The position numbers and the translations under genes are program-made. A stretch of 45,771 nucleotides of DNA from Streptomyces bohaiensis (GTDB lineage Bacteria > Actinomycetota > Actinomycetes > Streptomycetales > Streptomycetaceae). The stretch covers positions 1 through 45,771 of the forward strand of contig NZ_JAAVJC010000013.1 of assembly GCF_012033785.1 (NCBI RefSeq), written 5' to 3'. The notes beneath the pieces are model-generated. The model was not told the origin of the DNA, did no database searches, and saw only the letters and a program-made list of their open reading frames with translations. Positions 1 through 45,771 of the stretch are shown here, one piece after another (positions within the stretch are counted from its first letter, which is position 1; every line of letters starts with the position of its first letter).

Positions 1-1703
1 CCTGGAAGGTACTGGCCGAGCGGCGGTGGCCAAGCGCACCGGGTTGCCGCCGAGACGGCCGACTCGGCCCGGTCCGACGAGCGGTCGCGGGGTGCTGATG
101 GAGGGATCGCCTCCGCCCCGGCGCTGGACGGGGCGGCGGGTGCGGGCCGGGTGGCCGCCGGCGGCACGGTGGGCGGCGGGGGGACGGTCGGCCGGGGCGG
201 CGGATGCGGGCCGGGCGTATCGGGGTGCCGGTCCGTCCGGCCCGGTGGCTCCGCGGTGCTTGCCGGGCCACAGGCCGGCGGTGCGGCCGGGGGCGGAACC
301 GTGGTGCCCCGTCGCCCCGCCGGGGACGTGGGCAGGTCGCGTACGGAACCCTCACCGCGGTGCGCGGCGCGAACGGGCAGGCGAGGGCGCAGCGGTGCCG
401 ACGGTTGCTCGGCCGACGGGGCTCCGGGCGCGGCGGTGACGCCCTCGGGCGGCGCGGGCAGCGGCCGACCGGCCTCCCCCGTGAGGGAGCGGGCCGGGGC
501 GGGCGGATGTGGGCACGGCGGGGCACCGGCCGGGGCGCCGCGACCGCCGTCCGTACGGGGCGCGGCATGGTCGGGGTAGACGGCGACCCCGGCGCTGGCC
601 TCGACCACCACGGTCAGGCCGTCCAGTTCGACGGGCGCCTCGATCGCGCGCACCACCTCGCGCGCCGCCCGGTGGGCCGCTCCGACGGAGGGGATCGTGG
701 GCAGCAGCACGGCGAACTCGTCAGCCCCCAGGCGCGCCGTCTCCGCACCGGCGGGTGCCGCCCGCTCCACGCGTTCAGCGATCTCCAGCAGCAGCCGGTC
801 TCCGGTGCCGTGGCCCAGGGTGTCGTTGACGGACCGGAAACGATCGACATCGATCAGGACCAACGCGCATCGACTGTCCGTGCGCTCGACCTCGACCAGC
901 GCGTCCCGGGTGCGCTGCACCAACCAGCGGCGGTTCGGCAGTCCGGTGAGCGGGTCCAGCAGCCGATCCGTGGCGCGCGCCCGCGCGGAGCGGAGCGCCG
1001 CGTCCAACGCTCCCAACGCCGGGGCGAACAGGGGCAGCAGCACCGGGGCATGGGTCGCCACGACGACGATGAGCGGCGCGGCCGCGAGCAGCGCGGCGGC
1101 GGCCGGCGCGGGCCGTGCCGGGCCGACCGGCCCGACGGTCGGTGGCAGGCAGCGGCTGAGGAGGGCTCCGCGCAGCACCAGGTGCGCGGTCCCGCCGACG
1201 AGCAGCGCGGGAACGGCCGCGCTCGCCCACTGCTCGGGCGTCCACGGCCCGGAGCCGGGAGGCAGCAGCCCGGCAAGGGCGACGGCACCGGCGGCCACCG
1301 CCACTGCGGTCACCTCGCACGCCGCGCGGAGCACGGCGGAAAGGCGCCGCCCCCGGTGGACCACCGGGGCGAGCACCAGGGGCAGCGCGAGGAGCAGCGC
1401 TGCGGAGGGGCCGTGGAGCAGCAGCCCGGCAAGTGAGAGCGGCGCAACCGCACCGGTGACGCGCGCCGTTCCGTGGCCCGGGAGCACGGAAGGGACCGCG
1501 AGCGCGGCAGCCAGGGCCAGCAGGCCCCATCCGGCGGCACCGGGCGGCAGCCACGCCCGGCCGGTGACGGAGGCCTCGGCGAGGACCGCGGCGAGCGCGA
1601 CGGCCGCGCCGACCAGGAGCAGCGTCCGCCGCGCGCGCTCCGCGACGGGGCGCCGGCCGAGACGGGAACGGCCGGCGGTCCTCCGGGCGCGAGCCGTCTC
1701 CAT
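1..1703 (-). CDS. rmdB: membrane GGDEF protein (RmdB-like), C-terminus beyond window
   Basis: Reading from the ATG at 1703 (minus strand, preceded by GAAGGAGGCC), one frame stays open to the window edge, so the gene is truncated here. The first ~235 residues are strongly hydrophobic with several likely membrane helices. A GGDEF domain follows: DPLTGLPNRR near residue 250, LIDVDRF near 280, and the active-site loop as RLGADEF near 326-330, so the second Gly is Ala. The c-di-GMP inhibitory RxxD site is not present (PAGA occupies that position). After SAGVAVYP the usual final helix (LLRRADxALY) does not follow; instead a Pro/Ala/Arg-rich stretch of about 190 residues runs off the window. S. coelicolor RmdB (GGDEF-EAL, controls morphological differentiation) lies beside ligA, which supports the assignment; an EAL domain would be outside this window. 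The gene name rests on domain type and neighbourhood only. Confidence 0.8.
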   Translation of the reverse strand, partial: METARARRTAGRSRLGRRPVAERARRTLLLVGAAVALAAVLAEASVTGRAWLPPGAAGWGLLALAAALAVPSVLPGHGTARVTGAVAPLSLAGLLLHGPSAALLLALPLVLAPVVHRGRRLSAVLRAACEVTAVAVAAGAVALAGLLPPGSGPWTPEQWASAAVPALLVGGTAHLVLRGALLSRCLPPTVGPVGPARPAPAAAALLAAAPLIVVVATHAPVLLPLFAPALGALDAALRSARARATDRLLDPLTGLPNRRWLVQRTRDALVEVERTDSRCALVLIDVDRFRSVNDTLGHGTGDRLLLEIAERVERAAPAGAETARLGADEFAVLLPTIPSVGAAHRAAREVVRAIEAPVELDGLTVVVEASAGVAVYPDHAAPRTDGGRGAPAGAPPCPHPPAPARSLTGEAGRPLPAPPEGVTAAPGAPSAEQPSAPLRPRLPVRAAHRGEGSVRDLPTSPAGRRGTTVPPPAAPPACGPASTAEPPGRTDRHPDTPGPHPPPRPTVPPPPTVPPAATRPAPAAPSSAGAEAIPPSAPRDRSSDRAESAVSAATRCAWPPPLGQYLP

Positions 1704-1931
1704 GCAGGCCTCCTTCGCGGCGGTCGGCGAAGCGGGCGGGCGGCACCGCTTCGCGGCACCCGCCCACCCGACCGCCGCCGGTGTGCGCTGCCGTTCGCGG
1801 CGAACGGCCTCTCCGCTATGGCATCCCCCACCAAGGGGCGGTTTCACACCGACCGTTCGAGTGGCTGCGGCCGGGTTCACCTGCGCCCCGCACACCTGCG
1901 TCCTGTCCGGCGACCGCGAGGAGGACGCCCG

Positions 1932-1944
1932 CCGCACGGGGCGG
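1932..1944 (+). repeat. CCGCACGGGGCGG element, copy 1
   Basis: Exact copy of the dispersed 13-mer, about 20 bases beyond the ligA stop codon, in the 261-base gap before the GGDEF gene. Its ends CCGC/GCGG can pair around a 5-base loop. Confidence 0.7.
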
Positions 1945-1964
1945 GCCCGGTGGCCGACGGTGCG

Positions 1965-5278
<3,314 letters not shown>

Positions 5279-5337
5279 CCGCGAAGCGTATGCCCCGTGC
5301 GCGGCGTCGTCCCGCGGCACCCGGGCGCTGCGGGACG

Positions 5338-5370
5338 CCGCACGGTCCCGGGGCACCCGGGACCGTGCGG
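5338..5370. repeat. perfect 15-bp inverted repeat (hairpin)
   Basis: Arms CCGCACGGTCCCGGG and CCCGGGACCGTGCGG are exact complements around a 3-base GCA loop. It lies between the SDR gene stop (5496) and the methionine synthase start (5278), both on the minus strand, so it could end SDR transcription or act as a leader structure. There is no U-tract, as is common for actinobacterial terminators. Confidence 0.75.
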
Positions 5371-5371
5371 A

Positions 5372-5384
5372 CCGCACGGGGCGG
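5372..5384 (+). repeat. CCGCACGGGGCGG element, copy 2
   Basis: Exact copy immediately beside the 15-bp hairpin, whose outer arm begins with the same CCGCACGG. It is followed 4 bases later by another copy. Confidence 0.7.
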
Positions 5385-5388
5385 GACG

Positions 5389-5401
5389 CCGCACGGGGCG
5401 G
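5389..5401 (+). repeat. CCGCACGGGGCGG element, copy 3
   Basis: Exact copy forming a 17-base-period direct pair with the one at 5372. A core variant (GCCCCGTGC) on the opposite strand lies at 5292-5300 in the same gap. Confidence 0.7.
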
Positions 5402-5495
5402 GGCGACTCCGGCGCCCGGTGGAGGGGTACGGGTCCCGGATGGGGCGCGTCCCGTGTCCGCGCCATGCCCGCACCGTGCACGCCCCGCCAGCGGG

Positions 5496-6185
5496 TCAGC
5501 CCGTCGGGCGCACCGTCAGGTCGGTCAGGTGGGTGCCCCGGGGCAGGTCCAGGGCGGTGAGGACGGTGGTGGCGACCGACTCCGGCGTCATCCATCGGGC
5601 CGCGTCGTACTCCTTGCCCTCCTGCTGGTGGACCTTGACCTGCATCGGAGTCGCGGTGCGGCCCGGGTAGACCGTGGTGACGCGCACCCCGTGGGGCTGC
5701 TCCTCGCCCCGCAGCGAATCGGCGAGGGCCTTCAGTCCGTGCTTGCTCGCGGCGTACGCGCCCCACTGCGGGTGGGCGTGCAGCCCCGCGCCCGAATTGA
5801 CGAAGACCACGTGCCCGCGGGAGAGCCGGAGCTGCGGAAGGAGCAGCCGGGTGAGCTCGGCGGGAGCGACCAGGTTGACGGCGAGCTGGTGCTGCCAGGC
5901 CGCGGGGGTCAGCTCGCCGATGCCGCCGAGGTCCACCACGCCGGCAACGTGCAGCAGCGAGTCGATGCGGTCGGGAAGCTCCTGGTGGCCGAGCGCCCAG
6001 GAGAGGCGGCCCGGCTCCGCCAGCTCGCCCACGAGGGTGTGCGCCCCGGGGAACCGGGCAGCGAGTTCCTTGGCGCGGCCGGCGTCGCGCGCCCACAACC
6101 AGAGGTCGTCCCCGCGTTCCGCGAGTCGTTCCGCGAGGGCGGCGCCGATACCGGATCCGGCGCCGGTGATCACATGAGTAGCCAT
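5496..6185 (-). CDS. short-chain dehydrogenase/reductase (SDR)
   Basis: A 229-residue classical SDR with a Rossmann fold. The cofactor loop TGAGSGIG (residues 6-13) fits the TGxxxGxG pattern. The catalytic set is the Ser in FVNSGAGLH and YAASK. LHVAGVVDLGG occupies the NNAG position in divergent form. The second strand ends in WARDAGR, so a basic residue follows and NADPH is plausible; the substrate cannot be inferred. The start is ATG at 6185 (MATHVITGAG), because the 18 residues upstream in the longer frame do not resemble the family N-terminus; no convincing Shine-Dalgarno precedes it. It is divergent from the nitrilase-family gene, with 55 bases between starts, so both promoters must lie there. 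Confidence 0.9.
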   Translation of the reverse strand: MATHVITGAGSGIGAALAERLAERGDDLWLWARDAGRAKELAARFPGAHTLVGELAEPGRLSWALGHQELPDRIDSLLHVAGVVDLGGIGELTPAAWQHQLAVNLVAPAELTRLLLPQLRLSRGHVVFVNSGAGLHAHPQWGAYAASKHGLKALADSLRGEEQPHGVRVTTVYPGRTATPMQVKVHQQEGKEYDAARWMTPESVATTVLTALDLPRGTHLTDLTVRPTG

Positions 6186-6240
6186 GTCGCCATGATTCCG
6201 CACGAGGCGGTGCGTGGTAGAGAGGGGTGAGGGAGGCACG

Positions 6241-7050
6241 ATGCGAATCGCGTTGAGTCAGTTGGTGTCGAGTACGGAGCCGGAGCACAACCTCGGGGCG
6301 ATCGCCGAGCAGGCGGAGCGGGCAGCCGACGAGGGCGCCGAGGTGGTGGTGTATCCCGAAGCGGCGATGGCCCGGTTCGGCATCCCGCTCGGCCCCGTCG
6401 CGGAGCCGCTGGACGGGCCCTGGGCCGACGGCGTGCGGGAGGTCGCGGAGCGCACCGGGCTGCTCCTGGTGGCGGGCATGTTCACCCCCGCCGCCGACGG
6501 CCGGGTCAACAACACCGTGCTGATCACGGGCCGCGGCGTGGACACGCACTACGACAAGCTGCATCTCTTCGATGCGTTCGGCTTCGCGGAGTCGGAAACG
6601 GTGGCGCCCGGCGACCGCGCCGTGACCGTGGCGCTCGGCGACACCACGATCGGCGTGGCCACCTGCTACGACGTGCGGTTCCCTGAGCTGTTCCGGCAGC
6701 TCGCGGAGGACGGCGCCCGCGTGGTGCTGCTGCCCGCCTCGTGGGGGGCCGGCCCGGGCAAGATCGAGCAGTGGGAGGTCCTGGTGCGGGCCCGCGCGCT
6801 GGACAGCACCTGCTGGGTTGCGGCCTGCGATCAGGCCGATCCCGCCTCGGTGGGTGTCGTCCCGTCGGAGAAGGCGCCGACCGGCGTCGGGCACAGCATG
6901 GTCGTGTCGCCGCTCGGTGAGGTGGTCGGCCGCCTCGGTGCGGAACCCGGGCTGGTGACGGTGGAGGTCGACCCGGAGAAGACGGTGGACGAGGCGCGGC
7001 ACGCGGTTCCGGTGCTGACCAACCGCCGCACCGACGTGCTGCCCGGCTGA
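6241..7050 (+). CDS. carbon-nitrogen hydrolase (nitrilase superfamily, Nit2/omega-amidase-like)
   Basis: A 269-residue hydrolase of the nitrilase fold, acting on C-N bonds of small amides. The Glu-Lys-Cys triad is visible: E40 in VVYPEAAM, K106 in HYDKLHLFDAFGFAES and C142 in ATCYDVRFPEL. The DKxHLFD and CYDxRFPEL motifs are typical of the Nit/omega-amidase branch that repairs deaminated glutathione or hydrolyses alpha-ketoglutaramate, but the exact substrate is not determined by sequence. The start is ATG at 6241 with GGGAGG 5-10 bases upstream. The gene converges on mnmA: only 19 bases separate the stops, and a CCGCACGGGG copy fills that gap. Confidence 0.93.
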   Translation: MRIALSQLVSSTEPEHNLGAIAEQAERAADEGAEVVVYPEAAMARFGIPLGPVAEPLDGPWADGVREVAERTGLLLVAGMFTPAADGRVNNTVLITGRGVDTHYDKLHLFDAFGFAESETVAPGDRAVTVALGDTTIGVATCYDVRFPELFRQLAEDGARVVLLPASWGAGPGKIEQWEVLVRARALDSTCWVAACDQADPASVGVVPSEKAPTGVGHSMVVSPLGEVVGRLGAEPGLVTVEVDPEKTVDEARHAVPVLTNRRTDVLPG

Positions 7051-7064
7051 CCGCACGGGGCCGG
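7051..7064 (+). repeat. variant of the CCGCACGGGGCGG element
   Basis: CCGCACGGGGCCGG (one inserted C relative to the consensus) makes up most of the 19-base gap between the convergent nitrilase-family and mnmA stop codons, a place where a bidirectional terminator would be expected. Confidence 0.55.
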
Positions 7065-7069
7065 GCCGC

Positions 7070-8197
7070 TCAGCGGTCGGCGGCGGCCCCGTCGGGCGCG
7101 CGGCGGGTCGCCGCGATCGTCGCCGATCCGACGACGCGCGTGCCGTCGTAGAGGACGACTGCCTGCCCGGGGGCGACGCCGCGCACCGGGGCGTCGAAGC
7201 TGACGCGCAGCCCCTCCCCCTCGGGCGCGGCGGTCACCGGAGTCTCGTCGCCGTGGGCTCGCAGCTGGGCGGTGTACCGGGCGGGGCCCTGCGGCGGGGT
7301 GCCGCACCAGCGCGGCCGGATCGCGGTCAACGAGCGGACGTCGAGGGACTCGGCCGGTCCCACGGTGACGGTGTTGTCCACCGGCGAGATGTCCAGGACG
7401 TAGCGCGGCTTGCCGTCCGGCGCGGGGCGGCCGATCCGCAGCCCCTTGCGCTGTCCGACGGTGAAGCCGTGCGCCCCCTGGTGGGTGCCGATCCGCTCGC
7501 CGTCCTCGTCGAGGATGTCCCCCTCGGCCTCGCCGAGGCGGGAGGCGAGGAACCCCTGGGTGTCACCGTCGGCGATGAAGCAGATGTCGTGGCTGTCGGG
7601 CTTCTTGGCCACGGCCAGGCCCCGGCGCTCGGCCTCGGCGCGGATCTCGGCCTTGGTGGTGAGCGTGTCCCCGAGGGGGAAGAGCGCGTGCGCGAGCTGA
7701 CGGGCGTCCAGCACCCCGAGGACGTAGGACTGGTCCTTCGCCTCGTCCGAGGCACGGTGCATCTCGCGCTCCCCGTCCGCCCGGGTCACGATCCGCGCGT
7801 AGTGACCGGTGCAGACGGCATCGAAGCCGAGGGCGAGGGCCCGGTCGAGCAGCGCCGCGAACTTGATGCGCTCGTTGCAGCGGAGGCAGGGGTTCGGGGT
7901 GCGGCCGGCCCGGTACTCGTCGACGAAGTCGTCGACGACGTCCTCACGGAACCGCTCGGCGAGGTCCCACACGTAGAACGGGATCCCGATGACGTCGGCG
8001 GCTCGGCGGGCATCCCGGGAGTCCTCCAGGGTGCAGCACCCGCGGGCGCCGGTCCGGAACGACTGGGGGTTGGCGGAGAGCGCCAGGTGGACACCGGTGA
8101 CGTCGTGGCCGGCCTCGGCGGCGCGGGCGGCGGCCACGGCGGAGTCCACCCCGCCGGACATCGCGGCGAGGACACGCAAACGGGGAGTGGCAGTCAT
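7070..8197 (-). CDS. mnmA: tRNA-specific 2-thiouridylase MnmA
   Basis: A 375-residue enzyme that adds sulfur to C2 of the wobble uridine (U34) in Lys, Glu and Gln tRNAs. The PP-loop ATP motif SGGVDS is at residues 14-19. The first catalytic Cys lies in [14 protein letters not shown] and the second, which receives the persulfide, in [11 protein letters not shown]. The [17 protein letters not shown] and C-terminal beta-barrel segments follow in the expected order. The start is ATG at 8197; the longer frame upstream to 8506 reads antisense through the neighbouring cysteine desulfurase and is not credible. The desulfurase lies 157 bases upstream on the same strand and could supply sulfur. Confidence 0.97.
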
Positions 8198-8354
8198 AAC
8201 GCGTTCCAGGGTACGGGCCCCGCGCCGCCAGCCCCGCGCCGGTGCGGGCCGGGGGCCCGGGGGTGGCCCGGTCGGCTCGGGAAACGGCCGGTCGGCGTCG
8301 GCCCCGCGACCGGGACGGCCGCCCCGCACGGGGTCGATGGGGCGCCCAGGGGCT

Positions 8355-9524
8355 TCAGCTGAGGCCGGCGCCCCGTGCCCGTTGCACGGCGGGGCCGATC
8401 GCCGCGCCGAGCGCCGCGACCTCTTCCGCCGTGGAGGTGTGCCCCAGCGAGAACCGGAGGGTGCCCCGGGCGAGGTCGCTGTCGGCGCCCACCGCCAGCA
8501 GCACATGGCTGGGCTGGGCGATGCCCGCGGTGCAGGCGGACCCGGTGGAGCAGGCGATGCCCTGGGCGTCCAGCAGCAGCAGGAGCGAGTCGCCCTCGCA
8601 GCCGGGGAAGGCGAAGTGTGCGTTGCCCGGAAGCCGGCCGGCGGGGTCGGGGTCCCCGTTGAGCACTGCGTCCGGGACGGCGGACCGCACCGCCGCCACG
8701 AGGTCGTCGCGGAGCGCCCCGACCTCCCGCGCGAACTCCTCGCGGCGGGCGGTGGCGGACTCTGCGGCGACGGCGAAGGCCGCGACGGCGGGCACGTCGA
8801 GGGTGCCGGAACGCACGTCGCGCTCCTGCCCGCCCCCGTGGAGCACGGGGGTGGGGCTCCACTCCCGGCCGAGCAGCAGCGCCCCGACGCCGTAGGGGCC
8901 GCCGATCTTGTGCCCGGAGACCGCCATCGAGGCGAGGCCGGACGCGCCGAAGTCGACCTCGACCTGGCCGACGGCCTGCACCGCGTCGGAGTGCACCGGG
9001 ATGCCGTGTTCGGCGGCCGCGGCGGTGAGTTCCGTGATCTGCTGGAGTGTCCCGATCTCGTTGTTGGCCCACATCACGGTGACCAGGGCGACGTCCTCGG
9101 GGTCGCGCGCGATCGCCTCGCGCAGCGTCTCCACCCGCACCCGGCCGTGGTGGTCGACCGGGAGCCACTCGACGCGGGCCCCCTCGTGGTCGCCGAGCCA
9201 CTGCACGACGTCCAGCACGGCGTGGTGCTCGACCGGGCTGGCCAGCACACGGATCCGGCGCGGGTCGGCCGCGCGACGGGCCCAGTAGAGTCCCTTGACG
9301 GCGAGGTTGTCGGCCTCGGTGCCGCCGGAGGTGAGGACGACCTCGCTGGGACGGGCCCCCACGGCAGCGGCGAACTGCTCGCGGCCCTCCTCGACGGTGC
9401 GGCGGGCCCGACGCCCCGCGGCGTGGAGGGCGGAGGCGTTGCCGGTCAGGGGCAGTTGGGCGGCCATGGCCGCGATGGCCTCGGGCAGCATCGGCGTGGT
9501 CGCGGCGTGGTCGAAGTACGGCAT
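8355..9524 (-). CDS. cysteine desulfurase (NifS/IscS family)
   Basis: A 389-residue PLP enzyme that takes sulfur from L-cysteine as an enzyme persulfide. It begins [12 protein letters not shown], typical of NifS/IscS. The PLP lysine is K206 in [11 protein letters not shown]. The substrate Cys lies in [10 protein letters not shown] (around residue 325). Supporting motifs are [11 protein letters not shown] and [11 protein letters not shown]. The start is ATG at 9524; upstream in-frame sequence is not family-like. Its position before mnmA suggests service to tRNA thiolation as well as Fe-S assembly. The last codons (RARGAGLS) overlap a GCACGGGGC core of the dispersed element at 8370-8378. Confidence 0.95.
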
Positions 9525-9631
9525 GGTGTCGCCGATTCTACGAGCCGCGCGTCGCGGGGTGCAGGGCGCCCGAGCGGCAGGGAACCGTCGGGGCCTCGGC
9601 GGCGTTGTCGGGGCGGATGACCGGAGGAGCA

Positions 9632-10453
9632 ATGGACAGGGAACCGGAGCGTGACGCCGCCGCGCGCCCCCGTGGGGGTGGGCGGGACGAGCGGGGCCCC
9701 GGCGACGGCGCGTCGCCCGCGGCCGAGTCCGGCGCGGGCGGAGCGGTCGACGGTGGGGGGCCGGACGGCCGTCGGGCGCGGCGGGAGGCGGAGCGCGGGG
9801 AGCGGCGGAGCGCGGGGGTCAGCCGTCGGGCCCTGCTCACCGGCGCGGTGCTCCTCGGCGGGGCCGGGGCGTTCGGGTACAGCAGGCGCGAGGAGCTGGA
9901 CCGCTGGTGGTGGCGGTACTCCGGTGCCGCGGCGCCCCGGGTGGAGGGCGAGGTCGACCACGGTGGAGCGGAGTGGATACCGGCGTCCGGCGCCAACCTG
10001 CGCCGGGCCAGCCGCCCGCGTGACTTCGGGATCGACCGCGTGGTGGTCCACATGCCCGAGGCGACCTACGACGTGACGCTGCGGGTCTTCCAGGACCCCT
10101 CGCACCGGGCCTCCACGCACTACGTGGTGCGCTCGGAGGACGGGCACGTCGCACAGATGGTCCGCGAACTGGACGTGGCCTACCACGCGGGCAACCGCGC
10201 GTTCAACGAACGCTCGGTGGGCATCGAGCACGAGGGGTGGGCGGACCAGCCGGAGTACCTGACCGAGGCGATGTACCGGTCCTCCGCGACGCTGGTCGCC
10301 GGAATCTGCGCCCGTCACGGCATCCCGGTCGACCGGGACCACATCGTGGGGCACCGGGAGGTGCCGGAGGTGGTCCGGGTCTGTCCCGGCTCGGCGTGGG
10401 ACTGGGACCGGTACATCGAGCTGGTCCGTTCCGAGCGCGACGCGTTGGGATGA
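9632..10453 (+). CDS. Tat-exported N-acetylmuramoyl-L-alanine amidase (Amidase_2)
   Basis: A 273-residue cell-wall hydrolase. A long Arg/Gly/Ala-rich cytoplasmic N-terminus ends in SRRALLTGAVLLGGAGAFG (~67-85), a twin-arginine-like signal or anchor. The catalytic domain starts near residue 115 (EWIPASGANLRRASRPRDF). Zinc ligands fit the type 2 amidase pattern: His in VVVHMPEATY, His in HIVGHREVP and the Cys of VCPGSAWDWDRY. STHYVVRSEDGHVAQMV and RSVGIEHEGWA are also family motifs. Two in-frame starts lie upstream; ATG at 9632 is chosen because GGAGGAG ends two bases before it. It is divergent from the cysteine desulfurase with ~107 bases between starts. Confidence 0.92.
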   Translation: MDREPERDAAARPRGGGRDERGPGDGASPAAESGAGGAVDGGGPDGRRARREAERGERRSAGVSRRALLTGAVLLGGAGAFGYSRREELDRWWWRYSGAAAPRVEGEVDHGGAEWIPASGANLRRASRPRDFGIDRVVVHMPEATYDVTLRVFQDPSHRASTHYVVRSEDGHVAQMVRELDVAYHAGNRAFNERSVGIEHEGWADQPEYLTEAMYRSSATLVAGICARHGIPVDRDHIVGHREVPEVVRVCPGSAWDWDRYIELVRSERDALG

Positions 10454-10480
10454 CGCGCCACCTGGGGCCGCAGGCCTGGG

Positions 10481-10504
10481 GCGCCCGGCGTCACCGCCGG
10501 GCGC
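10481..10504. terminator. bidirectional terminator-like hairpin
   Basis: GCGCCCGGCG and CGCCGGGCGC form a perfect 10-bp stem with a 4-base TCAC loop in the 63-base gap between the convergent amidase and decarboxylase stop codons. Confidence 0.75.
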
Positions 10505-10516
10505 AGGGTCCGTTCG

Positions 10517-11872
10517 TCAGCCTCCGGACTCCGCCACCAGCTCCTCGATCGTCTGTGCGCGCCGGAGGGTGCTGAACTGCGGTTGGCCGGCCGGGTCGAC
10601 GGTGAAGCCGAGGACCGCCGGTCGCGGCAGGCTGTTGTAGCCGAACGGGGTGGAGGCGTAGTAGGCGCCGGTGTCGAGCAGGGCGGCGTGGTCCCCCGGG
10701 CGCAGTTCCGGCAGTTCCCGGTCGTGCGCCACGAGGTCCCCGGCGAAGCAGCACGGACCGGCGACGTCCTGCCGCAGCGGCGCGGTGGTCGCGGGGCGGC
10801 CCTCACCGTCGTAGGCGGCGACACGCAGCGGCCACGCCTCCGGAGCGAACACGGTGCGGGTGGCGACCTGGGCCCCGGCGTGGGTGACGGCGATGCGGCG
10901 GCCGCCGGCGTCCTTGGTGTACTCCACGCGGGCCAGGATCACCCCGGCCTTGGCGAGCACGGAGCGGCCGAACTCGGTGACGATGCGGTACCGGCCGCCG
11001 AACGCCACCGGCGCCCGCTCCCGCAGCAGGCGCGCGAAGTCCGCATAGGACGGCGCGATGTCGTCGGAGGTGAAGTTCACGGGGAGGCCGCCACCGATGT
11101 CGAGCGTGTCGACCTGGGGGCTCCGGCCGGCCGCGACCGCGGCGGCGTTGATCTCCTCGGCGAGGTCGACGATGGCGGCGGCCCCCGCGGCCATCCGCTC
11201 CGGAGCCATGCCCTGGGAGCCGACGTGGCAGTGGAGCGCGGTCAGCCACGGGCGGTCGGCGTAGGCGCGGAGCACCCGGTCGCGCGCGCCGGGGTCCCGT
11301 AGCGCGAAGCCGAACTTGGACGTGGCGGTGGCGGTGCTCATCGCGTCGATGCTGCCCGCGCCGAGCTGCGGGTTGACCCGCAGGCCGACGGGGCCGCGGG
11401 GCGGACGGTCGGCGACGAGCGCGTCGAGTCGGGCGAGTTCCTGGGGGTTGTCGGCGTTGAGAGCGACGCCCAGCGCGAGGGCTTCCCGCAGCTCGGTCGG
11501 CGTCTTCGCCGGCGAGTCGAGGACGATGCGGTCGGGGGGCACGCCCGCCGCGCGCGCCAGGGCGAGTTCGCCGGGGCTGGCGACCTCCGCTCCCATGCCG
11601 AGCTCGTGCAGCAGTCGCAGTACCGGGACCAGGGAGCCGGCCTTGACCGCGAAGGTGTGGAGCGCGGGCCGCGCGGGGTCGCCCGCGTCGGCGAAGGCTT
11701 CGTGGAGGGCTCGGACCGTCTCGCGGACGGTCCGCAGGTCGAGCAGGGCGACCAGGGGGCGGGTGTCGTCGAGGAGGCCGCGCCCGACTGCGGCGGCGAC
11801 GGCGAGGTCTCGTCGGGCACGGAGTCGCGCGGCGGCTCCGTCGGCGGCTGCGGTCTCGGTCGTGTCTGCCAT
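10517..11872 (-). CDS. type III PLP-dependent decarboxylase-like enzyme (LysA/ornithine decarboxylase fold)
   Basis: A 451-residue protein of the alanine racemase-barrel class. The Schiff-base lysine is K77 in HTFAVKAGS. The substrate barrel shows HCHVGSQ, the phosphate-binding GGG in LDIGGGLPVNF and the C-terminal active-site region GPCCFAGD, a variant of the CESGD motif of diaminopimelate decarboxylase. DTGAYYASTPFGYNS replaces the usual GAYG...NYN. These changes mean that lysine biosynthesis should not be assumed; another amino acid or carboxylated metabolite is possible. The start is ATG at 11872. It stands alone on its strand, with a 347-base gap behind the dps gene. Confidence 0.85.
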   Translation of the reverse strand: MADTTETAAADGAAARLRARRDLAVAAAVGRGLLDDTRPLVALLDLRTVRETVRALHEAFADAGDPARPALHTFAVKAGSLVPVLRLLHELGMGAEVASPGELALARAAGVPPDRIVLDSPAKTPTELREALALGVALNADNPQELARLDALVADRPPRGPVGLRVNPQLGAGSIDAMSTATATSKFGFALRDPGARDRVLRAYADRPWLTALHCHVGSQGMAPERMAAGAAAIVDLAEEINAAAVAAGRSPQVDTLDIGGGLPVNFTSDDIAPSYADFARLLRERAPVAFGGRYRIVTEFGRSVLAKAGVILARVEYTKDAGGRRIAVTHAGAQVATRTVFAPEAWPLRVAAYDGEGRPATTAPLRQDVAGPCCFAGDLVAHDRELPELRPGDHAALLDTGAYYASTPFGYNSLPRPAVLGFTVDPAGQPQFSTLRRAQTIEELVAESGG

Positions 11873-12219
11873 CCCCCGAGCCAAGCATGCCGGGGGCCGT
11901 TCGCGGGAGAGGGGGCGCGTCGCGGACGTCAGCGCTGTACGCCGTGGCGCGGGTCGGGTGGCGGGCTCGGTTCGGCCCCGAGCGGGACCGCGTGGGGCGG
12001 CGGACCCCACCCGCACGGGGCGGGCGGTGGGGCCACCGGCCCACGACGCGGAGGCGCCCGGCGCCTCGGTCGGCGTCGGGCGGTGGGGTGGGCGCCCCTC
12101 GGACGGCGGGCGCTCCGCCTGCGTGACAGCCGCCGCCTCACCGGAGCCGCCCGCCCCATGCGGCGGGGCCGGTCGGCGCCGTTCGCGAGGCCCGACCGGG
12201 CCCGCGGGGCCGTGCGAGC
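11873..12219. other. 347-base gap between decarboxylase and dps
   Basis: I see no credible gene here. The gap holds one exact CCGCACGGGGCGG copy (12011) set inside a larger imperfect stem (CCCCACCCGC ... GCGGGCGGTGGGG), and a G+C-rich hairpin at 12165-12203 just beyond the dps stop (GGGGCCGGTCGG pairing with CCGACCGGGCCC, one bulge) that is a reasonable dps terminator. The decarboxylase promoter must lie toward 11873-11990, but I cannot point to a convincing -35/-10 pair. Confidence 0.5.
12011..12023 (+). repeat. CCGCACGGGGCGG element, copy 4
   Basis: Exact copy in the middle of the dps/decarboxylase gap, enclosed by CCCCACC and GGTGGGG, which lengthen the possible stem. Confidence 0.7.
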
Positions 12220-12693
12220 TCAGCCGACGTTCTCGGCCTGGAACATCCAGTGGTGCTTCTCGAGGTCGCCGGTCACCTGGATGAAGATGTCCTCCGTGAC
12301 GCTGTCCACCTCACCGGTGGCCGCCATGCGCTCACGCATCCGGGCCACGACGCTGGAGAGCGCCGCGACCAGGGTGGCGACGGCGTCGGTGTCGCGCTGC
12401 CACCCTTCCGCGGTGGTGGCGATCCCGGTGTGGCTCGCCACGGTGCCGACACGGCCGTCCGGGGAGATCCCGAGGGCGGAGGCCCGCTCGGCGACGACGT
12501 CCGAGTAGGCACGCGCACTGTCCACCACCTCGTCCAGCTGCAGGTGGATGGAGCGGAATCGCGGCCCCACGACGTTCCAGTGCGTCTGCTTGGCCACGAG
12601 GGAGAGATCCACCAGGTCGACCAGGGCGCCTTGCAGGGCCTCCCCCACGACCTTCAGGGTTGCGTCGGGCAGTGTGCTCTTCACCGTGTACAT
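12220..12693 (-). CDS. Dps-family ferritin-like DNA protection protein
   Basis: A 157-residue Dps/miniferritin: a dodecameric shell that oxidises and stores iron and protects the nucleoid under stress. The family signature KQTHWNVVGPRFRSIHLQLDE (from ~K35) carries the ferroxidase His, the second His, and the Asp/Glu pair at the dimer interface. The C-terminal helix has DLEKHHWMFQAENVG. The length is typical and there is no long basic tail, so DNA binding may be weak or absent. The start is ATG at 12693. It lies 207 bases downstream of the broken thioesterase gene and probably has its own promoter. Confidence 0.95.
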   Translation of the reverse strand: MYTVKSTLPDATLKVVGEALQGALVDLVDLSLVAKQTHWNVVGPRFRSIHLQLDEVVDSARAYSDVVAERASALGISPDGRVGTVASHTGIATTAEGWQRDTDAVATLVAALSSVVARMRERMAATGEVDSVTEDIFIQVTGDLEKHHWMFQAENVG

Positions 12694-12900
12694 AAGGCGT
12701 CCACTTTCTGCCGGTTCGGGGCTTTTCGGTCACGATACTCCCGGCGGCGGGGCCACGCCCTGCCGACGGAGAGCCGCTACCGGGGCGGCGGTGGGGGACG
12801 ACGCTGCGCCCCGCGCCGCGCGGCTGCCGGTCGTTGTGCTCCGCCCGGCCGCCGCGAGCCGCGAGGCCCGGGCAGAAGAGGTCGGGCAGAAGGGGCCTGG

Positions 12901-13790
12901 TCAGCCGGCGGCAGCGCGGGGCATCCGTGCCGGCCGCCGCGCCTGGGCGACGAGGCGCCCGGCGGAGTCCCAGACCTCCGCGGCCTCCTCCAGGAAGCCA
13001 CCCGCGGGATTCCGGGTGACCGCCACGACGCACAGCGGCCCCGCGGCGGGGCGCGCCCGGACGTGCGTGGCCAACTCCACGGTCCGCGTCCAGCCCGTCA
13101 CCCCGAGGCCGAAGGCCGCCGGCGGCATGGCGTCACCGACCGGCAGCAGCGCCGGCGGGTCGGGATCGCGACCATCCGCGAAGACGAACCAGCCCGCCGT
13201 CCGGCCGCGTGCCGAGGGCCGGCCCGTCGCCCGGCCGACCGACTCGGGGTCGAGCCGCGAGGCCAGGCGCGCCACGATCGCGTGTTGCCGAGAGCTGTCG
13301 CGCCAGCCGCCGGGTCCAGCGCGAGGCACCGCTCGCAGGAGGGCGACGGCCGGTGGGGGCGCAGTGGTCACGATGTGGTCGGTGAGAGCGTCGAGGTGGC
13401 CGTAGGTGGCCGCCTGCGGAGCCGCTCGACGACGACGCCGTCGGCGCCCCGCTGGTGGAGGGAGACCACGCCCGTGGAGAGTGTCCGCCCCGTGCGCAGC
13501 ACCGTGGCGCGCGGGGCCGCCGACCCGGGAGCGGGGGGCGGAGAGGTGGTGGGAGGCGGTCGCCGTGAAGGGGTGGGGACGGGGCAGGGTCAGCGCCGGC
13601 GCGCGCCCCAGGATCGCCTTCAGGTAGCCGCCGTTGACGGCTCCGAGGACGGACCGTCGGCGGAGATCGTGGCGTCGAATCCACCGTCGCCACGCGGCAC
13701 CAGCGCGGCGTCGCGGTCGAACTCGTGCTCGGGGGCGGGGGCGGCTCCGGGCTCGCCGGTCGCCGGTGCCCGGAAGGCGCTGTGGACCAT
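12901..13790 (-). pseudogene. acyl-CoA thioesterase-like gene (TesB hot-dog family) with three frameshifts
   Basis: Pieces of one thioesterase lie in order in two alternating reading frames. From ATG 13790 comes MVHSAFRAPATGEPG through EFDRDAALVPRGDGGFDATISAD. Near 13655 one base is missing (SADW expected) and the frame moves to SVLGAVNGGYLKAILGRA and TATASHHLSAP. At the six-G run 13533-13538 one extra base moves the frame to ATVLRTGRTLSTGVVSL and GADGVVVERLR. Near 13415 a third shift returns it to ATYGHLDALTDHIVTTA and the rest (WTRTVELATHVRARPAAG, NPAGGFLEEAAEVWDSAG). Undoing the three indels gives a complete double hot-dog protein of ~295 residues. Real decay or sequencing error are both possible. 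The final 156 codons could still be translated as an isolated half-protein. Confidence 0.8.
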
Positions 13791-13863
13791 GCGCGGGAAG
13801 CTATCGCGCGATGCCACCGACCGGCAGCAGCTCGCCGCCTCCGCCGCCCGACCTCCCGCGGTA

Positions 13864-13889
13864 CCTCACGGGGCGGCCGCACGGGGCGC
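13864..13889 (+). repeat. two adjoining element variants overlapping the sseB-like 3' end
   Basis: CCTCACGGGGCGG (13864-13876) and CCGCACGGGGCGC (13877-13889) abut head to tail, each one base from consensus. They span the stop codon and encode the final Ala-Pro-Arg-Ala-Ala-Ala-Pro of the SseB-like protein. Confidence 0.6.
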
Positions 13890-14597
13890 GTCGCGGTCGT
13901 AGAACGGCGCAGAGGCGGAACGGAGCCAGAGCGCGACCGGGTCGTAGGGGTCGGCCATGTCCACCCCCGCGACGGTGACGCCGGGGGGAAGCAGCGGCAC
14001 CGCGCGGCCCACCAGCGGCAGGATCGAGGCGCCTGCCGAGGTGACGGAGACGTCCGACTCGATCCCCACCGCCAGATGGGCCTCCCCGACGGCGGGGTGC
14101 ACCCAGGCGCGCCACAGGCGGCGCAGTCCGGGGACGTGTGCGGCGTCGGCGGCCAACCGCCGGCAGAAGTCGGCGAGGGGGACGGCGGGCTCCGTCAGCC
14201 GGAGCGGGCCGGCCGGGAGCCGGTCGATGCCCTCCGCGATCCGCCGCAGGTCGAGCCAGGGAATGCCCATCCCGCCGTCGGGTTCGTGGGCGTCGAGCCA
14301 CAGTCCGCACCGGTCGCGGTAGAGGGCGGCCGCCACGGACCGGCAGGGCAGGACGAGATGGGCGCGCCCCCACTGCGCGGCGGTCAGCCGCTCGTGGGAG
14401 GTGAACCCCGGGGCGTAGGCGTGGCCGTCGACCTCCATCAGGCCGAAGCGCGCGTCCTCGTCGTCCGGGGAACCCTCCCACAGCGGCATGAGGACCTCCT
14501 GGCGGGTCAGTGCCGCGAGCAGTTCCTCGTACGCCCCGAGGCGGTCGGGTCCCGTCACCCGGGTCCGCAGTTCGGCAGCGGTGGGGCCCGCGCTCAT
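13866..14597 (-). CDS. SseB-domain protein (first of two)
   Basis: A 243-residue protein with an N-terminal SseB-type domain (AYEELLAALTRQEVLMPLWEG, VDGHAYAPGFTSHERLTA) and a C-terminal SseB_C-like part (VGEAHLAVGIESDV, PPGVTVAGVDMADPYDP, WLRSASAPFYDRD). Overexpressed SseB raises serine sensitivity in E. coli; its molecular role is unsettled. Its position beside the riboswitch-controlled glycine cleavage genes and the serine deaminase fits a part in serine/glycine balance (inference). The start is ATG at 14597, with GGAGG about 10 bases upstream. The last seven residues are encoded by copies of the dispersed element, so the original C-terminus may have ended slightly earlier. Confidence 0.8.
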   Translation of the reverse strand: MSAGPTAAELRTRVTGPDRLGAYEELLAALTRQEVLMPLWEGSPDDEDARFGLMEVDGHAYAPGFTSHERLTAAQWGRAHLVLPCRSVAAALYRDRCGLWLDAHEPDGGMGIPWLDLRRIAEGIDRLPAGPLRLTEPAVPLADFCRRLAADAAHVPGLRRLWRAWVHPAVGEAHLAVGIESDVSVTSAGASILPLVGRAVPLLPPGVTVAGVDMADPYDPVALWLRSASAPFYDRDAPRAAAP

Positions 14598-14763
14598 CCT
14601 CGGCACGCCTCCTTGTCGTCCGTCCGTGTGCCCGGCGCGCGCGGGACGCACTCGCCGGGCCCATCCAAGCAGGGGGACGGTGGGTGCCGACACCCCGCCG
14701 CGCCGCAGCGCCGGGAGGCGTGCGAGGGCGGCACGGGGGCGCCCGGTGCCCGGCGTCGCGGCG

Positions 14764-14776
14764 CCGCACGGGGCGG
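14764..14776 (+). repeat. CCGCACGGGGCGG element, copy 5
   Basis: Exact copy between the two SseB-like genes. Its final CGG is also the start of the heptamer array. Confidence 0.7.
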
Positions 14777-14815
14777 TCCGCGGTCTACGGTCTGCGGTCT
14801 GCGGTCTGCGGTCTA
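14774..14815 (+). repeat. six-unit heptamer tandem repeat CGGTCTG
   Basis: Units in order: CGGTCCG, CGGTCTA, CGGTCTG three times, CGGTCTA. The array begins inside an element copy and ends exactly on the TAG stop of the second SseB-like gene, which is read from the last unit. Heptamer units shift the frame, so a copy-number change would not extend the protein but would alter the 3' untranslated region. Confidence 0.85.
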
Positions 14816-15604
14816 AAGTCCCGCCCCGCCGTCGGCCGCGTACTGGTCCTCGCGACGGTGGAACGGGCTGATGCAGGTGCGCAGCCAGTCGATCAGCGGG
14901 TCCTCCGCCGCGTCCATCAGCAGCAACTGCACCGGCCATGGCACGGGGTGCAGCGCCAGCGCCCGGCCGAGCGCCTGCTGGAGCTCCGCGTGGGTGTGGT
15001 GCTCGATGGCGTCCACCTCGATCCCCACGCACAGCGACGGAGCGCCGCCCTCCGCGCTGGTCAGACCGCGGCGTGCTGTCCGCACGTAGCCCAGCACGGC
15101 CAGTTCGCCGGCGACGGAGCCGAGGAAGTCCACCGGCTCCTGCTGCCAGTCGGGCTCGAAGAGCCGCATGCGGGCGCCGCGGGGCCGCCCCGTGCCGAGC
15201 CCGTCGAGTTCCACGCGGCAGATCTCCGCTACGGCGGGCGCCGGCACGGGGGCGCCGATGGTGCCGCCCGGGTTGACGACGACGCCCACCTGCGGCGGCA
15301 GGCCGCGGGCGAACTCCTGGCCCGGGGCGACGGCGAACGAGAGGTGCGAACCGGCAGCGGTGTGGAACTCGGTGACGGAGCTGAAGACCGGCACGTACAC
15401 GCCGCCTTCGATCTCCAGGGTGGGCAGGTCCAGGTTGCGGCTCTGCGGGCCGCCGCCCTCAGGCAGCGGCACCCACAGCGAGCTGCGTGCCAGCACCTCG
15501 ATCAGCCGCGGCCCGGCCTCGGGGTCGCCCACCGCCGCCTGCAGCGCCTCCTCCAGCTCGTTGGCCGGCCATGTTCCGCCCGGTGCGGGCCCAGTTCCGC
15601 TCAT
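14813..15604 (-). CDS. SseB-domain protein (second of two)
   Basis: A 263-residue paralogue of the downstream SseB-like protein: ANELEEALQAAVGDPEAGPR, EVLARSSLWVPLPEG, GVYVPVFSSVTEFHTAAG and the C-terminal PSLCVGIEVDAIEHH, WPVQLLLMDAAEDPLIDWL, CISPFHRREDQY. Both proteins end with the same WLRT/S-x-x-x-PF pattern. The start is ATG at 15604; there is no clear Shine-Dalgarno. The hexamer TAGGGT lies 9-14 bases upstream on the minus strand and could be a -10 giving a very short leader. The gene is divergent from the glycine riboswitch, with ~190 bases between them. Confidence 0.82.
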   Translation of the reverse strand: MSGTGPAPGGTWPANELEEALQAAVGDPEAGPRLIEVLARSSLWVPLPEGGGPQSRNLDLPTLEIEGGVYVPVFSSVTEFHTAAGSHLSFAVAPGQEFARGLPPQVGVVVNPGGTIGAPVPAPAVAEICRVELDGLGTGRPRGARMRLFEPDWQQEPVDFLGSVAGELAVLGYVRTARRGLTSAEGGAPSLCVGIEVDAIEHHTHAELQQALGRALALHPVPWPVQLLLMDAAEDPLIDWLRTCISPFHRREDQYAADGGAGL

Positions 15605-15679
15605 GGACGCTGACCCTAATGCAGTGCACGGGGCGGTCGGCCACGGACCGGGCGCCGCAGCGCACGGGCCCGCAGCCGC

Positions 15680-15704
15680 GCACGGCGCGGGGCCCGCGCC
15701 GTGC
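15680..15704. repeat. 25-base perfect palindrome
   Basis: GCACGGCGCGGG and CCCGCGCCGTGC are exact complements about a single central G. Flanking GCACGGG (15662) and GTGCGGGCCCCG extend imperfect symmetry. It sits in the divergent gap between sseB-like and gcvT, upstream of the riboswitch, and could be an operator or a structured leader. It starts with GCACGG, the same core as the dispersed element. Confidence 0.65.
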
Positions 15705-15791
15705 GGGCCCCGTCCGGAGCTGCGGCGGGTCAACGGGGCCGACCGGACGCCGCGTGCGATGATGGGCCGACAATCACACACTGGCCGTTCG

Positions 15792-15986
15792 ACCGCGCGC
15801 GGGAGAGCCCCCGGTACACGGGGCGCCGAAGGAGCAAGTCCTCCCTTGAATCTCTCAGGCCCACCTACCGCGCGTGGAAGGCAGATCTGAAAAGCGGGCC
15901 GTGCCGCACGGCCCCACCGACGGTGCAAGCCGCCCTCGAACGGGCAGGCGAACCTCTCAGGTGCCGATGACAGATGGGGAGGGCGC
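15792..15986 (+). ncRNA. tandem glycine riboswitch (gcvT motif)
   Basis: The first aptamer is clear: GCGGGAGAGC, then GCGCCGAAGGAGCAAG, then TTGAATCTCTCAGGC, which pairs back with the GAGAG, and the purine-rich segment ending TCTGAAAAG. The second follows after that linker: GACGGTGCAAGCC, GAACCTCTCAGGTGCCGATG, ACAGATGGGGAGG. The second aptamer's 5' half is G+C-rich and lacks the obvious GAGAG seen in the first. These RNAs bind glycine, usually cooperatively, and switch on glycine cleavage genes when glycine is plentiful. It precedes the gcvT ATG by 56 bases. I see no strong terminator stem between aptamer and start, so control may be at translation initiation. Confidence 0.93.
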
Positions 15987-16041
15987 GCCCGCACGGGTGC
16001 GTCCCGCGCACCGTCACCGTCCACACCCCGGGAGCCAGCAG

Positions 16042-17205
16042 ATGACCGTCCCTCCGTCCGCTCCGGACACCTCCGACACGCCCGCCGCTCCGCGCACCAC
16101 CGCGCTCGACGCCACCCACCGGGCGCTCGGTGCCGCCATGACCGACTTCGCGGGCTGGGAGATGCCGCTGCGGTACGGGAGCGAGCGCGAGGAGCACCGC
16201 GCGGTGCGGGAAGCGGCCGGCCTCTTCGACCTGTCGCACATGGGCGAGATCACCGTCACCGGCCCGGCGGCGGGTGAGCTGCTGGACTTCGCCCTGGTCG
16301 GCCACCTCTCCGCGGTGCGGACGGGGCGGGCGCGCTACACCATGATCTGCGACGCCGACGGCGGGATCATGGACGACCTGATCGTCTACCGGCTCGCCGA
16401 GCAGGAGTACGTCGTCGTCGCCAACGCGTCCAACGCCCAGGCGGTGCTGGACGCGCTGCGGGAGCGGCAGGCCGGGTTCGACGCGGAGGTGCGGGACGAC
16501 CGCGACGCCTACGCGCTGCTGGCCGTGCAGGGCCCGGCGGCGGCGGGCATTCTCGCCCGAGTGACCGACGCCGACCTGGACGGCCTGAAGTACTACGCCG
16601 GGCTGCCGGGCACCGTCGCCGGTGTCGAGGCGCTGATCGCCCGCACCGGGTACACCGGGGAGGACGGCTTCGAGCTCTTCGTCGCGCCCGGCGACGCCGC
16701 GGCGCTGTGGACGGCGCTGACCGCTGCCGGCGCCGCCGACGGCCTGGTGCCGTGCGGGCTCTCCTGCCGCGACACGCTGCGGCTGGAGGCCGGTATGCCG
16801 TTGTACGGCCACGAGCTGACCCGGGACACCACGCCCTTCGACGCCGGCCTGGGGCGGGTCGTGAAGTTCGAGAAGCCCGGTGACTTCGTGGGCCGCACCG
16901 CTCTGGAGGCGGCCGCGCGTCGCGCGGAGGAGTCCGCGCCCCGGGTGCTGGTCGGTCTGGTGGCCGAGGGGCGGCGGGTGCCGCGTGCGGGGTACCGGGT
17001 CGTGTCCGCCGACGGCGCCACGATCGGCACCGTCACCTCCGGCGCCCCCTCCCCCACGCTGGGCCGCCCCATCGCCATGGCGTTCGTGGACGGCGCGTTC
17101 GCCGCTCCGGCCACCGCCGAGGAGTCCGGGGTCGGGGTCGACATCCGCGGCGCTCGGGAGAGCCACCAGGTCGTTGCCCTACCGTTCTACAAGCGGGCGC
17201 GCTGA
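16042..17205 (+). CDS. gcvT: glycine cleavage system T protein (aminomethyltransferase)
   Basis: A 387-residue tetrahydrofolate-dependent aminomethyltransferase. It takes the aminomethyl group from H-protein lipoate, releasing ammonia and 5,10-methylene-THF. Family segments are present: [87 protein letters not shown] and [13 protein letters not shown]. The start is ATG at 16042 with GGGAG nearby; a longer frame upstream reads through the riboswitch and is not used. gcvH follows after 98 bases. The P-protein gene (gcvP) is not in this window, as is common when it lies elsewhere on the chromosome. Confidence 0.97.
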
Positions 17206-17303
17206 TCCGTCCGCGTCGCGCCGACCCGCCTGCGGGCACGGGCCGCGTCCACCTGCCAAGACCGCACGACCTCGCACCACCTCAACCCGGGAGAATCCAC
17301 GCC

Positions 17304-17681
17304 ATGAGCAACCCCCAGCAGCTGCGCTACAGCAAGGAGCACGAGTGGCTGTCGCCGGCCACCGACGGTGTCGCGACGGTCGGCATCACCGCGCATGCCG
17401 CGGACGCGCTGGGCGACGTGGTGTACGTCGAGCTGCCCGCCGTCGGTGCCGCGGTGACCGCCGGTGAGACCTGCGGCGAGCTGGAGTCGACCAAGTCCGT
17501 CAGCGACCTCTACTCCCCCGTCACGGGTGAGATCACCGAGGTCAACCAGGACGTCGTGGACGACCCCGCGCTGGTGAACTCCGCCCCGTTCGAGGGTGGC
17601 TGGCTGTTCAAGGTGCGGCTGGACTCCGAGCCGGCGGACCTGCTGTCGGCCGACGAGTACACCGCGTTCACCGCGGGCTGA
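17304..17681 (+). CDS. gcvH: glycine cleavage system H protein
   Basis: A 125-residue lipoyl carrier protein that shuttles the aminomethyl group between P, T and L proteins. The lipoylated lysine is K64 in [14 protein letters not shown]. The start of the fold ([12 protein letters not shown]) and the downstream [14 protein letters not shown] are canonical, and the length is standard. The start is ATG at 17304 after CCGGGAGAATCC. It is probably co-transcribed with gcvT under the glycine riboswitch. The strong hairpin immediately after its stop may reduce read-through into glyA. Confidence 0.97.
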
Positions 17682-17685
17682 CCTC

Positions 17686-17732
17686 GGAGGCGCCGGGGCA
17701 CGGACCGCTCACCGTCCATGCCCCGGCGCTCC
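17686..17732 (+). terminator. hairpin after gcvH
   Basis: A long near-perfect stem (GGAG-GCGCCGGGGCA-C-GGAC pairing with GTCC-A-TGCCCCGGCGC-TCC, one bulge and one mismatch) begins five bases after the gcvH stop and lies 117 bases before glyA. It fits a terminator or partial attenuator separating the riboswitch operon from glyA. Confidence 0.7.
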
Positions 17733-17848
17733 TGCGGTCCCGCCGCTCGCACCGCGTTCCCGCACCACTCCGCCCCGTCCGGCCGTGCCGCCCGCGCCCC
17801 GCGGACAGCAGGCCGCAGCCATCGGCTCAGGAAGGCCAGGAAGGCCCC

Positions 17849-19108
17849 ATGTCTCTTCTCAACAGTTCGCTCCACGAGGTCGACCCGGACGTCGCCGCAG
17901 CGGTCGACGCCGAGTTGCGCCGCCAGCAGTCCACGCTGGAGATGATCGCCTCCGAGAACTTCGCGCCGGTGGCGGCGCTGGAGGCGCAGGGTTCCGTGCT
18001 GACGAACAAGTACGCGGAGGGCTACCCGGGCCGCCGCTACTACGGCGGCTGCGAGCACGTCGACGTCATCGAGACCATCGCTCGGGACCGAGTGAAGGAA
18101 CTGTTCGGCGCCGAGGCGGCGAACGTGCAGCCCCACTCGGGCGCGTCCGCCAACGCGGCCGCGATGTTCGCCCTGATCAAGCCGGGTGACACCATTCTGG
18201 GCCTGGACCTGGCGCACGGCGGTCACCTGACCCACGGCATGAAGATCAACTTCTCCGGCAAGCTCTACAACGTGGTTCCCTACCACGTCGACGAGAAGAC
18301 CGGCCTGGTCGACATGGACGAGGTCGCCCGCCTCGCGCGCGAGCACCGCCCGCAGCTGGTCATCGCGGGCTGGTCGGCCTACCCCCGGCAGCTGGACTTC
18401 GCGGCGTTCCGGCAGATCGCCGACGAGGTCGGCGCACTGCTCATGGTGGACATGGCCCACTTCGCCGGGCTCGTCGCCGCGGGGCTGCACCCCAACCCGG
18501 TGCCCCACGCGGATGTGGTCACCACCACGACCCACAAGACCCTCGGCGGTCCGCGCGGCGGGGTCATCCTCTCCAAGCAGGAGCTGGCCAAGAAGATCAA
18601 CTCCGCGGTCTTCCCCGGCCAGCAGGGCGGACCGCTGGAGCACGTCATCGCCGCCAAGGCCGTCTCGTTCAAGATCGCCGCGAGCGACGAGTTCCGCGAC
18701 CGCCAGCAGCGCACGCTCGACGGTGCGCGGGTTCTCGCCGAGCGGCTGCTGCGCAGCGACGTGACCGAGCACGGCGTCTCGGTGCTCTCCGGCGGCACCG
18801 ATGTCCACCTGGTCCTGGTCGACCTGCGCGACAGCGACCTGGACGGCCAGCAGGCGGAGGACCGCCTCCACGAGGTCGGCATCACCGTCAACCGGAACGC
18901 GGTCCCCAACGACCCGCGGCCGCCGATGGTGACCTCCGGCCTGCGTATCGGCACGCCGGCCCTCGCCACGCGCGGTTTCCAGGCGGACGACTTCCGCGAG
19001 GTCGCCGACATCATCGCCGAGGCGCTGAAGCCGTCGCCCGACACCGCGGCGCTCGCCGCCCGCGTCACGGCGCTTGCCGAGAAGTACCCGCTGTACCCGG
19101 GGCTGTGA
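17849..19108 (+). CDS. glyA: serine hydroxymethyltransferase
   Basis: A 419-residue PLP enzyme interconverting serine plus THF with glycine plus methylene-THF. Motifs: [43 protein letters not shown], the PLP lysine around residue 230 in [14 protein letters not shown], and the C-terminal [14 protein letters not shown]. Length and order are standard. The start is ATG at 17849 with GGAAGG six bases upstream. With glycine cleavage upstream supplying methylene-THF and the serine deaminase downstream removing serine, the locus forms a glycine-to-pyruvate route. Confidence 0.98.
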
Positions 19109-19143
19109 CCCCGTGACCCCACGGCCGCCGCGCCTCGGTGCGG

Positions 19144-19220
19144 CGGCCGCACGGGGCGGCCGGAGCGCCGCCCCGTGGCGCGGGCACGGGGCGCGACCCG
19201 CCCCTCGCCCGCCCCGTGCG
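19144..19220. repeat. cluster of four element copies between glyA and sdaA
   Basis: The first copy (19147-19159) is exact and sits in a perfect 7-bp stem, CGGCCGC-ACGGG-GCGGCCG (19144-19162). Variants follow on alternating strands: CCGCCCCGTGGCG (19168), GGGCACGGGGCGC (19182) and CCGCCCCGTGCG (19209). This is the densest group in the window, and the alternating orientation allows several competing hairpins. Confidence 0.7.
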
Positions 19221-19273
19221 ACGTCCGCTCCACCCGGGCGGCACATCACGAGCAGACAAGGAAGTCCGCCACC

Positions 19274-20656
19274 GTGGCCCTCTCCGCTTTCGATCTCTTC
19301 TCCATCGGCATCGGCCCCTCCAGCTCGCACACCGTCGGCCCCATGCGGGCGGCGCGCATGTTCGCCCACCGGCTGAAGAAGGAGGGCGCGCTCGCCTCGA
19401 CGGCGTCCCTGCGGGCGGAGCTGTTCGGCTCGCTCGGCGCTACCGGCCACGGCCACGGCACCCCCAAGGCCGTGCTGCTGGGCCTGGAAGGGCACGCCCC
19501 CGACACGGTGGACGTGGACACCGCCGACGCCGAGGTGGACCGGATCCGGGAACAGCGGCGGCTGCGGCTGCTGGGGACGGCCATAGGCGACAGCCACACC
19601 GTGGCGTTCGACCCCGCGACGGACCTGGTGCTGCACCGGCGCCGGTCGCTGCCGTACCACGCCAACGGGATGACGCTCTGCGCCTACGACCGCGAGCGCC
19701 GGCCGCTGCTGGAGAAGACCTACTACTCGGTGGGCGGCGGTTTCGTCGTCGACGAGGACGCCGTCGGCGAGGACCGCATCAAGCTCGACGACACCCAGCT
19801 GCGCCACCCCTTCCGCACCGGCGACGAGCTGCTGCGGCTGACCCGCGAGACGGGGCTGTCGGTGTCGGCGCTGATGCTGGAGAACGAACTGGCCTGGCGC
19901 AGCGAGGCGGAGATCCGGGCGGGGCTGCTGGAGATCTGGGGCGTCATGGAGGCGTGCGTGGCGCGCGGTCTGACGCGGGAGGGCATCCTTCCCGGCGGGC
20001 TGAAGGTGCGGCGACGCGCGGCGCAGACGGCACGGCAGTTGCGCGCCGAGGGCCAGCGCGCGGAGCACACCATGGAGTGGGTGACGCTCTACGCGATGGC
20101 GGTCAACGAGGAGAACGCGGCCGGCGGCCGCGTGGTGACCGCGCCCACCAACGGGGCGGCCGGCATCATCCCGGCGGTGCTGCACTACTACACCCGGTTC
20201 GTGCCCGGCGCGGACGACGACGGCGTGGTGCGGTTCCTGCTGGCGGCGAGCGCCATCGGCATGCTGTTCAAGGAGAACGCGTCGATCTCGGGTGCGGAGG
20301 TCGGCTGCCAGGGCGAGGTCGGGTCGGCCTGCTCGATGGCCGCGGGCGGGCTGGCGGAGGTGCTGGGCGCGACGGCCGAGCAGATGGAGAACGCCGCGGA
20401 GATCGGCATCGAGCACAACCTGGGACTGACCTGCGACCCGGTGGGCGGCCTGGTGCAGATCCCCTGCATCGAGCGCAACGGCATGGCCGCCGTCAAGGCC
20501 GTCACCGCGGCGCGCATGTCGCTGCGCGGCGACGGACGCCACCACGTCTCGCTGGACAAGGCGATCAAGACGATGAAGGAGACGGGGGCGGACATGAAGG
20601 TGAAGTACAAGGAGACGGCCCGGGGCGGGCTCGCGGTCAACGTCATCGAGTGCTGA
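19274..20656 (+). CDS. sdaA: L-serine ammonia-lyase, iron-sulfur-dependent, single chain
   Basis: A 460-residue one-chain serine deaminase converting L-serine to pyruvate and ammonia through a [4Fe-4S] cluster. The N-terminal beta domain starts [22 protein letters not shown]. Catalytic-domain motifs include [17 protein letters not shown], Cys-containing [18 protein letters not shown] and [19 protein letters not shown], which together supply the cluster cysteines. The start is GTG at 19274, nine bases after AAGGAAG; a longer ATG-initiated frame at 19175 is Arg/Pro-rich and runs through the repeat cluster. Downstream of glyA on the same strand, it probably disposes of serine made from glycine. 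Confidence 0.95.
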
Positions 20657-20710
20657 CAGCTCGGCCGACGGCGCGCGGTCCGCGGTGCGGCCGTACTGTC
20701 GTGACGCCAC

Positions 20711-20734
20711 CGCCCCGCGGGGCGCCCCGTGCGG
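20711..20734. repeat. palindrome plus element variant between convergent genes
   Basis: CGCCCCGCGGGGCG is a perfect 14-base palindrome and runs into GCGCCCCGTGCGG (20722-20734), a one-mismatch reverse copy of the dispersed element. Both lie in the 81-base gap between the convergent sdaA and phosphatase stops, where they may serve as a bidirectional terminator. Confidence 0.55.
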
Positions 20735-20737
20735 CGC

Positions 20738-23176
20738 TCAGCCCTCGCCGGAACGGTCGGGGCGCTGCTGCTCCGCCCAGATGGTCTTGCCCGTCGGGCT
20801 GTGGCGCGTGCCCCACCGTTGCGCTAGCTGGGCGACGAGCATCAGCCCGCGGCCGCCCTCGTCGAAGCTGCTCGCCCGCCGCATGTGCGGCGAGGTGGCG
20901 CTGGTGTCGGACACCTCGCAGATCAGGGTGTCGTCGAGGATGAGCCGGAGCTTCACCGGGCCGGTGGCGTGGCGGATCGCGTTGGTGAGCAGTTCGGTCA
21001 CCACCAGCTCGGTGGTGAAGGCGGCCTCCGACAGGCCCCAGCGGTCGAGCTGCTCGGCGACGCCCCGACGGGCGGTGGCGCAGGCGGCTGGTTCGTGCGG
21101 CACGTCCCAGGTGACGACGTGGCGGGCGTCGAGCACGCGGGTCGCGGCCATCAGCAGGGCCACGTCGTCGGTGGGCGGCTCGTTCTGCAGGAGGGCGTCC
21201 AGCACCGCGGCACACCGGTCGTCGAGGGAGTCCGCGGGGCGGGCGAGCGCGAGGTGCAGCGCCCGGTACCCGGCGTCGACGTCCCGTTGGCGGCGTTCGA
21301 CGAGGCCGTCGGTGAAGAGCGCGAGGACCGAGCCCGGGGCCAGGACGAACTCGGCCGCCTCGAACGGCAGACCTCCCAGGCCCAGCGGCGGACCCGCCGG
21401 GACGTCCAGGGTGGTGACGGTGGCGCCGTCGGGAGAGGCGACCACGGGAGGGGGATGGCCGGCGCGCGCCATGCTGCACGTCCCGGAGACCGGGTCGTAG
21501 ACGGCGTACAGGCAGGTGGCCCCGATGTCCCCGGCGCTCTCGCCGCCGCCGGTCTCCTCGGCGAGACGGACCACGAGATCGTCCAGGTGGGCGATGAGCT
21601 CGTCGGGCGGGAGGTCGACGTCGGAGAGGGTCCGCACCGCGGTGCGGAGGCGCCCCATGGTGGCGGAGGCCTGGACGCCGTGCCCCACGACGTCGCCGAC
21701 GACCAGCGCCACGCGCGCTCCGGAGAGCGCGATCACGTCGAACCAGTCGCCGCCGACCCCACTGTGGCCGGACGCGGCCAGGTAGCGGTGGGCGACGTCG
21801 ACGCCGGAGAGCTGCGGGAGCGTGCGCGGCAGCAGACTGCGCTGGAGTGCGAGGGCGGTGTCCCGCTCGCGGGTGAACCGCTGCGCGTTGTCGAGGGAGA
21901 CGGCCGCCCGGGAGGCGATCTCTCGTGCCAGCAGCACGTCGTCGGGAGCGAACCGGTCGGGGCGCCGGTACCGCAGCAGGAGCGCGACGCCGAGGGTCTT
22001 GCGGCGGGAGGTCAGCGGCACGGCCAGGATCGAGTGGACCCCGAGGTCGGCCGCGTGGCGGCCCCGTTCCGGGTCCTGGGCCACCCAGGCGAGGAACCCG
22101 GGCTCGCCGCGCACGACCGTGACGGCTTCGCCGGAGAGCAGGGCGTGCACGGTGCCGGCCGCCATCGGGTGGTCCCACACCGCGCCGATCGGCAGCATGG
22201 CCTCGGGGGTGCCGGGGGTGCTGGAGCAGTGGGCGATGCGGCGCAGCCGCACGTGGCCCTCCGCGGGCCAGTCGGTGTCGGCCCCGGGATCTCGGGGCTC
22301 CTGAAGCAGGTCGACGCTGACGAAGTCGGCGAGGCGCGGCACGCAGACGTCGGCGAACTCCTGGGCGGTCCGGTCGACCTCCAGGGTGGTCCCGATACGG
22401 GTGCCGGCGTCGTTGATGAGCTGCAGGCGGCTGCGTGCCTCGTCCTCGGTGCTGAGGTCGACGGCGGACAGCGCGACTGCGACGAGGTGGTCCTGGGCGT
22501 CGCGGATCGGCGCCAGTCGGCCCATCCAGGCGTGTTCCCGCCGCTCACCCCCGGTGCGCAGCCGGGTGCGGACGTCACGGGGCCGACCTTCCTCCGCGAC
22601 CTGCCGGACCTGGTTCTCCAGCTCCATGCTCTGCCGCTTGCCGCCGATCTCGGAGAGGCGCAGCCCTCTTATGTCGTCCTCGCGGAGCCCCAGGACGGCT
22701 TCCATGGCCAGGTTGGCGCGGCGCAGGCGGACGGCGGTGTCGTACAGCGCGAGTGCGTTCGGCGCGTGGCGGAAGGCGTCGCGGGGCAGGTCGGCGTCGG
22801 CTCCGGTGGCCTCGAGACCCTCCAACGGGGTGACGACGAGCCATCCCGGGGGGCCCCAGTCGGCGTCGGTCAGGCGGTGGGCGATGACCCGGACCGGAAG
22901 GGCGCGCCCGGTCCGGTGGAGCACCTCCAGCGTGCCGTGCCAGCGGGGCTTCCCGCGGGCTGCTCGGGCGACGCGGGACAGCGCCTCGGGGTCGGCCAGC
23001 AGTTCGGCGACGGGGCGGCCGACGACCTCCTCCGCGGGCCGCCCCAGCAGACGCCGGGCACCGTCGTTCCAGCAGGTGACGGTGGCGGCGGGGTCGAGGA
23101 TCGCCCGCGCGGTGGCGGCCTCGTCCGGCACTTCGGCCCACGGATCGTCCAGCGGTCCGCACGCGCCCTGCGCCAT
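20738..23176 (-). CDS. PAS/GAF/SpoIIE phosphatase with C-terminal RsbW-like ATPase domain
   Basis: An 812-residue cytoplasmic signalling protein. Two PAS-like segments (~20-115, ILDPAATVTCWNDGARRLLG; ~130-240, RHAPNALALYDTAVRLRRAN) are followed by a GAF-like domain (~255-420) and a SpoIIE/PP2C phosphatase domain (~440-660) with metal-binding motifs GVGGDWFDVI, VVGDVVGHGVQASATMG, ALFTDGLVERR and PTDDVALLMA. The last ~125 residues are a HATPase_c_2/RsbW-like kinase with ELVVTELLTNAIRHA and EGGRGLMLVAQLAQRWG. Such proteins both dephosphorylate and phosphorylate anti-anti-sigma factors and are abundant in Streptomyces. The partner and ligand are not evident. The start is ATG at 23176 with GGAGG; an upstream in-frame extension is not PAS-like. 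Confidence 0.92.
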   Translation of the reverse strand: MAQGACGPLDDPWAEVPDEAATARAILDPAATVTCWNDGARRLLGRPAEEVVGRPVAELLADPEALSRVARAARGKPRWHGTLEVLHRTGRALPVRVIAHRLTDADWGPPGWLVVTPLEGLEATGADADLPRDAFRHAPNALALYDTAVRLRRANLAMEAVLGLREDDIRGLRLSEIGGKRQSMELENQVRQVAEEGRPRDVRTRLRTGGERREHAWMGRLAPIRDAQDHLVAVALSAVDLSTEDEARSRLQLINDAGTRIGTTLEVDRTAQEFADVCVPRLADFVSVDLLQEPRDPGADTDWPAEGHVRLRRIAHCSSTPGTPEAMLPIGAVWDHPMAAGTVHALLSGEAVTVVRGEPGFLAWVAQDPERGRHAADLGVHSILAVPLTSRRKTLGVALLLRYRRPDRFAPDDVLLAREIASRAAVSLDNAQRFTRERDTALALQRSLLPRTLPQLSGVDVAHRYLAASGHSGVGGDWFDVIALSGARVALVVGDVVGHGVQASATMGRLRTAVRTLSDVDLPPDELIAHLDDLVVRLAEETGGGESAGDIGATCLYAVYDPVSGTCSMARAGHPPPVVASPDGATVTTLDVPAGPPLGLGGLPFEAAEFVLAPGSVLALFTDGLVERRQRDVDAGYRALHLALARPADSLDDRCAAVLDALLQNEPPTDDVALLMAATRVLDARHVVTWDVPHEPAACATARRGVAEQLDRWGLSEAAFTTELVVTELLTNAIRHATGPVKLRLILDDTLICEVSDTSATSPHMRRASSFDEGGRGLMLVAQLAQRWGTRHSPTGKTIWAEQQRPDRSGEG

Positions 23177-23420
23177 GCCGCCTCCCGTGGTCTCGGCGTG
23201 CCACCGTCTCGGCGGCGGCCCCGGATCCAGCGTCGGCCCATCCGGCCCGCCCGACAACCCGGGCCCGTCACGGGGGTGACGGGCAGGCGCCCCGCGCGGC
23301 GGCACCGACCGGTACGGGGCGGCGCGCACCGCGCCGGCTGCGGCACCCTGCGCGGCGCTCCGCGGCCCGCCGCTCGGCGAGCCGGGAAGCGCGGTCCGCC
23401 CGGTGCGTCGGCTCGCCGGT

Positions 23421-23440
23421 CCTGCCCCGCGCGGGGCAGG
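23421..23440. promoter_or_regulatory. 20-base perfect palindrome overlapping the ribosome-binding region
   Basis: CCTGCCCCGCGCGGGGCAGG is self-complementary throughout, and symmetry continues outward with CGGT/ATCG (one mismatch), ending 8 bases before the ATG of the 106-residue gene. Its 3' arm contains the only Shine-Dalgarno-like purine run, so the RNA hairpin would hide it; as DNA it could be an operator. Confidence 0.65.
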
Positions 23441-23448
23441 ATCGCGCC

Positions 23449-23769
23449 ATGGCCGACGACACGCCGTGCACGACCGAGGACGGCCGCTACCTGTTGATCA
23501 ACGGCCGCCGGTGGCGGGCCACGGATCCGATGCTCCCCGAGGAGGTCGGACGGCGGCTGCGACGGCACCTCATGGCGGCACGTCGTGAGGTGGGGGTCGC
23601 GCTGCGCGCTGCGGACGAGGGCGCCGAGCGCCGCGCCCGGCGACGGGTGCACGCGGCGAAGACCGCTCTGGGGGAGCGCGGTACTCCCTGGTGGGAGCAG
23701 AGCGACGAGGAGCGCCGCGAGCGGTGGGAGGCCGGTCTGGCGACGTTGGACGAGGGCGACGGCGCGTGA
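23449..23769 (+). CDS. small conserved actinobacterial protein, function unknown
   Basis: A 106-residue, charged, soluble protein without signal or membrane segment. The N-terminus CTTEDGRYLLINGRRWRATDPMLPEEV resembles a short beta-hairpin domain; residues ~35-75 form an Arg/Ala-rich helix (LRRHLMAARREVGVALR, RRARRRVHAAKTALGERG) and the end reads GTPWWEQSDEERRERW. I recognise this as a small conserved Streptomyces family that is sometimes labelled a Tol transporter protein, a label the sequence does not support. GC-rich codon bias is normal, so it is likely a real gene. It is divergent from the phosphatase gene, whose start is 272 bases away. Confidence 0.75.
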   Translation: MADDTPCTTEDGRYLLINGRRWRATDPMLPEEVGRRLRRHLMAARREVGVALRAADEGAERRARRRVHAAKTALGERGTPWWEQSDEERRERWEAGLATLDEGDGA

Positions 23770-23940
23770 CCCGGGACCGCCGGGGCCGCACCGTTGCCGC
23801 CCCGTACGGTCGGTGTCGCGGCAGGCCGCGGCCGCGGTGCCGCCAGGACATGCGAACTGCGCGCCGCGGCGTTCCAATGGACTAGCGAGCGATACGCCGA
23901 GGCCCTTCGCTGCCCCTACCGGCACGATCCGATGTCGCGA

Positions 23941-23953
23941 CCGCACGGGGCGG
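23941..23953 (+). repeat. CCGCACGGGGCGG element, copy 6
   Basis: Exact copy in the 294-base gap before the Lys-rich protein gene. A one-mismatch reverse copy, CCGCCCCGTACGG, lies at 23798-23810 in the same gap. I see no gene between them. Confidence 0.7.
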
Positions 23954-24063
23954 CTCGTCGGCCGGGCGCGCGCCCCGGTGGACGACGAGCCGGGCGGACT
24001 GCGACCACGCGACAGGCCTCTTTCCCGGCGCCGCTCGGCCACCACGGAGAGAAGGCGAAGACC

Positions 24064-25044
24064 ATGGGACGTTCCAGCTCTGCCATGGCTGCGGGGGTGG
24101 CCGCGGGCTACCTGCTGGGCCGCACCAAGCGAGCCAAGGTGGCTCTCGCCCTGGCCGGTGTCGCCTTGGGACGGCGCGGCAAGGGTGCCCGCTCGGCGGA
24201 GGCGGCCAAGGGCGGGCTGCACAGGGTGGGGAACTCGTCCCTGCTGGACCGGCTGACCAGCGCCGGTGGCGGGGTGGTCGCCTCGGGGCGCTCGACCCTT
24301 GATTCGGGGATCCGGCACGGAGCGTCCTCCCTGGCCTCCGCGCTCGCGGCACGCACCGAAGCGCTGACGGCCGGAGAGGAGCAGCGAGGTGCGGCGACCG
24401 ACGAGGACGCCACCGACCGCGACGGCGACAGCGCGCCTGCGGCGAACGGTGCGCGGGACGGCGAGGACGCTGCCGACGGCGAGCAACCCGCCGGACGGCG
24501 CGCCTCGGAAGACCGTCGGACGCCTGAGCCGCCCGAGCCGGACGGCACGGCGCCCGACGAGGACGCCGAGGCGGGGGAGGCCGGGGCACCGGTCGAGGAC
24601 GACGCGGACGACGCGGACGACGAACCGAGCGGCGACGAAACCACGTCGAAGCCCACCGCGAAGGTCGCTCCGACGGCGAAGGCGACGGCGAAGCGCACGG
24701 CGGGGAAGGCCACGGCAGAGAAGCGCGACGGATCCGCCACGAAGTCCTCCGGCAGTCGGGCGACCAGCGCGACGGGCTCGGGCGCGAGCACGGGCCGCGC
24801 GAAGAAGTCCGCCGCCCGCGAGGCCCCGGCGAGGAAGGGCACCACGAAGAACGGCACCACGAAGAAGGCAGGCACGAAGAAGCCGACCGCCAAGAAGTCG
24901 GCTCCCGCGAAGGAGACGCCCCGGAAGTCCGCCGCAGCACCGGCGGCCTCCGGGGACGAGCGCCCCCCGCGGAAGCCCCGCGCCACACGCAGCGCGCGGC
25001 GCAGCGCACCTGCCACCCGTGCTCGGCGGGGAGAGGAGGAGTGA
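24064..25044 (+). CDS. GvpY-like protein with acidic middle and histone H1-like basic tail
   Basis: 326 residues in three parts. Residues ~1-110 include a short hydrophobic segment MAAGVAAGYLLGRTKRAK followed by VALALAGVALGRRGKG and a Ser/Gly/Leu-rich stretch. Residues ~120-200 are strongly acidic (DDADDADDEPSGDE). Residues ~200-326 are Lys/Ala/Thr-rich with repeating KKxxTKK-type units (TTKKAGTKKPTAKKSAP), like bacterial histone H1-type tails. The GYLLGRTKR-type start resembles, from memory, the actinobacterial gas-vesicle accessory protein GvpY; I cannot confirm this without a search. It is the first gene of a four-gene coupled set. The start is ATG at 24064 after GGAGAGAAGG. Its stop overlaps the next start (TGATG). 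Confidence 0.6.
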   Translation: MGRSSSAMAAGVAAGYLLGRTKRAKVALALAGVALGRRGKGARSAEAAKGGLHRVGNSSLLDRLTSAGGGVVASGRSTLDSGIRHGASSLASALAARTEALTAGEEQRGAATDEDATDRDGDSAPAANGARDGEDAADGEQPAGRRASEDRRTPEPPEPDGTAPDEDAEAGEAGAPVEDDADDADDEPSGDETTSKPTAKVAPTAKATAKRTAGKATAEKRDGSATKSSGSRATSATGSGASTGRAKKSAAREAPARKGTTKNGTTKKAGTKKPTAKKSAPAKETPRKSAAAPAASGDERPPRKPRATRSARRSAPATRARRGEEE

Positions 25045-25985
25045 TGACCACCACGCGGCAGAACGAGCCCGGTCCGTTGCCGGAGGCGATGGGACGGGTC
25101 CGCGAGGAGCTGATGCGCATGCTCGCCGCCCAGGCGAAAGCCGCGGTGCGCGCGACCGGCGAGAAGATCAAGGACTCCGGGATGCGCGCCGCCGAGTCGG
25201 CGACGGGCAGCAAGGTCGTACCGGATGCCGCCGGCCGGGTTCTCCAGGGCGAGAACCCTGCGGCGGCCACGGCGGGTTCGCTGAAGGAAGGGATCACGCG
25301 GCACGTCCCCGGGATGGGGTCGGACGAGGACCGCGAGCCGGCTGCCGGCGAGGGCGACGAGCACGCGTTCCTCAGCAAGGTGACGGCCATCATCGAGGCG
25401 ATCGATGTCGGTGTCCCGCGGTCGGTCTGCTACAACCACTGGACCGAGTTCGAGGATTTCGGAACCTGGGCCAAAGGCGTCACCAACGTCACCCAGATGG
25501 AGGATGAGAAGGCCACCTGGGGCTTCAAGATGGTGTTCTCCAGCCGGGAGTACGAGTCGACGATCGAGGAGCAGGTCCCCGACGACCGGGTGATCTGGAG
25601 CTCCGAGGGAGCGAAGGGCACCACCTACGGCGCCGTCACCTTCCATGAGCTGGGCCCGAGCCTGACGCGCGTGATCGCGGTCGTGGAGTACTCGCCCAGC
25701 GGGTTCTTCGAGAAGCTCGGCAATCTGTGGCGGGCTCAGGGACGCCGGCTGCGTCTGGACATGAAGAACTTCCAGCGGTACGTCACGCTGTCGGCCGATC
25801 CGGAGATCGAGGGCTGGCGCGGCGAGATCCGTGACGGCGAGGTGATTCGCTCCCACGAGGAGGCCATGGAGGCCGCCGAGGCCCAGGACGCGGAGGGCCC
25901 GGAGGACCGGGAGGACGAGCCGGACGACGAGTGGGATGACGAGCTCGACGACGACGAGGAGGAGGAGCCGGAGGACGAGCGGTGA
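25044..25985 (+). CDS. SRPBCC (START-fold) protein, GvpZ-like
   Basis: 313 residues. An N-terminal helical region (~1-110) includes ARTLAAQ-type amphipathic sequence, LMRMLAAQAKAAVRATGEKIKDSG. The SRPBCC/polyketide-cyclase fold (~115-255) shows FLSKVTAIIEAIDVGVPRS, VCYNHWTEFEDFGTWAKGV, ATWGFKMVFSSREYESTIEE, DRVIWSSEGAKGTTYGAVTF and ALRLDMKNF-type final helix LRLDMKNFQRYV. The last ~50 residues are very acidic (DEWDDELDDDEEEEPEDE). The fold binds hydrophobic ligands in a pocket; no catalytic residues are apparent. ATG at 25044 shares its A with the upstream TGA and is preceded by GGAGAGGAGGAG; GTG at 25041 is an alternative. SRPBCC genes of this kind occur in Streptomyces gas-vesicle clusters. 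Confidence 0.75.
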   Translation: MTTTRQNEPGPLPEAMGRVREELMRMLAAQAKAAVRATGEKIKDSGMRAAESATGSKVVPDAAGRVLQGENPAAATAGSLKEGITRHVPGMGSDEDREPAAGEGDEHAFLSKVTAIIEAIDVGVPRSVCYNHWTEFEDFGTWAKGVTNVTQMEDEKATWGFKMVFSSREYESTIEEQVPDDRVIWSSEGAKGTTYGAVTFHELGPSLTRVIAVVEYSPSGFFEKLGNLWRAQGRRLRLDMKNFQRYVTLSADPEIEGWRGEIRDGEVIRSHEEAMEAAEAQDAEGPEDREDEPDDEWDDELDDDEEEEPEDER

Positions 25986-26051
25986 CGCCCGCCTGCCCGG
26001 CCCCGCTGCCCACCGGGCCGCACCACGGCCCCTGTCGCAGGAGACCGCCCC

Positions 26052-26876
26052 ATGAGCGCTGACCAGTCCCCCGAGGAGTTCGGTCCCGACGACGGGACCC
26101 CGACGCCGGGCGTCACACCCGACGTCACTCTCGACGTGCCGGTGTTGAACGTCGAGGAGATCGAGATCGAGGCCGAGGACCTGCGGGCCAATGTCACGCT
26201 CCAGGCCGAGCTGCTCGATCTGCTGAAGATCAACGTGGGGGCGGAGGCGTCGCTGGGGCGGTTGAACGTGGGGGTGCGCGGCGTGGAGGTGCAGGCGCTA
26301 CTCCAGGTCCACCTCGACAACGTGGCCTCGATGATCGAGACGGCGCTCACCACGCTCGCGGAGAACCCGGAGATCGTGGCCCACCTCGCGCGGACGGCGG
26401 AGTCCGCGGCGCAGAGTGTCAGTGGCGCCGCGTCGGAGGCGCTACCGGAGGTGGGCCGCGCCGCGGCCGACACCGCCGGGCACGCGTCCCGGGCGGTCGA
26501 GTCCGTGGGGAGCGGCGCGGCGGACGCGGTCGGCGGCGCGGCGGAATCCGTCGTCGACACCGCGGGCGAACTCACCGAGGACGACGCCGACAGCGCCGGG
26601 GCCGCAGCACAGGGTTCCGGTGACGTGCCCGACGGCGCAGCGGAGCACCCGTCCGGGCGCCGAGGCGCGGAGAGGCCGCCGGACGGCTCGCCGCGGAAGA
26701 AGAAGCAGCGTCCGGATGACGGGACGGACAGCGGGAGCGAGCGGACGAAACGCCGCCCCACGCCCCGTACCGGCACGGGGCGGCCGCGGCGGACGAGTAC
26801 CTCCGCCGACGAGCGGCGCAGCCGGCGGCGCGATCCGGCGGTGGGGGGCCGTGCCGTCCGGCGCCATCCGCCGTGA
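26052..26876 (+). CDS. conserved coupled-operon protein with long amphipathic Ala/Ser repeats
   Basis: 274 residues. The conserved part is ~30-115: VPVLNVEEIEIEAEDLRANV, TLQAELLDLLKINVGAEASL, GRLNVGVRGVEVQALLQVHL, DNVASMIETALTTLAENPEI. It reads as beta-strands followed by a helix. From ~120 to 195 it becomes an Ala/Ser/Val repeat of about 11 residues per turn block (AAQSVSGAASEAL, AADTAGHASRAVESVG, AADAVGGAAESVVDTAG), like phasin or LEA amphipathic helices that coat surfaces. The C-terminus is Arg/Pro-rich, disordered, and includes an element variant (26771). No enzyme motif is seen. I know similar proteins beside SRPBCC genes in Streptomyces but no function. Its stop overlaps the next start (GTGA). 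Confidence 0.7.
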   Translation: MSADQSPEEFGPDDGTPTPGVTPDVTLDVPVLNVEEIEIEAEDLRANVTLQAELLDLLKINVGAEASLGRLNVGVRGVEVQALLQVHLDNVASMIETALTTLAENPEIVAHLARTAESAAQSVSGAASEALPEVGRAAADTAGHASRAVESVGSGAADAVGGAAESVVDTAGELTEDDADSAGAAAQGSGDVPDGAAEHPSGRRGAERPPDGSPRKKKQRPDDGTDSGSERTKRRPTPRTGTGRPRRTSTSADERRSRRRDPAVGGRAVRRHPP

Positions 26877-27142
26877 CGGCACCGGAAGACCGTAGGGGTC
26901 CGCCGGAGATCGGCTTCGCCGCCCGTCTTCACGCGGATCGTCTGCGGTTCGCGGAAGCGCCGGACGCGCGGGTGGCGTTCCGCGACGGCCCGGGGGTCGC
27001 GTCGTCCTCCGAGTCCACACGGGAGAACCTGCCGGACCGCGTCGAACCGGGTGCGGAGTACGAGCAGGTCCGGGTGGACTACCGGCTCGTCACGCGGACG
27101 CGCCGCCCGGGCCGTCCGTCGCGACGGCGCCGGAACCCGTGA
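26873..27142 (+). CDS. small conserved protein, last gene of coupled operon
   Basis: 89 residues, no signal peptide, no Cys, basic at both ends. The middle reads GFAARLHADRLRFAEAPDARVAF and the C-terminal third NLPDRVEPGAEYEQVRVDYRLVTR, suggesting a small beta-rich fold. It starts at GTG 26873, overlapping the preceding TGA by four bases, so translation is coupled and the partner proteins are likely needed in fixed proportion. It converges on azlD, with 46 bases between stops. I do not recognise a function. Confidence 0.65.
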   Translation: MTAPEDRRGPPEIGFAARLHADRLRFAEAPDARVAFRDGPGVASSSESTRENLPDRVEPGAEYEQVRVDYRLVTRTRRPGRPSRRRRNP

Positions 27143-27188
27143 CGGTACGAGCGGGCGCGTCGCACGGGCGGCGTGTCGCTTTCCGCTC

Positions 27189-27506
27189 TCAGACGTTCAG
27201 CAGGATGACGTGGACCGCGGTGCCCGCGGTGATGCTGAGCAGCAGGTTGCGGCGCCACAGGTGCAGGCCGGCGGTGACGGCGAGCGCGGCGGCGGGCGCC
27301 ATCCACGCGTTGTCGGCGACGGGCGTGCCCCGCAGGCAGTAGACGACGAGCACCACCAGGACGCCGGTCGGCATCCGCAGGCCGAGGTAGTGCAGGGTGC
27401 GGCTCTCCCGGAGCGGGGCGAGCGCGACGAAGGGCAGCGCCCGCAGCGACCAGGTGACCGCCACGGTGACGGCAACCGCCGCGAGCAGGTACGGGGCGTC
27501 AGGCAC
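27189..27506 (-). CDS. azlD: AzlD-family branched-chain amino acid export subunit
   Basis: A 105-residue membrane protein with about four hydrophobic helices (YLLAAVAVTVAVTWSLRALPF, VLVVLVVYCLRG, MAPAAALAVTAGLHLW, LLLSITAGTAVHVILLNV). It matches the small subunit of LIV-E exporters (AzlCD/BrnFE), which pair with AzlC to export leucine, isoleucine, valine and methionine. The start, ATG 27506, lies inside the 3' end of azlC (8-base overlap), so the two are coupled. Confidence 0.92.
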   Translation of the reverse strand: MPDAPYLLAAVAVTVAVTWSLRALPFVALAPLRESRTLHYLGLRMPTGVLVVLVVYCLRGTPVADNAWMAPAAALAVTAGLHLWRRNLLLSITAGTAVHVILLNV

Positions 27507-28245
27507 GTCGGCTCCGGAGTCGGGAGGCGCCCAGCGAGACGAGGAGCGCGAGGGTCAGCAGGGCGAAGGCAGTGGGAAGCATCTGACCGGGGGCGACGAC
27601 GGCGGCCACCACCGCGGCGACGAACGCGCACGCCGGGCCGCTGACGTCGTCGGGGCGCTCGCGCGCCGCGTCGATGGCCATCACGGTGAAGAGCGCGGGG
27701 AGCGCGAAGTCGAGGCCGGCCACCGAGTCGCCCACGAGGGCGCCGAGCAGCGCACCGGCGGTGCCTCCGATGACCCAGTAGAGGTGGAGGAAGAGCTGGA
27801 GGCCGACGATGCGCGATCCGGACCAGCTCCGGGAGGCGGCGGTGGCGGTGAGGGCGTACGCCTCGTCGGTCATGGCGAAGGTGCTGTAGAGCTTGGCGCG
27901 GACGCCCCGCACGCGGTGCAGCGGGAAGGAGAGCGCGTAGAAGACGTGCCGCAGGTTGACGAGCATCGCGGTGAGGGCGATGGTGCCCAGCGGGGTGACG
28001 GCGGTGACGAGCCCGATCAGCAGGAACTCGAAGGAACCGGCGTAGATCAGTGCGGTGAAGACCGTCGCCCACCACCAGTCGAGCCCGGCCTGGGTGAGCA
28101 CCATGCCGAAGGCGAGACCGAGGGGCACCAGGGCGATTCCGACGGAGAAGGAGTCCCGCAGCGCGGCGGTCGCCGTTCGTGTCTCCGGCTCGGCCGGAGA
28201 GGTGAGCCCGGGGCGCCCCACGTCGGACAGAAGAACGCGAGTCAT
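27499..28245 (-). CDS. azlC: AzlC-family branched-chain amino acid export permease
   Basis: 248 residues, the large subunit of an AzlCD/BrnFE exporter. After a 30-residue cytoplasmic N-terminus comes the family core: RDSFSVGIALVPLGLAFGMV, AGSFEFLLIGLVTA, LTAMLVNLRHVFYALSF, FAMTDEAYALT, and further membrane helices to the Arg-rich end SLGASRLRSRRA. The NLRHxFYxLSFP and TDExYAL motifs are characteristic. The start is ATG at 28245 with no Shine-Dalgarno, and TCTAAT lies 8-13 bases upstream, so the message may be leaderless. An Lrp regulator is divergent, 62 bases away, as in C. glutamicum lrp-brnFE. Confidence 0.94.
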   Translation of the reverse strand: MTRVLLSDVGRPGLTSPAEPETRTATAALRDSFSVGIALVPLGLAFGMVLTQAGLDWWWATVFTALIYAGSFEFLLIGLVTAVTPLGTIALTAMLVNLRHVFYALSFPLHRVRGVRAKLYSTFAMTDEAYALTATAASRSWSGSRIVGLQLFLHLYWVIGGTAGALLGALVGDSVAGLDFALPALFTVMAIDAARERPDDVSGPACAFVAAVVAAVVAPGQMLPTAFALLTLALLVSLGASRLRSRRA

Positions 28246-28307
28246 GACAGAAGATTAGAACAATAGTGACGTACTGTGATGACCTTTCATGGCGCTACGA
28301 TGGCCCT
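28246..28307. promoter_or_regulatory. divergent azlC/lrp promoter-operator region
   Basis: This A+T-richer 62-base gap contains both promoters. Toward lrp, TACGAT (28296-28301) is a good -10 placed so that transcription would start at the GTG itself. Toward azlC, TCTAAT (minus strand, ~28253-28258) is similarly close to the ATG. Neither gene has a ribosome-binding site. An Lrp dimer bound here (for example around AATAGTGACGTACTGTGATG) would cover both promoters. Confidence 0.6.
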
Positions 28308-28769
28308 GTGCGCAAGGAAACAACACTAGATGCCATCGATCGTGAAATTCTGTTGCAGCTCTCCCGGGACGGCCGGTTGACCAACGTCGAGTTGGCCCGG
28401 CGGGTCGGGCTCACTCCCCCGCCCTGCCTGCGGCGGGTGAAGCGGCTGGAGGAGGCCGGGGTCATCCTCGGCTACCGGGCGGTGGTCGACCCCCACGCGG
28501 TCGGGCGCGGGCTGGAGGTGCTGGTCGACGTGGAGGTGAGCGCCACGGACCGGACGAGCTTCGAGCAGTTCGAGGAGACGCTCTCCGCCTGCGAGGAAGT
28601 GGTCGAGTTGCGCCGGATGTTCGGCAGCCGCCCCGATTACTTCCTCCGGGTCGCGGTGGCCGATCACGCCGCGTACGAGGCCTTCCTCACCGAGAAGTTG
28701 AGCAGCCTGCCCGGTGTGCTGCGGATCGGGTCCCATCTCACGATGAAGAACATCGACACCGACCGCTGA
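28308..28769 (+). CDS. Lrp/AsnC-family transcriptional regulator
   Basis: 153 residues. The N-terminal winged HTH reads LDAIDREILLQLSRDGRLTN, VELARRVGLTPPPCLRRVKR, LEEAGVILGYRAVVDP. The C-terminal RAM ligand-binding domain includes GLEVLVDVEVSATD, VVELRRMFGSRPDYFLRVAV and YEAFLTEKLSSLPGVLRIGS. By position it should sense branched-chain amino acids or methionine and control the divergent azlCD exporter, and itself. The start is GTG at 28308, where homology begins (VRKETTLDAID); the longer frame to 28266 covers the promoter. Leaderless translation is likely. Confidence 0.94.
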   Translation: MRKETTLDAIDREILLQLSRDGRLTNVELARRVGLTPPPCLRRVKRLEEAGVILGYRAVVDPHAVGRGLEVLVDVEVSATDRTSFEQFEETLSACEEVVELRRMFGSRPDYFLRVAVADHAAYEAFLTEKLSSLPGVLRIGSHLTMKNIDTDR

Positions 28770-28813
28770 GCGGCTGCACACCGGCCCGTGCCGGCGGCGG
28801 GGGCCGGCGCCCC

Positions 28814-28834
28814 GGGGCGGGGTACGGGGGGGGG
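28814..28834 (+). other. potential G-quadruplex
   Basis: Tracts GGGG-C-GGGG-TAC and then nine G in a row give at least four G-runs within 21 bases on the coding strand, about 100 bases upstream of the pseudouridine synthase start. G-run length is unusual even for this genome. Confidence 0.45.
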
Positions 28835-28931
28835 CACGCACACGGCGGGGCACCGGCACCCGGTCACGTACAGTGGAGCGCCCGCCGCGGGCCCCCGCGA
28901 CCGGGGACGACACAGGACGGCGAGCGGAACG

Positions 28932-29840
28932 ATGGCGACGCGGCACAACGGAGCACCGGACGAGACGGCGACGGGCGGCAGCCCGGAGACGGACGGCGGG
29001 ACGGCTGCCACCACCACCGCCGACTGGCCGGCCATCCGGCGCCGCACGACGGTCCGGGAGGACGACGCGGTCCTGGTGATCGACAAGCCCGCCGACGTCT
29101 CCGTCGTCGGGGAGCGCCACGACACCGACCTGATGCAGTTGGCGAAGGACGCCGGCGAGTGGCTAATGCCGGCCCACCGCATCGACAAGGTGACCTCCGG
29201 CGTGGTGCTGCTGGCTCGTTCGCTGCCGGTCCACGCCGACCTCGCGCGGCAGTTCAACCGCCGCAGCGTCGGCAAGGCGTATCTGGCCGTGGTCCGCAAC
29301 GACGGCCTGTCCGGCACCGGCTCCGCGCTGCCCGACGAGGGCGAGGTGGAGCTGCCGTTGAGCGTCGGGCGGAAGTCGCGCGTGCGGGTGGCGGCGCCGC
29401 GGGAGTCGATCCGTGGCGGAGGGGGCCGCTGGAGCGTGCGCGAGGAGGACGTGCTGCCGAAGGTCCGCACCTATCCGTCGAGGACGCTCTTCGCCACCGT
29501 CTGGCAGGACGAGCGGCACAGCGTGCTGGTCGTCCGGCCGGTGACGGGGCGACGGCACCAGATCCGCGTGCATCTGGCGTGGATCGGCCACCCCATCGAG
29601 GGAGACCCGCTGTTCGACCGGGCGGCCGCCTCGTCCGGGGCGCGGACCTGCCTGCACTCGTGGCAGCTGGGGTACGAAGAGGAGTGGGCGGACGGCTCCC
29701 GGGTCACGGTCTCCGCGGACCCGGACGAGGCGTTCTGGGCCCCGGTGCGCGACCGGATCCCGGGCACCCCGGACGAGCTGGTGGAGCGGGCCGGCCGGCT
29801 GCTCGGCCGACTCGAACGCCAGGCGCGCACCGCACGCTGA
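28932..29840 (+). CDS. RluA-family pseudouridine synthase
   Basis: 302 residues. It isomerises uridine to pseudouridine in rRNA or tRNA. The catalytic Asp is in MPAHRIDKVTSGVVLLA (HRxD.xTSG motif). Other family segments are DDAVLVIDKPADVSVVG, RRSVGKAYLAVV, TGRRHQIRVHLAWIGHPIEGD and ARTCLHSWQLGYE. There is no S4 domain, so it belongs to the RluA branch without it; the target nucleotide cannot be assigned. A longer frame at 28788 includes the G-run region and is not credible; the start is ATG at 28932. TACAGT near 28868 is a possible -10. Confidence 0.92.
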   Translation: MATRHNGAPDETATGGSPETDGGTAATTTADWPAIRRRTTVREDDAVLVIDKPADVSVVGERHDTDLMQLAKDAGEWLMPAHRIDKVTSGVVLLARSLPVHADLARQFNRRSVGKAYLAVVRNDGLSGTGSALPDEGEVELPLSVGRKSRVRVAAPRESIRGGGGRWSVREEDVLPKVRTYPSRTLFATVWQDERHSVLVVRPVTGRRHQIRVHLAWIGHPIEGDPLFDRAAASSGARTCLHSWQLGYEEEWADGSRVTVSADPDEAFWAPVRDRIPGTPDELVERAGRLLGRLERQARTAR

Positions 29841-29850
29841 CCGCCCACGG

Positions 29851-29910
29851 GCCGCACCGCATGGGGCCGCACCGCATGGGGCCGCACCGCATGGGGCCGC
29901 ACCGCATGGG
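29851..29910 (+). repeat. four exact tandem copies of a 15-mer
   Basis: GCCGCACCGCATGGG repeats four times without a mismatch. Each unit contains CCGCATGGGGC across the junction, one base different from the dispersed element core, and the last unit continues into CCGCATGGGGCGG (29902-29914). Confidence 0.9.
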
Positions 29911-30031
29911 GCGGGCCCCTGCCCCACCGCGCCGCCGCACGGGGCGTGTTCCCGCACCGCACCAGGCGGGCCCGACGCGCACCGGGGCGCCCGACGCACG
30001 GCGCCCCGCACGGGCCGGGCTCCCCCGTCTA

Positions 30032-30044
30032 CCGCACGGGGCGG
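30032..30044 (+). repeat. CCGCACGGGGCGG element, copy 7
   Basis: Exact copy near the middle of the convergent repeat-rich gap, about 120 bases beyond the 15-mer array. Confidence 0.7.
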
Positions 30045-30231
30045 GGCCCGACGCGGTGCGGGTGTGCTGGTGGGCCGGCGTGGGGCCGGTCCTCGCCGTG
30101 CAGGGCATCGCCTGCGCGCGCACCCGACCGCCGCCCCGCCTCACGCCTCACGCCTCGGAGCGTGACCGCGGGCGCAGGCCCAGCGCCGGGGGCGCGAGGG
30201 CGCGTACGGGAATCGGCACGGCCGCGGGCGG

Positions 30232-30735
30232 TCAGCCCTCGGGGAACTGGCGGCAGTACTCGTACAGCCCCATGGAGGTCGCGGTGGCGACGTTGTAGCT
30301 GTGCGGCGCGCCCCAGACCGGGATCTCCACGCAGTCGTCGACGTACCGCAGCTCCTCCTCGGTGATCCCCAGCCGCTCGTTGCCGACGACCAGAGCGGTG
30401 CGCCGGGGGAACCGGTACGTGTGGAGGCTGACGGAGTTCGTGGTCTGCTCCAGGCCGACGATGCGGTAGCCGTCCTCACGGAGCGCCTTGAGGACCGGCG
30501 GCAGCGTCCGGCGGACCTCGACCGTGATCTGGTCCAGGCTGTCCCGCGCGACCGTGGGGTCGACCTTGGCGTTGCCGCAGGCGATGACCCGCGTGACCCC
30601 GCAGCAGCCGGCCGCCCGCAGGATCGTGGAGAGGTTGACCCGGCTCTTGAGCGGCGCGACGGCCACGACGAGTTCGCGGGGCCGGGACAGTACCCCCGGT
30701 TCCTTGTGCCGCTGCTGCTCGTACGTGGCCGTCAT
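30232..30735 (-). CDS. SpoU/TrmH-family RNA methyltransferase
   Basis: 167 residues with the trefoil-knot SPOUT fold, transferring methyl from SAM to a ribose 2'-OH or base in rRNA or tRNA. Motif 1 is around NLSTILRAAGCCGV, motif 2 is TALVVGNERLGITEEEL, and motif 3 is SYNVATATSMGLYEY. The protein is catalytic-domain only. The target cannot be assigned. A longer frame to 30999 is rejected; ATG at 30735 follows AAGGGGA nine bases upstream. Its neighbour upstream on the same strand is the FMN reductase gene, whose 3' end lies 70 bases away. Confidence 0.9.
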   Translation of the reverse strand: MTATYEQQRHKEPGVLSRPRELVVAVAPLKSRVNLSTILRAAGCCGVTRVIACGNAKVDPTVARDSLDQITVEVRRTLPPVLKALREDGYRIVGLEQTTNSVSLHTYRFPRRTALVVGNERLGITEEELRYVDDCVEIPVWGAPHSYNVATATSMGLYEYCRQFPEG

Positions 30736-30805
30736 CCCGTTGTCCCCTTGTCCGCCGCTCCCACGCCGCATCGCCGCCGGCGCGCGCTCAGGATCGCACA
30801 CGCCC

Positions 30806-31534
30806 TCAGCCGCGCCGCACGGCGGCGAGCTGCTGGGCGAAGGGCACGACCTCGAGCGTGTCGTCGGCCGCCCCGTGCAGGCGGGCGTCGGACGGTTCGG
30901 CCGCCCCGTGCGGCTCGCTCGGCCCGGCCGCGCCGTGCGCCGCCCCGGTGAGCGCGGGGAGCCGCCCCGCGGTGAGCTCGGCCAGCTCCCCGGCGGCACG
31001 TGCGATGCGCTCGGCCAGCGGCGACTCGCCCTCGGCCTCGGCTCCGCGATGGCTGCCGAAGTCGGCGGTGGCCGCGTAGACGCCGGTGGGCACGGTGATC
31101 GCCCGCAGGTACCCGAAGAGCGGACGGAGCGCGTGGTCGATCACCAGCGAGTGGCGGGGCGTGCCGCCGGTGGCCGCCGCGAGCAGCGGCGTCCCGGCCA
31201 GGTCCTCGGGGCGCAGCAGGTCGAAGAACGACTTGAAGAGCCCGCTGTACGACGCGTTGTAGACCGGGGTGACGACGATGAGTGCGTCGGCCTCCCGGAC
31301 GGTGTCGAGGGCCGCTGTCAGCCGCTGGTCGGGCACCTGGGTGACGACGGCGGCCGCGGTCGCGGTGGCGAGGTCGCGCAACTCCACGCGGTCGACGCGG
31401 GGCGCTCCGCCACGCTCGGCGAGCGCGGCGGAGACGGCGGCCCCCAGGCGGTCGGCGAGCAGTCCGGTGCTGGAGGGAACGCCGGTTCCGGCGGCGACCA
31501 CGACCAGTCGGGGCGGACGGGGCAGGGCGGTCAT
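30806..31534 (-). CDS. CE1759-type NADPH-dependent FMN reductase
   Basis: 242 residues with a flavodoxin-like fold. FMN contacts are VVAAGTGVPSSTGLLADRLG near the N-terminus, ADALIVVTPVYNASYSGLFKSFFDLL, and ATGGTPRHSLVIDHALRPLF. It should reduce FMN for the monooxygenase encoded just upstream; the ATG at 31534 overlaps that gene's TGA (ATGA), so translation is coupled. The C-terminal ~55 residues are unusual: HGAA occurs three times (AAHGAAGPSEPHGAAEPSDARLHGAADD), each encoded by a copy of the dispersed element, before an ordinary-looking end TLEVVPFAQQLAAVRRG. Confidence 0.9.
   Translation of the reverse strand: MTALPRPPRLVVVAAGTGVPSSTGLLADRLGAAVSAALAERGGAPRVDRVELRDLATATAAAVVTQVPDQRLTAALDTVREADALIVVTPVYNASYSGLFKSFFDLLRPEDLAGTPLLAAATGGTPRHSLVIDHALRPLFGYLRAITVPTGVYAATADFGSHRGAEAEGESPLAERIARAAGELAELTAGRLPALTGAAHGAAGPSEPHGAAEPSDARLHGAADDTLEVVPFAQQLAAVRRG
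30868..30880 (-). repeat. element variant within the FMN reductase tail
   Basis: CCGCCCCGTGCAG on the plus strand, one mismatch from the reverse consensus. It is read as Leu-His-Gly-Ala-Ala in the protein. Confidence 0.6.
30901..30913 (-). repeat. CCGCACGGGGCGG element, copy 8 (reverse, in coding sequence)
   Basis: Exact reverse-orientation copy inside the FMN reductase gene, read as Pro-His-Gly-Ala-Ala. A third, more diverged copy (CCGCGCCGTGCG) is at 30928-30939. Confidence 0.75.
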
Positions 31535-32670
31535 GAGGCGGCTCCTCGGGTCGCGGGGGCGGAGGCGGGCGCCCCGTCGAAGGCGGGCGGGGTGGCGCCC
31601 TCCCGGGCGGCGGCCACGCGCGCGGCGTGGGTCGGGCCCTCGGGGACGGCGGCGGGCCGCTGCCGGGCGAACTCCTCGCGGAGGGTCGGCAGGATCTCCC
31701 CGAGCAGGTCGAGCTGTTCCAGCACGGTCTTCAGCGGCAGCCCCGCGTGGTCGACGAGGAACAGCTGCCGCTGGTAGTCGCCGAAGGACTCGCGGAAGGT
31801 CAGCGTCTTCTCGATCACCTGCTGCGGTGATCCGACCGTCAGCGGCGTCTGGTCGGTGAACTCCTCCAGCGACGGACCATGGCCGTAGACGGGGGCGTTG
31901 TCGAAGTAGGGGCGGAACTCCCGGACGGCGGCCTGGGAGTCGCGGCGCATGAAGATCTGGCCGCCGAGGCCCACCATCGCCTGCTCGGGGGTGCCGTGCC
32001 CGTAGTGGGCGTAGCGCCGCCGGTAGAGGTCGATCAGCGCCTGGAAGTGCTCCTTGGGCCAGAAGATGTTGTTGGCGAAGAAGCCGTCGCCGTAGTAGGC
32101 CGCCTGTTCCGCGATCTCGGGGGAGCGGATGGAGCCGTGCCAGACGAAGGGAGGCACGCCGTCGAGCGGGCGGGGCGTGGAGGTGAAGCCGTGGAGCGGG
32201 GTGCGGAACCGGCCCTCCCAGTCGACGGTCTCCTCGCGCCACAGCTGGTGGAGCAGCGCGTAGTTCTCGATGGCGAGCGGGATGCCCTGGCGGATGTCCT
32301 GACCGAACCAGGGGTAGACCGGTCCGGTGTTGCCGCGGCCCATCATCACGTCGACCCGGCCGTCGGCCAGGTGCTGGAGCATCGCGAAGTCCTCCGCGAT
32401 CTTCACCGGGTCGTTGGTGGTGATCAGGGTCGTGGAGGTGGACAGGATCAGCCGCTCGGTGCGGGCGGCGATGTAGCCGAGCATGGTCGTCGGCGAGGAC
32501 GGCACGAACGGCGGGTTGTGGTGCTCGCCGCTGGCGAAGACGTCAAGGCCGACCTCCTCGGCCTTGACGGCGATGGCGACCATCGCCTTGATGCGTTCCG
32601 CCTCGGTGGGGGTGCGGCCGGTGGTGGGGTCGGTGGTGACGTCGCCGACGGTGAAGATGCCGAACTGCAT
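31531..32670 (-). CDS. CE1758-type luciferase-like flavin monooxygenase
   Basis: 379 residues, an LLM-class (bacterial luciferase-like) oxidoreductase TIM barrel. It begins MQFGIFTVGDVTTDPTTG. It shows EEVGLDVFASGEHHNPPFV, RTERLILSTSTTLITTNDPVKIAEDFAMLQ, GRVDVMMGRGNTGPVYPWFG, VPPFVWHGSIRSPEIAEQAA and PLTVGSPQQVIEKTL. It uses reduced FMN, likely from the coupled FMN reductase downstream, to oxygenate an unknown substrate. The start is ATG at 32670 with GAGAGGG nearby. A palindromic operator-like sequence sits 20 bases upstream. Confidence 0.93.
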   Translation of the reverse strand: MQFGIFTVGDVTTDPTTGRTPTEAERIKAMVAIAVKAEEVGLDVFASGEHHNPPFVPSSPTTMLGYIAARTERLILSTSTTLITTNDPVKIAEDFAMLQHLADGRVDVMMGRGNTGPVYPWFGQDIRQGIPLAIENYALLHQLWREETVDWEGRFRTPLHGFTSTPRPLDGVPPFVWHGSIRSPEIAEQAAYYGDGFFANNIFWPKEHFQALIDLYRRRYAHYGHGTPEQAMVGLGGQIFMRRDSQAAVREFRPYFDNAPVYGHGPSLEEFTDQTPLTVGSPQQVIEKTLTFRESFGDYQRQLFLVDHAGLPLKTVLEQLDLLGEILPTLREEFARQRPAAVPEGPTHAARVAAAREGATPPAFDGAPASAPATRGAAS

Positions 32671-32690
32671 GGGGCGCCCTCTCAACGTGC

Positions 32691-32712
32691 TTGAAAGTTC
32701 AACTTAATGAAC
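32691..32712. promoter_or_regulatory. overlapping palindromes upstream of the monooxygenase (MarR-type operator candidate)
   Basis: TTGAAAGTTCAA (32691-32702) is a perfect inverted repeat of TTGAA with a 2-base spacer. GTTCA...TGAAC (32697-32712) overlaps it with a 6-base spacer. The block is strikingly A+T-rich in this genome. The pattern fits MarR-family sites, but no MarR gene is in the window. Confidence 0.65.
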
Positions 32713-32801
32713 GCACGAGGGCCCCGCGGCATTCCCGCCGGGGTCGGGTCCCGCCCCGATCCGCGGCACCGCACGCCCGGCGCGTCGCCTCGGCCCGGCG
32801 C

Positions 32802-33335
32802 TCACTCCAGGGCTTCGACCGCGAGCTCCCACGGAAAGGCGGCGGGCTCGTCGGCACGGGGATGGTGCGGCTCGAAACCGCCGTCCCCCAGCAGCACGCG
32901 CACGCCCTGTTCACGGAGGGTCGCCACCGCCTTGGGCACCGCGGGCTGCGTCCCGATGGCGGTGCTCCAGTAGGGCATCGCGACCACGGGCGTGCCCAGG
33001 TGCACCGCCTCGGCCGGCAGACCGATCGACAGCGAGTCGGTGATGCCCGCGCCCCAGCGGCACAGGCTGGTCGTCGTCAGCGGCGCGACGAGCATGGCGT
33101 CCGCCGGCGGCACGTCCGGCGCGTCCTCGTCGGGCTCGGTGTAGCGGTGGCGTACCGGGTGGCCGGTCAGCTCCTCCAGCTCGTCCATCCGCCCCCACCA
33201 CCAGGTGGCGGCGATCGGCGAGAAGACCAGGCACACGTCCCAGCCGGCCTCCTGCGCGACGCGCACTCCACGGTCCACGAACTGGGTCGGTCCGGCGGCG
33301 GTGGCTATGAGGTACAGGACCCGGGGCATGTCCAT
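32802..33335 (-). CDS. HFCD-family flavoprotein (CoaC/EpiD-like)
   Basis: 177 residues with the flavin-containing Cys decarboxylase fold. It begins MPRVLYLIATAAGPTQFVD (third residue onward). AGWDVCLVFSPIAATWW is the second strand region. ADAMLVAPLTTTSLCRWGAGITDSLSIGL corresponds to the FMN-binding APATANTLAKxAxGIADNLL motif of phosphopantothenoylcysteine decarboxylases, diverged. AVHLGTPVVAMPYWSTA follows. The PxMNxxM substrate motif is not obvious (MPYWSTAIG in its place), so the role is probably not CoA synthesis. ATG at 33335 or the in-frame ATG two codons later could be the start. It follows DUF397 on the same strand after 90 bases. Confidence 0.85.
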   Translation of the reverse strand: MDMPRVLYLIATAAGPTQFVDRGVRVAQEAGWDVCLVFSPIAATWWWGRMDELEELTGHPVRHRYTEPDEDAPDVPPADAMLVAPLTTTSLCRWGAGITDSLSIGLPAEAVHLGTPVVAMPYWSTAIGTQPAVPKAVATLREQGVRVLLGDGGFEPHHPRADEPAAFPWELAVEALE

Positions 33336-33425
33336 GAGTCCACACTGTCCGGGCGGGTGTGCGCAAGTCTTCGACCGCGACCGCCCGGCGGGACCGCGCA
33401 GGCACGACCGGCGGACGGAGCCGCC

Positions 33426-33635
33426 CTACAATCCGCCTCGCGCGACGGCAGCCACGAACCCCGCCCACGCCCGGCACGGCACCAGAGCGACACCGCCACC
33501 CGGACGCTTGGAGTCCCGGATCGCCACCGAGTCGGGGATACGTGCCACCTCGACGCAGTTGCCGTTGCTCGCTGTGTGGGAGCTTCGCCACCATGCGGAC
33601 TGCGGCAGCGACCACACGACTCCGGGACTACCCAT
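33426..33635 (-). CDS. DUF397 protein, partner of the adjacent HTH regulator
   Basis: 69 residues with the DUF397 pattern: SAWWRSSHTASNGNCVEVAR, then SVAIRDSKRPGGGVAL and a final W-x-x-F (AWAGFVAAV). DUF397 genes in Streptomyces stand next to WhiJ/Scr1-type XRE regulators and modulate them, sometimes behaving like a toxin-antitoxin-style pair. Its ATG (33635) lies within the last codons of the regulator gene (8-base overlap), so translation is coupled. Confidence 0.92.
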   Translation of the reverse strand: MGSPGVVWSLPQSAWWRSSHTASNGNCVEVARIPDSVAIRDSKRPGGGVALVPCRAWAGFVAAVARGGL

Positions 33636-34509
33636 CCTGGATCATCTCTTTCCTCACGCGGTGGACCATGGCGAGGCTATCGTCGACGGACAACGCCACC
33701 GTGGACAAGTTCTCGTAGAGACGCCCCAGCCGTCGCACGGCAAGCGGATCGTCCCGCAGAACCGTTGTCGCCTCCGCCGACTCCGTGAACGCCACGTCGC
33801 CCACCCGTTCACCCTCTGCCGAGAACAGCGTGAACGCCCCGGTGCTCGCTCCCCGTGCGCCCGCACTCCATGGAACGACCCGGAGCGTCACGTTCTCCGT
33901 CTCGACGAGCTCCGCCAGGTGAGTCAACTGCCCGACCATGACCCGGGCGCCGCCGACGCGCAACCGCAGTGCGGACTCCATGAGCAGCATGTCCAGCCGC
34001 AGGGCGTCGTCCCCGGTCAGCCGTTCCTGACGCCGCATGCGGACCTCGACCAGAGCGTCCACCTGGTCCGGCCCGAGCGGTGCGATGCCGTCGGCGGTGA
34101 CCGCCCGGGCGTAGGCCGCGGTCTGCGCCAGGCCGGGAATGAAGTGGATCTGGTGCTCGCGGCAGGAGAGCGCCTCCGCTTCGAACGCCAGGAACTCGGC
34201 GTAGTTGGCGCTGATGACATCCGAGTAGGTCCGCCACCACGGCGGGAGACGCTGCGTGCTGCGCACCAGTAGGTCGCGAAGCTCCTCCCGAAGCTCGCCG
34301 CCGACGCGGTAGATCTCCATCAGCGCGTCGAAATCAGCCTTGCCGCAGCCCCGCTGACCGAGCTCGACACGGGTGATCTTGGAGAAGTGGCAGCCGAGCC
34401 TTCCGGCGACCTCTTCGGCAGTGAGGCCGTGACGGTCCCGCAGGCTGCGCAGCTCCGCACCGAGCCGCCGTCGAGCGGTGAGCGGCGCTCCGCTCCTCGT
34501 AGCCGGCAT
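33628..34509 (-). CDS. WhiJ-type XRE-HTH regulator (DUF5753)
   Basis: 293 residues. The N-terminal HTH (~10-65) reads RLGAELRSLRDRHGLTAEEV, AGRLGCHFSKITRVELGQRG. The rest is the DUF5753 effector domain: PPWWRTYSDVISANYAEFLA, FEAEALSCREHQIHFIPGLA, QTAAYARAV, VRMRRQERL, ALRLRVGGARVMVGQLTHLA, VTLRVVPWSAGAR, AFTLFSAEG and VAFTES. This is the WhiJ/BldB-associated class that represses development or antibiotic genes in Streptomyces. ATG at 34509 follows TAGGAGG eight bases upstream; a GTG nine bases earlier is less well placed. It is divergent from the RsbW-like ATPase gene. Confidence 0.93.
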   Translation of the reverse strand: MPATRSGAPLTARRRLGAELRSLRDRHGLTAEEVAGRLGCHFSKITRVELGQRGCGKADFDALMEIYRVGGELREELRDLLVRSTQRLPPWWRTYSDVISANYAEFLAFEAEALSCREHQIHFIPGLAQTAAYARAVTADGIAPLGPDQVDALVEVRMRRQERLTGDDALRLDMLLMESALRLRVGGARVMVGQLTHLAELVETENVTLRVVPWSAGARGASTGAFTLFSAEGERVGDVAFTESAEATTVLRDDPLAVRRLGRLYENLSTVALSVDDSLAMVHRVRKEMIQDG

Positions 34510-34584
34510 CGCCCACACCTCCTACCGAACAGGGGACATCGAGCGTACTCAACGAACTACCCCCCGTGCGCACGCACGGCTGCA

Positions 34585-34613
34585 CACATGCGTGGCAATT
34601 TGCCAGGCATGTG
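34585..34613. promoter_or_regulatory. 29-base near-perfect palindrome between whiJ-type and ATPase genes
   Basis: CACATGCGTGGCAA and TTGCCAGGCATGTG are complementary except at one pair, centred on a single T. It lies 76 bases from the regulator ATG and 97 from the ATPase GTG, with TTGACG (34615-34620) directly beside it as a likely -35 of the ATPase promoter. This is the natural candidate for the WhiJ-type regulator's own site. Confidence 0.7.
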
Positions 34614-34709
34614 CTTGACGATGCGCCACGAGGCGGGCGAGGCTGATGGTGACACGAGGAGCACAGTGGGTGACCGCACTCGCGACTCCTCCTCCCCCCG
34701 GAGGTGGCC

Positions 34710-35135
34710 GTGACCGTGAGCGTCGACGAGCAGCTGCGTCGCGAGGCATACGCCGCGGCCATAGTGGTCGACGCGGACGAGGTGGCGTGGTGGCGCGACC
34801 GGGTCGCCGCGATCGCGGGCGCACTCGGCGCCGACCGGTCGACGGCCGACGTGGTGCGGCTGGGGGTCTCGGAACTCCTCTCCAACGTCGTGCGCCACGT
34901 GGACGACCGGCGCTGCCTGCTGGACCTTCGCCGGGAGGGCCCCTTCGTCACCGTCAGGCTGTTCGACCGGTCACGCGCCGCCCCGGCGGTCCGCGCGCCG
35001 GACTGGACCGCGGAGAGCGGGCGCGGCCTCTGGCTGCTGCGGGAGATGACCGCGGGCGTGGGCTACACCCTCACCCGCGAGGGCAAGTGGGTCTGGTTCC
35101 GCTGCCGGGTCGCGGCCACCGAACCACCGGACTGA
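34710..35135 (+). CDS. RsbW-like ATP-binding anti-sigma factor homologue
   Basis: 141 residues with a HATPase_c_2 fold: N-box VVRLGVSELLSNVVRHVDD (~50-68), G1 region TVRLFDRSRAAP, G2 region SGRGLWLLREMTAGVGY, and end GKWVWFRCRV. It is related to the AbaA-OrfA/RsbW group found beside WhiJ-type regulators and DUF397 genes, completing the classic trio. It may bind an anti-anti-sigma or sigma factor, or act with the regulator; that is unproven. The start is GTG at 34710, six bases after GGAGG; the GTG at 34704 would overlap that site. Confidence 0.88.
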   Translation: MTVSVDEQLRREAYAAAIVVDADEVAWWRDRVAAIAGALGADRSTADVVRLGVSELLSNVVRHVDDRRCLLDLRREGPFVTVRLFDRSRAAPAVRAPDWTAESGRGLWLLREMTAGVGYTLTREGKWVWFRCRVAATEPPD

Positions 35136-35175
35136 CCCCGGACGCACCACCTCCCGAGGGGCTCCACGAACCGCT

Positions 35176-35208
35176 CCGTTTTCCACCGTTTAGGCCGTTT
35201 CGAGACGG
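35176..35208. promoter_or_regulatory. three CCGTTT direct repeats and short palindrome before the dehydrogenase
   Basis: CCGTTT occurs at 35176, 35186 and 35195, about one helical turn apart. The last runs into CCGTTTCGAGACGG (35195-35208), a 12-of-14 palindrome. The block is A+T-richer than its surroundings and lies 66-99 bases before the dehydrogenase ATG. Confidence 0.45.
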
Positions 35209-35274
35209 GCACTCGGCGGTTCCGACATGCGACGGCCGGGCGCCGGCGCACGCACTCGCACCGGAGGAGGAGCG

Positions 35275-36447
35275 ATGAAGGCAGTGGTGTACCAGGGGGC
35301 CTACGAGGTGGCGGTGGAAGAGGTCGACGACCCGCGGGTCGAGGCCCCGACCGATGTGATCGTCAAGATCACCACCAGCTGCATCTGCGGCTCCGACCTG
35401 CACATGTACGAGGGCCGTACCGGCGCCGAGCCGGGAATCGTCTTCGGTCACGAGAACATGGGGATCGTCACCGAGGTCGGCTCCGGAGTCGTACGGGTCA
35501 AGAAGGGCGACCGCGTGGTCATGCCCTTCAACGTCGCCTGCGGGTTCTGCAAGAACTGTCTCGCGGGGCGTACCGGCTTCTGCCTCACGGTCAACGAGGG
35601 GTTCGCCGGCGGCGCCTACGGCTACGTCTCCATGGGGCCGTACAAGGGCGGGCAGGCGGAGTACCTGCGGGTGCCCTTCGCGGACTTCAACTGCCTGGTG
35701 CTGCCTCCCGGCGAGGAGCACGAGGACGACTTCGCACTGCTGGCGGACATCTTCCCGACCGGCTACCACGCCACCGAGCTGGCGGACGTCTCCCCCGGCG
35801 AGACCGTCTGCGTCTTCGGCGCCGGCCCCGTCGGCCTGATGGCCGCCTACTCGGCCATGCTGCGCGGCGCCTCCCGCGTCTTCGTGGTGGACCGGGTACC
35901 GGACCGGCTGCGGCTCGCCTCGGAGATAGGCGCCACCCCCGTCGACTACACCCAGGGCGACGCCGCCGAGCAGATCAAGGCGATGACCCGCGGTGAGGGC
36001 TGCGACAAGGGGATCGACGCTGTCGGTTACCAGGCGACCGTCGCAGCGGGCGAGGAGCAGCCGGCGATGGTGCTGAACACCCTGGTGGAGGCGGTCCGCC
36101 CCACCGGCATGCTCGGCGTCGTCGGACTCTACGTGCCGGCCGACCCCGGCGGCCCGAACGAGAGCGCCCGCAACGGACAGCTCACCTTCGCCATGGGCCG
36201 GTTCTTCGAGAAGGGCCAGCGCATGGGGACGGGGCAGGCGAACGTCAAGGCGTACAACCGGCAGCTGCGCGACATGATCATCGCCGGCCGGGCCAAGCCC
36301 TCGTTCGTCGTCTCGCAGCACCTGCCGCTTGCCGACGCCCCGGAGGCCTACCAGCGGTTCGACCGCCGCGAGGAGGGCTGGACCAAGGTGCTCCTCAAGC
36401 CGGCGGCGATGAGCGACGGGGCGGGCAGGACGCTGGCCGGCGTCTGA
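35275..36447 (+). CDS. zinc-dependent glutathione-independent formaldehyde dehydrogenase-like enzyme
   Basis: 390 residues of the medium-chain dehydrogenase family, closest to the FdhA/glutathione-independent formaldehyde dehydrogenase branch. Catalytic zinc ligands are Cys in TTSCICGSDLHMYEG and His in VFGHENMGIV. Structural zinc Cys are in NVACGFCKNCLAGRTGFC. NAD-binding motif is VCVFGAGPVGLMAAYSA. The long inserts DVGYQAT-type GIDAVGYQATVAAGEEQPAM and NGQLTFAMGRFFEKGQRMGTGQA match this branch, which carries tightly bound NAD. ATG at 35275 follows GGAGGAGGAG. A strong terminator lies 23 bases after the stop, so it is transcribed alone. Confidence 0.92.
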   Translation: MKAVVYQGAYEVAVEEVDDPRVEAPTDVIVKITTSCICGSDLHMYEGRTGAEPGIVFGHENMGIVTEVGSGVVRVKKGDRVVMPFNVACGFCKNCLAGRTGFCLTVNEGFAGGAYGYVSMGPYKGGQAEYLRVPFADFNCLVLPPGEEHEDDFALLADIFPTGYHATELADVSPGETVCVFGAGPVGLMAAYSAMLRGASRVFVVDRVPDRLRLASEIGATPVDYTQGDAAEQIKAMTRGEGCDKGIDAVGYQATVAAGEEQPAMVLNTLVEAVRPTGMLGVVGLYVPADPGGPNESARNGQLTFAMGRFFEKGQRMGTGQANVKAYNRQLRDMIIAGRAKPSFVVSQHLPLADAPEAYQRFDRREEGWTKVLLKPAAMSDGAGRTLAGV

Positions 36448-36469
36448 CCGGCACCGCCCCCGGACACGG

Positions 36470-36503
36470 CCGCCCGGACCCCACCCGACCGGGGTCCGGG
36501 CGG
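36470..36503 (+). terminator. terminator hairpin after the dehydrogenase
   Basis: CCGCCCGGACCCC and GGGGTCCGGGCGG form a perfect 13-bp stem with an 8-base loop, 23 bases after the stop codon. No U-tract. Confidence 0.85.
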
Positions 36504-36526
36504 TCGCCGCACCCCGCGGCCCACCA

Positions 36527-36574
36527 CCTCGGCCGTGCCGTCCCCGCACGCCTCGGCCGCGCCGTCCCCGCACG
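36527..36574 (+). repeat. 24-base tandem duplication
   Basis: Two consecutive 24-base units differ at one position (CCTCGGCCGTGCC versus CCTCGGCCGCGCC at their starts, each ending GTCCCCGCACG). A third, weaker unit may follow (GGGCGGCCGAATCGTCCCCG). Confidence 0.85.
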
Positions 36575-36580
36575 GGGCGG
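36568..36580 (+). repeat. CCGCACGGGGCGG element, copy 9
   Basis: Exact copy formed across the end of the second 24-base unit, so the duplication boundary coincides with the element. Confidence 0.7.
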
Positions 36581-36806
36581 CCGAATCGTCCCCGATCGGG
36601 AGGGATACCGCGCGGCACGTGGGGCAGGTGGACCGGTAACGAACAGATCACGGCACCTGAGTTCCTGTCCTCGACCCATCCGCACGACCCGGCCCCGCCG
36701 AACGGGCGACCCGCCCACCGGCAGTACGGAGCAGCAGCAGACGCGCCCACTCCCCTTCCCCCCGGTATCCGAACAGCACGTGTTTCCCCACGGATCAGGA
36801 GGATCG

Positions 36807-38009
36807 ATGGATCTCGCCTTTCTGGAGCCCGTTGTCCGCACCCCGGGCCCTTGGGCGTCCGCCTACTTGGCGAACGTGACCCCCGGCCCCGACGCCGCCG
36901 CCCACCAGGAGCTGGCCGCGCGGCAGACCAAGGGCGCCCTCGCCGAACAGGGTGCGGGCGATGCCGAGAGCGACGGCGTCTACCGCGAGCTGAGCGAACT
37001 GCGCCCGGGGCCGCCCGGCCGCGCCGTGTTCGCCGCCGCCGGCGAGGTGATCCGCACCGTGCCGCTCGGCACCGCTCCCCCGCAGCCGGAGGCCGCGTGG
37101 AGCGCACTGCCCAGGCTCACCCCGCTGGTGGAGATGGCGGAGGAGCCCCGGGTCTGCCTGGTGGCCTACGTGGACCGGCAGGGTGCCGACTTCGAGCTCC
37201 GCCACGCCCGCGGCAGCGAGATGGTCGGCCGGGTCGAGGGCGAGGACTGGCCGGTGAACAAGACGACCAGCTCGGACTGGTCCGAGCGTCGTTTCCAGAC
37301 CGCCGTGGAGAACACCTGGGAGCGCAACGCGTCGGAGACCGCCGAGGAGCTGGCACGTACCGCCGTCGAGACCGAGGCCGACCTGGTGCTGCTCGTCGGC
37401 GACGAGCGGCAGCGGCGCAGCGTCCACGAGCGGCTGCCGCAGGCGCTGACCGAACGGGTCGTGGAGACCCACCACGGCGGGCGGGCGCCGGGCGCCGACA
37501 CGCCGCTGCTCGACGAGGAGGTGGAGCGGCTGCTTCGCGAGCGCCGCGAGGCCGATCAGGGCGCACTGGTCGAGCGGTTCCGCGCGGGGCTCGCCGGTGC
37601 CGGTGCCACCCCCGCCACCGAGGGCGTGCCCGCGCTGGTGGAGGCGGCCCGCGAGCGGCGGATAGCGACGTTGCTGATCGTGCCGGGCGGCTCCGACCAC
37701 AACCGCGAGGTGTGGATCGGCGGCGAGCCGGACCAACTGGCGATGCGGCGCACCGACGCCCGGTCGCTGGGCGCCGACGACCCGCTGTCGGCACGGGCGG
37801 ACGACGCGCTGCTCCGGGCCGTGATCGCGGCCGGCGGTGACGTGGTCGTGCTGGACCCGGAGGCGGCCGAGGACGGTGAGCTGCCCAGCGGCGGCCTCGG
37901 GGCACTGCTGCGCTGGGCGCACGAGGACAACGGGACAGGCGCGGCCGCGGCCGACGACCTGCGGACGCAAGAAGCGAGCGGGCAGCCGGCCACGGCTGCC
38001 GGCGGCTGA
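36807..38009 (+). CDS. Vms1/Rv2629-family (baeRF2) protein
   Basis: 400 residues with a bacterial eRF1-like fold related to eukaryotic Vms1/ANKZF1 peptidyl-tRNA hydrolases and mycobacterial Rv2629. Features are the N-terminal LEPVVRTPGPWASAYLANVT, the central VCLVAYVDRQGADFELRHARG, SSDWSERRFQTAVENTWERN (helical, where a catalytic Gln/Glu would lie) and TEADLVLLVGDERQRRSVHE. The C-terminal third includes RRIATLLIVPGGSDHNREVW and AVIAAGGDVVVLDPEAAEDG. A role in rescuing stalled ribosomes is inferred from the family and unproven here. ATG at 36807 follows AGGAGG four bases upstream. A small membrane protein gene starts 11 bases after its stop, so they form an operon. Confidence 0.85.
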   Translation: MDLAFLEPVVRTPGPWASAYLANVTPGPDAAAHQELAARQTKGALAEQGAGDAESDGVYRELSELRPGPPGRAVFAAAGEVIRTVPLGTAPPQPEAAWSALPRLTPLVEMAEEPRVCLVAYVDRQGADFELRHARGSEMVGRVEGEDWPVNKTTSSDWSERRFQTAVENTWERNASETAEELARTAVETEADLVLLVGDERQRRSVHERLPQALTERVVETHHGGRAPGADTPLLDEEVERLLRERREADQGALVERFRAGLAGAGATPATEGVPALVEAARERRIATLLIVPGGSDHNREVWIGGEPDQLAMRRTDARSLGADDPLSARADDALLRAVIAAGGDVVVLDPEAAEDGELPSGGLGALLRWAHEDNGTGAAAADDLRTQEASGQPATAAGG

Positions 38010-38020
38010 GGAGGCACCAC

Positions 38021-38416
38021 ATGCACGGCGGTTCTCTGGGCGCAACGGCCACCATCGCGGCCGAGCGCGACCTGCTGGTCGGGATCGGCCCCTTCGTGCT
38101 CGGGCTGTTCATCGTCGCGGTACTGACCGGGGCGGTCTGGTACGGCATCCGGCTGCGGCGGAGGGAGTCGCCCCCGCCGCGGCCCGAGGACCAGCCGAAG
38201 CCGCCCCCCGGCGGCCCCGTGGGCGAGGTGATGGAGCACCCCGCGGAGCCCGGTTTCGACCAGGACGGGCGACGGCTGCGGCCCCACGAGCTCCAGCCGT
38301 ACGGCTCGACGCCGGGCACGCCGGCCGAGCGGGGTCCCGGCGACCACGCCGAGCGCGCCCCGGGGCCCAACACCCCGGACCCCGGTGACGGGGAGCGCGG
38401 CCACCGCGGCGGCTGA
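38021..38416 (+). CDS. small single-pass membrane protein (DUF6479-like)
   Basis: 131 residues. Residues ~16-46 are a single membrane helix (LVGIGPFVLGLFIVAVLTGA then VWYGIRLRRRES), followed by a Pro-rich cytoplasmic tail with GEVMEHPAEPGFDQDGRRLRPHELQPYG, the conserved part of a Streptomyces family I associate with DUF6479. The end is Gly/Pro/Asp-rich and disordered. ATG at 38021 follows GAGGAGG and is 11 bases after the Vms1-like gene, suggesting joint expression. Function unknown. Confidence 0.78.
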   Translation: MHGGSLGATATIAAERDLLVGIGPFVLGLFIVAVLTGAVWYGIRLRRRESPPPRPEDQPKPPPGGPVGEVMEHPAEPGFDQDGRRLRPHELQPYGSTPGTPAERGPGDHAERAPGPNTPDPGDGERGHRGG

Positions 38417-38463
38417 GTGACGGGGGTGGCCCCTCCACGAGCGGGTCACGGGCCGGACGCGGC

Positions 38464-38504
38464 GAGGGCCGGGACGACGACCGATGGTCGTCGTCCCGGC
38501 CCTC
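38464..38504. terminator. 19-bp bidirectional terminator
   Basis: GAGGGCCGGGACGACGACC and GGTCGTCGTCCCGGCCCTC are exact complements with a GAT loop. It lies between the small membrane protein gene and the convergent glgX stop and should end both transcripts. Confidence 0.9.
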
Positions 38505-38621
38505 GTCATGTCGGCCCATCTCGGTGCGGGACCGTCCTCGGCCGCGGCCGCCCCGCGGAACCCCACCGGCCGCGGCCGCCCCGCGAGGCCCGCAGGCCGC
38601 CGGGGCCCGCGGGGCGGTCGG

Positions 38622-40937
<2,316 letters not shown>

Positions 40938-41354
40938 GTGGGCCTCCTGCTGGTGCGAATGGGGGCGGGTCAGCGGTGCGGGGGGCGCTGCGCGTCGCGG
41001 GGCGGTGGGGCCGGGTGGTCGGCCGGGGCGAGGGCGTGGCCGCGGGCGCCGGTGGCCGCGGCGGCTGCCGGAGCGCTCGGCGGTGTCGGCCGGTTGTCAG
41101 CTTTCCCCAGGTTCTTCCCTCTCGCTGGTTCTTCATCACTCGTGACCGCCTCAAGACCACTCATGAGGTATTTGATCACTTTTAAGAGCGAAAGGCATGG
41201 CTTGCTGCCTCTTCCGTGCTCTGCGTCATGTCGTGGTCAGCACTAGTACGCAACGGTGACAATTCCGGGGCATGACCGCCGGACGCGTGTGGTTGGCTGG
41301 AGGGACGGCGGACGTGGATCATCGCGGACGCCCGGGGCGCGAGGGGAGTTACAG
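40938..41354. other. 417-base divergent gap, glgX / L,D-transpeptidase
   Basis: Both genes are read outward from here. The central 41090-41275 part is clearly less G+C-rich than the rest of the window (for example GGTATTTGATCACTTTTAAG), as expected for promoters or a leader. A 69-codon frame (41179 to 40970, minus) starting GTGATCAAATACCTC is possible as a leader peptide of glgX, but its codons are atypical. TAGTAC at 41244 and GGTGACAATTCC at 41254 are possible promoter parts for the transpeptidase. I see no known riboswitch. Confidence 0.5.
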
Positions 41355-42587
41355 GTGAACAGGCGACGGTGGGGCGCGAGGCGCAACGGGGCGATAGCCG
41401 GCTTGGCCGGGTTCGTCATGGTGGTTGCGACGGCGTGCGGGGGTACCAGCAAGGCGGAGTCGTCGGGGGGCGACGACAAGGGCGGCGGAGGAGGCACGGG
41501 CGGGGACGCGGCGGCCGCGGTCTCCGTGGAGTTCACCACCGAGGACGGCGCGGAGTCGGTGGCGACCTGGGACGAGTTCTCGGTCGGCGCCGAGGACGGC
41601 ACCCTCACCGAGGTGACCGTCACCGACCCGGAGGGCACGGAGGTGCCGGGCGAGTTCACCGAGGACAGCACCGGCTGGTCCCCCGCGGAGCACTTCGCCA
41701 ACGACACCACCTACGAGGTGACCGCGAAGGGCGAGGACGCCGAGGGGCGGGAGACGGTGGGGACGACCACCTTCACCACCGTGGCCGCCGAGGCGACGCT
41801 CGACACCAACAGCCACCTGTGGACCTGGATCGACGAAGGCGGCACCGTCGGGGTCGGCACCGTGATCTCGGTGACCTTCGACAAGCCGGTGGAGAACACC
41901 GCGGCGATCGCCGACGCGATCCGCGTCAACACCGACCCCGCGGTCGAGGTGAAGCCGCACTGGTTCGGCAACCAGCGCGTCGACTTCCGCCCGCAGGAGT
42001 ACTGGGAGCCGGGGACCGAGGTGACGGTCGAGTTCCGCACCCGCGGGGTGGAGGCCGCCCCCGGCGTCTACGGCACCCGCTACAACGAGCGGTCGTTCGT
42101 CGTCGGGCACCGGCAGGTCAGCACGGTGGACATCGACACCCTCACCATGGACGTCGAGCGCGACGGCGAGGTCATCCGGAGCATCCCCGTCACGGCGGGC
42201 GCCCCGGGCAAGGACACCTGGAACGGCAAGATGGTCGTCTCGGAGATGTTCACCGAGACCCGGATGGACGGCGCGACCGTCGGGTACGACTACGACATCC
42301 CGGACGTCCCGCACGCAATCAGGCTGTCGACCTCCGGCACCTTCCTGCACGGCAACTACTGGTCCACCCCCGGGACCTTCGGCAACCACCTCGACACCCA
42401 CGGGTGCATCGGCCTGCAGGACGTGCAGGGCGGCAACGACGCCTCCACCCAGGCCGCGTGGTTCTACCAGAACACTCGGATCGGCGACGTGATCGAGGTC
42501 GTGAACTCCGACGACGACGTCATCGCCCCGGACAACGGTCTCAACGGCTGGAACCTGGACTGGTCCCAGTGGGGCGCGGGGCAGTGA
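41355..42587 (+). CDS. L,D-transpeptidase lipoprotein (LdtMt2-like)
   Basis: 410 residues. An Arg-rich N-terminus and hydrophobic segment (AIAGLAGFVMVVATACGG) end in a lipobox with Cys near residue 28, so it is a membrane-anchored exported lipoprotein. A Gly-rich linker is followed by two Ig-like domains (~55-240; VSVEFTTEDGAE, ISVTFDKPVENTAAIADAI) and a YkuD catalytic domain (~250-385). The active site is in TFLHGNYWSTPGTFGNHLDT-HGCIGL: His, then the nucleophile Cys in THGCIGL, where SHGCxR/N is usual. It makes 3-3 peptidoglycan cross-links. GTG at 41355 follows GAGGGGAG. Two terminator hairpins follow the stop. Confidence 0.94.
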   Translation: MNRRRWGARRNGAIAGLAGFVMVVATACGGTSKAESSGGDDKGGGGGTGGDAAAAVSVEFTTEDGAESVATWDEFSVGAEDGTLTEVTVTDPEGTEVPGEFTEDSTGWSPAEHFANDTTYEVTAKGEDAEGRETVGTTTFTTVAAEATLDTNSHLWTWIDEGGTVGVGTVISVTFDKPVENTAAIADAIRVNTDPAVEVKPHWFGNQRVDFRPQEYWEPGTEVTVEFRTRGVEAAPGVYGTRYNERSFVVGHRQVSTVDIDTLTMDVERDGEVIRSIPVTAGAPGKDTWNGKMVVSEMFTETRMDGATVGYDYDIPDVPHAIRLSTSGTFLHGNYWSTPGTFGNHLDTHGCIGLQDVQGGNDASTQAAWFYQNTRIGDVIEVVNSDDDVIAPDNGLNGWNLDWSQWGAGQ

Positions 42588-42594
42588 CCCCCTC

Positions 42595-42617
42595 GGTCCG
42601 CCGCTGATCGGCGGACC
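42595..42617 (+). terminator. first hairpin after the L,D-transpeptidase
   Basis: GGTCCGCCG and CGGCGGACC pair perfectly (9 bp) about a 5-base CTGAT loop, eight bases beyond the stop codon. Confidence 0.8.
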
Positions 42618-42631
42618 CGCACGGTCGGCCC

Positions 42632-42673
42632 CCGGTGGCCCGGCACGGTCGACGGACCGCGCCGGGCCACCGG
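42632..42673 (+). terminator. second, 19-bp hairpin after the L,D-transpeptidase
   Basis: CCGGTGGCCCGGC pairs with GCCGGGCCACCGG, then one A/C mismatch, then CGGTC with GACCG around a GACG loop. Together with the first hairpin this insulates the downstream enoyl-CoA hydratase gene. Confidence 0.85.
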
Positions 42674-42725
42674 CGCGTCCGGGGAGAGGTCGGCACCGGC
42701 TCCCCCGACGCCGGTGAACGACCGC

Positions 42726-42731
42726 TAACCT
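42726..42731 (+). promoter_or_regulatory. -10 element for leaderless enoyl-CoA hydratase transcript
   Basis: TAACCT lies seven bases before the ATG at 42738, so transcription would begin at or next to the start codon. There is no ribosome-binding site. A -35 is not clear. Confidence 0.45.
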
Positions 42732-42737
42732 GACGGC

Positions 42738-43508
42738 ATGACTGTGCATCTCGAAGTAGCGGACGGCGTCGGCACCATCCGGCTGGACCGGCCCCCGATG
42801 AACGCGCTCGACACCACCGTCCAGGACAGGCTGCGGGAGCTGGCCGAGGAGGTCACCAGCCGGGACGACGTCCGCGCCGTGGTGATCTGGGGCGGCGAGA
42901 AGGTGTTCGCCGCCGGGGCGGACATCAAGGAGATGCGGGAGATGGACCAGGCGGCGATGATCGCGCGCGCCCGCGGCCTCCAGGAGTCCTTCACCGCCGT
43001 CGCCCGGATTCCGAAGCCGGTCGTGGCCGCCGTGACCGGCTACGCGCTCGGCGGCGGCTGCGAGCTGGCGCTCTGCGCCGACATCCGGGTCGCCGCCGAG
43101 GACGCCCGGCTGGGGCAGCCGGAGATCCTGCTGGGCCTGATCCCCGGCGCCGGCGGCACGCAGCGGCTGCCGCGCCTGGTGGGCCCCTCCCGCGCCAAGG
43201 ACCTCATCTTCACCGGGCGCCAGGTCAAGGCGCCGGAGGCGTTGGCGATCGGCCTGGTCGACAGGGTCGTCCCCGCCGCGGAGGTCTACGACACCGCGCA
43301 CGCCTGGGCAGCGCGGCTCGCCGCCGGGCCCGCCATCGCGTTGCGGGCGGCGAAGGAGGCCGTCGACAGCGGGCTGGACGCCGGCGTCGACACCGGCCTT
43401 GCGGTCGAACGCACCTGGTTCGCCTCGCTGTTCGCCACCGAGGACCGCGAGATCGGCATGCGCAGCTTCGTCGAGGACGGCCCCGGGAAGGCCCGCTTCA
43501 CCCGCTGA
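42738..43508 (+). CDS. enoyl-CoA hydratase/isomerase family protein
   Basis: 256 residues of the crotonase fold. Oxyanion-hole motifs are KVFAAGADIKEMREMD and TGYALGGGCELALCADIRVA. The catalytic Glu pair of true hydratases is represented by CELALCAD and GQPEILLGLIPGAGGTQRLPR (Glu in QPE). The C-terminus (RSFVEDGPGKARFTR) is typical of beta-oxidation EchA proteins. It hydrates 2-enoyl-CoA in fatty acid breakdown. Very close ATG to TAACCT suggests leaderless expression. The window shows no partner dehydrogenase or thiolase. Confidence 0.94.
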   Translation: MTVHLEVADGVGTIRLDRPPMNALDTTVQDRLRELAEEVTSRDDVRAVVIWGGEKVFAAGADIKEMREMDQAAMIARARGLQESFTAVARIPKPVVAAVTGYALGGGCELALCADIRVAAEDARLGQPEILLGLIPGAGGTQRLPRLVGPSRAKDLIFTGRQVKAPEALAIGLVDRVVPAAEVYDTAHAWAARLAAGPAIALRAAKEAVDSGLDAGVDTGLAVERTWFASLFATEDREIGMRSFVEDGPGKARFTR

Positions 43509-43866
43509 GCCCCGCCGCTCCCGCCGGCACGCCCCGCACCGGCACCGGCACCCGCACCGCCCTCGGCGGGGCCGGGTGTCCGTCGGCACCACCGGCGGCG
43601 TGCCGGTGCCCGGGGCGGGGATCGCCGCACGCTGGGGCGCATCGGGGCCTCGGTGGTGCTCCGGGCGTGCTCGACCGTGCGGCGCTCGGTTTCGGCCGCG
43701 TCGCCTCCGACCGAGCCGGCACTGCCGTCGCCCCTCCACCGCAGGCGGCGAGGACCGGCGCGACAGCCGACAGGACGGCGGCGCGGGAGAGAGCGCGGGG
43801 CGCGGGCGCACGGGGCGGGGGCGAACAGGTTCGTGGCGGTCCCCTGACAGCGGGAGGACACACCAC
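43509..43866 (-). pseudogene. small lipoprotein gene with two apparent frameshifts
   Basis: From GTG 43866 the frame gives a signal peptide and lipobox RALSRAAVLSAVAPVLAACGG. At the C-run 43731-43734 the strongly G/C-biased codon pattern moves to another frame (GDGSAGSVGGDAAETERRTV, HARSTTEAP). Near 43641-43646 it moves again (APQRAAIPAPGTGTPPVVPT). Restoring one base at each site gives a continuous Cys-anchored lipoprotein with a Gly/Thr/Pro-rich linker; the intended 3' end is unclear. It lies just downstream of the siderophore-interacting protein remnant on the same strand. The alternative is that only the first frame is used, as a 122-residue protein. The C-terminal limit is approximate. 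Confidence 0.5.
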
Positions 43867-43967
43867 GCTCCGAGGACCGGGCCGGACCGGAACGACTCAG
43901 CTCTGCCTGACCACGGCCACGGGGGACGGGGGCGGGGGACGGAGGACGGGCCACCGGAGCCGACCTG

Positions 43968-44785
43968 CTACGACGTCCGCACCCGGTCGTGCCGGTACCC
44001 CCGGGAGTGGATCCGGCGCGGCGGGGCCCCCGCCGCCCGCAGGCCGTCCCGGATGCCGGCGACCCGGGTGCCCTCCGCGGCCGGCCGGGCGAGGAACCCC
44101 TCCCCCAGGCGCACGGCATCGGCCGCGGAACGCGGCGGCCTCACGGGCCGGCGCCGCCCCGCCGGGCTCCCCACCGCGGCGGAGCACGGGTGGCACCTCG
44201 CCCCCGGCAACGCGGCGCGCAACGCCGCGGCGTCCTCGGCCTCCCCCGCCTCCAGCAGCACGTCCCTGTGCAGCCCGGGGTCGCCCGCGGTGACCGCCGC
44301 GATATTGCGGATGACGGGGCAGGCGGTCTCGTCACCCGCGAGCAGCACCCGCCGCACCGCCGGACCGGGGTCCCACCGGATGCCGTGCCGGGGTGCGCCG
44401 CGGCGAACGTCCGGCCCCGACAGCAGTGCGGGCGCCCCCGCCATCCCGCCCGCCGCCCAGGCTGTCGCGGGCCCGGGCCGCTCGTGGACGTAGACGCCCA
44501 GGTCCACCTCGGCGCGGTCGGGGCGGACGGCGCTCGGGGGGGGCCGCTGCGCACCGGCGGCCGCGCCTCCTCGGGCAGGCCGCGCCACACCTCGCGCCAC
44601 CGCGGCTCGTGCAGCAGGTCGTCGGTGAGCGGCTCGGGGTGGCCCGCCGTGCCCGGGACCAGCAGTTTCACCCGCTGGTCGAGCCTGCACGGGGCGAAGT
44701 GATCCAGGTCCGGCCCGGAGAGGGTCAGGCGGAGGAAACCCGGTGACGGCCGTCGCACCCCGCTGACGCGCGTGGCGAAGAGCAC
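43968..44785 (-). pseudogene. siderophore-interacting protein (SIP, ferric-siderophore reductase) remnant
   Basis: SIP proteins reduce ferric siderophores with FAD/NAD(P)H in the cytoplasm. The N-terminal part is recognisable: FATRVSGVRRPSPGFLRLTL, SGPDLDHFAPCRLDQRVKLL. At the eight-G run 44536-44543 the frame shifts; adding one base would join it to AVRPDRAEVDLGVYVHERPG, VRRVLLAGDETACPVIRNIA and a C-terminal RRIHSRGYRHD. Even when joined, the FAD-binding RxYT/S motif is replaced by RSGPPPSA, and the AWLAGE motif near the C-terminus is missing. This points to real decay. No clear start exists; GTG 44785 is nominal. The 3' half remains open as a long frame and may be mistaken for an intact gene. 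Confidence 0.75.
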
Positions 44786-45256
44786 GTTGGGCGAGGCGTG
44801 GAACGAGGGGCAACGGCGAGTCCCATGCTGGTGGGATCGGTGGATGGGGCGGTCGACGGCTGGGGACGACACCCACCGGGCGAGAACGGCGCGCGGAAGG
44901 CCCTCCCGTCGCGGGGGCGGGAGCGAGGGCGCGGCGCCCCGGCGCAGCGGGCGTCGCGGCGGCGCGCGGGAGGTCCGGGAGGGCGCGTCGCGGCACACTT
45001 GCCGTGCAATTTCATGCACGCCGGCAGGGTCGACCGCGGCCACAGTTGTCTTAACTCAACCTTAAATTTTCGAGCCCTCCTTGCCATCCTGTCGGAGCAC
45101 GCAGTGTCACCGGTCGTATCGCTGCTGTTCGCGGGGGTAGTGCGCCCCGCGCGCCCCCTGAGCGCCGCAGTGCGCTGGTACGCGACGGCCTGTTCAGGCG
45201 GTGAGTTTGCACGAGAAAGGACCACGCGATCGGCATATGCACGCCATGATGGAGCC
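44786..45256. other. 471-base gap before the last gene
   Basis: I see no supported gene. It contains an inverted pair GTGCAATTTCATGCAC (45004-45019; GTGCA/TGCAC around ATTTCA) and an unusually A+T-rich block TTGTCTTAACTCAACCTTAA (from 45046) that may be the distal promoter region of the ATPase gene. CATATGCACGCCATGATGG just before the ATG carries three out-of-frame ATGs. Confidence 0.45.
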
Positions 45257-45724
45257 ATGGCAGTCACCACGAGCAGCCCTCGCACGGGACTCGACAACGA
45301 TCACGAACTCTTGCGCGCCGCAATGGACTTGAGATGCGACGCAACGGCCGGGGAAGTCGAGCTGCCCGGCCGCCCCGAGGCGGCGGCAGCCGCACGCCGA
45401 CTGACCCGTGTTCACTTTCACAACCGGTGGGGGCTGAGCTCCGAGCTCACCGACAACGCGGTGCTGCTGATCTCCGAACTGGTCAACAACGTGCTCCAGC
45501 ACTCCGGCGCCGTCACCTTCACCGTTCGTGTCCGGCGGCGGCGCGGCTGGGTGCGGATCGAGGTGCGCGACCCCTCGCGCTCACTCCCCTGCCTGCTGCC
45601 GGTGGGCGCCCTGGAACCCACCGGCCGCGGGCTCTGCCTCGTCAACCACCTCGCCGACCGCTGGGGCGTGGACCTGCTGCCCCGGGGCAAGTCGACCTGG
45701 TTCGAGCTCCGCGCCGGGAGCTGA
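45257..45724 (+). CDS. RsbW-like ATP-binding regulatory protein
   Basis: 155 residues with a HATPase_c_2 domain over ~40-155: N-box NAVLLISELVNNVLQHSGAV, G1 VRIEVRDPSRSLP, G2 PTGRGLCLVNHLADRWGVDL, end GKSTWFELRAG. This class of stand-alone ATPase is numerous in Streptomyces and is thought to bind sigma or anti-anti-sigma factors. Unlike the 34.7-kb homologue it has no adjacent WhiJ-type regulator in the window. ATG at 45257 is preceded by GGAG with only two bases between, an unusually short spacing; the next in-frame options lack support. The gene is complete. Confidence 0.88.
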   Translation: MAVTTSSPRTGLDNDHELLRAAMDLRCDATAGEVELPGRPEAAAAARRLTRVHFHNRWGLSSELTDNAVLLISELVNNVLQHSGAVTFTVRVRRRRGWVRIEVRDPSRSLPCLLPVGALEPTGRGLCLVNHLADRWGVDLLPRGKSTWFELRAGS

Positions 45725-45771
45725 GCCGACGGCACGGCGAGGGGCGGTGGTCGCCCGGGACGTCCCGGGCG

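Follow-up and report, generated by a model that had tools for sequence, protein, structure and literature searches.

A GvpY–GvpZ pair in an apparent operon with two unnamed proteins

Our analysis of the window, that is, of the whole 45.8-kb stretch of DNA considered here, identifies a GvpY–GvpZ pair which seems to work outside gas vesicles and which shares one apparent operon with two unnamed proteins, P3 and P4 (Table 1). The genes of Y and Z overlap in TGATG and those of P3 and P4 in GTGA, while 66 bases lie between Z and P3; the gene calls were made with a home-made caller that differs from standard annotation, and gene gaps vary with the choice of start. The four genes, their overlaps and the charge pattern of their products had been described in a first-pass annotation and were confirmed when coordinates and protein features were re-read. 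The same four genes, in the same order, are found in S. lonarensis, S. spiramenti, S. otsuchiensis and genome G037.

Table 1. Genes of the block and their inner parts, in window coordinates.
Feature	Position	Strand	Length	Remark
Y	24064..25044	+	326 aa	GvpY homologue
Y, conserved N-terminal segment	24064-24378	+		
Y, acidic middle		+		precedes the basic tail
Y, H1-like basic tail	~24649-25017	+		
Z	25044..25985	+	313 aa	GvpZ homologue
Z, SRPBCC domain	25407-25772	+		
Z, acidic tail	~25833-25982	+		
P3	26052..26876	+	274 aa	unnamed protein
P3, conserved core	26106-26387	+		
P3, amphipathic Ala/Ser stretch	26373-26591	+		
P3, basic tail	~26652-26873	+		
P4	26873..27142	+	89 aa	unnamed protein; relatives found behind P3 elsewhere

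A simple promoter scan of positions 23700-27400 yielded no sigma-70-type promoter, and the single terminator-like site in this region lies on the minus strand and is equalled in number by shuffled sequences. A sigma-B-type promoter was rejected on counts as a common signal upstream of Y and gvpO: the motif occurs upstream of 2 of 41 Y genes (both from phage), 0 of 12 P3 genes, 0 of 15 gvpO genes and 21 of 728 other genes.

Assignment of Y and Z relies on several features of the kind expected for GvpY and GvpZ. Y (i) possesses the conserved N-terminal segment, (ii) continues with an acidic and then a basic tail, (iii) lies directly 5' of Z, and (iv) shares 46.9% identity over residues 4-52 with its counterpart in the gvp cluster of the host (E 4e-7). 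Z joins an SRPBCC domain (Pfam PF03364, Polyketide_cyc; 49.3 bits, cut-off 23.4) to an acidic tail and has its homologue in the gene that separates gvpY from gvpJ, with 47 and 48% identity to the Z found at this position in loci L083 and L082; its identity to the strong hits listed for the genus is 37 to 64%, except for 88% in S. lonarensis (G113). The resemblance of the first two products to GvpY and GvpZ, proposed in the first-pass annotation, is supported both by sequence and by where their homologues lie in other genomes, namely within complete gvp clusters. The location of Z in the window is a different one: a tblastn search of the 45.8-kb window with the host's own Gvp proteins detected no gvp gene, as had been claimed for the neighbourhood of the block, and neither a GvpA shell gene nor GvpF/L, which together define a gas-vesicle operon, clusters with the four genes.

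When the search for gvpA was extended to the genome, the notion of a module remote from gas-vesicle genes held in part: the host does have a gvp cluster (contig C22; O A F G Y J L S K), yet its Y is short and Z is absent, so that the sole GvpZ match of the genome is the one in the window. Likewise, S. lonarensis contains a gvp cluster with Y but without Z, and its second gvp cluster exhibits no Y or Z matches. Since both organisms thus possess a gvp cluster that has Y and lacks Z, the block could yet act in trans for gas vesicles. According to this alternative, which we regard as unlikely, Y and Z left the host's gvp cluster and continue to serve the gas vesicles encoded on C22, with P3 and P4 being accessories as well.

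Distribution in the genus Streptomyces

In a sample of 150 genomes of the genus, 145 strong Z hits were obtained in 112 genomes. Y and Z adjoin gvp genes in most Streptomyces, with gvp neighbours at 124 of the 145 strong hits, which is what displaced gas-vesicle genes would lead one to expect. No GvpA was found nearby, among the matches listed, for 29 of the 145, and 8 of these are near P3; 19 other Z loci of the 29 were examined for gvp genes, 8 of them having gvp matches, and G144 and G067 were assessed separately, which leaves 21 Z hits for which no gvp neighbours were detected. These 21 include G144 despite a gvpF-like gene beside its Y–Z and a weak GvpA match (E 4.7e-4), as well as short contigs that could hide gvp genes (G028, 3.7 kb; G112:C797, 16.5 kb; G024:C92, 21 kb), while locus L148, which has a gvpG match only, is treated as gvp in the count and as orphan in the Z tree.

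P3 is matched in 28 of the 150 genomes, 27 times strongly, the weak hit of G043 (E 3.9e-5) being excluded. Among the 21 strong Z for which no gvp neighbours were detected, 8 have P3 at a distance of 15 kb or less, versus 0 of the 124 with such neighbours (Fisher p 5e-8, in a test that ignores relatedness), and a strong Z is present in all 27 genomes with a strong P3 (p 1.8e-4, relatedness again being ignored). P3 need not adjoin Y–Z, however, since of its 27 strong hits 19 are remote from every strong Z; and of the 21 Z hits lacking detected gvp neighbours, 13 have no P3 in their vicinity.

The absence of P3 from the 15-kb surroundings of all 124 gvp-linked Z speaks against service in trans, and so do three further observations. 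Firstly, four genomes have Y, Z and P3 adjacent to each other and match neither PF00741 (GvpA) nor PF06386 (GvpF/L); one of them is a single contig, 99% complete. Secondly, 12 of 120 GvpA-positive genomes (one with a weak GvpA match only) are devoid of a strong Z, which indicates that a gvp cluster can persist without it. Thirdly, in a tree of 63 Z proteins, phage rows included, the closest relative of the window group is G037, which has no GvpA, with a support of 89 that is below the starred level. In the same tree, the P3 label changes 5 times, with at least 3 changes forced by starred branches. The first-pass annotation had named linkage to a complete gvp cluster in relatives, with the block simply translocated, as an observation that would refute an independent system. 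Y and Z do occur inside such clusters, but the four genes recur together elsewhere.

A phage-borne cassette

A 177-kb phage contig carries Y–Z–P3, and two more phage contigs carry Y–Z. The genes sit as an insert in the tail module; in all of the named relatives examined (3 of 3), homologues of the flanking genes lie side by side with nothing inserted between them. Among named phages (50,697 records) there was no match to the phage Z or P3; a scan of viral contigs with the window Z returned nothing, and one with the phage P3 returned solely the contig from which this P3 comes. The phage Y has a weak PHROGs match to a family of unassigned function, the four window proteins and the phage P3 are without PHROGs family, and 0 of these 5 proteins match the anti-phage defence profiles of PADLOC-DB.

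The occurrence of these genes in genomes without a detectable shell gene and in phage suggests that the Y–Z helpers have a job beyond gas vesicles. The independent system that had been considered at the outset is supported by the four Y–Z–P3 genomes without GvpA or GvpF/L match, by Y–Z being linked repeatedly to P3 at sites remote from gvp genes, and by the cassette in phage.

Opposite charges of Y and Z

The N-terminal segment of Y is moderately hydrophobic, with a peak 19-residue hydropathy of 0.95 at residue 17 and no clear membrane helix. We counted tail charges in 39 Y–Z pairs, a pair being a Y called adjacent to Z (L144 was kept although its Y is not truly adjacent, gap -3016, and L141, L146, L152 and L154 gave no pair and are uncounted): a basic window of at least +10 is present in Y of 33 pairs, and a tail of -10 or below in Z of 38. 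The strengths of the two tails are not correlated across the 39 pairs (Spearman -0.26, p 0.11), which counts against the proposed binding of Y to Z by these tails.

A DNA-organising module is an improbable reading of these charges; in it, both the H1-like Y tail and the basic P3 tail would be DNA-binding, under regulation by Z through its acidic tail. The Y tail resembles histone H1-like HC2 below the cut-offs of both Pfam (22.1 bits, cut-off 40; E 1.8e-4) and NCBIfam (21.9, cut-off 80), and this weak match, together with the basic windows counted above for Y (33 of 39), would fit such a role. The basic tails are, however, of low complexity, and any polyanion, the Z tail among them, could be their partner; moreover, the P3 of Deinococcus taeanensis starts with a likely signal peptide (judged by eye from the sequence), which speaks against a DNA partner there.

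Prothymosin alpha forms a complex with histone H1. Its very acidic tail opposite an H1-like basic tail provides a parallel for Z and Y (PMC11971343), with the differences that Y has an acidic block of its own and that the likeness is, for Y and Z, known from sequence.

P3 and P4

P3 combines a core of strand-like period with a helical stretch of strong amphipathicity: over residues 108-180, the helical hydrophobic moment averages 1.45 as compared with 0.58 +/- 0.12 for shuffled sequences, none of 500 shuffles being as high. No Pfam or NCBIfam family is matched over cut-off, and a search with the profile of the P3 core against solved structures gave nothing convincing (best E 0.24). AlphaFold models of the whole protein (5 sequences; mean pLDDT 47.8) and of the core (6 sequences; mean pLDDT 42.5) were too poor for use. 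P4 relatives follow immediately after P3 at 22 of 50 P3 loci, are near P3 in 11 more, and were not found in 17, where P4 may be out of sight at the short stretches L062, L074, L123, L126 and L122, which end soon after P3. P4 was not found at the P3-linked Y–Z loci L055, L056, L057 and L061, nor in phage; L004 and L060 are apparently one organism, and a single copy was used in this count and in the Z tree.

Beyond the genus, P3 occurs together with P4 in a family of another actinobacterial class, where GvpA is present in 0 of 20 P3-bearing genomes and the P3 neighbourhood contains genes with e3-binding domains. Two Deinococcus plasmids carry P3 as well, with no match to GvpZ. One may ask whether P3 is the main player of a storage-granule, lipid-droplet or desiccation-protection module, with Y–Z as its optional partner, an alternative to which we assign a low probability. 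In its favour are the plasmids just mentioned, the 19 of 27 genomes with P3 away from strong Z, and three P3 relatives that match apolipoprotein or phasin profiles, two under the Pfam cut-off and one over it, the latter being a long P3 of the actinobacterial family with apolipoprotein-like repeats (locus L118; PF01442, 99.5 bits, cut-off 90). Apolipoproteins (PF01442, A1/A4/E) and phasins (PF09361) indeed have amphipathic repeats like those of P3, but any such repeat is expected to give matches of this kind, and the window P3 itself matches neither profile; moreover, no conserved storage-lipid or polyester-synthesis neighbour was noticed in an unsystematic look at the loci browsed.

A possible coat mechanism and its relation to known systems

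With the GvpY–GvpZ pair regarded as working outside gas vesicles, it is tempting to speculate on how the proteins could act together. Y might sit on a hydrophobic or membrane-like surface by means of its N-terminal segment, and its basic tail would keep Z loosely attached by charge, through the acidic Z tail; a lipid or other hydrophobic ligand could be bound or presented by the SRPBCC pocket of Z, while the amphipathic stretch of P3 would coat the surface, possibly with P4 as its assistant. Gas-vesicle clusters would use the same Y–Z adaptor on the GvpA shell. Taken by itself, this coat mechanism of Y, Z and P3 is tentative, whereas the identity of the module is very probable. The combined reading, in which a Y–Z adaptor is joined to a coat-like P3 independently of gas vesicles, comes close to an even chance without reaching it. 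With similar reserve as for the mechanism, we consider it possible that Y, Z and P3 constitute a surface-coating or compartment-building system that is independent of gas vesicles, persists in bacteria devoid of any gas-vesicle shell gene, travels as a cassette inserted in large actinobacterial phages and shares its Y–Z half with gas-vesicle clusters.

If this is true, P3 and P4 would represent a new family of amphipathic coat proteins, with P3 spanning two classes of Actinomycetota as well as Deinococcota. The separation of Y–Z from the shell gene also provides a way to study Y and Z without gas vesicles in the way, and P3 and P4 are two unnamed protein families open to direct test.

In listings and passages from the open-licence PMC literature on gvpY/gvpZ and gas vesicles, no account of Y–Z outside a gas-vesicle context was noticed. 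GvpY and GvpZ of Serratia sp. ATCC 39006 share their names with the proteins treated here, and V, W, X, Y and Z of that organism are described as five proteins of unknown function (PMC4982088). S. coelicolor has gvp genes but is not known to form gas vesicles under any condition (PMC4982088; similarly PMC5839063), its Y and Z being called (conserved) hypothetical proteins (PMC5839063). Judged by gene names and order, SCO6503/SCO6504 and SCO0653/SCO0654 (GvpY, GvpZ) are arranged in the same Y-then-Z order and with the same tight coupling as the genes in the window (PMC5839063). Unlike the S. coelicolor gvp clusters, the window block has none of gvpO, A, F, G, J, L, S or K next to it, and its Y and Z are followed by P3 and P4.

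Identity of Y and Z and the gas-vesicle genes of the host

The four genes of the block lie at the positions, and are joined in the manner, described in the first-pass annotation (see table); the third and fourth are here named P3 and P4. Judged by sequence and position, the first two (Y and Z) encode GvpY and GvpZ, as had been suggested: in three other loci (L082, L083 and L089) their homologues stand within a gvp cluster of the order O, A, F, G, Y, Z, J, L, S, K, which is also given for S. coelicolor from O to S (PMC5839063), and the Z proteins encoded there are 46 to 48% identical to that of the window. Z exhibits an SRPBCC domain (above the Pfam cut-off) and an acidic tail, and Y begins with a short N-terminal segment of moderate hydrophobicity, is acidic in its middle and has a histone H1-like tail, the match of the latter being below the curated cut-offs of Pfam and NCBIfam.

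The further claim that gas-vesicle structural genes are missing holds for the neighbourhood but not for the genome, because a gvp cluster is located on another contig, C22, which carries all three matches obtained with PF00741. Gene calling and comparison yielded the order O, A, F, G, short Y (129 aa), J, L, S, K, with names assigned from gene order and homology to an annotated Kitasatospora cluster. Z is absent from this cluster, and the genome's only Z match is that of the window. The main rival explanation, namely that the block acts on gas vesicles in trans, is favoured in this one genome by its gvp cluster being devoid of Z. Downstream of gvpK in the same cluster is an Ala/Lys-rich 153-aa gene with no Pfam match.

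The genes flanking the block look like ordinary chromosomal genes in our reading of the called proteins, and ARAGORN detected no tRNA in the window. S. lonarensis and S. spiramenti have, close to their block, a gene similar to the phosphatase gene upstream of the block here; both likewise keep the 106-aa gene, for which no match was found on the S. otsuchiensis contig.

Linkage to P3 and to gvp genes across the genus

Among 150 genomes of the genus, which the nearest named loci indicate to be Streptomyces, 129 have Z matches of any strength, 120 have GvpA matches (118 above cut-off) and 28 have matches to the P3 core (27 strong). Strong Z hits number 145, in 112 genomes; at least 116 of them lie within 15 kb of GvpA among the GvpA matches listed, and examination of 19 loci among the other 29 revealed gvp matches in eight, leaving 21 without detected gvp neighbours, a few of which are on short contigs (G028, G112:C797, G024:C92) so that gvp genes could lie beyond the ends. 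Eight of these 21 have P3 within 15 kb, as compared with none of the 124 gvp-linked Z (Fisher p 5e-8, relatedness ignored). All 27 genomes with strong P3 have a strong Z, which is lacking from 12 of the 120 GvpA-positive genomes. Four genomes (G037, G044, G100 and G137) combine strong Z and P3 with no match to GvpA or GvpF/L, and in each of them Y, Z and P3 are neighbours; a fifth, G144, has a gvpF-like gene beside Y-Z, only a weak GvpA match, and P3-P4 on a separate contig. The case for a module, and for its independence from gvp clusters, rests on such position and presence.

The order Y, Z, P3, P4 is shared by the window, S. lonarensis, S. spiramenti, S. otsuchiensis and G037. In G044 and G100, P3 precedes Y-Z and is separated from it by an Asp23-family gene; P3 is convergent with Y-Z in G137 and G088, and divergent in G028 and S. 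cacaoi. On a tree of 63 Z proteins (quick search, SH-aLRT support only), the label 'linked to P3' needs 5 changes versus a mean of 11.2 in shuffles, and the starred branches, with the phage row included, force at least three; the window's Z and those of S. lonarensis, S. spiramenti and S. otsuchiensis together form one starred group. The strongest argument that Y-Z and P3 work together is their repeated association in differing arrangements.

Asp23-family genes, assigned by Pfam in one case and by similarity in the others, lie repeatedly next to Y-Z pairs for which no gvp neighbours were detected (L055, L056, L057, L062, L084; also L140, L142, L144), and are also found near gvp genes in L081, L082 and L139.

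Coordinates of the features discussed
Feature	Location	Strand	Remark
Y	window:24064-25044	+	first gene of block
Z	window:25044-25985	+	TGATG overlap with Y
P3	window:26052-26876	+	66 bases after Z
P4	window:26873-27142	+	GTGA overlap with P3
PAS-GAF-SpoIIE phosphatase with ATPase domain	window:20738-23176	-	upstream of block
106-aa gene	window:23449-23769		upstream of Y
Ala/Lys-rich 153-aa gene	L008:8772-9233		host gvp cluster
Asp23-family genes	L055:9679-10119 and 11952-12395		
Asp23-family gene	L056:8929-9327		
Asp23-family gene	L057:7043-7480		
Asp23-family gene	L062:2139-2570		
Asp23-family gene	L084:6675-7115		
Y-Z-P3 in phage	L157:4979-7612		tail module
Y-Z in phage	L158:4997-7071		tail module
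Y-Z in phage	L159:4925-7131		tail module
P3, Deinococcus deserti	L090:7830-8717		plasmid
P3, D. taeanensis	L091:7707-8708		plasmid

A phage-borne cassette

Scanning viral contigs with a P3 profile identified one 177-kb contig with Y, Z and P3 ordered as in the window, and a scan with the phage Z added two Y-Z contigs, one from another metagenome; the 12.9-kb stretches examined of these two gave no P3. On the 177-kb contig, the cassette has a Neck1-like gene on one side and, on the other, a short gene preceding the tape measure gene, within a module that also encodes major head and tail proteins. In three named relatives, phages DSL-LC01, Mimi and Cece, the homologues of these two flanking genes are adjacent (33, 39 and 53 bases apart), and Y, Z and P3 have no match in the stretches examined of these phages. 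Since the site is empty in these three relatives, the Y-Z(-P3) cassette of large actinobacterial phages looks like an insertion.

Protein features and possible roles

Neither P3 nor P4 scores above cut-off against any Pfam or NCBIfam family, and both AlphaFold models of P3 were unusable. Residues 24-112 of P3 show a strand-like hydrophobic period (equally high in 3 of 500 shuffles); over residues 108-180 there is a strong helical period, with 0 of 500 shuffles as high. In 39 Y-Z pairs (36 bacterial, 3 phage), Y contains a 50-residue segment with a charge of +10 or more in 33, the Z tail reaches -10 or below in 38, and 38 pairs have a gene gap between -7 and +8. The first-pass annotation had suggested that Y and Z bind each other through these opposite tails; such binding may occur, and we keep it as a suggestion because the tail strengths are not correlated and Y has an acidic block of its own. 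The charge pattern, taken together with the amphipathic stretch of P3, would be consistent with a coat role.

P3 and P4 outside the genus

Across the phylum, P3 was detected in 25 of 396 genomes: 3 belong to the window's genus and 20 to f18, a single family of another class (20 of its 39 genomes), and there are 2 others, one of them weak. None of the 20 f18 genomes with P3 yielded a GvpA match, and Z matches in f18 are weak and restricted to the SRPBCC domain. P4 is present at 33 of 50 P3 loci examined, its frame opening immediately after P3 in 22 and 0.6 to 1.4 kb away in 11 f18 loci. The two f18 loci read closely (L114 and L118) each have a long P3 with genes for e3-binding-domain proteins in its vicinity, and the P3 of L118 has apolipoprotein-like repeats above the Pfam cut-off.

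P3 and P4 occur together in L114 and L118 and also in L115, L116, L119-L121, L124 and L127-L129; some f18 loci have a second, short P3, and what we read as a recombinase-like gene adjoins the long P3 of L118. Outside the phylum, P3 is carried by one plasmid each of Deinococcus deserti and D. taeanensis; in the latter it likely starts, by our own reading, with a signal peptide, and on both plasmids a convergent 168-aa gene adjoins P3.
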